A model generated the notes under the pieces. That model was not told the origin of the DNA, ran no database searches, and saw only the letters and a list, made by a program, of their open reading frames with translations. From Desulfatibacillum alkenivorans DSM 16219 (GTDB taxonomy: Bacteria; Desulfobacterota; Desulfobacteria; Desulfobacterales; Desulfatibacillaceae), in contig NZ_FQZU01000003.1 in assembly GCF_900142135.1 (NCBI RefSeq), forward strand, positions 186,001 through 250,000: a stretch of DNA of 64,000 nucleotides. Direction: 5' to 3'. Numbering within the stretch: position 1 is the first letter of the stretch; each line of letters starts with the position of its first letter. Positions 1 to 64,000 of the stretch are shown piece by piece. The translations under genes were made by a program, and so were the position numbers.

Positions 1-696
1 CTTCTTTTTGGCGGATTCCCGGCCCTTGGCGCGCTCCCTGGCCTGGTCTGCCCGAGCCTGTTCCAAGCCCCATCCCGCCAGGCTGCACAGGTCCGTGTTT
101 CTGGCCCGCGCTTCGTTGCGGATTTTTTCCACCTGGATGTCCCGCATTTCCGTAAAACTGACTCCCTCGCTGCCGTAACAGGTCATCAGGTTGTACGTCT
201 CCGTCTCTTCCGGAAGCAGGGACGCCTTTAAAACCAAAGGCGCGTCAGGCATCAGGCAGAACATGTGGGCTTGTTCGTTGTCGCAATAATAATAAGCGTA
301 CCTGGGAACCTGGCCTCCTTCCATGAGGCACTGCACCAGGGCGTTGCAATAAGCCTGCTCCAGCTGCTTCACCGACGCCGGACACCTGTCGAAAAGACGG
401 CAGCCTTCCCGGCCGTCGTCGCAGGGCGGATTTTCAGGGCTGAATTTAAAAAAAGGGCAGCCGGCTTTTTCCAGGTCTGTGATGCACCGGCGGATCAACT
501 CAATGTCCACGCTGCTGATTCTCTTCCAGGTGGTCTCGTATTGGGTGAGATTGGTAAGGTGCTTGACCGCGTGGCTGCGCAGCTTGGCTGCACGGCGAAA
601 CAGGATGATTTGCAAAGGGCCATGATCCCTGATCCTCGGCGCATCCTGAGTCTCTTCCAGGTCGATCTCAAAAAATCTGGCATGATCACGCCACAT
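1..696 (-). CDS. Cys-rich hypothetical protein, C-terminus outside window
   Basis: From an ATG at 696 the leftward frame stays open for 232 codons to the window edge, so the C-terminus is missing. An AGGAG lies nine bases before the ATG. There is no signal peptide or membrane span. Cysteines are frequent (residues 71, 80, 92, 99, 105, 117, 123, 138, 147, 173, 204), and C80, C92, C99 and C105 lie close enough to make a zinc or Fe-S site conceivable. The visible end becomes highly charged with Arg, Lys, Glu and Ala, like a helical tail. I do not recognise the family. Coding is supported by codon pattern and ribosome site rather than homology; the overlapping rightward frame at 265-732 looks like its shadow. 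Confidence 0.7.
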   Translation of the reverse strand, partial: MWRDHARFFEIDLEETQDAPRIRDHGPLQIILFRRAAKLRSHAVKHLTNLTQYETTWKRISSVDIELIRRCITDLEKAGCPFFKFSPENPPCDDGREGCRLFDRCPASVKQLEQAYCNALVQCLMEGGQVPRYAYYYCDNEQAHMFCLMPDAPLVLKASLLPEETETYNLMTCYGSEGVSFTEMRDIQVEKIRNEARARNTDLCSLAGWGLEQARADQARERAKGRESAKKK

Positions 697-766
697 ACGA
701 AGGGTCTCCTATTGATTGGATCTGCCTGTTAGTCCCGCCTTGAAATGAAATGGTGACATTTTTTTC

Positions 767-796
767 TTGACGAATGAGTATTGAATACTACACAAT
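767..796 (+). promoter_or_regulatory. Candidate sigma-70 promoter with palindromic operator
   Basis: TTGACG (767-772) is followed after 16 bases by TACACA or after 18 by CACAAT. The spacer contains the palindrome AGTATT-G-AATACT (777-789), a likely place for a repressor to sit. It precedes the small gene at 827 by about 30 bases. Promoter assignment is by motif match only. Confidence 0.45.
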
Positions 797-826
797 ACAC
801 ATAAGAAGCGCGCTGCGAGGCATGCC

Positions 827-1309
827 ATGACCCAAGACAAGTCCCATAAATCCTCCCCCCCTACAGGGGGGACTTGCACAGTCTCCGCCAAATCCAGGGT
901 TAGAGAGCCGGGGGAAAACTCCAATGGCGCCGTGACCCTGTCCGGGTATGAAATGGAAGTCCTGCGTTCCCGGGAGCGAGCCCTGGACGCCCAGAAAATC
1001 GCGGAAGACGCCACCAGAAAGGCCGGAGCCGCCCAGGGGCGTAAGATCGTCCAGTCCGTCCGCCTGAAAAAAGGGGCGGCCCGGGAGGTCGTCTACCTCG
1101 CCAATACGGTTGAGGAGGCTTCCGCGGAAATCCGGGAAAGCGCCCGGCAGGCGCGCCTGTGCATGTTGGAAGCCATGGAAAGCGCCTCGGTGGAGTTTTC
1201 CCGCTTATTGGATAGGGAAGTGCGCCGGTCTTTGGAGAACGCCCGGGAGGCATTGTCCCGCATGGTGGAGGAGCGGGTTCGGGATGCCGCAAAAAAAGAA
1301 GAGGAATAG
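827..1309 (+). CDS. Hypothetical helical, coiled-coil-like protein
   Basis: This 160-residue protein starts at an ATG seven bases after GAGG; an internal ATG at 950 would skip a low-complexity Ser/Pro/Gly-rich N-terminus of about 40 residues and is a possible alternative start. From residue 42 on it is almost wholly charged helix (Glu, Arg, Ala, Lys), with heptad-like spacing of Leu, Val and Ala and a very acidic end (KKEEE). There is no signal peptide, span or catalytic motif. It sits 33 bases before another small helical protein and probably shares its transcript, so the two may work as a pair. I do not recognise a family; a structural or DNA/granule-associated role would be a guess. Confidence 0.6.
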   Translation: MTQDKSHKSSPPTGGTCTVSAKSRVREPGENSNGAVTLSGYEMEVLRSRERALDAQKIAEDATRKAGAAQGRKIVQSVRLKKGAAREVVYLANTVEEASAEIRESARQARLCMLEAMESASVEFSRLLDREVRRSLENAREALSRMVEERVRDAAKKEEE

Positions 1310-1342
1310 CCTTGATTAAGCCTTAAAAAAAAGGAGCCAGCT

Positions 1343-1675
1343 ATGGAAGACAACCCCCTTAAGCCCGACCAAATGGTGCGCATCATCCAGGAGTCTTTGG
1401 AGCAGACGGTGCGCAGCCTGCAAACCCTACAGGAAGGGGTGGTCTCGGACATCCGGGACGCTTGCGGCAAGATTTCCCCAGGCCGGAGCTTTAAGCCGGG
1501 TAACTTTGAGACGGTGGAAAAGGAGCTTGCCGAGCAGCAGGCGCAGATGGTGGAGCGTCTGGAGGAGATAACCAGCGGCCTGGTCAACAACGAGATTTTT
1601 ACCGGCGTCTCTCAAACCGTGGAAGCGGCCGCCAAGAGTTTTGAAGAGATTTTAAAGAAGTTTTCCGGGGAATGA
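1343..1675 (+). CDS. Hypothetical small helical protein
   Basis: A 110-residue acidic protein with a good site (AAGGAG, eight bases before the ATG). It is predicted all-helical: two amphipathic stretches (about residues 8-45 and 55-108) flank a short Gly/Pro/Ser/Lys loop. The second half has repeated Glu-Gln-Leu spacing typical of a coiled coil. It has no Cys pair other than a single C41, no span and no enzyme motif. The size and composition recall phasin-like or other granule-surface proteins, but no motif proves this. It follows the helical gene at 827 and ends 29 bases before the convergent sigma-factor gene, with no obvious hairpin terminator between. Confidence 0.65.
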   Translation: MEDNPLKPDQMVRIIQESLEQTVRSLQTLQEGVVSDIRDACGKISPGRSFKPGNFETVEKELAEQQAQMVERLEEITSGLVNNEIFTGVSQTVEAAAKSFEEILKKFSGE

Positions 1676-1704
1676 TAGAATGATGCGCCCAAAACCGGAA
1701 GGGG

Positions 1705-2373
1705 CTATTCAAGCAGGTCTTCCCGGGTGAGTCCGTATTTTTGCAATGCCCGGGTGAGAACTGTTTTGAACTTGGCAAGAGATCCGGTTCCGGGGCGCGA
1801 AAACTGTTTTTTCAAGGCGTTGGTCTTTTTGTGCAGTTCTTCCTGGGTGAATGTCTCCCCTTGCAATTCCCTTTCAGCCATTTGTTCATAATTTAATCCG
1901 GCTAAATGCATGCGAATCAGGCGGGCGTCCCGGGGGGAAATGTCATCCAATGCCGCCAGGGCCAATGTCAAAACCTTTTCCCTTTGGCTGCGGATCAGGG
2001 TTTCTTCCGGGCTTTCCTGCAGCCCGGAATTGCTGTCCGGATTGGGCTCCTGCACAAAGCGTTCGCGCCTTTTTGCAAAGCGCGCGTTGTGGTCCAGGAT
2101 TCTTCGGTTGAGGATCACCAACAGATAGGTGGACAGCGAAGCCTTTCCTGCGTAGTTTTGAAGCGCCTTGCCGTTCAGCAGTTCCAGCCAGAAGTCGCTC
2201 AGGATTCTTTCGGCTTTGTTCTGCGTAGGCGAAAACAGGCGGCGCATGGCGAAACGGAAAAAAAGGTTCTGGTACAACGAGTATAGCTCAAGGATGGCCT
2301 TGTTATTGCCTTTGGCCAGTTCCCGGCATACCCGCTGCGCCAGATCCAGATCCTTATCAAACCGTTTTCCCAT
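1705..2373 (-). CDS. ECF-like RNA polymerase sigma factor
   Basis: This 222-residue protein has the two-domain build of small sigma-70 factors. A region-2-like segment (about residues 24-99) has the pattern ELYSLYQNLFFRFA...ASLSTYLLVILNRRILDHNA, in which the aromatic helix and the following Arg-rich helix normally bind core polymerase and the -10 element. A region-4-like segment (about 135-200) has the LDDISPRDARLIRMHLAG helix and a following helix-turn-helix. It lies 23 bases downstream of the secreted parvulin gene and is read from the same strand, so the two probably form one operon. No anti-sigma gene is adjacent. The family call is from motif pattern; the exact ECF group cannot be named by eye. 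Confidence 0.72.
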   Translation of the reverse strand: MGKRFDKDLDLAQRVCRELAKGNNKAILELYSLYQNLFFRFAMRRLFSPTQNKAERILSDFWLELLNGKALQNYAGKASLSTYLLVILNRRILDHNARFAKRRERFVQEPNPDSNSGLQESPEETLIRSQREKVLTLALAALDDISPRDARLIRMHLAGLNYEQMAERELQGETFTQEELHKKTNALKKQFSRPGTGSLAKFKTVLTRALQKYGLTREDLLE

Positions 2374-2396
2374 ACTGTCTGCCGGATTGCAGTCCG

Positions 2397-3473
2397 CTAG
2401 TTGGTTGCCTTTTGTTCGCCTGCTGCGGAATCGGGCAAAACGCCGGGGTACGTGATGGTCGCCTTTTCCTTCAACCCGTTGGCCAGAGTCATCAACTCCT
2501 GCTGCACCCTCTGCGTTTCCAGGCCTTTTCTGATTGCCAGCGCCGCGGATTCAAAAGGCCTGACCTCGGCCGGGGTTTTATCGGTCACCTTTATTATATG
2601 GTAACCGAATTGCGTTTCCACCAAACTGCTGATTTCCCCCACGTCCATGGAAAAGGCAGCTTTGGAAAACTCGGGCACCATGCGCTCTTTGGTGAAGAAA
2701 TCCAAGTCCCCGCCCTTTTCCTTGGATGGGCAGGAGGAGTATTCCCGGGCCAGAGCGGCAAAATCCGCTCCGGGCTGCTTGGCTTTCATCAGGACTTCCT
2801 GAGCCTGATTCTTAATAGCTTCCTTTTCCTCCGCGGTTTTCGCATCCTTTGTTCCAAACAGGATATGGCTGGCGCGAACCTCTTCAGGCTTGGTGAAGCG
2901 GCTTTCCAGGTTGTCGTCATAGAATTTGCGGATTTCCTCGTCGGTGACTTTCACCTTTTCAGGAGCTATGGTTTTTGCCATTTTTTCCATGAGGTACATG
3001 TGGGTCACGTCAGGCCTTGCGGCGATGCCTGCAATGAACTGATCCCAGGTCTGGCCTTTGGGCTTAAGTTCCGTCTCTTCATATTCCTCTTTGGATTTGC
3101 CCGAAGCCTTTAATTGCAACTCCAACTGTTCGCTCAGCGCTGCGGCCATCTCCCCGGGGGCTGCCGTTATTTTCCGTTTTTCAATTTCCTGACTAAGGAG
3201 TTCGTCCATAATCAGTTTTTCCAAAACCCTGCCGGAATACTGGCTTTTAAAGCGCTGCGCCTGCTCAGGACTCAGTTGCATCCCTTTCGTGGCGTTTAAC
3301 ATTCCCTGCGTCAGAGCTTGATCCAACTCGGCCTGTGTGATGGATGCGCCGTTAACCACGGCGACCACCTTTTCCGATCCATCGTCCGCGCCGGCCTCGG
3401 CAAGAGCCGCCCCAGGAATGACCCAGGCCAGAAGCATTGTGATCACCAAAGCAGGCATTACTCGTTTTCTCAT
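2397..3473 (-). CDS. Secreted SurA/PrsA-like peptidyl-prolyl isomerase
   Basis: 358 residues. A signal peptide (MRKR, hydrophobic core, cleavage after Ala-Leu-Ala at residue 25) sends it to the periplasm. Residues 35-180 form the SurA N-terminal chaperone domain beginning VVAVVNGASITQAELDQAL. Residues 200-310 form a parvulin domain with the hallmarks VRASHILF, GGDLDFF and FGYHIIKV. It should catalyse prolyl isomerisation and assist folding of envelope proteins. The C-terminus is a short Lys/Ala tail. It leads the operon with the sigma factor at 1705. Family usual length is 300-450 residues, so this is complete. Which member (SurA, PpiD, PrsA) cannot be decided here; the lack of a transmembrane anchor after the signal argues against PpiD. 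Confidence 0.88.
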   Translation of the reverse strand: MRKRVMPALVITMLLAWVIPGAALAEAGADDGSEKVVAVVNGASITQAELDQALTQGMLNATKGMQLSPEQAQRFKSQYSGRVLEKLIMDELLSQEIEKRKITAAPGEMAAALSEQLELQLKASGKSKEEYEETELKPKGQTWDQFIAGIAARPDVTHMYLMEKMAKTIAPEKVKVTDEEIRKFYDDNLESRFTKPEEVRASHILFGTKDAKTAEEKEAIKNQAQEVLMKAKQPGADFAALAREYSSCPSKEKGGDLDFFTKERMVPEFSKAAFSMDVGEISSLVETQFGYHIIKVTDKTPAEVRPFESAALAIRKGLETQRVQQELMTLANGLKEKATITYPGVLPDSAAGEQKATN

Positions 3474-3584
3474 GAACTACCCCGTTTCTTTCTTCTTGGG
3501 ATTTAAAAAAGAATGCCCCTCAACAAATGTCAGGACATGGCGACAGCGTTTTATCCCGCGAACGCGGGGCGCCCCGCGACTGCG

Positions 3585-3613
3585 TTGACGCATGATGTAT
3601 GGCATGGTATTCA
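3585..3613 (+). promoter_or_regulatory. Candidate promoter of the exonuclease III operon
   Basis: TTGACG (3585-3590), 17 bases, TATTCA (3608-3613), about 60 bases before the xth ATG. Just upstream lie strong GC palindromes, CCCGCG-AA-CGCGGG (3555-3568) overlapping GCGGGGC-GCCCCGC (3564-3577), which may act as a terminator-like barrier or operator between the divergent genes. Confidence 0.45.
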
Positions 3614-3673
3614 GTAACAATAATTTTCGCTAACCATGTTCTGGGCATTAACCGCCAACTACCATGAGGGGCC

Positions 3674-4435
3674 ATGCTAAAATTTGTATCCTGGAATGTC
3701 AACGGCATACGTGCAGTGGAAAAAAAAGGCTTTACCGATATGGTCAAGGATTTTAACGCGGATATCCTTGCCATTCAAGAGACTCGGGCGCTTAAGGAGC
3801 AGTTGTCAGAGGGCCTTATAAATATTGCGGATTATACATCCTACTGGTTTTCGGCGGAAAAAAAAGGGTATTCCGGCGTTGGCGTTTACACAAAACAAAC
3901 GCCGCTGGACGTGATGTACGGCATGGACAGCCCGGAGCACGACGCCGAAGGCCGGGTCATCACCCTGGAGTATGACGATTTTTATCTGATGAATGTTTAT
4001 TTCCCCAACGCACAGCCCAAACTGGTGCGCCTGGACTGGAAACTGGGCTTTAACCAGACCCTCCATAAATTCGCCAACGCCCTGGGCGAAAAGAAATCCG
4101 TGGTTTTGTGCGGGGATTATAACGTGGCGCACAAGCCTATCGACCTGGCCAATCCCAAGCAAAACGAGCAAAACCCCGGATACTCGCCGGAAGAAAGGGC
4201 CTGGATGGACGAGTTTATCGATTCGGGCTATGTAGATACATTTCGCATGTTCAACCAGGAGCCGGAAAATTATACGTGGTGGAGCTACCGCTTTAACGCC
4301 AGGGCCAAGAACATCGGCTGGAGAATCGACTATTTTTGCGTGGACGAAAAAAGCAAAGGCAGGGTAAAAAATGCGGAGATCCTGAACGAGGTCATGGGAT
4401 CCGACCATTGCCCCGTCAGCCTGGACTTTGAATAA
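3674..4435 (+). CDS. xthA: Exodeoxyribonuclease III (AP endonuclease)
   Basis: A complete 253-residue member of the exonuclease III/APE family. Motifs in order: SWNVNGIRA (metal-binding Asn, residues 6-14), LAIQETRA with the catalytic Glu36, the GDYNVAH loop holding the Asp and Asn of the active site, WRIDYF, and the C-terminal SDHCPVSLDFE with the catalytic Asp-His. It cleaves DNA at abasic sites and trims 3' ends in base-excision repair in the cytoplasm. GAGGGG lies a few bases before the ATG. Its stop codon shares one base with the start of the next gene (TAATG), so translation of the carboxypeptidase is coupled to it. Confidence 0.95.
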   Translation: MLKFVSWNVNGIRAVEKKGFTDMVKDFNADILAIQETRALKEQLSEGLINIADYTSYWFSAEKKGYSGVGVYTKQTPLDVMYGMDSPEHDAEGRVITLEYDDFYLMNVYFPNAQPKLVRLDWKLGFNQTLHKFANALGEKKSVVLCGDYNVAHKPIDLANPKQNEQNPGYSPEERAWMDEFIDSGYVDTFRMFNQEPENYTWWSYRFNARAKNIGWRIDYFCVDEKSKGRVKNAEILNEVMGSDHCPVSLDFE

Positions 4436-5331
4436 TGCCCATTTTCCCCGACTCCTTAAAACCGCTTCAGCCGGGAGACGTTGTAGGCGTTGCAGCGCCC
4501 GCTTCATGCTTTGACGCGGAGCTGTTTGAAAAAGGCCTGGAGGCTTTAAGGAACTGCGGTTTTGAAGTGCGCGTCCCTAAGTCAACCTATCTGCGTCAGG
4601 GGTACTTGGCCGGATCGGACCAGGAGCGGGCCCGGGCCTTTATGGATTTGTGGGAAGCCCCGGAGGTCAAAGCCGTCTTATGCGCCCGGGGCGGGTACGG
4701 CGTCCTGCGCATTCTTCCCCTCTTGGACTTTGACCGGTTGGCGCGCACTCCCAAGGTTTTTGCGGGGTATTCGGACATTACCGGGCTTATGCAGGCTTTG
4801 ATGGACCGGTGCGGCCTGCCCGTGTTTCACGGCCCGGTCATTACCGGGTTGGGGCGGAATCCGGCCCATGCCCAATCCCTGGCCCGGCGCCTGTCAGGAG
4901 AATGGCCCTCCGAATGGGGCCTTGAAGACCCTTACATAATAACCCCGGGCTCGGCGGCGGGCCTTTTGGCCGGAGGCAACCTGGCCACCCTGTGCCACTT
5001 GGCGGGAACGCCTTTCCAGCCGGATTTTACGGGTAAAATCGTTTTTTTGGAAGACGTGGGCGAAGCCCCTTACCGGATCGACCGCATGCTGACCCATTTG
5101 CGTCTGTGCGGCGTGCTGGATCGGATGAGCGGGGTTTTATTGGGGGCCTTTCACAGTTGCGGTGAAGACGGGGAGGTCCGGCGGGTGCTGGCGGACCGCC
5201 TGGGCGATCTGGGCGTCCCGGTTTTGGGCGGGTTTCCAGCCGGCCACGGACCGGAAAACAAGACCTTCCCCATGGGAACGCCCGTAAAACTGGATGCCGA
5301 TCAAGCCAGCCTGACCTTTATGAACCCCTGA
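4435..5331 (+). CDS. ldcA: LD-carboxypeptidase, peptidase family S66
   Basis: 298 residues, the normal family length. The N-terminal domain has the GDVVGVAAPAS start and the catalytic-serine elbow GYSD (Ser113). The C-terminal domain has GGNLATLCHLAGTP, the catalytic-Glu segment FLEDVGEAPYRIDRML (about residue 206) and the His segment GFPAGHGPENKTFPMG (about 276). The enzyme removes the terminal D-Ala from muropeptide tetrapeptides during peptidoglycan recycling, in the cytoplasm. It is translationally coupled to xthA (one-base overlap) and followed after eight bases by a serine hydrolase that may also act on cell-wall or D-amino-acid substrates. A role in microcin self-immunity, known for MccF in this family, is possible but has no support in the neighbourhood. 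Confidence 0.93.
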   Translation: MPIFPDSLKPLQPGDVVGVAAPASCFDAELFEKGLEALRNCGFEVRVPKSTYLRQGYLAGSDQERARAFMDLWEAPEVKAVLCARGGYGVLRILPLLDFDRLARTPKVFAGYSDITGLMQALMDRCGLPVFHGPVITGLGRNPAHAQSLARRLSGEWPSEWGLEDPYIITPGSAAGLLAGGNLATLCHLAGTPFQPDFTGKIVFLEDVGEAPYRIDRMLTHLRLCGVLDRMSGVLLGAFHSCGEDGEVRRVLADRLGDLGVPVLGGFPAGHGPENKTFPMGTPVKLDADQASLTFMNP

Positions 5332-5339
5332 GGACGCCT

Positions 5340-6443
5340 ATGGAGCAAGTCGCCCGGATTATGCAGGAAGGCGTGGAAGAAGGCGTGTTCCCCGGGGCCG
5401 TCCTTCTAGCCTCCAAGGGCGGGAAGATTGTTTTCCATCAGGCCTTCGGCTATACGGACCGGACGCATCGCTTTTCCGCAACCACAAAAACAATTTACGA
5501 CCTGGCTTCTCTGACCAAGCCCCTGGCAACGGCCGCCTGCATCATGGCGCTGGTCGAGCAGGGCCGCATTTCCATAAAGGATCGCCTGGGCGCCCTGCAT
5601 CCGGGATTTAGCAACCCGGAAAAAAAAACGCTCACCCTGGAGCAGTTGCTTTCCCACACCTCCGGCTTCCCGGCTTACAGACCCTATTATGAAGTGCTGT
5701 CCCAATATCCATTTGAAGCAAGACAAGCCCGGCTTCTTGCACTGCTGAACTCCGAACCCCTGGAATACGCCCCGGGAAAAGACTGCATATACAGCGACTT
5801 GGGCTACATGGCAATCAGCCTGATGCTGGAGGAGTACACAGGGGCGCCGTTGGATCAGTTGTTTTTCCAATTGGTCGCCGAACCCCTTGGCATTGGCGAT
5901 CTGTATTTCCGCCCCTTTAACCCGGATAAAAAGGACGCCTCACCGGTGATTGCATCAGACTCCATAGCCCCCACGGAGGACTGCCCGTGGAGAAAAAAGG
6001 TCATTCACGGCCAGGTTCACGACGACAACGCCTGGACGTTGGGCGGCGCGGCCGGGCATGCAGGCCTGTTTGGAACCGCTCATGGAGTCTGGCGGCTGGT
6101 TCATGGAATGAGGGGCGCCTTTGCAGGGGAGGCGGGCCGTTTTTTCGCCTCTCAAAACACCATGAAAGTATTTTTAGAAAACAAGCGCGCCCCCGGAGCC
6201 TATGTATTGGGCTTCGACACCCCCACCCCTTCCGAGTCAAGTTCAGGCAAAGCCTTTTCACCCGGCACGGTAGGGCATCTTGGGTTCACCGGGACGTCTT
6301 TTTGGGCGGATCTGTCGGAAGACGCAGTAGTGGCGCTGCTTAGCAACCGTGTGCATCCCACTAGAAATAATGGAAAAATCCGAATATTCCGACCCAAAAT
6401 TCATAATGCGGTGATGGAAGCCATGGGTTTTTTCCCCGAATGA
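5340..6443 (+). CDS. Beta-lactamase-family (class C/esterase) serine hydrolase
   Basis: 367 residues. The SxxK tetrad of penicillin-recognising enzymes is SLTK at residues 57-60, inside YDLASLTKPLATA; HTSG follows in the position usual for these esterases, YSDLGY (about residue 148) supplies the second-motif Tyr, and a C-terminal GHLGFTGTS stands for the KTG-like strand. No signal peptide is seen, so it is probably cytoplasmic, unlike true AmpC. It could be an esterase, D-aminopeptidase or muropeptide hydrolase; the ldcA neighbour favours a link with wall recycling, which is inference. ATG lies eight bases after the ldcA stop and is preceded by GAGGACG. The operon appears to end after it. Confidence 0.9.
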   Translation: MEQVARIMQEGVEEGVFPGAVLLASKGGKIVFHQAFGYTDRTHRFSATTKTIYDLASLTKPLATAACIMALVEQGRISIKDRLGALHPGFSNPEKKTLTLEQLLSHTSGFPAYRPYYEVLSQYPFEARQARLLALLNSEPLEYAPGKDCIYSDLGYMAISLMLEEYTGAPLDQLFFQLVAEPLGIGDLYFRPFNPDKKDASPVIASDSIAPTEDCPWRKKVIHGQVHDDNAWTLGGAAGHAGLFGTAHGVWRLVHGMRGAFAGEAGRFFASQNTMKVFLENKRAPGAYVLGFDTPTPSESSSGKAFSPGTVGHLGFTGTSFWADLSEDAVVALLSNRVHPTRNNGKIRIFRPKIHNAVMEAMGFFPE

Positions 6444-6797
6444 TAAACTTTTTGCATGAACCCGCCTCAGTGTTAAAAAATTTGTTGAACTAAACCTATT
6501 GAATGGGTTAAGGTTATTTCAAAGACAGCATTTCCACCCAATTTCATCTGAACTGTACTATCTCGAAAACAGACTTTTTCCGGATTGCATCAGTATCTTT
6601 TGCAATAATCAGTACCAGGCCTTGAGGCCTTCTATTCCAATTCACAAGCAGCAACGCAGTAATTCTTTAGCAGGACCCAAGTCAGACATATTTTTTTTTG
6701 AGCCCGTTTATTGGAGAAGGCGCTGAATAAGCGCTTTTTCCCGAAATATGCCGTAGTCTCAAAAAAATCAACCTTTTGCCATGCAAGGAGACGGCTT
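6444..6797 (+). other. Intergenic region before the liv operon
   Basis: 354 bases, AT-richer than its flanks. A weak TTGAAC at 6485-6490 has no convincing -10 partner. A frame at 6499-6726 is open but has no ribosome site and unlikely composition. An upstream TTG at 6711 would extend LivG by 29 residues, but the AAGGAG at 6785-6790 points to the ATG at 6798. The leader probably holds the liv promoter; I cannot place it. Confidence 0.5.
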
Positions 6798-7619
6798 ATG
6801 GTCCATGCCGCCAAGTCCAAGGCCAAGGATGTCCTTTTGGAATTGGAAGACGTGCACATGTATTTTGGCAGGGTGGCCGCCCTGGCCGGGGTGAACCTGC
6901 GGGTCCGCAAGGGAGAGATCCATTCCATAATCGGCCCCAATGGTGCGGGAAAAACCGTTATGATGAATTGCATCAACGGGTTGTATAAGCCGCAGAGGGG
7001 GAGCATCTTCTTTGACGGTCAACGCGTAAACGGTTTCGCCCCTTCCAAGAGGGCGCGTCTTGGCATTGCCCGAACCTTCCAGAAAATCGAGTTATTCGGC
7101 GGCATGACCGTTTTGGATAACATTCGTTTGGGAAGGCACATCCACATGAACTCCGGGATTTTTTCCGGCGGCATGTGGATCGGCAAGACAAAGAGGGAGG
7201 AGATTGAATCCCGCCAATTTATCGAGGAGGAGATCATAGACCTCCTGGAGATCGAAAGCATACGCCATAAAACGGTGAACATGCTTCCCTACGGGCTCCA
7301 GAAGCGGGTGGAGTTGGGGCGGGCCTTGGCCCTGCAGCCCCGCCTGCTGCTCCTGGACGAACCCCTGGCCGGCCTCAACCTGGAAGAGGTGGAGGACATG
7401 GCCCGGTTCATCCTGGATATCAACGAGGAGGAGCGCTGGAAGGTCACCTGCATTTTGGTGGAGCACGACATGGGGGTGGTGATGGATATTTCCCACTCCG
7501 TATTTGTGTTGAATTTCGGACACAAAATCGTGGACGGCCCCCCAGAGGAAGTGCAGGCCAATCCGGAAGTGGTCAAGGCCTATCTTGGTGAAGAAGACAT
7601 GTACACCACGCGGAGGTAG
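6798..7619 (+). CDS. livG: Branched-chain amino acid ABC transporter ATPase LivG
   Basis: 273 residues from the ATG at 6798, chosen because AAGGAG lies seven bases before it. Walker A is GPNGAGKT (46-53), the signature region has the LivG-typical LPYGLQKRVELGRALA in place of LSGGQ, Walker B is LLLLDEPLAGL, and the switch His lies in VEHDMGVV. The C-terminal extension (VQANPEVVKAYLGEE) is the BCA_ABC_TP_C signature of LivG. It powers uptake of a branched-chain amino acid or a similar small carboxylate by the membrane pair LivH/LivM. It leads a seven-gene rightward operon (6798-14581) and is followed after 11 bases by an acyl-CoA ligase, which suggests the substrate may be an acid that is activated on entry. 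Confidence 0.93.
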   Translation: MVHAAKSKAKDVLLELEDVHMYFGRVAALAGVNLRVRKGEIHSIIGPNGAGKTVMMNCINGLYKPQRGSIFFDGQRVNGFAPSKRARLGIARTFQKIELFGGMTVLDNIRLGRHIHMNSGIFSGGMWIGKTKREEIESRQFIEEEIIDLLEIESIRHKTVNMLPYGLQKRVELGRALALQPRLLLLDEPLAGLNLEEVEDMARFILDINEEERWKVTCILVEHDMGVVMDISHSVFVLNFGHKIVDGPPEEVQANPEVVKAYLGEEDMYTTRR

Positions 7620-7630
7620 AGAAAATCCCT

Positions 7631-9544
7631 ATGGACGCCAATATCACAAAGGATCTCACCATTCCCAAACTTTTCGTGGCGAAATGCAGGCAATACGGAA
7701 AAAGCCGGGTGGCCATGAGGGAAAAGGAGTTCGGCATCTGGATTCCTTTTACCTGGCAGGACTATTACAACAAAGTCAAATACATATCCCTTGGTCTGGT
7801 CAGCCTGGGGCTCAAGCCCGGGGACAAAGTGGCCATGATGGGCGACAACCGTCCGGAAGGCCTTTGGGTGGAAATGGCCGCCTTGTGCGCCGGAGGCGTG
7901 GGGGTGTGGCTGTTTCAGGATTGCATGAGCGATGAGGTCAAGTACATCATCGAGCAGTCCGACACGCGCTTTTTTGTGGGGGAGACCCAGGAGGAAGTGG
8001 ATAAAGGCCTGGCTATTATCGATCAATGCCCCAAGCTGGAAAAAATCGTCTGGGACGATCCCAAAGGCATGCGGAATTACGGGCAGGACAGCCTGATCAG
8101 CCTGGGCAAGCTCATGGACCTTGGCAAGAGCCTGGACGAAAAAGAGCCCAGCTTGTTCGAGCAGATGGTGGCTAAAGGCCGCGGGGACGACATCTGCCTG
8201 CTTTTTTACACCTCCGGCACCACGGCCCTGCCCAAGGGCGTCCTCCTGACCCATTACAACATGCTGACCATGGGGGCGAACCTCATGGCTGTGGATCCGT
8301 GCAAGGAATCGGACGATTTCGTCTCCTACCTGCCTTTCGCCTGGATCGGCGAGCAAATGATGTCCGTATCCTGCGGCCTCCAGGTGGGCTACACCATCAA
8401 TTTTCCGGAAGAGCCGGACACGGCCATGGAAAACATCCGGGAAATCGGCCCCCACGTTATGTTCGCCCCGCCCCGCCTGTACGAAGGCATGACCCGCCAG
8501 GTCCAGGTCAAGCACATGGACTCGGGCTGGATCAAACGCAAGATGTACACCCTGGCCAGCAAAATCGGGTACGCCGTCGCCAATCTGAAATTCGAAAAAA
8601 AACCGGTGCCCTTTTATATGAAAATCGCCCTGGCCCTGGCCAACACGTTGGTCCTGAACAAGCTCAAGGACCACTTGGGCATGACCCGTCTGCGCCAGGC
8701 CTATACGGGCGGCGCGGCCATGGGGCCGGATCATTTCCGTTTTTTCCACGCCCTGGGGGTGAACCTCAAGCAGATTTACGGACAAACGGAAATTGCGGGC
8801 ATCGCCATTGTGCATCGGGACGGCGACATCAAGTTCGACACCGTGGGCACGCCCATTCCCGGCACGGAAGTAAAAATCGCCGAAGACGGCGAGATTCTCT
8901 GCAAGAGCCCCTCCGTATTCCAGGGCTACTATAAAAATGACGAGGCCACGGAAAAGACCCTGCTGGACGGATGGCTGGCCACGGGAGACAAGGGCTTTAT
9001 CGACGATGACGGCCATCTGGTGGTTTTCGACCGGTCCAAGGACGTCATGACCCTCAAGGACGGCCGGCCTTTTTCGCCCCAATACCTGGAAACCCGCCTC
9101 AAGTTCTCCCCCTACGTGCAGGAGGCCTGGGTCATCGGACATGAGCGTGACTACGTCACGGCGGTCATGTGCATAGACTACTCCGTGGTGGGCAAATGGG
9201 CCGACGACAAAAAGCTCAATTACACCAGCTATATGGAGCTCTCCCAAAAGCCCGATGTGTACGACCTGGTGGCTTCCCAGGTGGAAATCGCCAACCAGGA
9301 CCTGCCCGAACCGGCGAAAATCCATAAAATTATCAACCTTTATAAGGTGTTTGACGCGGACGATGAGGAACTGACCCGCACCAGCAAGCTCCGCAGGGCC
9401 TTTGTGGAAAAACGCTACAAGCAGATTGTGGACGCCTTGTACCAGGACGTGGACACCGTTCACATGGATACGACCATCACTTATGAGGACGGCAGAGAGC
9501 AGCATATCAAGACGGATCTCAGGATCCAAAAGCTCAATATGTAA
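7631..9544 (+). CDS. Long-chain-type acyl-CoA synthetase (AMP-forming)
   Basis: 637 residues of the ANL superfamily. The phosphate loop is YTSGTTALPKG (about 193-203), the central A5-like motif is YGQTEIAG, and the ATP/hinge motif is DGWLATGDKGFIDDDG (about 447-462) followed by FDRSKDVM. It should activate a fatty or aryl acid to its CoA ester through an acyl-adenylate. It is embedded between livG and livH with tight spacing (11 and 12 bases), so it is co-expressed with the transporter. The length and domain order match FadD15-type long-chain ligases rather than acetyl- or phenylacetate-CoA ligases, but specificity cannot be read from sequence by eye. A 649-codon open frame on the other strand is a shadow. 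Confidence 0.92.
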   Translation: MDANITKDLTIPKLFVAKCRQYGKSRVAMREKEFGIWIPFTWQDYYNKVKYISLGLVSLGLKPGDKVAMMGDNRPEGLWVEMAALCAGGVGVWLFQDCMSDEVKYIIEQSDTRFFVGETQEEVDKGLAIIDQCPKLEKIVWDDPKGMRNYGQDSLISLGKLMDLGKSLDEKEPSLFEQMVAKGRGDDICLLFYTSGTTALPKGVLLTHYNMLTMGANLMAVDPCKESDDFVSYLPFAWIGEQMMSVSCGLQVGYTINFPEEPDTAMENIREIGPHVMFAPPRLYEGMTRQVQVKHMDSGWIKRKMYTLASKIGYAVANLKFEKKPVPFYMKIALALANTLVLNKLKDHLGMTRLRQAYTGGAAMGPDHFRFFHALGVNLKQIYGQTEIAGIAIVHRDGDIKFDTVGTPIPGTEVKIAEDGEILCKSPSVFQGYYKNDEATEKTLLDGWLATGDKGFIDDDGHLVVFDRSKDVMTLKDGRPFSPQYLETRLKFSPYVQEAWVIGHERDYVTAVMCIDYSVVGKWADDKKLNYTSYMELSQKPDVYDLVASQVEIANQDLPEPAKIHKIINLYKVFDADDEELTRTSKLRRAFVEKRYKQIVDALYQDVDTVHMDTTITYEDGREQHIKTDLRIQKLNM

Positions 9545-9556
9545 GGAGCGGCGTGT

Positions 9557-10441
9557 ATGGAAACCTTTGTGATTGCATTGATCACCGGAGTTCTTGTTGG
9601 AGGCATCTACGCCCTGGTGGCCCTCGGATGGGTTATTATCTACAAATGCTCCGGGGTGCTTAATCTGGCCATGGGGGAGCTGACGCTCATAGGAGCCTAT
9701 GTCACCCTTACCTTTTATACGGCCGGCGTGCCGTTCATCCCCGCCGTTCTGCTGACCCTGGTGGTGGGCGCCGTCCTGGGCTATCTCACGGAGCGCATCT
9801 TTTTGGACAAGCTGATCGGAGAGCCCATCCTGGCCGTCATTATGGTGACCGTGGGGCTTTCCTTTTTTCTCAAAGGGCTGGTGGAATTTTTGTGGGGCAC
9901 GGACACCCGGGTGTTCACGCCGCCGGTATTCAGCATCGAGCCCATTACCCTGAGTTTTCTAAAGATCAGCCCGGTGTACTTGTGGTCGTTCATTCTTTCC
10001 ATTGTCCTGCTTATTTTGCTGGTGTCTTTCTTTAAGTTCACCAGTTGGGGGCTTTCCATGCAGGCCACGGCGGACGATGAAACCGCAGCCCTGTCCCTGG
10101 GCGTATCCGCCCGGTTCGTGTACGCGGCTTCCTGGGCCATTGCTTTCATGAGCGCGGGCGTGGGCGGGGCGCTGCTGGGCAATATCAACGGCATCAATAT
10201 TTCCGTAGGCCATTTGGGGCTTTTGGTTTTGCCCGCTGTCGTGCTGGGAGGCTTGAACTCCATCCCCGGCGCCATTGTGGGCGGCATAACCATCGGCGTG
10301 CTCCAGAATTTGGCGGGAACCTATCTGGACGTTTATTTTCCCGGCGGAGTCAAGGAAATCGTTCCCTTTGTGTTTATGACGGTTTTCCTCTTGTTCAAGC
10401 CTTACGGATTGTGGGGATGGGAAAGAATCGAACGGGTTTAG
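9557..10441 (+). CDS. livH: Branched-chain amino acid ABC transporter permease LivH
   Basis: 294 residues with about eight hydrophobic spans and the LivH hallmarks: N-terminal GVLVGGIYALVALGWVIIYK, the GVLNLAMGELTLIGAYV loop, the cytoplasmic coupling stretch near TADDETAALSLGVSARFVY, and AVVLGGLNSIPGAIVGG near the end. It forms half of the inner-membrane channel with LivM. AAGGAG lies nine bases before the ATG. It is 12 bases after the ligase gene and 41 before livM in the same operon. Confidence 0.94.
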   Translation: METFVIALITGVLVGGIYALVALGWVIIYKCSGVLNLAMGELTLIGAYVTLTFYTAGVPFIPAVLLTLVVGAVLGYLTERIFLDKLIGEPILAVIMVTVGLSFFLKGLVEFLWGTDTRVFTPPVFSIEPITLSFLKISPVYLWSFILSIVLLILLVSFFKFTSWGLSMQATADDETAALSLGVSARFVYAASWAIAFMSAGVGGALLGNINGINISVGHLGLLVLPAVVLGGLNSIPGAIVGGITIGVLQNLAGTYLDVYFPGGVKEIVPFVFMTVFLLFKPYGLWGWERIERV

Positions 10442-10482
10442 CTTTTTAGCGCCTTTAGCGCGGAAAAAAGAGGAGAAGGTAT

Positions 10483-11790
10483 ATGTCCTCAGTCTGGTTA
10501 CCATGCGGCGATTATCACGAGACGTATTCCCAGGATCAGGGATGGTGGCAAACCTCCCTCATTCGATTCAAAATGATTTCCCTGCTGGCCTTTGTCTTCA
10601 TCGGGTGCCCATGGGCTCTGCCGGAAGGATGGCATTGGATCGCCTATGCCCTCGCGGGCTTGGGAGTCATTTTATTCCTGGTTAAGATCATTGCCAATCC
10701 TCCCGACTTCAAGGGGGAATGGGTTTTATATCCCTTTGTCCTGGCGCTTTTTATGCTGTATCGCCTGCCTGACTACTATTTAAGCGTCATGGTCATGATC
10801 GGGTATTACGGCATGGGCGCCCTGGGCGTGCAACTGCTCATCGGATACACGGGCTTGATTACCTTGGGCCACGCAGCGTTCATCGCCGTGGGGGCCTATG
10901 TCAGCGCTCTCATGGTCCTGTATTTCCATTGGCCCCAATTCATCCTGGACGCCGGCCTGGCCTATCCCATCTCCATAGTGGTTGCGGGCGTTTTCGCCGG
11001 ATTCTGGAGCGTGCTTTTCGGCCTGCCTTCGGCCAAGGTGAAAGGCTTCTACCTGATCTTGACCACCATGGCCGCCCAGTTCATCACCGTGGATTTCATC
11101 CTCACCCAGTATGTGGCCCAGATCGGAGGGCGCGGGCAGGCTTTTTCCCTGCCGCCCGGCACCATCAAAGTCGGGCCTTGGGTGATCGATAGCGACGTGA
11201 AAATTTATTTTGTGATGGCCGTTATTTTAACCCTGATGGTGGCTTTTGTGGCCAATCTGTTCCGGTCGCGGGTGGGCAGGGCCTGGGTGGCCATCCGGGA
11301 TAACGACATCGCCGCGGAAACCATGGGGATCAATATTGTCCAGTACAAGCTGCTGGCCTTTTTCGTGGCCGGCTTTTTGGGCGGCGTAACCGGGGCCTTT
11401 TGGCTGTCCAACACGGCCGCCCTGTCTCCCGAGCATTTCCCCTGGTTCTTGTCCCTGTGGCTGGTGGGCGTGATTTTAATCGGGGGCGTGGGCTCCATCC
11501 ATGGCGCCATACTGGGCGCCTTGTTCATGGTTTTGATCACGGAAAGCCTGCAGTGGAGCGTCATCCCCCTGACCGATTATTACGATGAGGTGGCGGACAC
11601 CTTAAATCCGGGCCAGTTGAAAAACATTCTGGATTGGCTGGTCCCCAAACTGCTGATGGACTTTGCATATATCAAGGACATGGTCTTTGGCCTGGCCATT
11701 TGCGCCTTTCTGATATTTGAGCCCAACGGGTTGTCCTACCGTTGGTGGCAAACCAAGAATTATTTCAATCTTTGGCCGTTTTCCTATTAG
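10483..11790 (+). CDS. livM: Branched-chain amino acid ABC transporter permease LivM
   Basis: 435 residues, somewhat longer than the usual 300-420 because of an extra hydrophilic N-terminus (about 25 residues) and two early spans. Typical LivM segments are present: MGALGVQLLIGYTGLITLGHAAFIAVGAY (here cited in part), GFYLILTTMAAQFI, the coupling helix SRVGRAWVAIRDNDIAAETMG, and IGGVGSIHGAILGALF. It pairs with LivH in the inner membrane. AGGAGAAGG lies just before the ATG. A second ATG follows within the N-terminal tail, so the exact start is less sure. It ends 53 bases before the binding-protein gene. Confidence 0.93.
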   Translation: MSSVWLPCGDYHETYSQDQGWWQTSLIRFKMISLLAFVFIGCPWALPEGWHWIAYALAGLGVILFLVKIIANPPDFKGEWVLYPFVLALFMLYRLPDYYLSVMVMIGYYGMGALGVQLLIGYTGLITLGHAAFIAVGAYVSALMVLYFHWPQFILDAGLAYPISIVVAGVFAGFWSVLFGLPSAKVKGFYLILTTMAAQFITVDFILTQYVAQIGGRGQAFSLPPGTIKVGPWVIDSDVKIYFVMAVILTLMVAFVANLFRSRVGRAWVAIRDNDIAAETMGINIVQYKLLAFFVAGFLGGVTGAFWLSNTAALSPEHFPWFLSLWLVGVILIGGVGSIHGAILGALFMVLITESLQWSVIPLTDYYDEVADTLNPGQLKNILDWLVPKLLMDFAYIKDMVFGLAICAFLIFEPNGLSYRWWQTKNYFNLWPFSY

Positions 11791-11843
11791 GTTTTCCAGC
11801 TTTATTCGCGATGTTCGAACAATGTATGGAAAGGAGGAAGGTG

Positions 11844-13103
11844 ATGAGAAAAAAATGGAAGGTTCTGCTGGTGTTTTTTATCATAGGTGCGGTGGGGCTA
11901 TGCTTCTCCGGGCCTGTCCTGGCCAAAACCGTCAAGGTGGGCGGCATCATGGACACCACGGGCGCCACCTCGGACGTGGGCAAGGACTATGCCTTCGGCA
12001 TGGTGGAGGCGTTTAAGTACATCAACGAGAACGGCGGCATTAACGGGAACAAGGTCAAGTACACCTGGTTCGATTACGGGTACCGCATTCCTGAGGCCAT
12101 CACCCGCTACAAGTTCCTCAAGCGCATGGGGGTTGTGGCCATCATGGGATGGGGCACGGGCGACACCGAAGCCCTCTCCCCCACAGTCAACCAGGATAAG
12201 CTGCCATACGTCTCCGCGTCTTACTCCGCGCATTTGACGGATCCGGCCAAATCCAAGTACAATTTCTTTTTCTCCTCGGATTATTCCACCAACGCCCGGG
12301 CCTGCCTGACCGCCTGGTTTGACAAAAAATGGCCCCAGCATCCGGATTACGGCAAGCGCAAACCCCGTTTTGCATGCTGCTACATGTCGGCCTCTCCTTA
12401 CTGCAACGCGCCGATCAAGGCCATCAGAGACCATGCAACCATGCTGGGCTTTGAAGTGGGCGCGGATCAGGACGTCTCCCTGTTCGCCCTGGACGCCAAA
12501 AGCCAGATCAACGCCTTAAAGGAGTTCAAACCCGACGTGGTATGGCACGGAAACACCACCATGAGCGTTTCCGCCACCATGCGCGACGCCTACTCCCTGG
12601 GATTGGGCGCGGACTGGATCATCAACAACTGGGGCTTTGACGAAAACCTGCCTCGTCTGGCGGGGCCTGCCGCGGAAGGCGCCATCGGAGCCACCCCCTG
12701 TGCGTTCTTCGGCCAAAAGCAGCCTGACGGAAACTATTACAAGAACATGGATAAGGTGGTGGAGTACGCCGCCAAATACAACCCGGGCATTCCCCCTGAA
12801 AAACGTCTGATCCGCACCGTCCAGGCATGGGCGGACGCTTTGATCTTCTGGGAAGCCGCCAACCGCGCGGATAAAGCCGGATCTCTGGACGGCGAGACCA
12901 TCAAGACCAAGGGCTTTGAAACCATGAGGAATTTCGACATCGGTTTGGGATCCTCTCCGGTCAGCTACACGGCCACGGACCACAGGCCCACCACCGGGTG
13001 CCTGGTGCAGGAATACCGGAACGGCGCATTTAACGAACTGTCCCGCGTGGACCTGAAAGCCCGCTGGCCCGAAAAGTGGGCCAACGAATGGCAGGGCTGG
13101 TAG
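11844..13103 (+). CDS. livK: Periplasmic substrate-binding protein of the liv-type transporter
   Basis: 419 residues from the ATG at 11844, six bases after AAGGAGG; earlier in-frame codons lack such a site. A signal peptide (MRKKWK, hydrophobic core, cleavage after Val-Leu-Ala at residue 27) exports it. The mature protein begins KTVKVGGIMDTTGATSDVG, the usual opening of type-I periplasmic binding domains of the LivJ/LivK family, and continues with two Rossmann-like lobes. It catches the substrate and delivers it to LivH/LivM. Ligand is unknown: relatives bind branched-chain amino acids, amides or aromatic and aliphatic acids; the acyl-CoA ligase in the operon makes an organic acid plausible (inference). 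Confidence 0.92.
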   Translation: MRKKWKVLLVFFIIGAVGLCFSGPVLAKTVKVGGIMDTTGATSDVGKDYAFGMVEAFKYINENGGINGNKVKYTWFDYGYRIPEAITRYKFLKRMGVVAIMGWGTGDTEALSPTVNQDKLPYVSASYSAHLTDPAKSKYNFFFSSDYSTNARACLTAWFDKKWPQHPDYGKRKPRFACCYMSASPYCNAPIKAIRDHATMLGFEVGADQDVSLFALDAKSQINALKEFKPDVVWHGNTTMSVSATMRDAYSLGLGADWIINNWGFDENLPRLAGPAAEGAIGATPCAFFGQKQPDGNYYKNMDKVVEYAAKYNPGIPPEKRLIRTVQAWADALIFWEAANRADKAGSLDGETIKTKGFETMRNFDIGLGSSPVSYTATDHRPTTGCLVQEYRNGAFNELSRVDLKARWPEKWANEWQGW

Positions 13104-13140
13104 GATTCGCTTCTCACTCCCATCCTTGGAGGTTACAGGC

Positions 13141-13950
13141 TTGGAAACGCAAGAGCCCATTTTGAAAATAAGCAATATCGAGGTCAAGTACCATGAGGTG
13201 ATCCTGGTCCTCAAGGGCGTCTCCATTGAAGTGCCCAAAGGCGGAATTGTGGCCTTATTGGGCGCCAACGGCGCTGGAAAAAGCACCACCCTCAAGGCCA
13301 TTTCCGGTTTGCTGAAAACCGAGGACGGCAAGGTGACGGACGGCGCCATTGAATTTGAAGGGGAGCGGATTCATGCTCAGGGGGCTGCGACCATCGCCCG
13401 GAAGGGCATTATTCAGGTGATTGAGGGACGCCGGGTATTTGAGCACTTGACGGTGGAGGAAAACCTCAAGGTCGGCGCGCACTTGCGCAAGTCCGGCTCC
13501 GTCAAGGAAGGCCTGGAAATGGTCTATCACTATTTTCCCCGATTACGGGAAAAACGCAACGAAACCGCCGGATTCATCTCCGGCGGCGAGCAGCAGATGA
13601 CCGTGGTGGGCCGCGCCCTCATGACCGAGCCCAAACTGGTGCTTTTGGATGAACCGTCCATGGGGCTGGCCCCCATGCTCATCCATGAAATTTTCAATAT
13701 CATCAAGCAGCTTAACGATGAGCAGGGCATTTCCATCCTGCTGGTGGAGCAGAACGCCAAGCTGGCTCTCAGCGTTGCGCCTTACGCCTATGTCATGGAA
13801 ACCGGGAGAATCGTCATGGACGGAGAATCGTCCGCACTTACGGAAAACGAAGACATCAAGGACTTTTACCTGGGCCTGACGGATAAAGGCGGCAGGAAAA
13901 GCTTCCGCGAGGTCAAACATTACAAGCGCAGAAAGCGTTGGCTGAGCTGA
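13141..13950 (+). CDS. livF: Branched-chain amino acid ABC transporter ATPase LivF
   Basis: 269 residues. The start is a TTG at 13141, eight bases after GGAGG (13128-13132); the earlier in-frame TTG at 13126 would overlap the ribosome site. Walker A is GANGAGKS (41-48), the signature ISGGEQQM, Walker B LVLLDEPSMGL, and the family's IIQVIEGRRVFEHLTVEENL stretch is intact. The C-terminus carries a basic tail (KHYKRRKRW) longer than in E. coli LivF. It works with LivG as the heterodimeric motor of this transporter. Confidence 0.92.
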   Translation: METQEPILKISNIEVKYHEVILVLKGVSIEVPKGGIVALLGANGAGKSTTLKAISGLLKTEDGKVTDGAIEFEGERIHAQGAATIARKGIIQVIEGRRVFEHLTVEENLKVGAHLRKSGSVKEGLEMVYHYFPRLREKRNETAGFISGGEQQMTVVGRALMTEPKLVLLDEPSMGLAPMLIHEIFNIIKQLNDEQGISILLVEQNAKLALSVAPYAYVMETGRIVMDGESSALTENEDIKDFYLGLTDKGGRKSFREVKHYKRRKRWLS

Positions 13951-13996
13951 AAGGAGGCGGGCCTGGCTTATTGTGCGCTTTTAGGGAGGGAATGCT

Positions 13997-14581
13997 ATGA
14001 AAAAACTGACATGGTTCCTCATATTATTCATGTTTCTGGGTCTGGCCTCGTCATACGCTATGGCGCCCAAGCCCAGTGCAAGCAATTTTAAGGACCCTGT
14101 TGTAAGCCTGGAGCTTTTTGAAGTTCCCCAATACGACGGATTTTGGTATTACTCTAACAAAGTGGAGCCCACCAAGGGGAAAGCGGATAACCGGGGAGCG
14201 CCCCTTCCCATGAGTTTTCTGCTCGCTATCGAGAATCCCAACCCCTATCCCGTTACCCTGGAAGGGCTCAAGTTCACCGTGAATGTGGACGGTTTCGATC
14301 TGGTGACGGTCAATAATGACGACATGTACATTATCCCGGCCGAATCCACGGACCACGTCCGGGTGACCACCATGATCACGGCCCGGTCGGCCCTCCTATC
14401 CCTGATGGTCACGGGGGGATTTAAGCTGCAGGAGCAAGGCATGTCGCCTTGGGAGGCCCTGGAGAAATGGTGGACGGGCCTGGCCGGATACACCCAGCCG
14501 CTCTCGCTGAAGGGGGGGACTGCCGAAATCAGCGCCGGAGACGTCAGCAAGGTGCTGGCTTTTGAACTGACCTCCTCCTGA
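13997..14581 (+). CDS. Exported LEA14/WHy-domain protein
   Basis: 194 residues with a signal peptide (MKKLTWFLILFMFLGLASS, cleavage near residue 22). Residues 65-185 have the water-stress/hypersensitive-response (LEA14) fold signature: LLAIENPNPYPVTLEGLKF, a following Val-Asp-Gly-Phe strand and a conserved AEIS-like end. In bacteria such proteins are periplasmic or lipid-associated and bind hydrophobic ligands or serve in envelope stress; the role is not fixed. It is the last gene of the liv operon, 46 bases after livF and just before a strong terminator, so it may help move or hold the transporter's substrate. GGGAGG lies before the ATG. A lipoprotein Cys is absent. Confidence 0.75.
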   Translation: MKKLTWFLILFMFLGLASSYAMAPKPSASNFKDPVVSLELFEVPQYDGFWYYSNKVEPTKGKADNRGAPLPMSFLLAIENPNPYPVTLEGLKFTVNVDGFDLVTVNNDDMYIIPAESTDHVRVTTMITARSALLSLMVTGGFKLQEQGMSPWEALEKWWTGLAGYTQPLSLKGGTAEISAGDVSKVLAFELTSS

Positions 14582-14600
14582 CCCGTATACGCGCAATCGC

Positions 14601-14641
14601 CGGAAGCCCCGGTTTTGCCGGGGCTTCCGTATTTGTTTTTT
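14601..14641 (+). terminator. Rho-independent terminator of the liv operon
   Basis: Perfect 12-base stem CGGAAGCCCCGG (14601-14612) and CCGGGGCTTCCG (14618-14629), loop TTTTG, then a T-rich tail to 14641. It closes the 6798-14581 operon and separates it from the CBS gene. Confidence 0.9.
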
Positions 14642-14664
14642 TACAGTTCTATCGGAGGCGGAAT

Positions 14665-15306
14665 ATGCTCGTAAAAGACGTCATGACTGCAAATGTTGTT
14701 ACCATCACCAGCGACACTTCCCTGGCCGACGCCAAACGCATTATGGAGGCCCATAAATTCCAGCGCCTGCCGGTGGTTGACAAAGGGAAGCTGAAAGGGG
14801 TGGTTACGGAAAAAAGGCTGGAAAAGGTTTCGCCCTCCGAGGCGACTTCCCTGACGGTCTGGGAAGTGGGGTATCTGCTGGAAAAAACCCCGGTCAGCAA
14901 GATCATGGCCAAAAACGTGGTGACCGTCACTCCGGAGATGACCGTGGAGGAAGGCCTGGCCCTGGCCCAGACCAACAAGGTCGGCGCCCTGGTGGTGGTT
15001 GAAGCCGGCAAGGTGATCGGCATTGTCACGACCAACGACTTTTTTTACAAGATCGCCAACAAGGTCCTGGGAATCGGCGAGCCCGGCACGCGCATTTTCA
15101 TCCTGCGGGGCGGGGAAGGCCCGGAACTGGAAAAGATCCTGGGCCACATCAACAAGCATGAAATGAAGATCGTAACCATCCATGTGTTGTCTCCGCCGGA
15201 CCAGGAAAAGCATGACGTGGTCATCCATGTGACCTCTAAAGACGTCAAGGCCCTTCTTAAGGACCTGCGCGCCGACGGATTCAAGGTGGCCACCCGCAGC
15301 CGTTAA
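14665..15306 (+). CDS. AcuB-like CBS-pair protein with ACT-type C-terminal domain
   Basis: 213 residues. Two CBS motifs (about 7-60 and 75-130) start KDVMTANVVTITSDTSLADA and ISKIMAKNVVTVTPEMTVEE-like, and each ends in a Gly-Ile/Val-Val-Thr strand, together forming one Bateman module that binds adenine nucleotides. Residues 140-210 look like an ACT or ACT-like regulatory domain. This is the build of AcuB-type proteins linked to acetoin or acyl-CoA metabolism control. GGAGG lies eight bases before the ATG. It is alone between the liv terminator and the HMG-CoA-lyase-type gene, and may sense energy charge for the surrounding acyl-CoA genes (inference). Confidence 0.85.
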   Translation: MLVKDVMTANVVTITSDTSLADAKRIMEAHKFQRLPVVDKGKLKGVVTEKRLEKVSPSEATSLTVWEVGYLLEKTPVSKIMAKNVVTVTPEMTVEEGLALAQTNKVGALVVVEAGKVIGIVTTNDFFYKIANKVLGIGEPGTRIFILRGGEGPELEKILGHINKHEMKIVTIHVLSPPDQEKHDVVIHVTSKDVKALLKDLRADGFKVATRSR

Positions 15307-15490
15307 TGCTACCCGGCCCTGCGGGGGGGGATGGAAAAGGCCGTCCGCCGCGTTGGCAGGCTGTGAGCGCGAAATGATAAAAGCTGGAAGCAAAGCATTT
15401 TGACGATCCCCATGCGTCCCCTCTCGTCCTGCGCCTGAATTTACACCGGCCGCGGGATGAGGGCGTTATGGATCTATCGGCGAAAACTTG

Positions 15491-16402
15491 ATGAATCGAT
15501 TTACTTTGGGGGAGGCGGCGCCTTCCCGTGTGGTTATACGAGAAGTGGGGCCTCGGGACGGATTTCAGGCCGAGGACGTCATCATCCCCACGGATATGAA
15601 GCTGAAAGTCATCGGGGATTTGGCCCGGGCGGGAATCACGCACATTCAGGCGGTTTCCTTCGTCCATCCCAAAAGGGTTCCCCAGATGGCCGACGCCGAG
15701 CAGTTGATGGAATCCCTTGAAAAACAGCCCGGGGTCGTTTACAGCGGCCTGGCCCTGAACCCGGCCGGCGTGAAAAGAGCGGCCGCCTCCCGGGTGGACG
15801 CCGTGGAAATCAGCATTTCCGCCAGCGACTCCCACAGCCGGAAGAACACGGGCATGGGCCGGGATGAGGCCATGGCGCAGGCCGGGGATATGATTTCCCT
15901 GGCCCGGGACGCGGGCCTGGACGTCATCGCCGGCGTGCAATGCGCCTTCGGCTGCGTCTACCAGGGGAGCATCCCCGAAAAACAGGTCCTGGACATGGTG
16001 GAGGCTTTTCTGGTCCACTCCCCCCAGGCCCTGTGCATCGCAGACACCACGGGCATGGCCGGGCCGTTGGAGGTGGGGGGCTTGATGTCCCGGATCGCTT
16101 CCATGGCTGGGGATTTACCGGTTTTTCTCCACCTGCACGACACCCGCGGCCTGGGCTTGGTGAACATGACGGCCGCGATTATGAGCGGTATTCATCACTT
16201 CGACGCATCTTTGGGCGGTATGGGGGGGTGTCCCTTCGTCCCCGGAGCTGCGGGCAACATCCCCACGGAAGAGGCGCTATATCTCATGGAGCGCCTTGGC
16301 ATCGCCACGGGAACGGCCGTCGACCAGGTGGCCGCCTGCACGCGCGCTTTGGAAATATTTTTGAGGCGCATTCTTCCCGGCCGGATTCATCGGCTGAAAT
16401 AA
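15491..16402 (+). CDS. HMG-CoA lyase family protein (with catalytic Cys)
   Basis: 303 residues. The TIM-barrel lyase signature REVGPRDGFQAED opens the protein, the metal-binding His-x-His is in HLHDTRGLGLVN, and the C-terminal signature LGGMGGCPFVPGAAGN carries the catalytic Cys, the metal-ligand Asn and the following Glu of true 3-hydroxy-3-methylglutaryl-CoA lyase. It should split an HMG-CoA-like ester to acetyl-CoA and acetoacetate. The ribosome site is weak; the ATG at 15491 is chosen because earlier ATGs run into stops. Neighbours (crotonase, carboxyltransferase, acetoacetyl-CoA synthetase within 9 kb) fit the end of leucine or isovalerate breakdown. A hydroxymethyl-acyl-CoA lyase of other specificity is the alternative. 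Confidence 0.88.
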   Translation: MNRFTLGEAAPSRVVIREVGPRDGFQAEDVIIPTDMKLKVIGDLARAGITHIQAVSFVHPKRVPQMADAEQLMESLEKQPGVVYSGLALNPAGVKRAAASRVDAVEISISASDSHSRKNTGMGRDEAMAQAGDMISLARDAGLDVIAGVQCAFGCVYQGSIPEKQVLDMVEAFLVHSPQALCIADTTGMAGPLEVGGLMSRIASMAGDLPVFLHLHDTRGLGLVNMTAAIMSGIHHFDASLGGMGGCPFVPGAAGNIPTEEALYLMERLGIATGTAVDQVAACTRALEIFLRRILPGRIHRLK

Positions 16403-16473
16403 GCAATTTTTAGCGTAAAAATTTCGTTGTTTTTCGTAAAAAAACGGAAAATCGGGGATTTTTTTAAATCCTC

Positions 16474-16502
16474 TTGACATGGGAATGGACTAAACTTAGA
16501 AT
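16474..16502 (+). promoter_or_regulatory. Strong sigma-70 promoter of the tandem-TetR operon
   Basis: Consensus TTGACA (16474-16479), exactly 17 bases, TAGAAT (16497-16502). It lies in an AT-rich leader 54 bases before the TetR ATG and is the best-matching promoter in this part of the window. Confidence 0.75.
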
Positions 16503-16512
16503 CTAACTCAGC

Positions 16513-16537
16513 ATATCGCCCATTTTTTGAGCGATAT
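16513..16537 (+). promoter_or_regulatory. Inverted repeat, likely TetR operator
   Basis: ATATCGC (16513-16519) and GCGATAT (16531-16537), separated by 11 bases, just after the promoter's expected start point and before the TetR gene. The size and place suit an autoregulatory operator. The binding protein is inferred. Confidence 0.5.
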
Positions 16538-16555
16538 TCATAAAGAGAGCCTGAA

Positions 16556-17743
16556 ATGACCAATACGGAAAATAAAAAAAAGGCCATCCTCCAATCAGCC
16601 ACCCGCCTGTTCTCCCAGATGGGCTTCTCCCAAGCCACCCTGTCCCAGGTGGCCAAAGGCGCGGGCATTACCACGTCAGGCATATACAACTATTTCAAAT
16701 CCAAAGAAGAAATCCTCTTCGCCATCATAGAAAACTTCATGACCCAAAGCCTGAAAGGCCTCCAGGAGCACCTGGAAGGCATTCACGGGGCTGAAAACAA
16801 ACTCAGAAAAGCCATTTGGTTTCATTGCCGTACATATTCCCAGGGAAAAAAGGAAATCCAAATTATTCTGGAGTCCCGGTCCTATCCTGATTTTTACGAG
16901 TCCCAGGCCTATATCGCGTTGCGGGATTACAGCCGGGTCATCACCCGGGTGATCAGCGAGGGCATGGAACAAGGCGTGTTCCATGACCTTTCCCGGGCCG
17001 GCCTCTTGCGGGACATGATCCTGGGCGCCGTGGACCACCTGGCTTTAGACTGGACCATCAACAACGCCCCCAGCCCCCTGGAATTTGCCGACCGGCTCTT
17101 TGACATCATCATGGCCTCGGTGACTCCCCAGGACTCCGACCCCGAGGAGGACGACAAGAAAGAGCGCAAAAAAAAGCTCATTATCGACTCCGCCAGCCGC
17201 CTTTTCGCAGCCAACGGGTACAGCGGAACCAACATGCTTGCCGTGGCCAAGGAAGCCGGCGTGGCCGAGGGCACCATCTACGAATATTATCAGAACAAGG
17301 AAAACCTGCTTATCAGCATCCCCAGGGCCAAGCTGGAGGAGCTTCTGGCCCAAATGGACTATGAAGCGCCTGAGCGCAATTTGCGGGAGAGCATTCTGAG
17401 CCTGTTTCGTTTTTATTATCAGGACAGGGACTACTCCACCATTCTCATCCTCATGCTCAGGCCCAATCGCAGCTTTTACAGCTCCGAAAGCAACCAAAGC
17501 CTGGACCGCATCTTTTCTTTGATGGAAAGGGCCATCGTCCAGGGGCAGGAAAAAGGCCTGTTCTCGCAAAACGTGGACCTAAGCCTTTGGAGGAACCTGC
17601 TTTTCGGCGCCATAGACCATATTTTAATTCCGTGGATCATATTCAACAGGGAGTACGACCTGATGCAGATCGGCCGGGAAGTCTCCCGGCTTGTCATAAA
17701 TGCCTTACAAACTCATGGAAGCCAGACTTCCGCAGGAGGGTAA
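16556..17743 (+). CDS. Tandem TetR-family regulator (two full TetR units fused)
   Basis: 395 residues, about twice the usual TetR length. Unit 1 has a helix-turn-helix at about 8-55 (ATLSQVAKGAGITTSGIYNYF) and a ligand domain to about 195; after an acidic-basic linker (DPEEDDKKERKKK) unit 2 repeats the plan with a helix-turn-helix at about 205-250 (NMLAVAKEAGVAEGTIYEYY) and its own ligand domain. The two ligand domains align: both hold Leu-Arg-x-x-Ile, a Tyr/Asp strand, GxEQGVFH/QEKGLFSQ and GAVDHLAL/GAIDHILI. It leads an operon and its stop is one base before the next ATG, so it likely controls that operon in response to an acyl-CoA or acid. A fusion folding as a pseudo-dimer is the inference. 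Confidence 0.88.
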   Translation: MTNTENKKKAILQSATRLFSQMGFSQATLSQVAKGAGITTSGIYNYFKSKEEILFAIIENFMTQSLKGLQEHLEGIHGAENKLRKAIWFHCRTYSQGKKEIQIILESRSYPDFYESQAYIALRDYSRVITRVISEGMEQGVFHDLSRAGLLRDMILGAVDHLALDWTINNAPSPLEFADRLFDIIMASVTPQDSDPEEDDKKERKKKLIIDSASRLFAANGYSGTNMLAVAKEAGVAEGTIYEYYQNKENLLISIPRAKLEELLAQMDYEAPERNLRESILSLFRFYYQDRDYSTILILMLRPNRSFYSSESNQSLDRIFSLMERAIVQGQEKGLFSQNVDLSLWRNLLFGAIDHILIPWIIFNREYDLMQIGREVSRLVINALQTHGSQTSAGG

Positions 17744-17744
17744 A

Positions 17745-18527
17745 ATGGAAGAAGAGCTGGTATTGTCCCAGACCGAGGATCAGGTTCTAACGCTCACGTT
17801 AAACCGGCCCAAGGTAATGAACTCATTTAATTTCGCCATGCTGCACGCCTTAAAGGCGGCGGTCGATAAAGCCCGGTTCGACCCTGAAGTCCGCGTGATC
17901 ATCATCACCGGAGCAGGCGACCGGGCTTTTTGCGCTGGGGCCGACCTCAAGGAAAGGGCCACGCTCACGCCTGTCCAGGTCAAGGAGTTCATCTATACAA
18001 TTCGCAATCTTTTTACGGATATTGAAAATCTGCCCAAGCCCGTGATTGCTGCGGTGAACGGCATCGCCCTGGGCGGCGGCACGGAACTGGCCCTGGGCTG
18101 CGACATCAGATTGGCCGCCGAAACGGCTGCCATGGGCCTGACCGAAACCACCCTGGCCATCATACCGGGGGCGGGCGGCACCCAGCGCCTTCCCAGGCTC
18201 ATCGGCAAAGGCAAGGCCAAGGAGCTTATTTTCACCGGCAAAAGGGTGGACGCCCAGGAAGCCCTGGACCTTGGCATGGTGAACAAGGTCGTCCCCGGCG
18301 ACTCCTTGCTGGACGCCGCCAAGGAAATGGCCGCCGCCATCCGCAAGAACGGCCCCATTGCCGTCACCCAGGCCAAATACGCCATCAATCAAGGCATGGA
18401 GACCGACCTGTCCACAGGCCTGGCCATCGAAAGCAATGCCTACTGGATCACCATCCCCACCAAGGACCGGCTGGAAGGTCTTGCCGCTTTCAGGGAAAAA
18501 CGCAAACCTGTGTACAAAGGCGAATAA
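17745..18527 (+). CDS. Enoyl-CoA hydratase (crotonase family)
   Basis: 260 residues. The ATG at 17745 follows CAGGAGGG and the TetR stop by one base. The oxyanion-hole motif is AFCAGADLKE; both catalytic acids of hydratases are kept, in GIALGGGTELALGCD and MGLTETTLAIIPGAGGTQRL. It should add water to a 2-enoyl-CoA in the cytoplasm. Because the next gene is a methylcrotonyl-CoA-carboxylase-type carboxyltransferase and HMG-CoA-lyase homologues flank the operon, 3-methylglutaconyl-CoA is a likely substrate (AUH-like), but ordinary short-chain crotonase activity fits the sequence equally well. Confidence 0.9.
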   Translation: MEEELVLSQTEDQVLTLTLNRPKVMNSFNFAMLHALKAAVDKARFDPEVRVIIITGAGDRAFCAGADLKERATLTPVQVKEFIYTIRNLFTDIENLPKPVIAAVNGIALGGGTELALGCDIRLAAETAAMGLTETTLAIIPGAGGTQRLPRLIGKGKAKELIFTGKRVDAQEALDLGMVNKVVPGDSLLDAAKEMAAAIRKNGPIAVTQAKYAINQGMETDLSTGLAIESNAYWITIPTKDRLEGLAAFREKRKPVYKGE

Positions 18528-18536
18528 GGAGTCGAC

Positions 18537-20138
18537 ATGTCTGCAACCAAACTGACAAACAGGGAACATTGGGAGGCCCAGGAGCAGGAGCTCGCCAAGC
18601 TGGTCGAGGCTGCCGTGAACGCGGGCGGGGAAAAGGCGGTGGAGCGCCTGAGCAAGCAGGGAAAGCAGCCTGTGCGCAACCTCATCGCCAAGCTCATAGA
18701 TCCGGGTACGGAGTTTTTTGAACTTTCCACCATTGCGGGATTCGGCATGGACTACCCCGGCGTGCCTGATATACCGGGCGGCGGCGTGGTCTACGGCATA
18801 GGCAAAATCCACGGCAATTGGACCATGATTCTCGGCAACGACCCCCGGGTTAAAGCCGGAACCTACTTTCCCATCACCCTGAAAAAGCACATGCGCGCCC
18901 AGGCCATCGCCGAAAGGTGCGGCCTCAATTGCGTCTACGTCGCCGACAGCGGCGGGGCTTTTCTCCCAATGCAGGCCGAAATCTTTCCGGATGATCAGCA
19001 GTTTGGGTCCATGTTTTTCAACATGGCACGCATGAGCGCCATGGGCCTCAAACAGATCACCCTGTCCACGGGCGGAAACACGGCCGGCGGCGCCTACATA
19101 GTCTTCATGGCCTGCCAGTCCATCATGATCGACAAAATGGCCTACTCCTTCCTGGGCGGGCCTCCTTTGGTCAAGGCCGCCACGGGAGAGGATATTTCAG
19201 CCGAAGACCTGGGCGGCGCAAAAATTCACACCCAGGTGTCCGGCGGCGCCGACCATCTGTGCAAGGACCAGGAGGAAGCCGTATCCAAGGTGCGGGAAGT
19301 CCTGTCCATGGAGCCGCCCCAATCCATATCCATTCACCGCTTTGAACCCAAAGAGCCCAAACAGCCGGTGACGGACATTTACGACAACCTGCCCGCCAAT
19401 GTGCACCAGGGCATCAAAACCCGCACCATCCTCAAAGCCATCGCCGACGACAGCGAGTTCCTGGAGTATAAAAAAGAATACGCCAAAGGGCGCGGAGACA
19501 ACATCATCACGGGAAAAATCAGGCTCAAGGGCATTCCCGTGGGCGTCATCGCTTCCAACAACGCGGGCATCATCTTTGTGGAGGCCGCCCGCAAAGCCAC
19601 GGAATGGATTGTGCGCTGCAGCCAGGAAAAAATTCCGCTGCTGTTCATCCAGGCCTCGCCCGGATACATGGTGGGCTCCCAGTCGGAGCATATGGGCATC
19701 GGCAAATACGGCGCCGACATGGTCCGCGCCGTGAGCTGCGCCCAGGTGCCCCGGATACAGATCGCCATCGGCCCGGATAACGGGGCCGCCAACTACGGCA
19801 TGTGCGGCAGGGCCTACAAGCCCCACTTTCTGTTCCACACCATGCGGTCCCGCACTTCGGTCATGAGCGGCCGTTCCGCGGCCTTTGTGCTTTTGTCCAT
19901 TGAAGAGCGCAAGCGCGCGGCCCAGGGAAACCCGCTGACGGAAGAAGAGAAGGCCGAATTCCAAAATAAAATGATTGCCAAGTACGACGGCGAAGCCCAT
20001 CCGTTTTATTGCGGCGCCAGGCTTTTGTCGGACAAGGTTTTGCGTTTCTCGGAAATGCGGGATTGGCTCGCCATGGCCTTTGAAGTGAGCTTGTTGAAGC
20101 CCATCGGCGACCCTGCATTCGGAAACTTGCGCTTTTAA
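18537..20138 (+). CDS. Acyl-CoA carboxylase carboxyltransferase (beta) subunit, MCC/GcdA-like
   Basis: 533 residues, the length of methylcrotonyl-CoA carboxylase beta. It has the two crotonase-like halves of the carboxyltransferase family: YVADSGGAFLPMQAEIFPDD and GGNTAGGAYIVFMACQS in the N-terminal half, then GVIASNNAGIIFVEAARKAT and GAANYGMCGRAYKPHF in the C-terminal half, giving the two oxyanion holes for acyl-CoA and biotin. AAGGAG lies before the ATG, nine bases after the hydratase stop. No biotin carboxylase or carrier gene lies in the operon, so it must use one from elsewhere, or act as a decarboxylase such as glutaconyl-CoA decarboxylase alpha. I favour the methylcrotonyl/glutaconyl group over propionyl-CoA because of the FLPMQAE segment. 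Confidence 0.87.
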   Translation: MSATKLTNREHWEAQEQELAKLVEAAVNAGGEKAVERLSKQGKQPVRNLIAKLIDPGTEFFELSTIAGFGMDYPGVPDIPGGGVVYGIGKIHGNWTMILGNDPRVKAGTYFPITLKKHMRAQAIAERCGLNCVYVADSGGAFLPMQAEIFPDDQQFGSMFFNMARMSAMGLKQITLSTGGNTAGGAYIVFMACQSIMIDKMAYSFLGGPPLVKAATGEDISAEDLGGAKIHTQVSGGADHLCKDQEEAVSKVREVLSMEPPQSISIHRFEPKEPKQPVTDIYDNLPANVHQGIKTRTILKAIADDSEFLEYKKEYAKGRGDNIITGKIRLKGIPVGVIASNNAGIIFVEAARKATEWIVRCSQEKIPLLFIQASPGYMVGSQSEHMGIGKYGADMVRAVSCAQVPRIQIAIGPDNGAANYGMCGRAYKPHFLFHTMRSRTSVMSGRSAAFVLLSIEERKRAAQGNPLTEEEKAEFQNKMIAKYDGEAHPFYCGARLLSDKVLRFSEMRDWLAMAFEVSLLKPIGDPAFGNLRF

Positions 20139-20193
20139 CCATTTTTGAGAAAAACGCCCACGCGTTTTATCCTACTAGGAAAGGGAGACAACC

Positions 20194-21213
20194 ATGAGCG
20201 AATTGAAATACCCTAAAAAAGTAACGGTTGGGGACATCACCGTCCGGGACGGGTTCCAGCACGAAGAAATTTTTATCCCCACGGACGCCAAAGTCTGGGT
20301 GGCCGAGCAATTGATCCTGGCCGGCTTCAAGCGGATTGAAACCACCAATTACGGGCCTCCTAAACTTATGCCTCAGTTTAAGGACGCCGACGAACTCACC
20401 AGAAGGCTTCGCAACTCCAAAAAGATCAAGCATTTGATCGATGACGTGGAGCTTACCGCCATCACCATTCGGGAAAAGGCGGCGGAGCGCGCCATCCAGG
20501 CCAAGCTGGACGGCAACGGCCCTGACCGGATTTTGTTTATGGTCTCCACCAGCGAATCCCATCACAAGACCAACTCAGGCCTCAGCCTAGACGCCTATTG
20601 GAAAATGTGCGAGGAATACATTCCCAAGGCCCACGATGCAGGCCTGAAAGTTTGCGGCACGGTAAGCACCATTTGGGGCTGCCCCATCGAAGGCCCCACG
20701 GAGCTGCAAAAGGCTGTGGACTTCACCAAGCGTTGGCTGGATATTGGCGCCGATGACATCGAACACGCCGACCACGACGGGTCCGCGCCCCCCAACAAGG
20801 TCTACGACTATTTTTCCCTGATCCTGGACCAGATTCCCGATCCCAGCCTGCATGTGGCCCACTTCCACGTCACCCGCGGCTGGGGCTGCGCCAATGTGCT
20901 GGCGGCCCTTCAGGCTGGAATCACCCATTACGAGTCCACCATCGGCGGTTTGGGCGGACAACCCGCCAACTTCTGCGACAGGGTTCCCGTAGGCGGAACA
21001 GGCAAGTACTATTACGAGGACGCCTCCATCGTGGGCCTGATTTCCACCGAGGACATGGTGGTCATGATGGACGAGATGGGCATTGATACGGGACTGGATG
21101 TGGACCGGGTGCTGGATATCGGCCGCATGATGGAAAAAATCATCGGCCGCCGCCTGCGCTCCGAATGCGCGCACACCGGCAGAATTCCCAAGACCTTGAC
21201 CGGCAGAGTCTAA
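20194..21213 (+). CDS. Divergent HMG-CoA lyase homologue lacking the catalytic Cys
   Basis: 339 residues of the HMGL-like TIM-barrel family. It keeps TVRDGFQHEE at the N-terminus and a His-x-His (AHFHVTRGWG), but the usual HDTxG Asp is Val here and the signature that should read GLGGCP reads GGLGGQPANF, so the catalytic Cys is Gln; the Asn-Ile/Val end of the signature is also changed. It probably uses the same metal site for another aldol or carboxyl-transfer-like C-C cleavage. It ends the TetR operon, 55 bases after the carboxyltransferase, with AAGGGAG before the ATG. Its C-terminus has extra residues (RLRSECAHTGRIPK). Conservation of the motif in both halves argues it is active, not decayed. 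Confidence 0.82.
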   Translation: MSELKYPKKVTVGDITVRDGFQHEEIFIPTDAKVWVAEQLILAGFKRIETTNYGPPKLMPQFKDADELTRRLRNSKKIKHLIDDVELTAITIREKAAERAIQAKLDGNGPDRILFMVSTSESHHKTNSGLSLDAYWKMCEEYIPKAHDAGLKVCGTVSTIWGCPIEGPTELQKAVDFTKRWLDIGADDIEHADHDGSAPPNKVYDYFSLILDQIPDPSLHVAHFHVTRGWGCANVLAALQAGITHYESTIGGLGGQPANFCDRVPVGGTGKYYYEDASIVGLISTEDMVVMMDEMGIDTGLDVDRVLDIGRMMEKIIGRRLRSECAHTGRIPKTLTGRV

Positions 21214-21240
21214 GCCTGCCGTTTATTCCAAAAAAAAAAA

Positions 21241-21281
21241 CGCCGGAGCAACTCAGGCGCTGCTCCGGCGTTTGCTTTTTT
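21241..21281. terminator. Bidirectional terminator
   Basis: Stem CGCCGGAGCA (21241-21250) and TGCTCCGGCG (21261-21270) with a ten-base loop, ten A residues before it and a T-rich run after it. It can stop both the rightward TetR operon and the leftward AacS operon. Confidence 0.9.
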
Positions 21282-21299
21282 ACGGCGATCCGTTTTCGT

Positions 21300-21953
21300 T
21301 TAATCGATGGCGTCGACGCCCTCCCATTTGGTGGGGGGGCCTATCAAGACGAAGGGAGCGGGATTCCGCTTGCCGCCGCTCCAGCTCATGTAGCCGTAGC
21401 CCAGATACAGGTTGGGATTGATTTCCCTTATTTCGTCCCGCATGGAGCTTAGCATGCCCAGGTTGTATTTTTCATAAACCAGGTGAAAGGAGTCCCGGTC
21501 GTCATACACGGAGGGGCCTACGTAGGTGTCCATTTTCACCAGGCGGGCAACGCCCTCTCCGTTTCCCGACCCTGTTAAAAAAATATTGTAGCCCCAACCT
21601 TCGGTTCTGGAGGCGGGCGTAAAAGCCTTGCCGATCCACTTCCCGGGGCCCATCAGGTTGTGCGTAAAAAAGCTGGATGCCTTGGCAAGCACGCCTTTAT
21701 CCAGTAATTGGGCCCGATACTCTCCTTTCATGTTTTGGAAAGACGGGGTTTTTGCGGCGTAAAAAAGCTGCATGATTTCCGATTTTGAAAGAGCCTCGAT
21801 GTGTTGGACCCTTGCGTTGGAAGCGCTAATGCCAAGGATTTCGCCCATGGAGCGGCCTGAGGGGCCTCCCAACCCGTTTTGCAGGATGTTGACGGCCACG
21901 GGCGTTGCAATGACAAGAGCCAGCACCAACAAAAAAATCAGCAATTTTTTCAT
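21300..21953 (-). CDS. Membrane-anchored or exported hypothetical protein
   Basis: 217 residues. The N-terminus (MKKLLIFLLVLALVIATPVAV) is an uncleaved anchor or signal peptide; the rest is soluble and mixed alpha/beta, with a Gly-Trp-Gly-Tyr stretch and a Tyr/Ser-rich end (YGYMSWSGGKRNPAP). AGGAG precedes the ATG. It is the last gene of the aacS-cNMP operon, nine bases after the cNMP-domain gene, and runs into the bidirectional terminator. I do not recognise a family. Confidence 0.7.
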   Translation of the reverse strand: MKKLLIFLLVLALVIATPVAVNILQNGLGGPSGRSMGEILGISASNARVQHIEALSKSEIMQLFYAAKTPSFQNMKGEYRAQLLDKGVLAKASSFFTHNLMGPGKWIGKAFTPASRTEGWGYNIFLTGSGNGEGVARLVKMDTYVGPSVYDDRDSFHLVYEKYNLGMLSSMRDEIREINPNLYLGYGYMSWSGGKRNPAPFVLIGPPTKWEGVDAID

Positions 21954-21962
21954 AATGTTCTC

Positions 21963-22511
21963 CTAAAGCTGCATGTACCCCTTTGGGACCAAGGCCACAT
22001 ATCGTTCCTTTTTGGTGGCCGCCTGAAGAATAACGTCAATACTTTCCAATAAGACGGCTACATCGTTGGCTGATCTTCTGTCGTCCTCCTTCCATGTCCT
22101 GATTAATGATCGAACTTCTTTTAAACTGGAAGTCATGGCAGCGCTTTTGGCCTGATGCTTGGCTTCCATTTCACGATAACGGAATAAAATCTGATCCAAT
22201 AACGCCCGGATAAAAGGCAGGCTTTTATCCAGGGCGTCTTTCATTTGATTGGATGTCATGGCGACCAATTGGCAGGCGGACGCCGCCTCGGCTGAGGCGC
22301 TGCGGGGCTCCCCCGTGATTATGGCGGTTTCGCCGAGAATCTGGCCGGCCTTCAGATGGGCCAGAATGACCCTATTGCCTTCCTCTTTGCGAAACACGCA
22401 AACCACGCCGCTTTTCACCAGGAAAACCCTGTCGCCGGGATCCCCTTCGGAGAATATCCGCTGCCCCTTGTGATACACCATAACAGGGAATTTATGGTCG
22501 TCCTGCGTCAT
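21963..22511 (-). CDS. Cyclic-nucleotide-binding-domain protein
   Basis: 182 residues. Residues 10-120 form a CRP-type effector domain: KGQRIFSEGDPGDRVFLVKSG, then GNRVILAHLKAGQILGETAI and the phosphate-binding cassette stretch GEPRSASAEA. The C-terminal 60 residues are helical and contain no helix-turn-helix motif, so this is probably a stand-alone sensor or adaptor rather than a DNA-binding CRP. In the cassette the Arg-Ser pair expected to hold the cyclic phosphate is present (PRSAS). It lies 11 bases after aacS and nine before the membrane-anchored gene, so the three are co-expressed. Confidence 0.87.
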   Translation of the reverse strand: MTQDDHKFPVMVYHKGQRIFSEGDPGDRVFLVKSGVVCVFRKEEGNRVILAHLKAGQILGETAIITGEPRSASAEAASACQLVAMTSNQMKDALDKSLPFIRALLDQILFRYREMEAKHQAKSAAMTSSLKEVRSLIRTWKEDDRRSANDVAVLLESIDVILQAATKKERYVALVPKGYMQL

Positions 22512-22522
22512 GGAAAACCTTC

Positions 22523-24471
<1,949 letters not shown>

Positions 24472-24475
<4 letters not shown>

Positions 24476-24859
24476 GGCAGGATTCCTTTCAGATCAGAAT
24501 TGATCAAATCGCCGGGCGCCATAAGGCGCAGGCCGGTATTGAAGTAGGGGGTGAGTCCAGCCTCCTTGCATTCGGGGGACAAGGCCTGGAGGCGCCTGGG
24601 GGCGTAAGAAAATTTTTTCCAGCAAAGGCTTGTTTTCCGGGGGATGACGAGAGGCGCAAGGCCTCGGTTCACAGGGCCGGGCGCCCTTCCCGCAACACCC
24701 ATGGCGCGCGAAGCCGGCGATGCGCTGACTGATCCAAGGGGCGCCCCGGCGACTAATCAGGGCCTGGGATAATTTTGAGGCAGATTCTCCATTGAAATCA
24801 AGATGCTGTCGCTCTTCCAGTCGCGCTCCGCATACATCGCATTTGGAAAGATCAAACAT
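24472..24859 (-). pseudogene. Small Cys-containing gene before aacS, apparent frameshift
   Basis: An ATG at 24859, with GGAGTGG before it, opens a frame with a plausible protein start (MFDLSKCDVCGARLEERQ, one CxxC) that stays open to 24494. From about 24640 to 24472 a different frame reads like the natural end (RLQALSPECKEAGLTPYFNT and onward) and its TGA overlaps the aacS ATG as ATGA, the usual sign of translational coupling. One base inserted or lost between about 24560 and 24640 would join them into a gene of about 128 codons. It may be a true frameshift, a sequencing error or a chance pair; no family is recognised. Confidence 0.35.
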
Positions 24860-24954
24860 AGGACCACTCCTTATCTTGAAGGGCTATCCAAGGCATGCCT
24901 TAACATAGCATTTTTTCGGCAAGGAGCAAGGATTTTTAGGCTTTTAGCCTATAT

Positions 24955-25428
24955 TTACAGGTAAATCCCGTCTATAATCTTTTTTGCTTTTTTATACTCG
25001 GCTTTTCCGTCCCTGGCGGCGCCGGGCAAAATAATTATTCGTTGTAATTTCTTATTATTGCGCGTAAAATGAATGATAAAGAATCCGCGAAACCCCGTGA
25101 GGGGTGGATGGGGCTCAATTTTTGAAATTTCAGAAAGCGCAATTCTTGTCGTCGCAGATAACAGCCTGTTTTTTATAATGCTTCCAACCAATAAAACCGC
25201 GGAAATCAGCAGCACAAGCCCAAGATGAACCTGGCCGTCATAAATAAAAAACACCCCGTTTATTAATAAAACCAGGCCCACAACCAGGTACATCCCAAAG
25301 GCTTTGGCTACGGTAGGCCCGAAAAGAGCCGTGGAAAGCCGGCCGGCGACGGTCTCCCGGCTGATGATGATTTCGTTTTCCGTTACCTGACACTCGCCGG
25401 TTTTTGTTAAAAAAGTGTTTTCGTCCAT
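24955..25428 (-). CDS. Hypothetical two-span membrane protein
   Basis: 157 residues from an ATG at 25428. Two strong spans at about 43-63 (GMYLVVGLVLLINGVFFIY) and 68-90 (LGLVLLISAVLLVGSII) are followed by a soluble C-terminal part with an Ile/Arg-rich strand pattern and a Lys-rich tail. The N-terminal 35 residues look like a small beta domain (TENEIIISRET). The architecture recalls bacterial PH-domain or DUF-type membrane proteins, without a diagnostic motif. The ribosome site is weak. The frame continues upstream into the remnant of an SDR gene, which is not part of this protein. Confidence 0.65.
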   Translation of the reverse strand: MDENTFLTKTGECQVTENEIIISRETVAGRLSTALFGPTVAKAFGMYLVVGLVLLINGVFFIYDGQVHLGLVLLISAVLLVGSIIKNRLLSATTRIALSEISKIEPHPPLTGFRGFFIIHFTRNNKKLQRIIILPGAARDGKAEYKKAKKIIDGIYL

Positions 25429-25458
25429 AAAGTATAATTGTTTATATATTAATGAGTT

Positions 25459-25737
25459 AATTGAATGAGGAGCCTCTCGGGCCAGCAAGGCGCCTCCGTC
25501 CGCAACCAGAACGCGCCCGGTGGCGTACGGATGGGTCATAAGGTATATGTACGCTATGGCGATGTCTTCAGGATCGCCCTATGTTTTTTATGGAAATATC
25601 TTAGCCAATTCCTCTGTTTGTTTAGGCTTAAGGCGCACAAAGCCCGGAGAAACCCCATTTATCCGAATGAGGCTCAATTCCATGCCTGGGCCCATGCCTG
25701 AGGCGCTTCCTGCAACTAAATGCACTTGCCTTTTCAT
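25459..25737 (-). pseudogene. Short-chain dehydrogenase remnant, internally deleted
   Basis: Reading leftward from 25737 in one frame: MKRQVHLVAGSASGMGPG (the Gly-rich cofactor loop of an SDR), directly followed by LSLIRINGVSPGFV (the conserved strand near the SDR C-terminus), then stops TAA (25588-25590) and TAG (25579-25581), then GDPEDIAIAYIYLM and TGRVLVADGGALL, the last strands of an SDR. About 150 central residues, including the catalytic Tyr-x-x-x-Lys, are missing. The order and frame are kept, so this is a decayed gene and not chance. The intact SDR at 62647-63408 shows the expected layout. Confidence 0.75.
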
Positions 25738-25777
25738 CCGTCTGTAAGGCCCATGTCCCGGCTCCGAAGAAATCAGT

Positions 25778-27703
25778 TTACTCGCCATGCTCCCTGACCC
25801 ACGCCAATACGTCCGCATAGGGATAATCCTCCAAAGCGCCAAATCCTGCAAGTCCTTTGGCTTTTGCGGCGGTTAAGAATGGAGACGGCAGCCCGCATAA
25901 GAATCGGGCGGTTTTAATGGCTGTGGCTTTCCCCTGCAGGGCCTGGGAAAAGGCGGCCGTAAGATCATTGTAATTGAACCCGGAGAGCGGGGCGAGTTTT
26001 TTATACGACTTCAGCTTGGCGGGCCCTGTTTCGCAAACCGTGCAATGGCCGCACTGGGGGGCGCCTTGATCTCCAAAATGCCCGGAAAGGCTTTGGGGAA
26101 GGCACTGCCGCTCCTGAAAAAAATCTACCAAAGCGTGCACCCTGGCGACTTCGGCGTTCTCCTTTTTTTCAAACAGATTATGCAACTCTTGGCAAAGAGC
26201 GTCCTTGTCAAAGTCCCTCTTAATGATCCGATAGACGTCCACCGCCCTGGAACTCCTGAGTTCCATCCATCCCTTGCTTTCAAAGTATTCCAACGCGACC
26301 AGAATGCGCTCACGGGGGGACTGGGTTTGCTCCATGATGGCATCCATGTTGGGGCGCCACCATACTTTCGCGGCCTGGGAATTGGCGACTATGCTTTCCA
26401 CAAACTCCCTTCGTTCGCCCTGAAACTTGTCCGGCAGGTCTTTGGGGTTCTCCAGGGGCTTGAAGCTGATTTCGTCAAAGTAGGTTTTTATGGGTTCAAT
26501 AATCCCCATCATCTCCAGATAAACCAGAAGGGTTTTTAGGGGCAGAGCGCGGATATCCGTTTTACTGGATAACGCAAACAGCCGCACCTCCCATTCATTG
26601 CTTTGGCTGTTATGGATTTGATCCACCACCGCTGCAACGCCTTCCTTTTCCGGGGTGTCGCCGTACACATAGTTTTCCAGGATGTTCACCCCGTCCAGGT
26701 TGGGCAACGCCTGGCACAAGGCAGGCTTGCCGTCCCTGCCCGCCCGGCCGATTTCCTGGCTGTACCCTTCCAGCGACTTTGGCAGGTCGTAATGGATCAC
26801 ACGGCGGATGTCCGCTTTGTCAATGCCCATGCCAAAGGCGATGGTGGCCGCTACCACATGGACCCTGCCTTCCATGAATTCATTTTGAACGGCCTCGCGA
26901 TCCTCATTGCGCATGCCTGCATGGTAGGCTTTGGCTGCAAATCCTTGCTTTTCCAAAAAAATAGCAACCTGCTCGGCGGTTTTTTGCCTGGTGACGTACA
27001 CTATGGTGGGGGCCTGGGGCTTGTTGGCTATAATATCCTTTAAAGCCTGATCCTTTTGGGAATCAGGCATGGGCGCCACCCGTAAATAAAGATTCTCCCG
27101 ATAAAATCCGGTATTGACAAAGTTTTCAGGCGGTATGCCGAATTTCTCCCCCATGTCCTTTTGCACTTCGGGGACGGCGGTGGCCGTGAGCAAAAGGACC
27201 TGGGGCGCGTTGAACTCACTGGCGTAGGCGGGGATTTTCAAATACTCCGGCCGGAAATTATGCCCCCATTCGGAAATGCAGTGGGCTTCGTCCACAACCA
27301 ACAATGACAGCTTCCATTTTTTAAGATGAATGCGGAATCTCTCGTTCCGAAAACGCTCCACGGAGATCATGAGAATCTTCAGCTTGCCGGATTTGGCGTC
27401 ATCCAGCACCCGGCTGTATTCCTCCCGGGAAAGGGACGAGTCCAGCCTGGCTGCAGGAATGCCTTTTTCCAGGCAAAAGTCCAACTGATCCTTCATAAGG
27501 GAAAGGAGAGGGGAGATGACCAAAGTGAGGCCGGGCAGCGCCAGGGCGGGAAGTTGGTAGCACAAGGATTTGCCTGCGCCGGTCGGAAACAATGCGCACG
27601 CGGACTTTCCTGCAAGAATAAGGTCAACGACCTCTTTTTGGCCTTCCAAAAAAGTTTCAAAGCCGAACCGAGCTAATAGGGCGTTGGGATTATCCTGTTC
27701 CAT
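25778..27703 (-). CDS. recQ: RecQ-family ATP-dependent DNA helicase
   Basis: 641 residues. Motif I is PTGAGKS (40-46), motif II DEAH (about 138-141) in VVDEAHCISEWGHNFRPEY, motif III LLTATA, motif VI QEIGRAGRDG. Behind the helicase core lies a winged/zinc-binding RQC-like region with clustered Cys (QCGHCTVCE) near residue 560. There is no HRDC domain; the C-terminal 60 residues are a short unknown tail. It unwinds DNA 3' to 5' in recombination and repair. AGGAGG precedes the ATG. The stop sits beside the decayed SDR. Confidence 0.93.
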   Translation of the reverse strand: MEQDNPNALLARFGFETFLEGQKEVVDLILAGKSACALFPTGAGKSLCYQLPALALPGLTLVISPLLSLMKDQLDFCLEKGIPAARLDSSLSREEYSRVLDDAKSGKLKILMISVERFRNERFRIHLKKWKLSLLVVDEAHCISEWGHNFRPEYLKIPAYASEFNAPQVLLLTATAVPEVQKDMGEKFGIPPENFVNTGFYRENLYLRVAPMPDSQKDQALKDIIANKPQAPTIVYVTRQKTAEQVAIFLEKQGFAAKAYHAGMRNEDREAVQNEFMEGRVHVVAATIAFGMGIDKADIRRVIHYDLPKSLEGYSQEIGRAGRDGKPALCQALPNLDGVNILENYVYGDTPEKEGVAAVVDQIHNSQSNEWEVRLFALSSKTDIRALPLKTLLVYLEMMGIIEPIKTYFDEISFKPLENPKDLPDKFQGERREFVESIVANSQAAKVWWRPNMDAIMEQTQSPRERILVALEYFESKGWMELRSSRAVDVYRIIKRDFDKDALCQELHNLFEKKENAEVARVHALVDFFQERQCLPQSLSGHFGDQGAPQCGHCTVCETGPAKLKSYKKLAPLSGFNYNDLTAAFSQALQGKATAIKTARFLCGLPSPFLTAAKAKGLAGFGALEDYPYADVLAWVREHGE

Positions 27704-27761
27704 GCCATCGGCCTCCTTGCCTGAGTCGTCTCCTTACCATACCCGAGTCAGGGGAAAAAGA

Positions 27762-27792
27762 AAACCCTTCCCCAAAAAACAGGGAAGGGTTT
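27762..27792 (-). terminator. Terminator of the methylmalonyl/succinyl-CoA operon
   Basis: AAACCCTTCCC (27762-27772) pairs with GGGAAGGGTTT (27782-27792) with a nine-base loop. On the leftward strand the stem is followed by TCTTTTTCC, so it suits the end of the sucD operon; weaker T-rich sequence on the other side may allow both directions. Confidence 0.8.
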
Positions 27793-27839
27793 CCTTTTAA
27801 CCATAAATTTAAGCCGTTAAGCAATTTCCATAGAAATTT

Positions 27840-28709
27840 TTAGAAAACCTCTTTGCACAGCTCGCCCAGCGTTCCCAGGTTTTCGCAAACATGGATGCCG
27901 GCGTCTTTCATGGCTTCGATTTTAGCCTGAGCGGTTCCGGAAGACCCGCTGATGATGGCGCCTGCGTGCCCCATACGGCGGCCGGGAGGCGCGGTGAGGC
28001 CGGCGATGAAGCCCACAACCGGAATCTTCAGGTTGGCTTTGATGAATTCGGCCGCTTCTTCTTCCGCGCTGCCGCCGATCTCGCCCACCATGACAATGCC
28101 CTTGGTTTCCGGGTCTGCTTCAAAAGCGGACAGAACGTCTATGAAGTTGGTGCCGTTGACCGGGTCGCCGCCGATGCCGATGCACGTGGTCTGGCCCATG
28201 CCCTGCTGGGTGAGCTGATGCACCACCTCATAGGTCAGGGTGCCGGAGCGGGAAACCACGCCGATAGGTCCGCCGGGCTTGTGGATTTTGCCCGGCATGA
28301 TGCCCAGCTTGCACTCGCCGGGAGTGATGACGCCGGGGCAGTTGGGGCCGATCAGGCGGGTTTTGCTCTTGGCCAGATGATTTTTCACCTTCATCATGTC
28401 CAAAACCGGGATGCCTTCCGTGATGGCGACCACCAGGTCCACTTCCGCGTCAATGGCTTCCAGGATGGCGTCAGCCGCAAACGGAGGCGGCACGAAAATC
28501 ATGGAGCAATTGGCGCCTGCGCCCTCCACAGCCTCGTAGACCGAGTTGAAGACCGGCACGTCGTCCATTTTCTGGCCGCCCTTGCCGGGAGTCACGCCGG
28601 CCACGATATTAGTTCCGTATTCAATGCACTGGCGGGTATGGAATTGGCCTTCCTTACCCGTAATGCCCTGCACCACAACTTTGGTGTCCTTGTTGACAAA
28701 TATACTCAT
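27840..28709 (-). CDS. sucD: Succinyl-CoA synthetase alpha subunit
   Basis: 289 residues, full length. It has the CoA-binding N-terminal domain ([16 protein letters not shown]), the loop [14 protein letters not shown], and the phospho-histidine segment [17 protein letters not shown]. With SucC it converts succinyl-CoA, ADP (or GDP) and phosphate to succinate and a nucleotide triphosphate. It is 26 bases after sucC and is the last gene of the leftward mce-to-sucD operon. GGAGGAGG precedes the ATG. Confidence 0.97.
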
Positions 28710-28735
28710 GGGGAATCCTCCTCCCTTGGCAATGT

Positions 28736-29896
28736 TTACTGAACGATCTGGGCGACCTTGGCCGCAGCGTCCTTAAGGTCCTTGGCGCCGGTGAGATTCA
28801 GGCCGCTCTCCGCAAGGATTCTGCGTCCCTCATCCACATTGGTGCCTTCCATGCGCACCACAACCGGCACGTTCAGGCCAACCTTTTTGGCCGCTTCCAC
28901 CACGCCGCTGGCCAAAACATCGCAACGGAGAATTCCGCCGAATATATTAATCAGGATGCCCTTGACATTCTTGTCGCTCAAAATGATGCGGAAGCCGTTT
29001 TCCACCTGCTCGGCGTTCGCGCCGCCGCCCACGTCCAAAAAGTTGGCGGGCTCGGCCCCGGCTTGCTTGATGATGTCCATGGTGGCCATGGCCAGGCCTG
29101 CGCCGTTGACCATGTTGCCCACGTTTCCTTCCATTTTGATGTAGTTGAGGTTGAACTTGGAGGCTTCCACTTCCAAAGGCTCTTCCTCGTCAAGGTCGCG
29201 GTATTCCTGAATGTCTTTGTGACGATACAAGGCGTTGTCGTCAAAATTGATCTTGGCGTCCAGGGCGATGATGCCGTCGTCGCCTGTCAGGACCAGGGGA
29301 TTGATTTCCAAAAGCGAGCAATCCTTGTCCATGAACATTTTGTACAGGCCCTGAACCATTTTGATAAAGGGCTTGATCGCCGCAGGAGGCAGGTTCAAAC
29401 GATAGGCGGCCTGCCTGCAGTGGTATCCCTGGACTCCCAACAGCGGATCCACGGGAACCTTTATGATTTTTTCCGGCGTGGAAGCCGCCACTTCCTCGAT
29501 GTCCATGCCGCCTGCTTCGCTGCACATGATGACGATCTTGGCGGTGGCCCGATCCACGATAATGGAAAAATACAGTTCCTTGGCAATGTCCAGGCCCTGC
29601 TCCACCAGCAGCTTTTGGACCTTTTGGCCCTCCGGTCCGGTCTGATGGGTGACCAGTTGCATGCCGAGAATTTCGCCGGCTATGGTTTTAACTTCTTCAA
29701 TATTTTGAGCTAACTTGACGCCGCCGCCTTTTCCGCGGCCGCCTGCATGAATCTGCGCTTTGACTACAACAGGAAAATCTCCCAGTTCCTTGGCCGCCTC
29801 TACCGCTTCATCCACGGAAAAGACAGGTTTGCCCTTGGGAACCGGCACGCCGTAATTAGCAAACAGTTCTTTTGCCTGGTACTCATGAATTTTCAT
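28736..29896 (-). CDS. sucC: Succinyl-CoA synthetase beta subunit
   Basis: 386 residues with the ATP-grasp fold: [20 protein letters not shown] start, [14 protein letters not shown] glycine-rich nucleotide loop, [21 protein letters not shown] metal-binding stretch, and the C-terminal CoA-ligase domain ([26 protein letters not shown]). Nucleotide preference cannot be told by eye. AAGGAG lies before the ATG, 15 bases after the biotin-protein stop. It takes succinyl-CoA made from methylmalonyl-CoA onward. Confidence 0.97.
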
Positions 29897-29911
29897 GCAA
29901 AAATCTCCTTA

Positions 29912-31882
29912 TTACCCGATGACGCAAAGAACTTCGCCCTTTTTCACATTGTCGCCCACGCCGAAATTGATGGCTTTGACAACGCCGGAAGCCGGGGCGG
30001 GAAGGGCGTTCTGCATTTTCATGGCCTCAAGGACCAGCACTGCCTCGCCTTCCTTAACCTCATCGCCTACGTTCTTTTCAATGGCCGTGACCATGCCGGG
30101 CATGGGGGCGGTGATAGGCGTTCCATCCACTGCAGGGGCAGCGGCGGCAGCGGGCTTGGCGGCTGCTTTCCTGGGAGCTGCAGCCGGTTTGGGGGCTGCG
30201 GCCGGAGCTGCGGCGGGAACCACGGAAGTAACCACGGGCGCGCCGCCCACTTCTTCCACGTCCACCTCAAAGTACTCGTCATCCACAAAGACGTTGAAGG
30301 TGCGGACGCCGGGGCCTTTTTCCGGAGCTTCCTTTTCCACCTTTTCAATCACCAGACCCTTGCGGGCTTTCTTGACCAGGTCCTCTTCGGCCAACGCCTG
30401 CTCCAGGGTGCGGGGCTTGACTTCATCCGGCACAGGCGCCTTGCCGTATTTCCATTCCAGGAACTTTTTGCCGGTGACAGGGTAAATGGCGTACAGCACC
30501 AGATCGTCAATATCCTTGGCCAGGTCGCCGATTTCCTTTTTGGCGTCTTCCATTTCAGGGGCCAAAACCTCGGCCGGACGGCAGGTGATGGGCTCTTCGC
30601 CGCGTTCGTAGCCCTTGAGGGCTTTTTTCTGCACTTCGGGATTGATGGGCACGGCGGTCTTGCCGTATAAGCCGTAGCACAGGCCCTTCACCTGGTCGGT
30701 GATCATCTTGTAGCGTTCTTCCGGAGTGTCATGCAGCACGTTCATGACGGTCTGCACGCCCACGATCTGGGAGGTCGGCGTGACCAGGGGGACTTGGCCC
30801 AGGTCTTTGCGGACCCTGGGAAGCTCGGCGTACACTTCGTCGATGCGGTCCAGAGCGTCCATGTCGCGGAGCTGGTTGACCAGGTTGGAAAGCATGCCGC
30901 CGGGTGTCTGATGCAGAAGCACGTTGATGTCGATGATGGACATCTTGGTGTCGTCCAGCAGATACTTGTACTTGGGCATGACTTCTTTTTCCAGCTTTTC
31001 GCTGATGGCGGCCAGGAGCTTGATGTCAAAGCCCGTGTCCCGGTTGGTTCCCAGAAGCGCCATGACCAGAGGCTCGATGGCGGGATGGGAGGTGCGGAAC
31101 GCGTAGGGACTCATGCACGTGTCAATGATGTCCACGCCGGCTTCGATGGCCTTCATGTGGGACATCTGGGCCATACCGGAAGTGAAATGGCTGTGCAGGT
31201 GGATGGGAGGCTTGACGTTTTCCTTCAGGGCCTTGACGATTTCGTAGGCGTCGTAAGGAGAAATCAGGCCGGCCATGTCCTTGACGCAGATGGTGTCCGC
31301 GCCCATGGCTTCCAGGTCCTTGGCTTTGTTGACGTAATAATCCAGGTTGTAGACCTCTCCGCCCAGGCGGGGTTCGGTCAGGGTGTAGCAAATGCAGCCC
31401 TGGAAATGCTTGCCGCATTTTTTGATGACGGGGACGACCGTCTCGAAGTTCCGGTAGTCGTTCAAAGCGTCAAAGGTGCGGAAGATGTCCATGCCGTTTT
31501 CCGCAGCGCGTTCCACAAAGGCTTCCGCCAGGTCGTCGGCGTAGTTTCTGTAGCCCACCAGGTTCTGGGCCCTGAGCAGCATGGAAAAGGGAGTCTTTTT
31601 CATGTACTTTTTCAGGGTGCGGATGCGTTCCCAGGGATCTTCGTTCAAAAAGCGGTGCATGGTGTCAAAGGTGGCGCCGCCCCAGGTTTCCGTGGCCCAG
31701 AAGCCCACTTCGTCCATCATTTCCGCAACGGGTATCATGTCTTCGGTGCGGCCGCGGGTTGCAAACAGGGACTGGTGGCCGTCCCGCAGGGTGAGGTCCT
31801 CGATTTTGACCGCGCTTCTTGCCTTTTTACGGTCGGGACCGTATTCAATATCAGTGGTCTTAACTTTGCCGTGCGTGCTCAT
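29912..31882 (-). CDS. 5S-type carboxyltransferase fused to biotin carrier domain
   Basis: 656 residues. The N-terminal two-thirds is the DRE-TIM 5S/OadA-type carboxyltransferase: IEDLTLRDGHQSLFATRGRT, TWGGATFDTMHRFLNEDPWE, the carbamylated-Lys loop TICVKDMAGL, the metal pair in HLHSHFTSG, and GGMLSNLVNQL. Then an Ala/Pro/Lys linker (about 555-585) and a biotinyl domain with EAMKM. It should move carboxyl from oxaloacetate or pyruvate pools to biotin, for use by the 12S-type partner encoded 270 bases upstream, that is methylmalonyl-CoA carboxyltransferase (transcarboxylase). Oxaloacetate decarboxylase alpha is the close alternative, but no membrane beta subunit is present. Confidence 0.88.
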   Translation of the reverse strand: MSTHGKVKTTDIEYGPDRKKARSAVKIEDLTLRDGHQSLFATRGRTEDMIPVAEMMDEVGFWATETWGGATFDTMHRFLNEDPWERIRTLKKYMKKTPFSMLLRAQNLVGYRNYADDLAEAFVERAAENGMDIFRTFDALNDYRNFETVVPVIKKCGKHFQGCICYTLTEPRLGGEVYNLDYYVNKAKDLEAMGADTICVKDMAGLISPYDAYEIVKALKENVKPPIHLHSHFTSGMAQMSHMKAIEAGVDIIDTCMSPYAFRTSHPAIEPLVMALLGTNRDTGFDIKLLAAISEKLEKEVMPKYKYLLDDTKMSIIDINVLLHQTPGGMLSNLVNQLRDMDALDRIDEVYAELPRVRKDLGQVPLVTPTSQIVGVQTVMNVLHDTPEERYKMITDQVKGLCYGLYGKTAVPINPEVQKKALKGYERGEEPITCRPAEVLAPEMEDAKKEIGDLAKDIDDLVLYAIYPVTGKKFLEWKYGKAPVPDEVKPRTLEQALAEEDLVKKARKGLVIEKVEKEAPEKGPGVRTFNVFVDDEYFEVDVEEVGGAPVVTSVVPAAAPAAAPKPAAAPRKAAAKPAAAAAPAVDGTPITAPMPGMVTAIEKNVGDEVKEGEAVLVLEAMKMQNALPAPASGVVKAINFGVGDNVKKGEVLCVIG

Positions 31883-31935
31883 GGTTTTGTCTCCTGCCCA
31901 AAAAAGTGTTTATGCCTTATATTGAAGCGTAAAAA

Positions 31936-32133
31936 TTACATTTTGGTTCTGCCGGCAAATGCCCTCATCTGCATCAAGGTCCGCATTTGCATGGAATCCT
32001 GCCTGCCGGCCATGCCCCAATAATTGACCCTTTCGGGCTTGGGCGCCTGGGCTGCTGCAGCCAGAGCTTCTTCCTCGGTTTTTAAGTACTGCATCACTCC
32101 GCCTATGGCGGCGGCGACTTTTTTCTTATCCAT
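31936..32133 (-). CDS. Small protein of the transcarboxylase operon
   Basis: A 65-residue protein with a strong AAGGAG before the ATG. It begins with a helical hydrophilic stretch (KKKVAAAIGGVMQYLKTEE), continues with an Ala-rich acidic region and ends Met/Arg-rich (MQMRTLMQMRAFAGRTKM). It lies between the 12S-like and 5S-like genes, 19 and 53 bases from them. Small subunits (epsilon/delta, gamma-like) occur in decarboxylase and acyl-CoA carboxylase complexes at this place; the N-terminus resembles the conserved KKVAAAIAAVxxYLxxEEE helix seen in such proteins of anaerobes. There is no membrane span, so it is not an OadG. Confidence 0.8.
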   Translation of the reverse strand: MDKKKVAAAIGGVMQYLKTEEEALAAAAQAPKPERVNYWGMAGRQDSMQMRTLMQMRAFAGRTKM

Positions 32134-32152
32134 GTCGGCTCCTTGTTATGCC

Positions 32153-33706
32153 CTAGACCGGAATGTTGCCGTGCTTCTTGGCAGGCTTGGTTTCCCGCTT
32201 GGTGACCATGACTTCCAAAGCCTGAATCAGGCGGGGCCTGGTTTCGCTGGGAACGATCACCGCGTCCACGAACCCGCGGGAAGCTGCCACATAAGGATTG
32301 GAGAAAAGGTCTTCGTACTCGGCGATTTTCTCGGCGCGTTTGGCGGCCGGGTCCTCCGCGCCCTTGATCTCACGGGCGTGGATGATGTTGGCCGCGCCTT
32401 CCGCGCCCATGACTGCGATTTCGGCGGAGGGCCAGGCAAAAGCCATGTCCGCGCCCAGGTGCTTGGAGCACATGGCCAGGTAAGATCCGCCGTAGTCCTT
32501 GCGGGTGACCAAAAGCAGCTTGGGAACCGTGGCTTCGGAGTAGCACCACAAGAGCTTGGCGCCATGGCGGATGATGCCCCCGTGCTCCTGGTTGCTGCCG
32601 GGCAGGTAGCCGGGAACGTCGGCGATGGTGAGCATGGGAATATTAAAAGCGTCGCAAAAGCGGATAAAACGGGTGGCTTTGTCGGACGCGTTGATGTCCA
32701 GGCAGCCAGCCATGAACTTGGGCTGGTTGGCGATAATCCCGATAACCCGGCCGTTCAGGCGGGCGAAGCAGATCACCATGTTCTGGGCGTAATACTTGTG
32801 GGGCTCAAAGAACTCGCCGTTATCCACAATGGCTTTAATGACGTTTTTTACGTCATAGGCGGCCTTGGGGCTGTCGGGAATGATCGAATCCAACTCCGGG
32901 GCGACGCGTCTGGGGTCGTCCGTAGGAGCGACGGCCGGAGGATCTTCCATGTTGTTGGAGGGAAGATAGCCAAGCAGCGCACGGATGTTATCAATGGCGT
33001 CCGCGTCGTCTTCGCAGGCGAAATGGGCCACGCCGCTCTTCTGGTTGTGCGCCATGGCGCCGCCCAGGTCCTCGAAGGAGATTTCCTCGCCCGTGACCGC
33101 CTTGATGACGTTGGGGCCGGTGATGAACATATAACTGGTCTTCTTGACCATGAAAATCCAGTCGGTCATGGCCGGGGAGTACACGGCGCCGCCGGCCGTG
33201 GGGCCCATGATGGCTGAAATCTGCGGAATGACGCCGCTGGCGTTGGAATTGCGGAAAAAGATCTCGCCGTACCCGGAAAGGGCGTCCACGCCTTCCTGGA
33301 TGCGGGCGCCGCCGGAGTCGTTCATGCCTACAATGGGAACGCCGGCTTTCATAGCAAGATCCATGACCTTGCAGATTTTCTTGGCGTGCATTTCACCCAG
33401 GCTGCCTGCACGGGCCGTAAAATCCTGGGCGTATGCGAAAATCGGCCTGCCTTCCACAAGGCCGTGGCCCGTTACGACGCCGTCGGCGGGAATTTCTTTG
33501 GTTTCCATGCCGAAATTGGTGCAGCGATGTTTGACGAACATGTCGATTTCCTGGAAGGTTCCCGGGTCAAAAAGACGCTCGATGCGCTCCCGGGCGCTCA
33601 GCTTGCCTTTCTCCTTATGCTTGGCGACGGCTTTCTCGCCTCCCATCTGAAGGATTTTCGCTTCCCGCTCCTTCAGTTCTTTGATTTTTTCCTCAACAAT
33701 ACCCAT
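32153..33706 (-). CDS. Methylmalonyl/propionyl-CoA carboxyltransferase (12S/MmdA-type)
   Basis: 517 residues from the ATG at 33706, nine bases after AAGGA; an in-frame TTG six codons earlier has no site. Diagnostic stretches: SARERIERLFDPGTFQEID, GVPIVGMNDSGGARIQEGV, MGPTAGGAVYSPAMTDWI in the first half and IADVPGYLPGSNQEHGGIIR, ATVPKLLLVTRKDYGGSYLA in the second, all typical of propionyl-CoA carboxylase beta, MmdA and transcarboxylase 12S. It carries out the acyl-CoA half-reaction with biotin. No biotin carboxylase is encoded in the operon, which with the 5S-biotin fusion points to transcarboxylation. Confidence 0.92.
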   Translation of the reverse strand: MGIVEEKIKELKEREAKILQMGGEKAVAKHKEKGKLSARERIERLFDPGTFQEIDMFVKHRCTNFGMETKEIPADGVVTGHGLVEGRPIFAYAQDFTARAGSLGEMHAKKICKVMDLAMKAGVPIVGMNDSGGARIQEGVDALSGYGEIFFRNSNASGVIPQISAIMGPTAGGAVYSPAMTDWIFMVKKTSYMFITGPNVIKAVTGEEISFEDLGGAMAHNQKSGVAHFACEDDADAIDNIRALLGYLPSNNMEDPPAVAPTDDPRRVAPELDSIIPDSPKAAYDVKNVIKAIVDNGEFFEPHKYYAQNMVICFARLNGRVIGIIANQPKFMAGCLDINASDKATRFIRFCDAFNIPMLTIADVPGYLPGSNQEHGGIIRHGAKLLWCYSEATVPKLLLVTRKDYGGSYLAMCSKHLGADMAFAWPSAEIAVMGAEGAANIIHAREIKGAEDPAAKRAEKIAEYEDLFSNPYVAASRGFVDAVIVPSETRPRLIQALEVMVTKRETKPAKKHGNIPV

Positions 33707-33802
33707 AGCGTCCGTTCCTTTCAAAATCCTGGCCTTGCTTTGACAGGCCGGTTAAATTTTCCGGTCTTGTCCCTTAACTAACGGGGCGTCCTGACATGGC
33801 GG

Positions 33803-34207
33803 CTAATCCCGCTGGCACAACTCCACTAAAACGCCGTTGGTGGATTTGGGATGCAAAAAGGCTATCATGGCGCCTCCAGCGCCCTTACGCGGCTTTTCAT
33901 CGATAAGTTTCACGCCCTTTTCCTTGAGCTCAGCCAATGCTTCTTCTATGTTCTCCACACGGAACGCTACATGCTGAAAGCCTTCTCCACGTTTTTCAAT
34001 GAACTTGGCCACAGGACCGTCTGGAGAGGTGGATTCCAAAAGCTCCACTTCCGACTCGCCCACAGGCAGAAAACCCGTGGTGACCTTTTGAGCCTCCACA
34101 GTCTCCTTGCCGTCAAAAGACAAGCCGAGAATGCTTTCCCAAACCTGCCTGGCGGCGTCCATGTCATTCACTGCAATCCCAAGATGATCGATCTTCAACA
34201 GCTTCAT
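33803..34207 (-). CDS. mce: Methylmalonyl-CoA epimerase
   Basis: 134 residues of the VOC fold: [19 protein letters not shown] (metal His8), a central [18 protein letters not shown] (metal His about 86), and a C-terminal [15 protein letters not shown] with the metal-ligand Glu. It interconverts R- and S-methylmalonyl-CoA so the product of the carboxyltransferase can enter methylmalonyl-CoA mutase. The mutase is not in this window. AAAGGAGC lies before the ATG. It leads the operon and is followed after 96 bases by the 12S-type gene. Confidence 0.94.
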
Positions 34208-34597
34208 GGTTTGCTCCTTTTATTTACAATGAAAAGGTGTATCAATTAACCCAGTCGATGAAGTTTTGAGTTATTGAACGTCTGTCCAGTTATTGACGAG
34301 GCAGTCAACCTGCTTTCCCCTCCTATCCACTAAAATTTATCCTAAGCACATCCATGATGAGTGAAGCAAGTGTTTTTACCCGAGTCAAGGTAAAATTCAA
34401 AGGCTGGCGCCGTCTTTGGACTTTTCGGCCAATTGACCGGATTCATGAAAACCGGCGAAACTCCTGGCTTGATAGGATTGTTCGAGTGGTTTGTTTGTGC
34501 TTAGTTGGTGTAAGACCCAAACCGGCGAAATACAAAGGAAGAAGGAAAAATTCCATCAAATGATGGAGAAAGCCCCGGGGGGGCCGGTCAGAGCCGG
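34208..34597 (+). other. Intergenic region between mce and the ATPase-TPR gene
   Basis: 390 bases with no convincing gene. It should hold the leftward mce promoter: a TTGACT on the minus strand near 34306 is the best -35 candidate, without a clear -10. A 12-base direct repeat AAACCGGCGAAA occurs at 34449-34460 and 34519-34530. Short open frames here have no ribosome sites. Confidence 0.45.
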
Positions 34598-37216
34598 TCA
34601 GAGTGCGGCGGTCTTTTCCGCACTGCGGATTCTTTGCGCCGCTTCCCTGGCTATGGCCCTGGCCTCGGCGCAAACATTGGCTTCCTTTTTCAAGTAAAGC
34701 ATGATGCCGGCCCAGAGGGGGAGCAGGCAGTATAATAATGGAGAGGCCTTCAACAGGTCTGCAACGGCTTCACCCATGCCTTGGGCCGTCAGCGCCATGG
34801 CGGCTTGAATGATTTCAGCCAGCTTCCGGATGGGCGGAGGGCTTTTATTCTCCAAGGCGAGCAGGGCGTCCTTGAAGGCTTCCATGGCGGAGGACTGGGG
34901 CGGGGGCTCCGTATGGGAAGAAGGCGGCGGAGGGGCTGCGGGTTTTTCCGCAGGCCCTGGATGTGCAGGCGGGTCTGCAAGCCGGAAATCATCGCGCCGG
35001 TTATCTCCATGAATTTCCTCCGGCGGCGGAGGGGCTGCAGGAAGCCCTTCGGGCTCCTCCATCCCCAACATTATTTTGACCTGGGGCAGCATTGGACTAA
35101 GCTCCTGGCTTGAAAAAACATCCAGCAGCTTTTTGGCCTGGAGCGGGTTGCTCCCGAAATCCTCCAGAAAAGCCCGGGCCAGACTCAGTGCTTGTTCCGG
35201 GCTTCCGGACAGGCCTTCCAGCAGCATAAGCCCCTCCCAGGCGTCAAAGCAGGCGGGTTCCATGCTTAGGGCTTTTTCAAAGGCCGACTTCGCCTTGGGG
35301 GCGTCCCCCAATTTGTCCGTCAAGATGCGGCCTATGAGCGCCCAGCCTTTGGCGTCATTCGGCCTGCACTCAGCGGCGGATTGATAGGCTTGTCCGGCTT
35401 CCGGCGTTTTTCCTTGTTTTTCCAGGAATTCAGCCAATGCGACAAAGGCCAGGGGATTGTCCGGCTCAATATTGGCGGCTTCTTCATAGGCGCGGAGAGC
35501 GGATTGGCCCCGCTCCAGCTTCTCATGCAGCCGCCCCATGCACACGCGGAATTCCGAGGATCGAGGCTCCAACTCTATGGCAATGCGATAGGCTTGCTCC
35601 GCTTCCACGTAGTTTTTAAGGTTTTCATGGAGCAGGCGGCCCAGCCCAGCCCAGATCCAGGCCTGATTCGCGTCTTTTTCAATGGCTTGAAGGTAGGCGT
35701 TTTCGGCGTCTTCGTACAAATGCAGCTCCGTCCGGAGCAATTGCCCGAGCCTTCCCCAGGCCCAGGGGTGGTCAGGCTGGATGGACAGGGTTTTGGTGTA
35801 AGCCTGCACCGCGTCCTCAAACAGCCCTTCGGCTTCAAATAATTTGGCCAGTTCAGTCCAGCCTGCGGCGTCGTCCGGCCCAGGGGACGGGGGATTGGGG
35901 GTATGGGCAAAATTAACGGAAGAAGAAGGAGGCGGCTGACGCTCCGGCTCAGGCGGCGATAGGGGGGCTTCTGCAAGAGAAGAAAAAGACGGGGGCCGCC
36001 TAACAAGAGGGGCCTCCGGGGGCTCTTCGGCGGTAGGCGGACCTGTCTCCCCGGCGGAGTCTTTTTCGGAAGTCAGCGGCAGGGCTATGTCTTCCAGGCA
36101 AAAGGCCTCTAAAAATAAACACAGTCCGGTTACCTGTTGAAAATGCCCTGGCCCGGTCCTCACAAGGTAGTTGAGGTTATTGGCGGGCCCGTCCAGTTCG
36201 TAGGATTTCACCCTGCCTTGCTTGCCCGTGACGCGCACCCTGCCGCGCTTGACAAGGCGATTAAGCAAAGAACTGGCCTTATTGACGTCCATGTCCGCTT
36301 TTCGGGCTATCGCCCGCGCGGCGGCCGGAGCCCATTCATCCGCAAGAGCCGCATACACTTTTCTTTCCACCGCCGGAAGCTCCTGAAGCAGTCCTTTATA
36401 ATAAGGCGTGTGGCGGTCCAGGACGTATAAAAAGGATGCGACGGGGTCTGCGACGGGATCCCGGGCGCAAGAGTCTACAAGAAAAGCTGATAACCGGGGA
36501 TTGCCCCGGCACAGGCATCGGCACAAGGCGCTTTCCACAGGCAGGGGCTCTCTGTCAACGGCCTCGCGCCATAGTGCGATGGTTTCCTGGTCGTTTAAAG
36601 GCTCCAGGCGGAGAACCGTAAAAAAGCTCTTAAGCTCTGCAGGAAAGCGGGAGGCGTTGGCGTCGTCCATGGTTCCAACCATGGAGAGCCACGGCTCATA
36701 GGTGAGTATTTGCTTCAACAGATTCGCTTCCTGGTTGGGCGCCTGCTGGATAAGCAGGACGTCCAGGTCGTCCGCAATCAGGACCAGGGTCTTACCCTGG
36801 CTGCGTGCGATTTTTTCCAGCAGATCAAGAGCCTTTCCCCGTTGGGCGCCGGGGTAGGCTTCTTCCATAACCTTCCTTAAGTCCGGATCATCCGGCGGAA
36901 GCAGGAGATGAAGGGCTTCCATAAAAAATCCGCCTAAATTGAAAACGTGAGGCAGATCCTGAGGCAGCAAGACAGGCAGCTTATCCGGCTTTTTCGCCAA
37001 TTGCTCTGCAATGGCCCCCGCCATCATGGTTTTGCCCCCGCCCCAAGGGCCTTGGATTAAGAGGGAAGGGGCGGCGGATTGGGGATGTTGGGGCGCAGCA
37101 TGGGCGGGGCGGAGGCGGTCGACGCATTGGGCGACGAAATCCCGGCGCAGGAAGGCGTTTTGCGATGACGGCTTTCCTTGGGGAAGCCATGGGTTATGTC
37201 TACAGGATGGAGTCAT
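34598..37216 (-). CDS. ATPase, winged-helix and TPR protein with C-terminal membrane span
   Basis: 872 residues. An N-terminal NTPase has Walker A GPWGGGKT (56-63) and Walker B TLVLIADDLD (143-152), with downstream Leu-rich helices and a winged-helix-like part around 285-345 (AARAIARKADMDVNKASSLL). A Pro-rich linker leads to at least five TPR-like repeats (about 450-660), then a second Pro-rich linker and one hydrophobic span near residue 840 (LLYCLLPLWAGIMLYL). This resembles STAND signalling ATPases with a protein-interaction tail, here tethered to the membrane. The function is unknown. Its promoter carries one of four palindromic repeats shared with the divergent XRE-cupin gene. Confidence 0.85.
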   Translation of the reverse strand: MTPSCRHNPWLPQGKPSSQNAFLRRDFVAQCVDRLRPAHAAPQHPQSAAPSLLIQGPWGGGKTMMAGAIAEQLAKKPDKLPVLLPQDLPHVFNLGGFFMEALHLLLPPDDPDLRKVMEEAYPGAQRGKALDLLEKIARSQGKTLVLIADDLDVLLIQQAPNQEANLLKQILTYEPWLSMVGTMDDANASRFPAELKSFFTVLRLEPLNDQETIALWREAVDREPLPVESALCRCLCRGNPRLSAFLVDSCARDPVADPVASFLYVLDRHTPYYKGLLQELPAVERKVYAALADEWAPAAARAIARKADMDVNKASSLLNRLVKRGRVRVTGKQGRVKSYELDGPANNLNYLVRTGPGHFQQVTGLCLFLEAFCLEDIALPLTSEKDSAGETGPPTAEEPPEAPLVRRPPSFSSLAEAPLSPPEPERQPPPSSSVNFAHTPNPPSPGPDDAAGWTELAKLFEAEGLFEDAVQAYTKTLSIQPDHPWAWGRLGQLLRTELHLYEDAENAYLQAIEKDANQAWIWAGLGRLLHENLKNYVEAEQAYRIAIELEPRSSEFRVCMGRLHEKLERGQSALRAYEEAANIEPDNPLAFVALAEFLEKQGKTPEAGQAYQSAAECRPNDAKGWALIGRILTDKLGDAPKAKSAFEKALSMEPACFDAWEGLMLLEGLSGSPEQALSLARAFLEDFGSNPLQAKKLLDVFSSQELSPMLPQVKIMLGMEEPEGLPAAPPPPEEIHGDNRRDDFRLADPPAHPGPAEKPAAPPPPSSHTEPPPQSSAMEAFKDALLALENKSPPPIRKLAEIIQAAMALTAQGMGEAVADLLKASPLLYCLLPLWAGIMLYLKKEANVCAEARAIAREAAQRIRSAEKTAAL

Positions 37217-37233
37217 GGGCGGCCGCCTTATTC

Positions 37234-37732
37234 AACAATTTTGTTGGTAAAGAGAGCCTACAATAAAAGAAAGGATATATCAAGGGGTTAATTCAAAATA
37301 ATGCAATATTCCTTTTGGGGAGGGGATTTGGAAGGGCGCGTAGGAGAGGTGTTGGCGTGGGATTTTCCAGTTTTAAACAATTTTGTTGGCATATCGGACG
37401 GCTCGGATCCTCCACCGGACGTCAAGGAATGGGGGCCTTGGGCGGAAATCTTCGCCCCTGGTAAGGGTTTTGTTATAATATCCTTTTAATATAAATTGGT
37501 TATCGTTTGCGTCCATGCTGAAAGGGTTGTTAGATTAAAAAAACATATTTGTTGGTATATTATTCTGCAATGCTATTGCTCCTTGCTCCCTCCAAATAAT
37601 ACCGCCGCAGCGAATCCCCGCCCCTCTATCTCTTAGCTGAGATAACCGTCCGAAAATTCATCTATAAAATGGTAATTTCCAGGAAGGTCGCTGGAGGAGC
37701 CTGCTACTGAGATTTTGCAAACAAATTTGTTG
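37234..37732 (+). repeat. Four dispersed copies of the palindromic motif AACAwwTTTGTTG
   Basis: AACAATTTTGTTGG at 37234-37247 and 37376-37389, AACATATTTGTTGG at 37542-37555, and AACAAATTTGTTG at 37720-37732. The last contains the perfect palindrome AACAAATTTGTT. Spacings are 142, 166 and 178 bases. Copy 1 lies just downstream of the leftward -10 of the ATPase gene and copy 4 just upstream of the rightward -35 of the XRE-cupin gene, as expected for operators of one DNA-binding protein. Confidence 0.8.
37255..37283 (-). promoter_or_regulatory. Candidate promoter of the ATPase-TPR gene
   Basis: On the minus strand TTGATA (37283-37278), 17 bases, TAGGCT (37260-37255), about 39 bases before the ATG. 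Repeat copy 1 covers roughly the start point, so the regulator could block initiation. Confidence 0.5.
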
Positions 37733-37754
37733 TATAAAAGGACTGGAAATCTCT

Positions 37755-37783
37755 TTGACATCAATAAAACGATCCCCCACAAT
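37755..37783 (+). promoter_or_regulatory. Promoter of the XRE-cupin gene
   Basis: TTGACA (37755-37760), 17 bases, CACAAT (37778-37783), 44 bases before the ATG. Repeat copy 4 ends 22 bases upstream of the -35 box. Confidence 0.6.
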
Positions 37784-37826
37784 ACACCCCAACTCACCTT
37801 AACTCCCAACGCCCAAGGAGACTGCC

Positions 37827-38381
37827 ATGCCCCCAAAAAAGAAAGCAAAAAACATTTCCACAGGACAAAGAATCCATGCCCTGAGAATAGATAAGGATAT
37901 GGACCTGGAAACCCTGGCTAATGAGACGGGCCTTGCCGTGGACACCCTGGAAAAAATTGAGTCCGGAGAAAACATGCCCTCCGTGGGCTCTCTGCTGCAG
38001 ATCGCCAGAGCCCTGGAGGTGGACTCGGCCTTTTTTCTGGAAAAGGAGGCCAAGACCACGAAAAAGGGCCTGGCCAAAGCCTATTCCGAGCGCACATCCC
38101 ATTACGCCTACACAACCCTTTCGCCGGGCGCACGGCACAAGCACATGAAGGCTTTTAAGATTGAAATTCCCCCCAGGCAGGAGCACGACGGCGTCAGCTA
38201 CCAGCATGAAGGGGAGGAGTTTGTCTACGTGCTTTCCGGCAAGGTGGAGGTGACCGTGGGCGAGCATGTGAACAAGTTGGAGGAAGGCGGGTCTCTGCAT
38301 TTTAATTCCGGCCTTCGCCATCTGCTGAAAAACCCCGGCGGCGACACAGCCCTGCTGCTGGTGGTGGTCTACACCCCTTAA
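37827..38381 (+). CDS. XRE-family regulator with cupin sensor domain
   Basis: 184 residues. Residues 12-66 are an XRE helix-turn-helix (RIHALRIDKDMDLETLANET, then LEKIESGENMPSVGSLLQIA). Residues 100-182 are a cupin barrel with HEGEEFVYVLSGKVEV and the second motif FNSGLRHLLKN; the metal-type His-x-His pair is partly kept. Such proteins sense small acids or amino-acid-like ligands and regulate nearby genes. AAGGAGAC lies before the ATG. The closely following acyl-CoA dehydrogenase (29 bases) is probably co-transcribed. It is the natural candidate for binding the four repeats upstream, including its own promoter (inference). Confidence 0.9.
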   Translation: MPPKKKAKNISTGQRIHALRIDKDMDLETLANETGLAVDTLEKIESGENMPSVGSLLQIARALEVDSAFFLEKEAKTTKKGLAKAYSERTSHYAYTTLSPGARHKHMKAFKIEIPPRQEHDGVSYQHEGEEFVYVLSGKVEVTVGEHVNKLEEGGSLHFNSGLRHLLKNPGGDTALLLVVVYTP

Positions 38382-38410
38382 CCTCTAAAATATGAAAAGG
38401 AGCGAGGACC

Positions 38411-39550
38411 ATGTCCTTTCGATTGACTGCCGAGCAGAAAATGGTCCGGAAAATGGTGCGGGAATTCGCCCGCGGGGAGTTGATGCCCACCGCCGCCGAA
38501 AGGGATCGGACCAAGGAGTTTCCCGCTGACAATTTAAAAGAAATGGCCGAACTGGGCCTTTTGGGCATGATGGTGCCGCCCGAATACGAAGGCGCCGGAG
38601 CCGATGCGGTCAGCTATGTGCTGGCCTTGTCCGAGGTCGCCTACGCCTGCGCCTCCACCGCGGTCATCATGAGCGTCCACAACTCCATTGTGTGCGACAG
38701 CATTTTGCACCTTGGCACGGACGAACAAAAGCAGCGGTATCTCCCAGCCCTGGCCATGGGCGAGATGATCGGCGCCTTCGCCATGACCGAACCCCTGGCC
38801 GGATCAGATCCCCTGCGCCAGGAAACCACAGCCGTTCAGGACGGCGACCACTACATCATCAACGGGGTCAAACGGTTCATCACTTCCGGCAAAAACGCCG
38901 GGGTGGTTATCGTCACGGCAAAAACCGACCCCAGCAAACGCCACCGCGGCATCACAGCCTTTTTGGTGGATACGGGAACGCCGGGCTTTTCCGTAGGCCG
39001 CCTGGAGGACAAAATGGGCCTGCGCGCTTCGGACACGGCGGATCTGTATTTTGAAGATTGCCGGGTTCCGGCCTCCCAGATACTGGGCGGCGAAGGCGGC
39101 GGATTTTCCCTGGCCATGAAAGCTCTGGACGGCGGACGCATAGGCATCGCCGCCCAATCCATCGGGGTGGCCCAGGCCTGTCTGGACGCGGCCGTCAAGT
39201 ACGCCAAGGAGCGGGAGCAGTTCGGCAAGCCCATCGGGCAATTTCAGGGGGTTTCCGGCCCTCTGGCGGATATCGCCACGGAAATCCATGCAGCCAGGCT
39301 CATGGCTCTGGACGCCGCCTCCCGCAAGGATCGGGGCCAAAATTTCACCATGGAAGCCTCCATGGCCAAGCTCTTTGCATCCGAAATGGTCAACCGGGTT
39401 ACGGCCAAGGCCTTGCAAATTCATGGCGGATACGGTTATACCAAAGACTACCCTGTGGAGAGGTATTACCGGGACGCGCGGGTTTTCACTATTTACGAGG
39501 GAACGTCCGAAATACAGCGCATTGTGATCTCCCGGCATCTGCTAAAATAA
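38411..39550 (+). CDS. Acyl-CoA dehydrogenase
   Basis: 379 residues, the usual length. FAD and substrate motifs: AFAMTEPLAGSDP, ITSGKNAGVVIVTAKT, REQFGKPIGQFQ, QIHGGYGYTKDYPVERYYRDA and, at the very end, YEGTSEIQRIVISRHLLK with the catalytic-base Glu363 at the short/branched short-chain position. It oxidises an acyl-CoA to the 2-enoyl-CoA and passes electrons to ETF. Butyryl-, 2-methylbutyryl- or similar short-chain substrates are likely from the position of the Glu; exact choice is not visible. AAAAGGAGC precedes the ATG. Confidence 0.94.
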   Translation: MSFRLTAEQKMVRKMVREFARGELMPTAAERDRTKEFPADNLKEMAELGLLGMMVPPEYEGAGADAVSYVLALSEVAYACASTAVIMSVHNSIVCDSILHLGTDEQKQRYLPALAMGEMIGAFAMTEPLAGSDPLRQETTAVQDGDHYIINGVKRFITSGKNAGVVIVTAKTDPSKRHRGITAFLVDTGTPGFSVGRLEDKMGLRASDTADLYFEDCRVPASQILGGEGGGFSLAMKALDGGRIGIAAQSIGVAQACLDAAVKYAKEREQFGKPIGQFQGVSGPLADIATEIHAARLMALDAASRKDRGQNFTMEASMAKLFASEMVNRVTAKALQIHGGYGYTKDYPVERYYRDARVFTIYEGTSEIQRIVISRHLLK

Positions 39551-39605
39551 AGGCAAGGCCCGGCCGGGCTGCGGGCGGCCGGACGAAAAATGGAAAGGAA
39601 AGAGC

Positions 39606-40319
39606 ATGGCGATGGTTGAATATGAATTAAAAGAGCACGTGGCGGTTTTGACCATGAACAACGGCGAAAACCGCTTCAACCCCACCTACTTGGGGGAATT
39701 TTTGGATCTCCTGGACGAGATTGAAAACAAGACGGAAGCCACGACCCTGGTTGTGAAGTCCGCCAACGAAAAAATCTGGTGCAACGGCCTGGACCTGGAC
39801 TGGCTCATGCCTGTGGTGCAGGCCAAGGACGTGGAAACCTCCAAAAAGTTTTTTTATCAGTTGAACGATCTGTTCAGAAGACTGCTGGTCTATCCCCTGA
39901 CCACCATCGCCGCCATCAACGGCCACGCTTTCGCCGGCGGCGCCATTTTGACAGGCGCCTTTGACTTCCGCTACATGCGGACCGACCGGGGCTTTTTCTG
40001 CATTCCGGAAGTGGATATCAGCATTCCTTTTCTGCCCGGCATGATGGCTTTGCTGCGCAATGTCATGTCCAACAACGTCATGCATTTCATGGGACTCACC
40101 GGCTCCCGCATGACCGCCCAGCAATGTCTGGACGCCAAAATGGTGGCCGGCGCCTACCACATTGACGAAATGATGGACAAAGTTATGGAGTTCGCCCTGA
40201 CCCAGAACAAGCGCCGTCAGGTGGCGGCCGCCATTAAAGAGGAAATGCACCGCGACATCCTGTACGCCATCAACGAACTGGATCCGCCCATCATCGAGAC
40301 CGGCAGGCTTCAGGTGTAA
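39606..40319 (+). CDS. Crotonase-family protein, isomerase-like (paralogue A)
   Basis: 237 residues. The crotonase fold is clear (AAINGHAFAGGAILTGAFDF), but the first hydratase Glu is absent (AGGAI); one acid remains in CIPEVDISIPF, the pattern of delta3,delta2-enoyl-CoA isomerases. The oxyanion motif is altered to WCNGLDLDWL. It is closely related to the leftward protein at 44305-45024 (shared TMNNGENR / TMDNGENR, GLDLDWL / GVDLDWL, DRGFFCIPEVDISIPF / DRGFFCFPEVDVNIPF). It follows the acyl-CoA dehydrogenase by 55 bases and would shift double bonds of unsaturated acyl-CoAs. Confidence 0.85.
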   Translation: MAMVEYELKEHVAVLTMNNGENRFNPTYLGEFLDLLDEIENKTEATTLVVKSANEKIWCNGLDLDWLMPVVQAKDVETSKKFFYQLNDLFRRLLVYPLTTIAAINGHAFAGGAILTGAFDFRYMRTDRGFFCIPEVDISIPFLPGMMALLRNVMSNNVMHFMGLTGSRMTAQQCLDAKMVAGAYHIDEMMDKVMEFALTQNKRRQVAAAIKEEMHRDILYAINELDPPIIETGRLQV

Positions 40320-40327
40320 ATTTTTTG

Positions 40328-40360
40328 TGAGGACCGGCGCCCGCCGGTCCTCATTATCTT
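40328..40360 (+). terminator. Hairpin terminator after crotonase A
   Basis: TGAGGACCGGC (40328-40338) and GCCGGTCCTCA (40343-40353) form an 11-base stem with a GCCC loop, followed by the moderately T-rich ATTATCTTGT. It ends the XRE-cupin/acyl-CoA dehydrogenase group. Confidence 0.7.
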
Positions 40361-40452
40361 GTCCTCCCGCCCTTCCCCTGATAAGATGTCTCCTTTAAAG
40401 CCGACCACTTAAACGGCCTGCGGCTCACCAAAATTTAAGGAGACTATAAACC

Positions 40453-41850
40453 ATGCCTTACACCAAAATTGTGGCCACCCTGGGGCCTGCCAGCGATTCG
40501 CCGGAGGCCATGAGGGCCTTGATTAAAAACGGCATGAACGTAGCCAGGATCAACTTCGCCCACGGCACGCACGAGGAGCACGCCAAAAAGATCGCCGACC
40601 TCCGCGCCATTTCCAGTGAACTGGGCATTCCCGTCGCCATCCTGCAGGATTTGGGAGGCCCCAAAATCCGGGTGGGCGATCTGCCGTCCGAAGGCGTCAG
40701 CCTTAAGGCTGGAGACTTGTTCTGCCTGTATTCGGAAGAAGGCAAGGGCGATAAACGAGGCGTTTCCGTAACCTATCCGGAGCTTCCCGATGAAGTGGAA
40801 ACCGGCGACCCCATTTTGCTGGCCGACGGCCTCCTGGAACTGGAAGTGGTTGATGCCAGACCCACTTGCGTGGAATGCCGGGTGGTAACGGGCGGCGTCC
40901 TCACCTCTCATAAAGGGATCAACCTGCCCACGCGCACGTTAAAGACATCCGCCTTGACGGAGAAGGACATCAAGGATCTGGATTTCGGCATGGACGAAGG
41001 CGTGGATTACGTGGGCGTTTCTTTTGTCCGGTCCGCCGCGGACATCCGCATGGTCAAAGATCGGATGATCGGCCGCCAGGCCCCGGTCATCGCCAAAATC
41101 GAAAAGCACGAGGCCATCGCCAATATTGACGAAATTCTTGAAGAGGCCGACGGAATCATGGTGGCCAGGGGGGATTTGGGCGTGGAAGTCCCCCTGGAAG
41201 AAGTTCCCACCTACCAGAAAATACTGATCCGAAAGGCCAACGCCCTGGGCAAGCCGGTCATCACAGCCACCCAGATGCTTCGCTCCATGGTGGATTCTCC
41301 CCGGCCCACCCGCGCCGAAGCCACGGACGTGGCCAACGCGGTGTTGGACGGCACGGACGCGGTCATGCTTTCGGAGGAAACCGCCATGGGCGCCTATCCC
41401 ATTGAAGCGGTGCAATACATGGCCCGAATCGCCAAAAAGGCGGAGGAAACCTTTTCTTACGAACACCGCTTGAAGCAGCATCCGGAAAAAGATATGGCGG
41501 ACTCCGTGGCCCATGCTTCCTGCGTTCTGGCGGAGCATTTGGGAGCCTCCGCCATCCTGGCGGCCACGGCTTCCGGCCTGACCGCCAAGAAGATATCCCA
41601 TTTCAGGCCCCAAAGAAAGATTGTGGCCTTGTCTCCCAACGAGTCGACAGTGCGGGAATTGTCCTTATATTGGGGATGTACGCCGGTGTTGGTGTCGTCG
41701 CCCAAAGACACGGACGCATTGATCAACTCGTCGGCCAGGGCGGCCCTGGACCATGGCCTGATTTCCAAAGGAGACCTGGTGGTGATTACCGCGGGGCATC
41801 CTATCGGAGGGGCGGGCACGACCAATATGTTGAGGGTTATGCAGCTTTAA
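40453..41850 (+). CDS. pyk: Pyruvate kinase
   Basis: 465 residues. Motifs in order: TKIVATLGPAS, ARINFAHGTHEEH (His where many have Ser-His-Gly), KGINLPTRTLKTSALTEKD, IAKIEKHEAI with the catalytic Lys, MVARGDLGVEVPLEEVP, ITATQMLRSMVDSPRPTRAE and DAVMLSEETAMGAYP. A C-terminal allosteric-type domain of about 115 residues follows. It makes pyruvate and ATP from phosphoenolpyruvate. AAGGAG lies 11 bases before the ATG. Monocistronic by spacing. Confidence 0.97.
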   Translation: MPYTKIVATLGPASDSPEAMRALIKNGMNVARINFAHGTHEEHAKKIADLRAISSELGIPVAILQDLGGPKIRVGDLPSEGVSLKAGDLFCLYSEEGKGDKRGVSVTYPELPDEVETGDPILLADGLLELEVVDARPTCVECRVVTGGVLTSHKGINLPTRTLKTSALTEKDIKDLDFGMDEGVDYVGVSFVRSAADIRMVKDRMIGRQAPVIAKIEKHEAIANIDEILEEADGIMVARGDLGVEVPLEEVPTYQKILIRKANALGKPVITATQMLRSMVDSPRPTRAEATDVANAVLDGTDAVMLSEETAMGAYPIEAVQYMARIAKKAEETFSYEHRLKQHPEKDMADSVAHASCVLAEHLGASAILAATASGLTAKKISHFRPQRKIVALSPNESTVRELSLYWGCTPVLVSSPKDTDALINSSARAALDHGLISKGDLVVITAGHPIGGAGTTNMLRVMQL

Positions 41851-41881
41851 ACCGCATTCATTCAGGCAAGGGAGATAAGAT

Positions 41882-42508
41882 ATGGATTTTAAGGAAATAG
41901 TCAAAACACGAAGAGCAGCGAATTTTTTCGACCCGAACAAGCCGGTGGCCAAGGAAACCATCCGGGAACTGGTGGAAATGGCCGCCCAATCCCCGTCCAG
42001 TTATAACCTGCAGCCGTGGAGCCTTATGATCCTGGAAGACCCGGACGACAAAGCCCGACTGAGGAAGCTGGCTTTTGACCAGCCCAAGATCACGGACGCT
42101 CCGGTTGTTTTTATGGTGCTGGGGGATCGGAACGCCTGGAAAGAGGGCGACAAGTCCTTTGAAATGAATTTCGCCGAAATGGTCAAATCCGGAATGCCCG
42201 AGGCCAATAAGACGGGCCTGGCCAAAACCATGATCAGCCTTTACGGCGCCAGCCAGGATCATATGCAGGCCTTTGCCGCCAAAAACGCCGGCTTTTTCGG
42301 CATGTCCCTGATGTACGCAGCCAAAAGCCTGGGCCTGGAATCCCATCCCATGGACGGGTTCGACCATAACGGAGTGAAAAAGGAATTCAACATCCCGGAT
42401 AACTATTGGATTCCGCTGATTATGTCCATCGGCTATTTTGACGAATCCAAGGAATACCCCGCCCCGAAATGGCGGAAGTCCTTTGAAGATATCGTCGTCT
42501 CCTTTTAG
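41882..42508 (+). CDS. Nitroreductase-family flavoprotein
   Basis: 208 residues. It has the FMN-binding opening (IVKTRRAANFFDPNKPVAKE), the PSSYNLQPWSLMIL substrate/FMN loop, and a C-terminal GYFDESKEYPAPK of the NfnB/NfsB-like group. It would reduce nitro compounds, quinones or other acceptors with NAD(P)H; the physiological substrate is unknown. GGGAGA precedes the ATG, 31 bases after pyruvate kinase. Confidence 0.9.
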   Translation: MDFKEIVKTRRAANFFDPNKPVAKETIRELVEMAAQSPSSYNLQPWSLMILEDPDDKARLRKLAFDQPKITDAPVVFMVLGDRNAWKEGDKSFEMNFAEMVKSGMPEANKTGLAKTMISLYGASQDHMQAFAAKNAGFFGMSLMYAAKSLGLESHPMDGFDHNGVKKEFNIPDNYWIPLIMSIGYFDESKEYPAPKWRKSFEDIVVSF

Positions 42509-42545
42509 ATAAAGGCGCTGGCGCAAAAAAACGTTTCAAGCTGAA

Positions 42546-42575
42546 CCGCGGCGCTTCTTTGAAGCAGCGCCGCGG
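42546..42575 (+). terminator. Possible terminator after nitroreductase
   Basis: CCGCGGCGC (42546-42554) pairs with GCGCCGCGG (42567-42575), with an inner TTC/GAA. The T-rich stretches (GGCATTTTTGCATTTTTT) follow only after about seven bases, so termination is likely but not certain. Confidence 0.45.
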
Positions 42576-42606
42576 CATAGGGCATTTTTGCATTTTTTCC
42601 AGGCTG

Positions 42607-42635
42607 TTGACAGAGGCGTATAAATCCTTTATTTT
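42607..42635 (+). promoter_or_regulatory. Promoter of efp
   Basis: TTGACA (42607-42612), 17 bases, TATTTT (42630-42635). It lies 67 bases before the efp ATG and just after the hairpin that may stop upstream transcription. Confidence 0.65.
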
Positions 42636-42702
42636 ACGCTCCAAAAAATCACTCGGTTCAGGTTCGTTAAGGCCGGGAATAAACCATAGAGAGGTTGTAT
42701 GC

Positions 42703-43266
42703 ATGATTAACGCAGGCGAATTAAGAAAAAACACCAAGCTGATGATTGAAGGGGAGCCCTACGTAATGTTGGAGGTTCAGTTCGTCAAGCCTGGCAAGGG
42801 GGTTGCCTTTTATAAATGCAAAATGCGCAATCTCATGACCGGCTCCCTGCTGGAAAGAACATACCGTTCCGGCGACACCTTCGAACCAGCCACCCTGGAA
42901 GAAAAGAAAATGCAGTACTTGTACGCCCAGGGCGACGAATACTATTTTATGGACGTCAAAACCTACGATCAGGTCATGCTGACTGCGGAAGCCGTGGGCG
43001 ACGCAACGGAGTATTTGATCGACAACCTGGAAATGGACATCCTGTTCTTTGAAAACAAAGCCATCGGCATCACCCTGCCTAACTTTGTGGAACTGGAAGT
43101 CACCCAGGCTGATCCCTGGGTCAAGGGCGATTCCGTCGCGGGCGACTCCAAACCCGTCACCTTGCAAACGGGCATGGTCATCCAGGTTCCGCCTTTTGTG
43201 GAAGAAGGCGCCATCATCCAGGTGGATACGCGCACCCGCGCTTATGTAACCCGGGTGAAAAAGTAA
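42703..43266 (+). CDS. efp: Translation elongation factor P
   Basis: 187 residues from the ATG at 42703, eight bases after AGAGAGG; earlier in-frame codons are not part of the family. The KOW-like first domain holds the modification loop VKPGKG with Lys32 (E. coli Lys34), which EpmA would lysylate. Two OB-fold domains follow, ending in the typical VDTRTRAYVTRV. EF-P relieves ribosome stalling at proline runs. The lysyl ligase EpmA is encoded next, which fixes the modification branch used. Confidence 0.97.
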   Translation: MINAGELRKNTKLMIEGEPYVMLEVQFVKPGKGVAFYKCKMRNLMTGSLLERTYRSGDTFEPATLEEKKMQYLYAQGDEYYFMDVKTYDQVMLTAEAVGDATEYLIDNLEMDILFFENKAIGITLPNFVELEVTQADPWVKGDSVAGDSKPVTLQTGMVIQVPPFVEEGAIIQVDTRTRAYVTRVKK

Positions 43267-43293
43267 CGGCGCCATTCAAAATGCGGTGCGATT

Positions 43294-43321
43294 CGGGGGC
43301 TTTACAGCCCCCGTTGTTTTT
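43294..43321 (+). terminator. Terminator/attenuator between efp and epmA
   Basis: CGGGGGC (43294-43300) and GCCCCCG (43307-43313), loop TTTACA, then TTGTTTTT. It sits only about 12 bases before the TTG start of epmA and could lower epmA expression relative to efp. Confidence 0.75.
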
Positions 43322-43332
43322 GAGGGAAACAT

Positions 43333-44232
43333 TTGGCCGGCAGAAAGCAATTGCAAACCCGGGCGGACCTGCTTTTTCACATCAGGCGCTTTTTCCGCAG
43401 CCAGGGATTCCTGGAGGTGGAGACGCCCATCCGCATCCCGGCCCCCATTCCCGAAGCCCACATTGACGCCGTGCCTTCCCTGGATTGGTATCTCCACACC
43501 TCCCCGGAATCCTGTATGAAACGCCTTTTATCCCAGGGATATGAAAAAATATTTCAAATCTGCCGGGTTTTCCGGGCCGAGGAACTGGGCGCCCGCCATC
43601 TGCCTGAGTTCACCATGCTAGAATGGTACAGGACGGGCGCGGACTATAATCAGTTGATGACGGACTGCGAAAATCTGCTGGCCTTTTGCCTGGAATCCAT
43701 GCCTGACAAAGATCCTTTGGTCTATCAGGGGAAAAGGATAGACGCTTCTTCACCGTGGCGAAGGGAGAGCGTTTCTGACGCGTTCAGAAAATACGCCGGG
43801 GCATCCATTGAAAAGGCCCTGGAAACAGACCGTTTCGATGAAATCATGGCCTTTGAGGTGGAGCCCGCATTAGGGCTTGATCCGGTTTTTCTGTACGACT
43901 ACCCCATAGAAAAGGCGGCCCTGGCCCGCCCCAAGCCGGAAGATCCTAATCTTGCCGAGCGTTTTGAGCTGTATATCGGCGGCATGGAGCTTGCCAACGC
44001 CTTCTCCGAGTTGGTGGATCCGGTTGTTCAGGCCGAGCGATTTAAAAAGGAAGAGGAAGAGCGCGTCCAGGCGGGAAAAAAGCCCTATCCATCCAACGAA
44101 AAATTTCTCCATGCTTTGGAAACCATGCCCCCCTCCGCGGGAATCGCTCTCGGCGTTGACAGGCTGGCCATGCTATTCGCCGGCGCCGCCGACATCGCCC
44201 AGATAAGCGCCTTCACGCCCGAAGAGTTATAA
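43333..44232 (+). CDS. epmA: EF-P lysyl ligase EpmA (GenX/PoxA)
   Basis: 299 residues related to the catalytic core of class-II lysyl-tRNA synthetase, without the anticodon-binding domain. Motif 2 region: FQICRVFRAEELGARHLPEFTMLEWYR; the motif 3 stretch is GIALGVDRLAMLFAG. It would activate R-beta-lysine or lysine and join it to EF-P Lys32. The start is TTG at 43333, five bases after GAGGGA; no ATG is available before the conserved part. The companion beta-lysine mutase EpmB is not in this window. Confidence 0.93.
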   Translation: MAGRKQLQTRADLLFHIRRFFRSQGFLEVETPIRIPAPIPEAHIDAVPSLDWYLHTSPESCMKRLLSQGYEKIFQICRVFRAEELGARHLPEFTMLEWYRTGADYNQLMTDCENLLAFCLESMPDKDPLVYQGKRIDASSPWRRESVSDAFRKYAGASIEKALETDRFDEIMAFEVEPALGLDPVFLYDYPIEKAALARPKPEDPNLAERFELYIGGMELANAFSELVDPVVQAERFKKEEEERVQAGKKPYPSNEKFLHALETMPPSAGIALGVDRLAMLFAGAADIAQISAFTPEEL

Positions 44233-44246
44233 AATTCAGCCAACAA

Positions 44247-44280
44247 AAAACCGCCGGCGCGCAAGGGCGCCGGCGGTTTT
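44247..44280. terminator. Bidirectional hairpin between epmA and crotonase B
   Basis: AAAACCGCCGGCGC (44247-44260) pairs with GCGCCGGCGGTTTT (44267-44280), a 14-base stem with A/T ends on both sides. It lies between convergent genes and can serve both. Confidence 0.85.
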
Positions 44281-44304
44281 CATCTTAGGAATATGCTTAT
44301 CCAG

Positions 44305-45024
44305 CTACGACACCATCAGGTTTAATGGCTCGATGTACTTGGGGTCTTCATTTTCCATGACGGCGATGATTTCCTTGTGCAGCCTTTTTTTATGCTCTCC
44401 AAAGATCGGGCGCCCCTTTTTGAAGGTTTTGGCGAAGGCCATGGCTTCCGCAAGCAATTCTTCCTTGTCGGCGCAGGCTTTTTGGATGACGTGGCTCTCT
44501 TCCAGTTCCTGGGCGGCCACCCTTTTGCCGGTCAGTTTCCACTCATTGAACTTATGGTAGGGGATGGACTTTTTGCAAAAAGCGATCATGCCGGGCATAA
44601 AGGGGATGTTGACGTCCACCTCGGGGAAGCAGAAAAAGCCCCGGTCGGATTTCATAAACCGGAAGTCGCAGGCGCAGCAAAGCATGGCGCCGTTGCCGAA
44701 GGCATGGCCGTTGATGGCGGCGATGACGGGAACCGGCGCCAGCAGGCAGTTCTTGAACACTTCGTTCATGCCGTACATAAAGGCCTTCATGGATTCCGTA
44801 TCCCCCGCCTGGAAACGGCCGCCCAGCCAATCCAGGTCCACGCCTGCGGAAAAAATCTTTTCCCCGCCGGAAGTAATGATAATCGCAGTGGTTGCTTCAT
44901 TATCCAAGGCTTCTTTAAAGCACTTGTTCATGGCGTTTGCGAATTCCAGGTTCTGGCGGTTCTCGCCGTTATCCATGGTTATGACCGCCACGGTTTCATC
45001 ATATGTCAGACTGGCAATGCTCAT
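44305..45024 (-). CDS. Crotonase-family protein, isomerase-like (paralogue B)
   Basis: 239 residues, the leftward paralogue of the protein at 39606-40319. It shares the altered oxyanion motif (FSAGVDLDWL), AAINGHAFGNGAMLCCACDF and the single conserved acid in CFPEVDVNIPF. Lack of the first hydratase Glu makes delta3,delta2-enoyl-CoA isomerase activity likelier than hydration. The C-terminus is Lys-rich and short (EPLNLMVS). GAGGAGAG precedes the ATG. It stands alone, so it is not simply the second step of an adjacent pathway. Confidence 0.84.
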   Translation of the reverse strand: MSIASLTYDETVAVITMDNGENRQNLEFANAMNKCFKEALDNEATTAIIITSGGEKIFSAGVDLDWLGGRFQAGDTESMKAFMYGMNEVFKNCLLAPVPVIAAINGHAFGNGAMLCCACDFRFMKSDRGFFCFPEVDVNIPFMPGMIAFCKKSIPYHKFNEWKLTGKRVAAQELEESHVIQKACADKEELLAEAMAFAKTFKKGRPIFGEHKKRLHKEIIAVMENEDPKYIEPLNLMVS

Positions 45025-45099
45025 AATGCTCTCCTCTCAGAACAAATTAGTTTTTCTTTTTGTTCCACAAACCACCCGTCCCCGTCAATCAGAACCCGC

Positions 45100-45396
45100 T
45101 TATTTGCTTGATAAACGCACGGGAATGATTTCCCCGGCCGCTTCAATTTCAAAGCCTGTTCCTTCCGAATAGTGCAGCAGAGCCTGGTTTTCCACGCCGC
45201 CGGCCAGGGCGGGATATGCGGCGCGCAGATGGCTAAAGTCGGCGGTTTCCAAAAAAACTTTCAAAGCGTCAATTTCCTGCTCTAAAGAATCCAGGTTTTC
45301 GGCCGAAGATTTCAAGCAGGCGGAAAGACGGTCTTCATAGGCTCTGCGAGAGCCGCCCTGAATGCACTTTTTTGAAATATCTATTAATATTTTCAA
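45100..45396 (-). CDS. Small hypothetical helical protein
   Basis: 98 residues. AAGGAG lies eight bases before a TTG at 45396, which I take as the start; the in-frame codons upstream lie before that site. The product starts MKILIDISKKCIQGG and is mostly helical and acidic, with a Leu-x-Glu heptad-like section in the middle (SLEQEIDALKVFLE) and a beta-like end. No motif or span is seen. It is divergent from the arginine decarboxylase gene with only 154 bases between, so the two may share a regulator. Confidence 0.6.
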   Translation of the reverse strand: MKILIDISKKCIQGGSRRAYEDRLSACLKSSAENLDSLEQEIDALKVFLETADFSHLRAAYPALAGGVENQALLHYSEGTGFEIEAAGEIIPVRLSSK

Positions 45397-45470
45397 TGGG
45401 TAAAACTCCTTTTCAGGGGTGCATATTTCCATTGACAAATGGGCTCCCAGACCGTATGTAAGCCCCGTCG

Positions 45471-45498
45471 TTGGCCTTTATTGTAATTTTATTACATT
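45471..45498 (+). promoter_or_regulatory. Promoter/operator before the arginine decarboxylase gene
   Basis: TTGGCC (45471-45476), 16 bases, TACATT (45493-45498). Inside lies the palindrome TGTAAT-TTT-ATTACA (45482-45496), covering the spacer and -10, fit for a dimeric repressor. It may serve the divergent small gene as well. Confidence 0.5.
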
Positions 45499-45550
45499 CA
45501 TGGCAATAGATATTCATTAAAAAATCCATAGAGTAAAGGAGCATTATGCC

Positions 45551-46096
45551 ATGATGGTGCCCAGATGTATGTTTTTTACCAAGGGGGTTGGAACGCACAA
45601 GGAAAAACTGGCCTCGTTTGAAGAAGCGCTCAGAGACGCACATATCGCGCATTTCAACCTAGTGTCGGTTTCCTCCATTTTTCCGCCGCATTGTGAAATC
45701 GTAACCATTGAAGAGGGGCTGTCCCTGCTTCATCCCGGCGAAATAACCTTTTGCGTCATGGCCCGGGAAGAAACCATGGAGCCCGGCCGCAGAGTCTTCT
45801 CCAGCGTTGGGTTGGCCATTCCTGCGGAATCCGGCCGTTACGGATATTTGTCCGAACATCATGGCTTCGGCCAGACCGAGTTGGAAGCCGGGGAATACGC
45901 CGAGGACCTGGCCGCCGAAATGCTGGCCACCACCCTGGGCATTGAGTTTGACTCGGACAAGGACTATGACGAACGCCGGGAAGTCTACAAGATGAGCGGC
46001 AAGATCGTGGAAAGCCAGCATATCAGCCAGGCCGCCCTGGGGGCCGAAGGCAACCTCTGGACCACGGTGCTGGCAGCGGCTATTTTCGTGTTATGA
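45551..46096 (+). CDS. pdaD: Pyruvoyl-dependent arginine decarboxylase
   Basis: 181 residues, the usual pro-enzyme length. The self-cleavage site is [11 protein letters not shown], splitting between Ser41 and Ser42 so that Ser42 becomes the pyruvoyl group; catalytic-site stretches [12 protein letters not shown] and [17 protein letters not shown] also fit. It turns arginine into agmatine. AAAGGAG stands about nine bases before the ATG; the ATG at 45546 is closed at once by a stop. Its TGA overlaps the ATG of agmatinase, so the two enzymes are made together. Confidence 0.93.
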
Positions 46097-46965
46097 TGCG
46101 TCCGGACTTTGTTCCATTCGGAGGAGGCGAGGTCCCTGAAACGGACTTGGAGTCCAGCAGGATAGTTGTGCTCCCCCTGCCCTATGAAGCCAATCCATCC
46201 TATGGCGAGGGCAGCCAGGACGGACCCTATCATATTCTGGACGCCTCCACCCAAATGGAAGCCGTGGATGAAGAAACCGGCCAGGAGTGGACGGATTTGA
46301 AAATCCACACCTGCCGGCCACCCTCCATTTCCCCGGAGCCTGAAAAGGCCGTTTTGGAGATTGAAGCGGCGGCCAAAGCCATTCTGGATAAGGGAAAACG
46401 CCTGCTTGCCCTGGGCGGCGATCACGCCGTGACCATCGGAACGGCCAGGGCGGCGGCCAAGGCGTATCCCGGCATGGGCATCCTGCAAATCGACGCTCAC
46501 ATGGATCTGCGCGATTCCTGGAACGGCAGCAAGTTCAATCACGCTTGCGTCATGCGCCGCCTTGCGGGGGACGATAAAATCCCCTCCGTGGCCGTGGGCA
46601 TCCGGTCCTTCAGTGCAGAGGAAAGAGATTTCGCCCGCCAGACCGGGCATCAGGTTTTTCTGGCCCATGGAATCGATCCCAAGGACGATGAGTGGATCGA
46701 TCAGGTTATCAGCATGCTGCCTCAAAACGTCTATCTGACCCTGGACCTGGACGGCCTGGATCCCTCGGTGATTCCAGGCACGGGCACCCCGGAGCCGGGC
46801 GGTTTGTCCTATCGCCAGGCGCTCGACCTGATTCGCAGCCTGGGCGCCCGGAGAAATGTGGTGGCTGCGGACATTAACGAGCTGGCGGCCATTCCCCATA
46901 CCCACGTCTCGGAATACACCGCCGCCCGCCTGGCCCAAAAAATCCTCGTGTTTTGCTTTGGATAG
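46093..46965 (+). CDS. speB: Agmatinase (ureohydrolase family)
   Basis: 290 residues. The two-manganese ligands are in [19 protein letters not shown] and [22 protein letters not shown], the signatures of arginase-fold enzymes. With the upstream decarboxylase it gives arginine to agmatine to putrescine plus urea. The ATG overlaps the previous stop (ATGATG). Substrates such as guanidinobutyrate are an alternative, but the operon partner decides for agmatine. Confidence 0.93.
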
Positions 46966-47066
46966 CGTCCCCTGCTTTATCTATTTATTCTGATGTGTCA
47001 TAGTTGTCAGGTTCAAGCTGCGACCGTTTTTTCCCGAAAAAAAAAGACAATGGAGAATGCCGCCCG

Positions 47067-48251
47067 ATGCCCGACTATCCTTATGCAACCATCCATCAAA
47101 TGATCCATGGCGATTCCACGGCCATGAAAGAGATCGCGGATCAAAGCATTGATCTGGTCGTGACCTCTCCGCCCTATCCCATGATTCAAATGTGGGACGG
47201 GGTTTTTGCAGCCCAGGATCCCGAAATAGGCGAGCTTTTGGAACGCGGATACGGCCTAAAAGCCTATGAACGCATGCATGTTATTCTGGATAAGGTGTGG
47301 GCCGAGTGCTTCCGGGTTATGAAATCCGGCGCCATTTTATGCATCAACATCGGGGACGCCACGCGCAGCATAGACGGGGAGTTCTCCCTATATCCCAATC
47401 ACGCACGGATTCTTTCCAGCCTGACGGATTTGGGGTTCAGCATCTTGCCGGAAATTCTTTGGCGGAAGCAAACCAATGCCCCCAACAAATTCATGGGCTC
47501 GGGCATGCTGCCCGGCGGGGCGTATGTGACGCTTGAGCATGAATTCATCCTGGTGGCCCGCAAAGGCGGCAAGCGTGCGTTTAAAGGCCCGGAAAAGCAA
47601 AACAGGCAAAACAGCGCTTATTTCTGGGAAGAGCGGAACATCTGGTTTTCCGACGTGTGGATGGACCTGAAAGGCGCCCGCCAGGAAATCGGCGAAAAAA
47701 ATCTCCGGGAGCGCAGTGCGGCCTTTCCTCTTGAATTGCCTTTTCGCCTGATCAACATGTACTCCGCCAAAGGAGACGCGGTGCTCGACCCGTTTGGAGG
47801 CTTGGGCACCACCATCCTGGCGGCCATGGCCTGCGGAAGAAACTCAGCAGCCTGCGAGCAGGACAAGGAATTGTGCAACGCCTTTTCGCCCCAAGCCTCG
47901 AATTTCATAGACTTCGCCAACAAGCGCCAGGAAGAAAGACTTGCACGCCATGTGGATTTCGTACTAAAAAGATTTGAAGACAAAGGGGCTTTTCGCCACA
48001 AAAACAACTGGTATGGATTTCCTGTGATAACAGGGCAGGAAAAAGAACTGGTTTTGGACAGGTTAACAAGCCTGAAGAAAACCGGAGACGGCTGTTTTTC
48101 AGCAGAGCACGGCCCACTGGAATGGGTTCAGGAAAAGCAGGATTGGGTCTTGTTTATCGATGGGAATAAAAAGACCGCACCAAAGCCCAAGAGACCGAAT
48201 AAGTCCAAAAAAACACAAAATCAGCTCGTTCAGACCACTCTTTTCGATTGA
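47067..48251 (+). CDS. Orphan DNA methyltransferase, N4-cytosine type
   Basis: 394 residues. The catalytic motif is TSPPY (33-37), typical of N4-cytosine rather than N6-adenine enzymes, and the S-adenosylmethionine motif FGGLGTT follows about 210 residues later, the beta-class order. The C-terminal 130 residues (FRHKNNWYGFPVITGQEKEL onward, ending in a Lys/Pro/Thr-rich tail) are an extra domain. No restriction nuclease is adjacent, so it is probably a solitary methylase for gene control or strand marking. The ATG at 47067 was chosen over an upstream extension because it starts the conserved part; GGAG lies before it. Confidence 0.87.
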   Translation: MPDYPYATIHQMIHGDSTAMKEIADQSIDLVVTSPPYPMIQMWDGVFAAQDPEIGELLERGYGLKAYERMHVILDKVWAECFRVMKSGAILCINIGDATRSIDGEFSLYPNHARILSSLTDLGFSILPEILWRKQTNAPNKFMGSGMLPGGAYVTLEHEFILVARKGGKRAFKGPEKQNRQNSAYFWEERNIWFSDVWMDLKGARQEIGEKNLRERSAAFPLELPFRLINMYSAKGDAVLDPFGGLGTTILAAMACGRNSAACEQDKELCNAFSPQASNFIDFANKRQEERLARHVDFVLKRFEDKGAFRHKNNWYGFPVITGQEKELVLDRLTSLKKTGDGCFSAEHGPLEWVQEKQDWVLFIDGNKKTAPKPKRPNKSKKTQNQLVQTTLFD

Positions 48252-48287
48252 ACAGGCTGGCTAAGGAACTCGGGAGTAAGCAACTCA

Positions 48288-49568
48288 ATGGCAGACAGCC
48301 CAAGCAAACCATCCAAGCTGGATGAATCGTTTCTGGCGGGCCTCGCCGACTTAAAAAAAGTCGGCCGCTACGAAATTATCTATAAGATTGGGCAAGGAGC
48401 CGCAGGCATTGTGTATCTGGGGCGCGATCCCTACATCAAACGGTACGTCGCCATTAAGATCTCCCGCCCCACCTCCGAACGAGGCAAGGAGCGCTTTTTT
48501 GTGGAAGCCCAGTCCGCCGGCCGCCTGAATCATCCAAACATCGTGGCGGTTTACGACCTGGGGGTTTATAACGAATTCTGCTACATCACCATGGAATACG
48601 TGGAAGGCCACACCCTGGAAAAGGTCTGCCGCGCCAAAAAGCTCCTGCCTCCCCGCCAGGCCCTGGAAACCATGTTTTCCGTGGTCAACGCCTTTGATTA
48701 CGCCCACAAGGAAGGCATCATCCACCGGGACATCAAGCCCTCCAATATTATGGTGGACGTCATGGGCAACGCAAAAATCACGGATTTCGGCACCGCCCAG
48801 ATGACCGAGGAAACCTCCGAAATGGGCATTTGGGGCACCCCCAGCTATATGTCTCCGGAGCAGTTGCAGGAAGAAGACGTAGGCCCATTTTCCGATATTT
48901 TCTCCCTGGGCTGCGTATTTTACGAAATACTGACCGGCAAGCAGGCTTTTCCCGGCAACAACAATTTTTCCATCATGTACAAGGTCACCAACGAAGAGCC
49001 GCCTCCCATCTCTACTATTCGTAAGGACCTGCCTCCGGCCGTGGATCAAATCCTGAAAAAAGCCCTGGCCAAGAAAAAGCAAGACCGCTACCAAAGCTGC
49101 ATGGACTTCGCCTACGACCTCAAGTTCGTGCTCCGGGGCCTGGGCCATTCCCGCGCTCCCAAAAAGGACAAGGTTCAGGACGCCATAGACTTCATCCACA
49201 ACGTGCCTTTTTTCCGGAATTTCACCAAAGGGCAGGTGGCTGAGGTGGCCAATGTTGGGGAAATCCTGAAGTTTGAAAAAGGACAGGACATCGTCAAGGA
49301 AGGGGAGATTGACGACCACTTTTTCATTATCTTGTCCGGCCGAACGAAAATATCAAAAAACGGCCAGCAGGTGGCCGTGCTCAGTTCCGGAGAATGCTTC
49401 GGCGAAATGGCTTTTATCGCCTGCCAACCCCGCGTAGCCACGGTCACGGCTGACACCGACTGCATGCTCATGCGCATTTCCGCCACATTGTTCGACCGTT
49501 CGCCCCCGCCCGTCCAACTCCGTTTTTTCAAAAATTTCGCAACCATCCTGGTCCGCAGATTCTCTTAA
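48288..49568 (+). CDS. Ser/Thr protein kinase fused to a cyclic-nucleotide domain
   Basis: 426 residues. The kinase (24-290) has IGQGAAGIVYLGRDP, catalytic Lys in YVAIKIS, HRDIKPSNIM, metal Asp in DFGTAQ and SYMSPEQ. From 305 a CNB domain has FEKGQDIVKEGEIDDHFFII and a phosphate-cassette stretch SSGECFGEMAFIACQPRVATV; the Arg expected to hold the cyclic phosphate is present. No signal or span is seen. Binding of cAMP, cGMP or cyclic-di-nucleotides would couple second messengers to protein phosphorylation. It follows the methylase gene by 36 bases and a second kinase, with HDOD and GAF, lies 1.7 kb away. Confidence 0.93.
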   Translation: MADSPSKPSKLDESFLAGLADLKKVGRYEIIYKIGQGAAGIVYLGRDPYIKRYVAIKISRPTSERGKERFFVEAQSAGRLNHPNIVAVYDLGVYNEFCYITMEYVEGHTLEKVCRAKKLLPPRQALETMFSVVNAFDYAHKEGIIHRDIKPSNIMVDVMGNAKITDFGTAQMTEETSEMGIWGTPSYMSPEQLQEEDVGPFSDIFSLGCVFYEILTGKQAFPGNNNFSIMYKVTNEEPPPISTIRKDLPPAVDQILKKALAKKKQDRYQSCMDFAYDLKFVLRGLGHSRAPKKDKVQDAIDFIHNVPFFRNFTKGQVAEVANVGEILKFEKGQDIVKEGEIDDHFFIILSGRTKISKNGQQVAVLSSGECFGEMAFIACQPRVATVTADTDCMLMRISATLFDRSPPPVQLRFFKNFATILVRRFS

Positions 49569-49606
49569 AAAAGCTCATAATTGCCGTATCGCTTTGGGCG
49601 TTTTGC

Positions 49607-49633
49607 AGACGTCGCGTTATTGCGTCTTTTTTT
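49607..49633 (+). terminator. Possible terminator after the kinase-cNMP gene
   Basis: AGACG (49607-49611) and CGTCT (49623-49627) form a short stem followed by seven T residues. The stem is only five base pairs, so it is a moderate candidate. Confidence 0.4.
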
Positions 49634-49659
49634 CAGCCGACAAGCGTGAACAAAAGGTC

Positions 49660-49688
49660 TTGACGTGCAGTCACATTTTGTTTTATAG
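49660..49688 (+). promoter_or_regulatory. Promoter of the GbsR-type regulator
   Basis: TTGACG (49660-49665), 17 bases, TTATAG (49683-49688). The -10 box lies inside the left arm of the long operator that follows, so a bound regulator would shut it. Confidence 0.6.
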
Positions 49689-49717
49689 AACATTTAGTTT
49701 GAACTAAACGTTCTATA
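49684..49717 (+). promoter_or_regulatory. Long palindromic operator of the GbsR-type regulator
   Basis: Left arm TATAGAACATTTAGTT (49684-49699), centre TG, right arm AACTAAACGTTCTATA (49702-49717): 15 of 16 positions pair. It spans the promoter -10 and ends three bases before the ribosome site. Size and place are those of an autoregulatory MarR/GbsR operator. Confidence 0.8.
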
Positions 49718-49728
49718 AGGAGACTGTT

Positions 49729-50268
49729 ATGGCGAGCCAAATATCCCAGGCAAGAGAACATTTCCTTTCCGGCGTCAGCAGAATCGCCTATTTTTGGGGC
49801 TTCCCAAAAGCCATGGGCGCCATCTACGCCACAATCTACCTCTCCCCAAAGCCCGTCACCCTGGATGAATTGGTCTCCCAGGTGGGGGTCAGCAAAGGGG
49901 CGGTGAGCACCAGCGTAGCCCGTCTGCAGCGATTGCAGATGGTGCACAAAAAACTCAAGGTGGGGGATCGCAAGGACTATTACACGGCTGAGACGGACTT
50001 TTGGAAGATCGTTAAAAGCATCCTGAAAGAACGGGAAAAGCACGAATTCGATCTGGCCTTGCGGACCGTAGGGGAAAGCATGGAGATCTTGGATGAGGCG
50101 GATTCGCCCGACGATGCAGAACTGGCCGCTTTTTATCGCGAGCGCATGGGCGCCATGAAGCGTTTTTTCGACTCCCTGGACAGCCTGGTGGCTGCAATCA
50201 TCGCTTTAGACGACTTTCGGGTCGCCGCGGTGTCCAAACTTTTCGGCAAGTTGTTCGATTCCGAGTAG
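49729..50268 (+). CDS. GbsR/MarR-family transcriptional regulator
   Basis: 179 residues. The winged helix-turn-helix is at about 25-85, with KAMGAIYATIYLSPKPVTLD, ELVSQVGVSKGAVSTSVARL and the wing GDRKDYYTAE. The C-terminal half is helical and dimerising, typical of the GbsR branch. AAGGAG precedes the ATG directly after the operator. It likely represses its own operon, including the NmrA-like gene 29 bases downstream; the ligand is unknown (choline or betaine in the founding member). Confidence 0.9.
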   Translation: MASQISQAREHFLSGVSRIAYFWGFPKAMGAIYATIYLSPKPVTLDELVSQVGVSKGAVSTSVARLQRLQMVHKKLKVGDRKDYYTAETDFWKIVKSILKEREKHEFDLALRTVGESMEILDEADSPDDAELAAFYRERMGAMKRFFDSLDSLVAAIIALDDFRVAAVSKLFGKLFDSE

Positions 50269-50297
50269 CGGGCGAATCCATTGCAAGGAGGTTCCTT

Positions 50298-51230
50298 ATG
50301 AGCGGGAAAATCGTGCACACGGTGACCGGAGCTTTTGGATTTTCGGGGAAATATATAGCTCAGCGGCTATTGGACGACGGGTTGATTGTCAATACTCTCA
50401 CCAACTCTCCAGACAGGGACAATCCCTTTCATGGTCGAATTACGGCGGAGCCTTTCAATTTTGCCAAACCGGATCTCCTAACCAAATCATTGGAAGGAAC
50501 CCGGGTTTTGTACAACACCTACTGGGTGAGGTTTAATCATAAAACCTTTTCCCATCAGGAGGCCGTTAAAAACACTTTGGCTTTGTTCAACGCGGCGAAA
50601 CAAGCTGGCGTGGAGCGTGTCGTCCACGTAAGCATCACCAATCCTTCCGGCGAGCATGGGCTGGAGTATTTCCAGGGCAAGGCTGAGTTGGAGCAGGCCT
50701 TGACTGAGAGCGGCTTGTCTTACGCCATTTTGCGGCCCGCCGTTTTGTTCGGGAGAGAGGACATCCTTATTAATAACATCGCCTGGATGTTGAGGCGATT
50801 TCCTGTTTTCGGAGTGTTCGGAGACGGCGAGTACAAGATTCAGCCCATTTATGTGGACGATTTGGCTGCATTGGCGGTGGAGCAGGGGAAAAGCAGGGAT
50901 GATGGGATTATTGAAGCCATCGGCCCTGAGACCTTTACGTACAATCAGCTTGTCCGAGAAATCGGAAGAATAATAACAAAACCCAGGCCTCTGCTTCACA
51001 TCTCTCCCGCCTTGGGATTTACAATCGGCCGATTGGCCGGACTTGTTCTGCGCGACGAGGTGATCACCAAAGAGGAAATCAAGGGCCTGATGGCCGGAAC
51101 CCTTGCCGTGAACGCCCCTCCGGCGGGCGCCACCCGTTTGACGGCTTGGGCTGAGGCCAACAGGGACAATCTGGGAAAGCGATACGCCAGCGAACTGGCT
51201 CGCAGGCGTGACCGACGCACGGAATATTAA
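50298..51230 (+). CDS. NmrA-like atypical short-chain dehydrogenase
   Basis: 310 residues. The N-terminal dinucleotide motif is TVTGAFGFSGKYIA (GxxGxxG form), with downstream VVHVSITNPSGEHGLEYFQGKAELE in place of a YxxxK-type active site, and QPIYVDDLAALAVE near the C-terminal half, as in NmrA and NDUFA9-like proteins. Such proteins bind NAD(P) and often act as redox sensors or reductases of small molecules. It is co-transcribed with the GbsR-type regulator. The extension after 260 is positively charged (ARRRDRRTEY). Confidence 0.85.
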   Translation: MSGKIVHTVTGAFGFSGKYIAQRLLDDGLIVNTLTNSPDRDNPFHGRITAEPFNFAKPDLLTKSLEGTRVLYNTYWVRFNHKTFSHQEAVKNTLALFNAAKQAGVERVVHVSITNPSGEHGLEYFQGKAELEQALTESGLSYAILRPAVLFGREDILINNIAWMLRRFPVFGVFGDGEYKIQPIYVDDLAALAVEQGKSRDDGIIEAIGPETFTYNQLVREIGRIITKPRPLLHISPALGFTIGRLAGLVLRDEVITKEEIKGLMAGTLAVNAPPAGATRLTAWAEANRDNLGKRYASELARRRDRRTEY

Positions 51231-51257
51231 TGCGCCATTCCATTTCCCGGTTTTTTG

Positions 51258-53702
51258 TTACCTTGAATGACGAATGGCCATGACGGCCTGGTTGCGCAGG
51301 GTTTTGATGTAGTTGTGGTGCTCGCCGCCGATGACCACGCCCGGCTGCTCCCGGTCCATGTAGAACATGCCGATGCATTGGTTATTGACCACCACGGGGT
51401 ATAGGGCGAAAGCGGGCGCCAGGACGGCGTCAATATACCATTTGGGCAGCTTGCCCTTTTCGTGCAGTATTTTTATGTCGTCGATCCTGATGTCTTTTTT
51501 TTGTGCGACGCAAAGCTGGAACACATCCCTGGGGTTATTGGGGGCGCCCACGTCAAAGCTGAATTTTTTAAGCAGATTGTCCATGTCCAGGCCAAAGCCG
51601 AAACGGGCGGTCATCGTGGTTTTTGTATTGTTCATGACCGCAAACAACACCCGTTGAAAGCCAAAACCCCGATACATGGTTTCCAGCACCATAAAAAGCA
51701 TGTCGTTGAGTTTGTACTCCTCCAGCATGGCGTTGGTGATTTCCTGGATGCCCGTGATCAGCACGCTTACCTGCTCCTGGGTCTCGGAGAGGGAAGGCTC
51801 CTGGAGGGGAGCGCCGGCCAAAGGCGCGGCGGGAAGGTCGCCAGGAACGGCTTCTGCAGCCGGAACGACCGTTGCAATGCCGTCATCTTCAATAGCTTTG
51901 ATGAAAGGGCTTTTTTGAACGTCAATGCCTAAGATATTGGCGTATTTTCCGATCATATCCTTGGCGCCGTGCAGCAGGCCCTCAATCTTTTTGGTGGAAA
52001 GGGGAACGCTTTTTTGGTAGCGGCGGGCTATGCCGTCCAGAATTTTTTTTCTGTCGTTTCCTTTGGAATTGCTCACAGCCTCGCAGACCTCATTGGAGAG
52101 ATTGGCTAGGTTCCGCAGCATTTCCTCCGGGGTTTTGGGGCGATCCACATTTCCGGGCGGCAGGGTGCGCAGGGTCTGGACGATTTTATCCGGGAACTTC
52201 CAGTTTTTAGCCACGGCCATGCCAAGTTCTTCAAAGGAGACGCCCAGAATGGATTTGGAGGCGTGCTTCTCGCTAAGATCCTTTTGGATCATCCGTTTTT
52301 TGATTTCGTCATACTCGTCAGGCAGATAAAAGGCGGCCAAATGCCTGCCCAGATTGTGCAGCATGGCGCAGACCAGGGCTTCTTCCACGCCCTTCATCTG
52401 CATGCTGTCTCCAATTTCCTTGGCGATCATGCCGCTCATAAAAGCCTTCACGGAAGCGTCCTTCAGGTCCTCACGCTGGCTTTTGTTCTGGATGTGATCG
52501 AAAAGCATGAGGCTGGCGGCGGCCATGCGGACTTCTTCAAAGCCCAGAACCACCACGGCGCGGCTGACAGTGGTTATTTTGCCGGCGAACTGGCCGTAAA
52601 AGGCGGAGTTGACCAAACGCAGGAGTTTGTTGGTCAAGGAAAAGTCTTTGAGAATCACCCGGGAAAGGTCGGCTGCCGAGGCCATATTATTGCCGGCCAT
52701 GGAGGCTTTTTTGTTGATCTCAATGACATTGGAGGAAAAAGTCGGGAAATCTTTTTTGTAGCGCATGCGTTTCAGAATGAACTCCACAGCGCTGTTGGTT
52801 TCCGGATCCCCGCCCAGGCCATGCCCGTCTTCGTCGGATTTCAGCCAGGCCTCCAAATCCACTTTCATGTCATCGGCGGAGGAATATCTGTTTTCCGGGG
52901 CTTTTTCCAACGCTTTCAGCACAATGCGGTCCAGCTTGTCGTCTACATTGGAGTTGATGGAGGACGGCTTGGGCGGCGTTTCGTAGGCAATCTGATACAG
53001 CACTGCGTAGGCGTTTTGGCCGGAAAAGGCAGCCCTGCCGGTCAGCATCTCAAACAGGATAACGCCCAGGGAAAAAATGTCCGCCTGGGGGGTTAAAGGC
53101 CCTTCAACCCCATGCTCGGGAGACATGTAGTTTACTGTGCCGGCCATTTGGCCGGATTGGCTCTTGGCGTCGTTCATCATGATGGATATGCCGAAATCCA
53201 TGATGCGCGGCGTGTCGTCCTCCTCCACCATGATGTTATTGGGACTAAGGTCCTTGTGAATAATGCCGGCCTTATGCGCGCTGCCAACCCCGGCAAGGAT
53301 TTTAATCATCAGGTTGACCGCCCGAGAAACCTTCAACGGCTTCTCCTTGGCGAGGATTTCCTTTAGGGGTTTCCCTTCTATATGCTCGAACACGAGATAG
53401 GGGCGATCCCCATGCGACCCGGCCTCATACAAGGGGGCCACATTGGGATGCTTCAACTTGCTGACGGTTTTGGCTTCCTTGATAAGCCGTTCCCGTTTTT
53501 CCAGGCTGATATTCCGGTATGCATCCAGGGTTTTTATGGCGACTTCTCTGCCAAGATTGGGATCCTGGGCCAAATAGACGACGCCCTGGGCGCCTTTGCC
53601 TAAAACTTTTAAAATTTTAAAACGGCCAATTTTGACTTGAGTCCCCTGAGCAGGGGTCCTGTCTTTTTTATAGCCGGATCCATTGGCGGCGGCAGATTGC
53701 AT
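51258..53702 (-). CDS. Ser/Thr kinase-HDOD-GAF fusion
   Basis: 814 residues. Kinase (23-290): LGKGAQGVVYLAQDP, VAIKTLDA, HKDLSPNNIM (Lys in place of the usual Arg before the catalytic Asp), DFGIS, NYMSPEH. HDOD (about 315-520): Asn/Ala-rich helices with LVNSAFYGQFAGKITTVSRA and VLGFEEVRMAAASLMLFDH, as in HDOD sensor proteins. GAF (about 650-800): LNDMLFMVLETMYRGFGFQR, MDREQPGVVIGGEHHNYIK. It has no span. An HDOD domain joined to a kinase and a GAF sensor suggests control of a cell-state decision by a small ligand. It is leftward, ending 28 bases from the NmrA-like gene. Confidence 0.9.
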   Translation of the reverse strand: MQSAAANGSGYKKDRTPAQGTQVKIGRFKILKVLGKGAQGVVYLAQDPNLGREVAIKTLDAYRNISLEKRERLIKEAKTVSKLKHPNVAPLYEAGSHGDRPYLVFEHIEGKPLKEILAKEKPLKVSRAVNLMIKILAGVGSAHKAGIIHKDLSPNNIMVEEDDTPRIMDFGISIMMNDAKSQSGQMAGTVNYMSPEHGVEGPLTPQADIFSLGVILFEMLTGRAAFSGQNAYAVLYQIAYETPPKPSSINSNVDDKLDRIVLKALEKAPENRYSSADDMKVDLEAWLKSDEDGHGLGGDPETNSAVEFILKRMRYKKDFPTFSSNVIEINKKASMAGNNMASAADLSRVILKDFSLTNKLLRLVNSAFYGQFAGKITTVSRAVVVLGFEEVRMAAASLMLFDHIQNKSQREDLKDASVKAFMSGMIAKEIGDSMQMKGVEEALVCAMLHNLGRHLAAFYLPDEYDEIKKRMIQKDLSEKHASKSILGVSFEELGMAVAKNWKFPDKIVQTLRTLPPGNVDRPKTPEEMLRNLANLSNEVCEAVSNSKGNDRKKILDGIARRYQKSVPLSTKKIEGLLHGAKDMIGKYANILGIDVQKSPFIKAIEDDGIATVVPAAEAVPGDLPAAPLAGAPLQEPSLSETQEQVSVLITGIQEITNAMLEEYKLNDMLFMVLETMYRGFGFQRVLFAVMNNTKTTMTARFGFGLDMDNLLKKFSFDVGAPNNPRDVFQLCVAQKKDIRIDDIKILHEKGKLPKWYIDAVLAPAFALYPVVVNNQCIGMFYMDREQPGVVIGGEHHNYIKTLRNQAVMAIRHSR

Positions 53703-54128
53703 GGATGGTCCTGTCTGAACAAAGTGAATGACGATTATACCCTCAGGGCCGAACGCCGCGCCCTCTGATGGTTGAAGAAGGCATGGCCGTTAAATTAATT
53801 GAATTTACCGGATGCAAAAAACGGGCCGAAGCCCGACGCTACTTAATAGGCTGGAATGGGGCGATTTTTGCGAAGTACAGGAATCCGTGCTTGTCAAAAT
53901 AATGGCAATCATTCCTATCATCCTTCAAATAGGAGAGGGTTCCCTTTAGTATTTGCAATCCAATCCGGCGCCTTTTCTTATTATCGGCGCCTTTGTGGGC
54001 TGGCTTGATCCCCCAAAAAAAACAAAATCCACCATTCCTCCCCCATATGGGGGATTGCATCGAGACGAATTAATGATTCTATTATATGGAGACAAAGCAC
54101 TAATCCTGGTTTGTAGGGAGAAAAAAAT
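53703..54128 (+). other. Intergenic region before the DUF3786 gene
   Basis: 426 bases between divergent genes. A perfect 14-base palindrome CCCCCATATGGGGG (54040-54053) lies about 75 bases before the rightward ATG. A leftward 73-codon frame (53839-54060) reads plausibly at its end but begins in the palindrome without a ribosome site; I do not call it. A weak rightward promoter may be TTGCAT (54055-54060) with TCTATT 17 bases on. Confidence 0.45.
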
Positions 54129-54938
54129 ATGAGCGGAAAAAAAAGCACGGTAGACATTTACAAACTGCTTGAAAAATCCAATTGCAGGGAATGCGGATAT
54201 CCCACATGCATGGCCTTTGCAGCGGCTGTTTTTCAGGGCCGAAACCACCTGAGCGACTGCCCTCGTTTGGACCCGGCCGTGGCCGAGGCTGAAGGCGGGG
54301 CTCCGGCCAAAACCGTAGATCCCAGCGAGGAAATGAACAAAGCCCTGGAGGAGTTTCGGGCGCAAATGAAGGATGTGGATCTTGAGGCCAGGGCCAAGGT
54401 CCTTGGCGGACGCTACGCCAACGGCCGGTTGATCCTTAAAATCCTGGGAAAAGACTTTGGCGTGGACAACGCGGGCAAAATCCATACAGACATCCATGTC
54501 AACCCCTGGGTGGCGGCGCCATTTTTCGCCTACGTGCTTCAGGGTCAGGGGGTGGAGCCCTCCGGGGAATGGATTTCCCTGCGGGAGTTGGAGGGAGGGC
54601 GGCCCTTATATGGCTTGTTCGTCCAAAGGGTTGAACAGCCCATAAGAAAGGTGGCGGACGCCTATCCCGATCTCTTCGCCGACATGGTGGACCTTTTCGG
54701 CGGCAAGGAGGTTGAACCGGCATATCAATCGGACATCTCCGTGGTCCTGCAGGTTTTGCCCAAGGTTCCCATTATGGTTTGCTACTGGAGGCCGGAAGAC
54801 GGCATGGAGTCCAACTTCAACCTGCTTTTTGACGGCAACGCAAACAAAAACCTCCCGACGCAGGCTTTGTACACCCTGAGCGGAGGCCTTGGGAACATGT
54901 TCGAAAAGCTGGCTTTGCGCCATGGCGTGGCCGTATAA
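54129..54938 (+). CDS. Fe-S-binding DUF3786-type protein
   Basis: 269 residues. The N-terminus has C19, C22, C27 and C44 (CRECGYPTCMAFAA, then CP), the 4Fe-4S pattern also found at the N-terminus of the corrinoid/Fe-S subunit of acetyl-CoA synthase. The remaining 200 residues are a DUF3786 domain, with GLFVQRVEQPIRKVADAYPD and VPIMVCYWRPEDGMESNFNL. The role is unknown; the family is common in anaerobes of this group and is likely redox-linked. GGGAG precedes the ATG. It is followed by a hairpin terminator. Confidence 0.85.
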   Translation: MSGKKSTVDIYKLLEKSNCRECGYPTCMAFAAAVFQGRNHLSDCPRLDPAVAEAEGGAPAKTVDPSEEMNKALEEFRAQMKDVDLEARAKVLGGRYANGRLILKILGKDFGVDNAGKIHTDIHVNPWVAAPFFAYVLQGQGVEPSGEWISLRELEGGRPLYGLFVQRVEQPIRKVADAYPDLFADMVDLFGGKEVEPAYQSDISVVLQVLPKVPIMVCYWRPEDGMESNFNLLFDGNANKNLPTQALYTLSGGLGNMFEKLALRHGVAV

Positions 54939-55332
54939 AATTACATTGGAGTTCAGCTGAGGGTTTTAGGGTCCGGGCGCGCCTCGGACCCTTTTTGTAA
55001 AGTGATGTATTTTGATGTATTTGGGGGTTAATTTCTGGTTTTTATCAATATGAAAGCGGCTATGCTGCCTCTAAGGCATTAAGCCCCAGGAAAAACCGGC
55101 GTTCCTTCCATAAAATTCTCACCGCAACCCGCCGCGCCAGGATTTCCGGGCATGGACACCACTGTTTTTTCATGCTAATCTTTCGCCAAAAAAGGGGAAA
55201 ATTGACGCCGGATCAAGAAGCCGCCGCCGGCGGCCGCATGCGTTTTTAACAGCCGCGGATCCTTATATTTACCATTTTTCTATTAGTTGTTTATCCTCCT
55301 TAAGGAAGAATACAACCCTCCGCGAGGAACCC
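54939..55332 (+). other. Intergenic region before REC-REC-GGDEF
   Basis: 394 bases. After the hairpin at 54969-54996 there is AT-rich sequence with no clear gene or promoter; short palindromic words near 55235-55260 look unremarkable. No structured RNA could be recognised. Confidence 0.4.
54969..54996 (+). terminator. Terminator of the DUF3786 gene
   Basis: GGGTCCG (54969-54975) and CGGACCC (54985-54991), loop GGCGCGCCT that can pair further within, then TTTTT to 54996. Confidence 0.8.
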
Positions 55333-56589
55333 ATGAAGAAGGTGTTGCTGGTGGAAGACAGCCCCTTGTTTGGGGATACTGTCAAAGCCGCCATAGAGGA
55401 CGAGTTCGAGTGCCGGGTCATGTGGGCCCAAACCATGGCCGACGCCCAGGCATTGCTTGAGAAGCACAACGGCGATTTTTGCGTCAGCGTTTTGGATTAT
55501 AACCTGCCGGACGCCTCGGATGGCGAGATTCTGGACTGCGTCCTGGCCTGGAACGTTCCCTCCATTGTTTTTTCCGGAATTTTTGAGGATGACGCCCGGG
55601 ACTTTATCTGGTCCAAGAGGGTGGTCGACTACGTCCTCAAAGGCGGCCCCGAAAGCATTGAGTACCTCATTTCCCTGATTCGTCATATTTTTCACGCTCG
55701 AGAAACCAAAGTTCTGGTCGTGGACGACTCCCGGGTTTTTCGGGCCATGGCCTCGGAACTGCTTTCGGTGAGGCAATACCAGATTTTTCAGGCGGAAAAC
55801 GGCCGGGAAGCCTTGGAGATTATGCAAGAGCATCCGGACATCCGCATGGCGATCATAGACTACTACATGCCGGAAATGGACGGCATAGCCCTTACCAATG
55901 AGTTGCGCAGGCGCTACAACCGGGATCAACTGGCCATCATTGGGGTGTCTACGGAGGGCGGCGGCATGATTTCCGCCCAATTTATCAAAAGCGGCGCCAA
56001 CGACTTTTTGAACAAGCCTTTTTTAACAGAGGAATTTTATTGCAGAATCACCCAGAACATCGATTTGCTGCGGCATATCAAACGGGTTAAGGAGCTTTCC
56101 AGCCGGGATTACCTGACCAACCTGTTCAACCGCAGATCCTTCTTTGAATACGGCCAAAAACTCTATGCCTCGGCGATGCGCGATCAAACGGTCATTGCCG
56201 TAGCCATGCTGGACGTGGATGAATTCAAAAGCGTCAACGACTCCTTCGGCCATGATGCGGGGGACGAGGTGCTTAAAACCGTGGCCGACACCCTCATGGA
56301 GTCTTTCCGGGAAACCGACATCGTCTCCCGATTCGGCGGGGACGAGTTCTGTATAATCATGGCGAATCCCGACAAAAATGAAATGCCCGCGCTCCTGGAG
56401 AGGATCCGCACGGCCGTAGAGAATAAATACATAGAAGTGGACGGCCAACAGGTCAATGTCAGCATCAGCGTGGGCGCCTGCACAGAGCTATGCGACTCCC
56501 TGGACATCATGATCAAGAAGGCGGACCAAATGCTGCGGCAGGCCAAATGTGCAGGTAAAAATAATGTGCAACTGGTTACTGCGTGCTAG
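55333..56589 (+). CDS. Double-receiver diguanylate cyclase (REC-REC-GGDEF)
   Basis: 418 residues. REC1 (1-115) has VLLVEDSPLF and the phospho-Asp in SVLDYNLP; REC2 (127-245) has VLVVDDSRVFR and IIDYYMPEMDG. The GGDEF domain (about 255-418) carries the active GGDEF motif (RFGGDEFCI) and an upstream inhibitory RxxD site (RETD). It should make cyclic-di-GMP under control of two phospho-receiver inputs. No histidine kinase is adjacent. GAGGAA precedes the ATG. It is convergent with the TetR gene. Confidence 0.93.
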   Translation: MKKVLLVEDSPLFGDTVKAAIEDEFECRVMWAQTMADAQALLEKHNGDFCVSVLDYNLPDASDGEILDCVLAWNVPSIVFSGIFEDDARDFIWSKRVVDYVLKGGPESIEYLISLIRHIFHARETKVLVVDDSRVFRAMASELLSVRQYQIFQAENGREALEIMQEHPDIRMAIIDYYMPEMDGIALTNELRRRYNRDQLAIIGVSTEGGGMISAQFIKSGANDFLNKPFLTEEFYCRITQNIDLLRHIKRVKELSSRDYLTNLFNRRSFFEYGQKLYASAMRDQTVIAVAMLDVDEFKSVNDSFGHDAGDEVLKTVADTLMESFRETDIVSRFGGDEFCIIMANPDKNEMPALLERIRTAVENKYIEVDGQQVNVSISVGACTELCDSLDIMIKKADQMLRQAKCAGKNNVQLVTAC

Positions 56590-56666
56590 CGCCGCACCCT
56601 CTTGGCGACAGGCGAAGATGCGGAGCAATTCAGAAAAAATCAAGCGCACTTTCGCCTTAAAAAAAT

Positions 56667-57320
56667 TCAACACCCCAAGCCGGCAAGCAATATCCTGAGT
56701 ACGTTACAGAATTCCTCGTGAAAATCCATGTCCAAATGGGGCAGAGGCGCCTTGGACATGACTTCCTTGCAAATTTCCGAAGGCTCGGAAAGCTGCTGCA
56801 GACCGATCATCAGGCTAAAGCTCCAAACCAGGATCTTCACGCCGGCGCCTGGCTTCAACGCCGGGAAATACTGCTCGATCATATTTCCGGTTTTTTCCAG
56901 GTTGGAGTTTAAAAAGGTTTTATACTCCAGAGCCGCTTCATAGCTGATGTTCTGCTCCAGGATGGCGCTGGTGATGGACGCCAAAGGACGCATGAGAGGG
57001 GCCATTTCCAAAATGGCGGTCACTGAATCAGAGAATGTATCCACCGATCGCGGTTCTTCCGAAACAAGGGCCTGTTCCAAAGCCGCGTTGGCCTGGGTGA
57101 AAAATACGGAAAAATTCTGCTTGGAAAGCTCCAGAAAAACCTCTTCCTTGGTCCTAAAATAAAGAAAAACCGTTCCTTTGGCCATGCCGGCGGCTTTGGC
57201 CACATCAATCATTTTTATGTCCTGAAAATTGGAAGAGCGAAATAGCCTGGCGGCCGTATCAATGATCAGTTGGCGTTTTTTTTGTTTGTCTCCGTCACTG
57301 ACGGCCCTTTTGAGCGACAT
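56667..57320 (-). CDS. TetR-family transcriptional regulator
   Basis: 217 residues. The helix-turn-helix (about 30-65) reads DIKMIDVAKAAGMAKGTVFLYF with the typical Tyr-Phe end. The ligand domain has KTFLNSNLEKTGNMIEQYF. It stands alone, convergent with the diguanylate cyclase and 168 bases from the repeat protein that ends at 57489 and is read away from it, so it is not obviously the regulator of either. AAGGAA precedes the ATG. Confidence 0.9.
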   Translation of the reverse strand: MSLKRAVSDGDKQKKRQLIIDTAARLFRSSNFQDIKMIDVAKAAGMAKGTVFLYFRTKEEVFLELSKQNFSVFFTQANAALEQALVSEEPRSVDTFSDSVTAILEMAPLMRPLASITSAILEQNISYEAALEYKTFLNSNLEKTGNMIEQYFPALKPGAGVKILVWSFSLMIGLQQLSEPSEICKEVMSKAPLPHLDMDFHEEFCNVLRILLAGLGC

Positions 57321-57488
57321 GAACTTTCCTTCGCATAATTAGCTGATAAAATGCCTCCCGGCCCATTTGCCAGGGAGGCGCAAAGGCCATTATCTACCCG
57401 TCCGAAAGGGAAAAATCAAGCTCCCATGAAAAATGGAGGCGCTGGGGGCAAAAAGGCCGCCTTCTGCGCGGGCTTATTCCGAGGCGAA

Positions 57489-58550
57489 TTATGTTTCACT
57501 GACGGACCATGCGCCTTTTTCATCCTTGCAAAGTCTTAGGATCAGGTTTTGCTTTTCTCCTCCCACTTCCCCTTTGAATTCCAAGAGCCTGCATTCCTTT
57601 CCATTTTCATCCGCTTTAGCCAGAAGTTTGATAGTTCCGTGATTGCCGCTTTTGGCATTTTTCCATGTTCTAAGGGTTCCGATTTTATCTTTGTCGACGA
57701 TTTCCGCCGATTTTTGAGCCAGCAGCCTTTTGTCTTCCTCGGTCAGGGCCTTCAGTTCATCCGGCCATATCCAGCCGGTAAAGGTGGAGCCCATGGACTC
57801 CATGAGTCGCAGGGGCGAGGTAAGCACTCCGGTAATCATGCCGCCCACGGCGCCCTGGCCGGCTTCCTCCCCAACCTGGCGGGCGTTTTGGGTGATTGCC
57901 TCGGCCTGATCCAAAAGGTCCGGCAGCGCCTCCCGGGTGGTTTTCACTTCCTCCAATATGCCGGGGACGAGCGGCCGCGTTTCTCTCATCTCCTTGGAAG
58001 CGGCCTGAACCGCGTCGGACGCCTTGTCCAGGCTGGCTATGACCTTCGGCGCGTCCTCCCTGATCGCCCTGGACTCCGCCAGGATCTTCGGGACTGTCTC
58101 CCGCACCTGCCGCACTTCCGCAAGAATTTCCGGCATGGAGGCCTTGGGCTTCTTTTTACGCTCCGGATCCGGGGGCGCTATGGCCAGGATCATCTTCCGG
58201 GTGGCTTCCACCTCTTCCAGCACAGGAGGAATCTGCTCCCGGATTCTGCCCGCCTCAGCCGTAATTTCCGGAATAATCGCCCGATAAGCCTCCACCTCGG
58301 CAATGGCCTTGTCTACGGTAATGCGCACCTGTTCCACCTCTTTTATGATGTCCGGAACCTGCTCCCGAATTTGAGCAACCTCCAGAACCACGGGCTCTAT
58401 GCGCTGGCTGGTGGACTCCACCTGGGCTAACAGTTGGGGAATCTGCCCATGGATTTGAGAGACCTTAAAGGAAAAATAAAAAATGGACAGGCCGAGAAAA
58501 AACAAGCTGGCCGATAATAGGATGACTCCGATCTTTCCGCCCTTCTCCAT
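57489..58550 (-). CDS. Membrane-anchored repeat protein with 17-kDa-antigen-like end
   Basis: 353 residues from the ATG at 58550, seven bases after GGAG. The anchor is VILLSASLFFLGLSIFYFSF (10-29), unlikely to be cleaved. Residues 35-230 are a run of at least seven units of about 21-30 residues built around Arg-x-x-Ile/Val-Pro-x-Ile/Leu-x-x-Glu-Val, e.g. IREQVPDIIKEVEQVR and VRETVPKILAESRAIR, likely a long helical rod or coiled coil. The C-terminal 60 residues (TWKNAKSGNHGTIKLL, a GKECRLLEF strand, then LRLCKDEKGAWSV) match the outer-membrane 17 kDa surface-antigen domain in layout. It may bridge inner membrane and cell envelope; family otherwise unknown. Confidence 0.8.
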   Translation of the reverse strand: MEKGGKIGVILLSASLFFLGLSIFYFSFKVSQIHGQIPQLLAQVESTSQRIEPVVLEVAQIREQVPDIIKEVEQVRITVDKAIAEVEAYRAIIPEITAEAGRIREQIPPVLEEVEATRKMILAIAPPDPERKKKPKASMPEILAEVRQVRETVPKILAESRAIREDAPKVIASLDKASDAVQAASKEMRETRPLVPGILEEVKTTREALPDLLDQAEAITQNARQVGEEAGQGAVGGMITGVLTSPLRLMESMGSTFTGWIWPDELKALTEEDKRLLAQKSAEIVDKDKIGTLRTWKNAKSGNHGTIKLLAKADENGKECRLLEFKGEVGGEKQNLILRLCKDEKGAWSVSET

Positions 58551-58785
58551 GCAGATTCTCCACTTGATATTAGCGTCAATATTTCCATGAAATCTAATGC
58601 ATAACATATATTGCGCCGTGTGGGCAAAAATCTTTAAGGCCGGACGGAGGGGGGAAAGCCCTTCCGGGCTCAGGCCCTGGAAAGCAGGGTGGGCGACGGC
58701 GCGGCGGCTTGGGAATCGCAGAAGCAAAAAAAAGGGAAGACCCAAATCCAGGCATTCCCCTCTTTTGAAAAGCATAAATGGCAGG

Positions 58786-59895
58786 CTATTTCATTTTGTC
58801 GGGAAAAAGCGACCGCACGCCGTCTTCCGAAGCCTTGCACAGCCCTCTTTCCGTAATAAGACCGGTTACCAAGCGGGCGGGAGTCACGTCAAAAGCCACA
58901 TTAAGGGCCGGGCTGTCCTCCGGCGGAACCAGTACGTCCACCAGATGGCCGTCGTGCAGGCCCCACACTTTTCTGACTTCGTCCGGGTCCCTGTTTTCAA
59001 TGGGGATGTCCTTTACGCCGTCTTTTAGCTCCCAATCAATGGTGCTGGAAGGCAAAGCCACGTAGAAGGGAACATTGTTGTCTTTGGCGGCCAGGGCTTT
59101 CAGGTAGGTTCCCACTTTGTTGGCCGCGTCTCCGGTATGGGTTGTTCTGTCCGTACCTACGATCACCATATCCACCTTGCCGTGCTGCATCAAGTGCCCG
59201 CCGGCGTTATCGGTAATGACGGTGTGGGGAACTCCATGCTGTCCCAGTTCCCATGCGGTGAGCCTGGAGCCCTGGTTCAGGGGGCGGGTTTCGTCCACCC
59301 AGACATGCACGTCAATCCCCTTGTCAAAGGCGGCGTAAATGGGCGCTGTGGCGGTTCCGTGATCCACGCAGGCCAGCCACCCCGCATTGCAGTGCGTGAG
59401 AATGTTGACCGTCTTGCCGTTCTTCTTTTTGCTGATTTCCTCAATAAGCGGAGATCCGTGCAAGCCTATCTGCCGGCAATTCTCCACTTCCGCCTCCGTA
59501 ATCTCAATGGCTTTAAACCAGGCGGCCTTAAGCCAATCTTCCGCGTTTGGTTTTTCAAGGATCGCCGTTTCCATGGCTTTCACCGCCCACTCCAGGTTGA
59601 CGGCGGTGGGTCTGGCGTTGCCGATTTTAAAGCACTCCTCCTTGAGATATTGGAGAGGATTGTCCGCGTCCTTCATGTTAACCACGGCAAGGTAAACTCC
59701 CCAGGCGCCCGTGGCCCCGATCAAGGGCGCGCCGCGCACGTACATGTCGCGAATGGCCTGGATGGTTTTTTCCGCGGTGGTCAGGCCCACAATTTCAAAC
59801 CGGTGCGGAAGTTTGCGCTGGTCAATAATCTCGACGGTTTCCGGGTCGTGCTCATTAGGCCATATGGCCCTGTACCACTTTCCATTGACATTCAT
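58786..59895 (-). CDS. mtnA: S-methyl-5-thioribose-1-phosphate isomerase
   Basis: 369 residues, normal MtnA length. Signatures: YVRGAPLIGATGAWGVYLA, THCNAGWLACVDHG with the active-site Cys, DETRPLNQGSRLTAWEL and VGTDRTTHTGDAANKVGTY with the catalytic Asp. It converts 5-methylthioribose 1-phosphate to methylthioribulose 1-phosphate in methionine salvage or in a methylthio-alkane shunt. It lies 12 bases after adenine deaminase and is co-transcribed, so the adenine part and the thiosugar part of methylthioadenosine are handled together. No other mtn gene is in the window. Confidence 0.94.
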   Translation of the reverse strand: MNVNGKWYRAIWPNEHDPETVEIIDQRKLPHRFEIVGLTTAEKTIQAIRDMYVRGAPLIGATGAWGVYLAVVNMKDADNPLQYLKEECFKIGNARPTAVNLEWAVKAMETAILEKPNAEDWLKAAWFKAIEITEAEVENCRQIGLHGSPLIEEISKKKNGKTVNILTHCNAGWLACVDHGTATAPIYAAFDKGIDVHVWVDETRPLNQGSRLTAWELGQHGVPHTVITDNAGGHLMQHGKVDMVIVGTDRTTHTGDAANKVGTYLKALAAKDNNVPFYVALPSSTIDWELKDGVKDIPIENRDPDEVRKVWGLHDGHLVDVLVPPEDSPALNVAFDVTPARLVTGLITERGLCKASEDGVRSLFPDKMK

Positions 59896-59907
59896 GATTT
59901 CAGACCT

Positions 59908-61617
59908 TTATTCAAAAAGTGAAACAAAATTAAAGAGGTTGACGTCCACCAAACCCTTGTCCGTAATTTTCAACTCAGGAATAACCGGCAACGCTAAAAA
60001 ACTAAGGCTCATGAACGGATCTTCCGCCTTGGCTCCCAACTCTCCGGCTGTTTTCATCAAAGCGTCCAGGCTATGCCTTACCTGTTCCATGGGCAGGTCG
60101 CTCATGAGGCCCGCTATGGGCAAGGGGCAGACGGATAAAGTTTTCCCGCCCGCTGCCGCCGCAAGCCCGCCGCCCATGTCCGCTACGGCCTTAACGGCGG
60201 CTTTCATGTCAGCGTCGTCCACTCCGACCACAATGATATTGTGCGAGTCGTGGGCCACGCTGGAAGCCAGGGCGCCTTTTTGCAATCCAAAGCCGCTGAC
60301 GAATCCAAGCCCAATGTTTCCGGTCCCTTTATGGCGCTCCACAACGGCGATTTTCAGAATGTCCACAGCGGGGTCCGAAAGGGCCTCGCAATTCTTTTGC
60401 AATACATCCCCTGTCATAGCCGCGGTCACCACCTGGCCGGGAACCAGCTTGATGATGCGGGCTTTTCCCGATCCGGCTTTGATGGTGAAATTCAGGCTGT
60501 CCACGTTTACGTTCATGGAACTGGTCTGGGGCCTGGGCGGCGGGTCCATGGGGGACGGCAGGCTGCAGCCGTCTTCCACAACCTTGACGCCGGCTGAGTA
60601 AACGTCCTGAACATGGAAATCCACGAGATCAGGCGTTACCAAAAAATCCGCCCGCATGCCGGGGGCGATTCCGCCCCTGTCCCGCAGACCGAAATATTCC
60701 GCCGTATTCAGGCTGGCCATGCGGATCGCCGTCACCGGGTCCACGCCCTGCCGGATGCACCGGGCGACCATGATGTTGATGTGGCCCTTTTCCAAAAGGT
60801 CGTGGGGATGCCTGTCGTCTGAGCAGAACATGATTCTGCGGCTGTTTTGCTCCGTGACGATGGGCAGCAGGTCGTTCAGGTTCTTGGCGCCCGTCCCCTG
60901 GCGGATCATGATGCGCATGCCGCTGGCCAACTTCTCCAGGGCTTCTTCCGGGGTGGTGCACTCATGATCGCTTGCCGCTCCGGCGGCCAGATAGGCCTGC
61001 AAATCAGCGCCCGATAAACCCGGCGCGTGGCCGTCCACGGTTTTTCCATGCGATTTTGCGGCGTTCATTTTTGCCAGCACTTCCGGATCGCGGTGGATGA
61101 CGCCCGGGAAATTCATCATTTCGGCCAAACCCACGATTTTCGGATGTTCCAGAAACGGCAGGATGTCCTTGGTCTCCAGGGAGGCGCCTGCCGTCTCCAG
61201 GTGTGTGGCCGGCACGCACGAGGGAACGGCGTAGAAAATGCCGACGGGCGCTCCCTCCGCTGCTTGAAGCATGTATGAAACGCCGTCCACGCCCATCACG
61301 TTGGCGATCTCGTGGGGATCGGCGATGACGGCCGTGGTTCCGTGCAAAATAACCGTCCGGGCGTATTGATACGGGCTGACCATGGAGCTTTCAATATGAA
61401 CATGCGCATCAATAAGGCCGGGGGTTAAAAATCGCCCCTGAAGGTCAATCGTTATTTTGGCGTCGCGGGAATCAAGGGCTGCAACCTTGCCGCCATGGAC
61501 GGCCACGTGCCCTTTTTGAATTTCGCCTGAAAAAACATTAACTATCTGTGCGTTTTTTAAAACAAGGTCGCAAGGGATGTCTCCCCTGGCGGCGGCAATA
61601 ACTTGATCGTCTATCAT
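59908..61617 (-). CDS. ade: Adenine deaminase
   Basis: 569 residues. The amidohydrolase metal motif is LIDAHVHIESSMV (about 67-79), with the downstream ADPHEIANVMG, DGHAPGLSG and CSDDRHPHDLLE segments of adenine deaminase, and the C-terminal domain (HNIIVVGVDDADM, GGLAAAAGGK). It converts adenine to hypoxanthine and ammonia. Its ATG has only a weak site. It leads the pair with mtnA (12 bases), which points to recycling of adenine set free from methylthioadenosine. Confidence 0.95.
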   Translation of the reverse strand: MIDDQVIAAARGDIPCDLVLKNAQIVNVFSGEIQKGHVAVHGGKVAALDSRDAKITIDLQGRFLTPGLIDAHVHIESSMVSPYQYARTVILHGTTAVIADPHEIANVMGVDGVSYMLQAAEGAPVGIFYAVPSCVPATHLETAGASLETKDILPFLEHPKIVGLAEMMNFPGVIHRDPEVLAKMNAAKSHGKTVDGHAPGLSGADLQAYLAAGAASDHECTTPEEALEKLASGMRIMIRQGTGAKNLNDLLPIVTEQNSRRIMFCSDDRHPHDLLEKGHINIMVARCIRQGVDPVTAIRMASLNTAEYFGLRDRGGIAPGMRADFLVTPDLVDFHVQDVYSAGVKVVEDGCSLPSPMDPPPRPQTSSMNVNVDSLNFTIKAGSGKARIIKLVPGQVVTAAMTGDVLQKNCEALSDPAVDILKIAVVERHKGTGNIGLGFVSGFGLQKGALASSVAHDSHNIIVVGVDDADMKAAVKAVADMGGGLAAAAGGKTLSVCPLPIAGLMSDLPMEQVRHSLDALMKTAGELGAKAEDPFMSLSFLALPVIPELKITDKGLVDVNLFNFVSLFE

Positions 61618-61650
61618 TGTGTTTGATGTTCCAAAATAAGGGGTAGAAAA

Positions 61651-62577
61651 TTATTCATCCGGCGGGATAAACTGGACCTGGTTCCCCCCGCTTCGTTTGG
61701 AGTTGTACATGGCCATGTCGGCCCGCTTTACGCAACGCTCCATTTCCTCTCCGGGGGAAAACTCGGTAACTCCTATGCTGACGGTGACTTTGGCCGTCTC
61801 TTCTTCACTAATTGCCAGGCGAAGCTGATCAATGTCGTTTCTCAGGCGCTGGCCTGCAATAATCGCCTGTTCGCCGGAGGTTTCAGGCAATAAAACCGCA
61901 AACTCCTCGCCGCCGTATCGAAAAATGGAATCCGCCACGCGCAGGCAGTTTTCCGTGGCCCGGGCGATGCTTTTTAAAGCCTCGTCCCCTGCAAGATGCC
62001 CGTACGTATCGTTAAACTTTTTAAAGGAGTCCACGTCGAAAAACAAGAGGGACAGCACCCGTCCGTAACGCTCCGCGCGGTTGGCCTCCGTGCTTAACTG
62101 CCTGTAAAAATGCCGCCGGTTATACAAGTTGGTCAGCCCGTCCGTGATGGACAGTTTTTTCAACTGCTCCATCAAGGCTTCGCGTTCCTTCCAGAGTCTT
62201 CGCTCCCGAAAAACTCTCTGAATGCGCGCTTTTAACTCCGGCAGTCTTACGGGCTTCAATAAAAAGTCGCTGGCGCCCCTTCCTATTGCTTCCTCATAAG
62301 TATGGCTGTCCGCAAAACCGGTCAGGACCACGACGTCCGCGTCAAAACGCTCCTTGACGGCGGCCGTCAATTCCAGCCCGTTCATGTCCGGCATGTGGAT
62401 ATCTGTCAGGACCAGTTCGACGGGATGCCTTGCTAGTATTTCAAGGGCGCTTTCAGCGCTCGGCGCTGCAGCGGCTTTATAACCGGCCGTGAGGACCATT
62501 TCGTACAGGGCCTCACGAGCCGGTTTGTCATCATCCACTATCAAAACGCTTTCCAATGGAATGCTTTTTTTTTCCAC
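61651..62577 (-). CDS. Receiver-diguanylate cyclase (REC-GGDEF)
   Basis: 308 residues, starting with a GTG at 62577. REC (10-125) has VLIVDDDKPA and LVLTDIHMPDMNG. The GGDEF domain (about 145-305) has an intact GGEEF motif (YGGEEFAVLLPE) and a RVAD inhibitory site just before. It should produce cyclic-di-GMP when phosphorylated. The linker (REALMEQLKKLSITDGLTNL) is the usual signalling helix. It ends 34 bases upstream of ade. The start codon has no strong ribosome site. Confidence 0.92.
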   Translation of the reverse strand: MEKKSIPLESVLIVDDDKPAREALYEMVLTAGYKAAAAPSAESALEILARHPVELVLTDIHMPDMNGLELTAAVKERFDADVVVLTGFADSHTYEEAIGRGASDFLLKPVRLPELKARIQRVFRERRLWKEREALMEQLKKLSITDGLTNLYNRRHFYRQLSTEANRAERYGRVLSLLFFDVDSFKKFNDTYGHLAGDEALKSIARATENCLRVADSIFRYGGEEFAVLLPETSGEQAIIAGQRLRNDIDQLRLAISEEETAKVTVSIGVTEFSPGEEMERCVKRADMAMYNSKRSGGNQVQFIPPDE

Positions 62578-62646
62578 TATTCTTTACGTTCCGAGAGGCC
62601 CAATGGGCTGATAGTAAGTAAATAACATGGGGTGATTAGGATAATA

Positions 62647-63408
62647 TTAAATTACCATACCGCCGTCCACGACAATAACTTCCCCCGTGGTGAAGGAAGA
62701 AGCGTCCGACACCAGATACAACACGGTTCCGGCCATTTCCTCCGGAACGGCGTGGCGATGCATGGGAATGGCGGAAGTTGCATGATCGTAGATCTCTTTA
62801 TTGGTGAATAAAGCGCTGGCGAACTTGGTTTCCGTCAGGCCGGGGGCCAGGCCGTTGACGCGAATTCCGTGGGGCGCCAACTCCTTGGCGTAAGCCTTGG
62901 TCAAATGGATAAGGGCGGCCTTGGTGGTGGAGTAGATGCCCTGGAACTCCGCAGGTCTGATGCCGGCGATGGAGGCCACGTTGACGATGGCGCCCTTGGT
63001 CTGGGTTTCCATCATGAGTTTGGCGGCGTATTGAATCATAAAAAAGGGGCCTTTGACGTTAACCGCCCAGGTCTTGTCCCAAACCCCCTCGTCAGCGCCC
63101 AGCATATCTCCAAAGTACGGATTGGCGGCCGCATTATTGACCAGAATGTCTATCTTGCCGAACCGTTCTTTAACTTCCGCAAACAAAGCATCCACTTTAT
63201 CCACATAACCCATGTTGCAGGCGATAGGGGTGGCTTCGTAGCCCTTTTCCTTCATTTTGGCGGCCACGGCTTCCAAGGCTTCCATTTTTCTGCTCACCAG
63301 AATGCAGTGGGCGCCGTACTGCCCCAAGGCCATGGCAATAGCTTCACCAATGCCTCTGCTGGCCCCGGTGATAAGTGCATACTTGCCTTTAAGGGAAAAA
63401 TCTACCAT
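62647..63408 (-). CDS. Short-chain dehydrogenase/reductase
   Basis: 253 residues from the ATG at 63408, chosen for AAGGAGG just before it and for the normal SDR opening. The cofactor loop is TGASRGIGE, then ILVNNAAAN, the active-site Ser in NVASIAG, Tyr-x-x-x-Lys in YSTTKAALIH and the end SFTTGEVIVVDGG. Substrate is unknown (3-ketoacyl or alcohol types possible). A remnant of a related gene is decayed at 25459-25737. Divergent to the membrane protein at 63588. Confidence 0.93.
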   Translation of the reverse strand: MVDFSLKGKYALITGASRGIGEAIAMALGQYGAHCILVSRKMEALEAVAAKMKEKGYEATPIACNMGYVDKVDALFAEVKERFGKIDILVNNAAANPYFGDMLGADEGVWDKTWAVNVKGPFFMIQYAAKLMMETQTKGAIVNVASIAGIRPAEFQGIYSTTKAALIHLTKAYAKELAPHGIRVNGLAPGLTETKFASALFTNKEIYDHATSAIPMHRHAVPEEMAGTVLYLVSDASSFTTGEVIVVDGGMVI

Positions 63409-63587
63409 ACTGAACCTCCTTGATTGAATATATGAAGGGCATGCCTGCTTGTTGGAAGAGGCGGTTTTCACAGTTGGATTATAATGGCGCCAAGTCGGCT
63501 AGCTTGTCAATCATAGTAGAGTTCCAAAGTTTTTTTGATGGGGCTTCCGGCCGGCGTCAAGGCCCGGCCTGAAAGGATAAGAAGGCT

Positions 63588-64000
63588 ATGGACTTTCAGC
63601 ATTTGCCGAATGAAATAATGGGTGTCTCGATTGTCTTATGGGTTGTCCTTGCAGTTGTTTGGGCGATAATCCTGATCGCCCTGATTCGCCTGCTTACCAA
63701 AAAAAGCGCGGATAAATCCTCTGGAGGCATGGAGTTTACGGCGCCCGAGGTGAAGGACTACCTGGCCGGTCAGCCGTCGCCGTCTTGGCAAGAGTATCGG
63801 TCCGGCAGCGATGCGCCTCCTCCTCCCCCTGAACCGCCCAAATTGCCGAATTATAAACAAGCCGGGCCGAAAACCTTTTCTGTAGCCGCGTTTATGATCG
63901 TGCTCGTATTGGTCATGGCCTGCATTTTTGTGGTGTTCAGGGCGCACCAGGCCAGGGAGCATGAAGCCCGAAAGGCCCAAAGGGCCGCCTTGGAGCAGTC
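63588..64000 (+). CDS. Two-span membrane protein, C-terminus outside window
   Basis: From an ATG at 63588 (GAAGG before it) the frame is open to the window end (137 codons seen). Span 1 is at about 11-36 (VLWVVLAVVWAIILIALI), then a soluble loop with a Pro-rich stretch (DAPPPPPEPPKLP), span 2 at about 98-118 (VAAFMIVLVLVMACIFVV), then a charged helix (REHEARKAQRAALEQ). I do not recognise a family; it may be a small envelope-organising or transport-associated protein. Confidence 0.75.
   Translation, partial: MDFQHLPNEIMGVSIVLWVVLAVVWAIILIALIRLLTKKSADKSSGGMEFTAPEVKDYLAGQPSPSWQEYRSGSDAPPPPPEPPKLPNYKQAGPKTFSVAAFMIVLVLVMACIFVVFRAHQAREHEARKAQRAALEQ

Follow-up and report, generated by a model that had tools for sequence, protein, structure and literature searches.

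How might a protein kinase be controlled when its catalytic loop is non-RD and it shares one chain with an HDOD domain and a GAF domain? The question is raised by a gene in the 64,000-nucleotide stretch of Desulfatibacillum alkenivorans DSM 16219 analyzed here (the window), where an exact ATG-to-stop frame on the minus strand (51258..53702, stop codon included) encodes a protein of 814 aa, P0001, which is the G000 chain in the genome comparisons. Read from the N-terminus, and with every coordinate on the minus strand, this protein comprises a protein kinase domain (residues 29-276, 52875..53618), an HDOD domain (residues 320-512, 52167..52745), a region between HDOD and linker that is alignable across the HDOD-GAF family (residues 516-600, 51903..52157), a variable Ala/Pro-rich linker (residues 601-645, 51768..51902) and a GAF domain (residues about 646-814, 51261..51767). 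When a named genome collection was searched with P0001, three loci were returned and the sole full-length relative was an 83% identical ortholog from Desulfatibacillum sp. MAG7 (L043 and L014, treated as one record; genome G001 in the comparisons). Between these two proteins, the HDOD-to-linker region is 81% identical and the linker about 52% (residues 600-645). A sequence-only reading of this DNA had placed kinase, HDOD and GAF sensor in one chain, and a domain search puts the first two far above curated cut-offs, with Pfam PF00069 (Pkinase) matching residues 29-276 (E 1.1e-48, 166.4 bits against a cut-off of 31.7) and PF08668 (HDOD) matching residues 320-512 (E 3.3e-41, 141.4 bits against 22.9). 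Separate genes or a frameshift at the fusion are ruled out, as kinase and HDOD occupy a single frame in 10 other genomes. Structure prediction from a two-row input gave a pLDDT of 30.

How secure is the GAF domain at the C-terminus? Full-length P0001 yields no match to PF01590 (GAF) at E<=0.01, residues 634-814 alone reach E 0.17 and 12.8 bits, under the cut-off of 22.4, and residues 640-814 alone match zero Pfam families at 0.01. An over-reading was considered on the strength of these negative single-sequence tests, but the family profile recovers the domain and makes it secure: PF01590 is found at E<=0.01 in 27 of 42 aligned family members (best 1.2e-9; the alignment took 42 of the 50 rows of the HDOD-GAF tree described below), and the 42-row profile matches PDB 3oov_A with E 3.2e-18 across 159 positions. 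The PDB entry name of 3oov_A is putative methyl-accepting chemotaxis protein, and we take 3oov to be a GAF structure. In the HDOD domain, the alignment column that holds the HD pair reads HN in P0001 (LHNLG). HDOD domains are described, in the available text of two sources, as kin to HD phosphohydrolases that generally lack their activity (PMC6543031, PMC4114195).

The kinase domain has StkP and PknB as its best PDB matches (E 1.7e-48), and its motifs can be followed along the minus strand from the glycine-rich loop LGKGAQGVV (residues 34-42, 53577..53603) and the beta-3 lysine K57 in VAIK (53532..53534) to the catalytic loop HKDLSPNN (residues 149-156, 53235..53258), the DFG motif (residues 169-171, 53190..53198) and the activation segment, which has SPE at its end (residues 172-196, 53115..53189). 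The catalytic loop reported by the sequence-only reading is present, and the same eight residues recur in the ortholog; in both proteins, Lys rather than Arg precedes the catalytic Asp, a non-RD arrangement in which the charge is kept. Ser stands at the Lys168 position (R165, D166, K168, N171 and D184 follow what we take to be PKA numbering), as it also does in another kinase of the same genome (HRDISPPN, L010), and myxobacterial and RIO-type kinases have similar loops. P0001 retains the beta-3 Lys K57, the alpha-C Glu E76, the catalytic Asp D151, the catalytic Asn N156 and the DFG Asp D169. In the available text of PMC12599244, a pseudokinase is defined by loss of the beta-3 Lys, the HRD Asp or the DFG Asp, and P0001 has all three.

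Are these features common to proteins of this architecture? Whole-genome searches with the part of P0001 from the HDOD to its end covered 843 Desulfobacterota genomes (handles G000 to G842) and found a kinase ahead of HDOD in one chain in at least 11 of them (G000, G001, G138, G210, G597, G697, G731, G767, G828, G832 and G834), a lower bound because the large searches scored no more than the top three candidates of each genome, at strict E-values; a chain in G621, cut at a contig edge, was excluded from this judgement. HDOD-GAF is kept in 10 of the 11, G697 having no GAF in frame. The R165 position holds R in seven fusions, K in two, L in one and P in one, and HKD is restricted to the two Desulfatibacillum-type genomes, so that a non-RD loop is a trait of two genera and not of the kinase-HDOD-GAF architecture. 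Replacement of Lys168 is the more general feature: ten of the 11 fusions carry another residue (S in seven, N in two, G in one), with K only in G697. The loops read HRDLKPSN in G697, HRDLSPxN in five genomes and HRDIGPAN in G828. Further losses are concentrated in G138 and G210, which belong to another genus of the same order and are 44-45% identical over HDOD-GAF; their loops are HLDLNPSR, with NFG, and HPGLNPSE, respectively. D166 and the alpha-C Glu are lost in G210, D184 in G138 and N171 in both, while K57 is kept in 11 of 11 fusions, and the Pfam kinase scores are 108 bits for G138 and 95 bits for G210, compared with 166 bits for P0001 and 177 bits for L070. By sequence, the kinase of this genus is classed as a pseudokinase. 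The sequence-only reading had named as grounds for abandoning its proposal that close relatives lack residues a kinase needs; this is found in part, in G138 and G210, but all of these residues are kept in the same-genus ortholog. Among plasmid records, 979 matched and none spans 80% of the query (15 rows inspected).

Did the fusion arise once? In a kinase tree of 42 rows (L010, L011, L012 and duplicates omitted), the 11 fused kinases form one clade with support of 100/100, and for this reason a single origin of the kinase-HDOD fusion, with real boundaries, is most likely. An origin of the fusion from the neighboring gene for a kinase with a cyclic-nucleotide-binding domain is not supported, the fused kinases being a separate clade. 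The HDOD-GAF tree has 50 rows, 40 of them without a kinase in the chain (38 alone and two beside a kinase gene); its fused rows require three changes, compatible with one gain followed by losses, and the argument for a single origin therefore rests on the kinase tree. Dropped before the 50-row tree were L043 (treated as the same record as L014), L062, L067, L075/L093 (the same gene, at a contig edge), L074 (GAF out of frame), L068 (no GAF aligned), the incomplete L077, L088 and L091, and L118 (split between two frames); L100, a different cut of L075, did not enter the set. HDOD-GAF-like frames, alignable to query residues 306-783, also occur on Burkholderiales megaplasmids, with no annotated kinase gene within 5 kb at the two loci inspected. 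Because these frames and 40 of the 50 tree rows carry HDOD-GAF with no kinase attached, the HDOD-GAF module likely predates the fusion. At one of the two inspected loci, on a Variovorax SRS16 plasmid (L150:3163-6407), the HDOD-GAF-like gene begins within an upstream EAL gene.

The fusion gene stands alone in the window. Its downstream neighbor, a gene for an NAD(P)-epimerase (50298-51230, plus strand), is convergent with it and is not in the same G001 interval, and so was gained or lost within the genus. The next upstream gene with a Pfam match, encoding an FeS and DUF3786 protein (54129-54938, plus strand), is next to the fusion in G001 too, and a REC-REC-GGDEF gene (55333-56589, plus strand), two genes from the fusion, is likewise retained there. 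Beyond the epimerase gene lies a separate, convergent gene 1.7 kb away (48288..49568, plus strand) for an RD kinase (HRDIKPSN) with a C-terminal cyclic-nucleotide-binding domain; it is also beside the fusion in G001 and is possibly related to it in function without being part of it. In G025 and G089, an unfused HDOD-GAF gene is followed directly, on the same strand, by a kinase gene of this second type whose lineage is separate from the fused clade, and these pairs are a second, independent pairing of kinase and HDOD-GAF. This gene order is seen at L102:7531-10511 and L103:6597-9564, where the kinases have the non-RD loops HLDVKPAN and HLDIKPAN.

What, then, could the fused protein do? We hypothesize that a single event placed a PknB-like kinase ahead of an older HDOD-GAF module, and that this module sets kinase activity or partner choice, an explanation to which we give about an even chance. 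The GAF domain would bind or sense an input, the HDOD, without the catalytic HD pair, would serve as a non-enzymatic relay or docking part, and the two would jointly act on the kinase. The kinase would probably be the allosterically controlled output and, with K57, E76, D151, N156 and D169 kept, is predicted to be catalytically equipped, so that the Desulfatibacillum-type protein would probably transfer phosphate. Its non-RD loop may reduce its reliance on activation-loop phosphorylation and increase that on HDOD-GAF. In the genus of G138 and G210, within the same order, HDOD-GAF has stayed intact next to a kinase that turned into a pseudokinase, and from that intactness we infer that HDOD-GAF carries the indispensable function. 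In favor of the hypothesis are the single clade of fused kinases, the closely conserved HDOD (97% identity between G000 and G001) and the second pairing in G025 and G089. Several observations count against it, among them the loop replacements considered below and the three changes that the fused rows require in the HDOD-GAF tree. A kinase gene is directly adjacent in only two of 12 neighborhoods of unfused HDOD-GAF genes (in G234 it is ~3 kb away), and the HDOD-GAF gene of G795 (L117:1459-3075), which is 44% identical to P0001 and sits in the same unresolved part of the HDOD-GAF tree as the fused rows, has no kinase in frame, so that the kinase would be dispensable there; a secondary loss of the kinase in G795 is possible.

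An alternative hypothesis is that the P0001 kinase is already mainly non-catalytic, a pseudokinase-like scaffold that binds nucleotide or protein and stands one step before G138 and G210. With Lys168 replaced in ten of the 11 fusions and Arg replaced by Lys in P0001, which lacks both residues, the kinase may have little or no activity, and the relative conservation of the domains points the same way. Between G000 and G001, the HDOD is the best-kept part of the chain (97% identity against 80% for the fused kinase), and for the neighboring RD kinase domain the identity between these genomes is 90%. The kinase/HDOD protein-distance ratio is 1.10-1.60 in all 15 pairs of six RD members, compared with 2.47 for G138/G210 and with 8.0 for G000/G001, a value that owes partly to an unusually conserved HDOD. 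The kinase/GAF ratio is likewise raised, from 0.78-1.18 in RD pairs to 1.69 for G000/G001 and 2.64 for G138/G210. These ratios were substituted for dN/dS, which taken alone is a weak indicator of kinase relaxation for G000/G001: there the kinase value of 0.044 (interval 0.034-0.099) is very low and speaks against a scaffold, though with dS near 3 it is saturated. For G138/G210, the kinase dN/dS of 0.349 (0.246-0.492) exceeds the 0.145 of the HDOD and is nevertheless well under 1, which argues that this looser kinase is retained for something. Moreover, the mean distances of G000 and G001 to RD members are 0.74-0.79 against 0.59 for the kinase and 0.60-0.61 against 0.47 for the HDOD, a rise that is about proportional in the two domains, and the beta-3 Lys, HRD Asp and DFG Asp by which pseudokinases are recognized (PMC12599244, available text) are kept in both Desulfatibacillum-type proteins. 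We regard a scaffold as unlikely, and as the strongest of the competing explanations.

A further hypothesis is that P0001 is an ordinary PknB-type kinase that autophosphorylates its activation segment, with HDOD-GAF as an accessory sensor and the R to K change of minor effect. The sequence-only reading had argued the opposite, that the kinase is probably switched on by some means other than the usual activation-loop phosphorylation. Its architecture and non-RD loop stand, but this step is not well supported, since seven of the 11 fusions (one without a GAF in frame) are RD and the architecture therefore does not imply non-RD regulation. Nor is it disproved, since RD status and acceptor residues do not track together in the fusion family: the P0001 activation segment contains Ser181, Ser183 and Thr189, the last two also present in the ortholog, and the RD relatives G597 and G767 have no Ser/Thr between the DFGxS motif and GT. 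The effects of HRD-Arg changes elsewhere are mixed; in the available text of PMC3223231, R to C has almost no effect in Src64, and yeast PKA retains about 10% activity after R to A. The charge-keeping substitution, the shared Ser183 and Thr189 and the RD majority favor an ordinary kinase, but activation segments poor in acceptors in several relatives, the nearly family-wide replacement of Lys168 and the rarity of non-RD loops otherwise in these genomes (30 HRD and two HLD among 32 distinct non-fused kinase domains, which were selected for their resemblance to the query, with two further rows lacking a readable loop) make it improbable. Slightly less probable still is that the HDOD reads cyclic-di-GMP and the protein couples it to phosphorylation, which would be compatible with our preferred explanation as its input and is favored by the retained REC-REC-GGDEF gene, the EAL overlap in Variovorax SRS16 and the binding of cyclic-di-GMP by the HDOD protein SadB, not assigned to its HDOD (PMC6543031, available text), but of six flanked fusion neighborhoods outside the genus, checked by homology to window genes, only that of G210 has a receiver-like gene, ~3 kb off.

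The hypothesis of a single fusion to an older HDOD-GAF module can be extended. The loops can be placed in the order HRDLKPSN, HRDLSPxN/HRDIGPAN, HKDLSPNN, and then HLDLNPSR with NFG and HPGLNPSE, and we suggest, tentatively and with less conviction than the hypothesis itself, that this is a natural kinase-to-pseudokinase series within one single-origin fusion. The protein would then be an HDOD-GAF signaling device whose kinase is giving up catalysis for an allosteric or binding role, with P0001 at the tipping point. The way kinase residues are lost by degrees, next to a conserved HDOD-GAF core, is more informative than the non-RD loop. Among the relatives, the same architecture comes with comparable kinases, some active-looking and others broken, so that the role of HDOD-GAF can be examined both in the presence and in the absence of phosphotransfer.

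How does this protein compare with known systems? HDOD is a bacterial signaling domain of unsettled mechanism (PMC6543031, available text), and fusion to a kinase would give its HDOD-GAF input a measurable output. In the open-licence PMC literature, to which the search was confined (subscription journals and domain databases lay outside its scope), nothing was found linking HDOD with 'threonine protein kinase', or an HDOD domain with a protein kinase and GAF, and the word HDOD was not found in the available text of the bacterial pseudokinase review PMC12599244. PknB/StkP-type Ser/Thr kinases resemble P0001 in the kinase domain, as its best PDB matches, and P0001 differs from them by the non-RD loop, the change of Lys168 to Ser and the attached HDOD and GAF; against the NCBIfam Stk1/PASTA equivalog NF033483 it scores 289 bits, below the cut-off of 450 and over the kinase part only. 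SadB, GsmR and DVU0330 share with it an HDOD in a signaling protein, and GsmR, like P0001, is without an intact dyad (PMC6543031, PMC4114195, available text), whereas SadB has a YbaK-like partner domain and DVU0330 and GsmR are response regulators. The HDOD-GAF proteins of Desulfobacterota and Burkholderiales align with it end to end through the HDOD, middle region and GAF, but have no kinase in the chain. The pair of G025 and G089 places kinase and HDOD-GAF next to each other on one strand, yet as two genes, with a kinase of another lineage and a cyclic-nucleotide-binding domain. Finally, G138 and G210 resemble the bacterial pseudokinase families in being without a defining catalytic residue, whereas P0001 lacks none of them (PMC12599244, available text).
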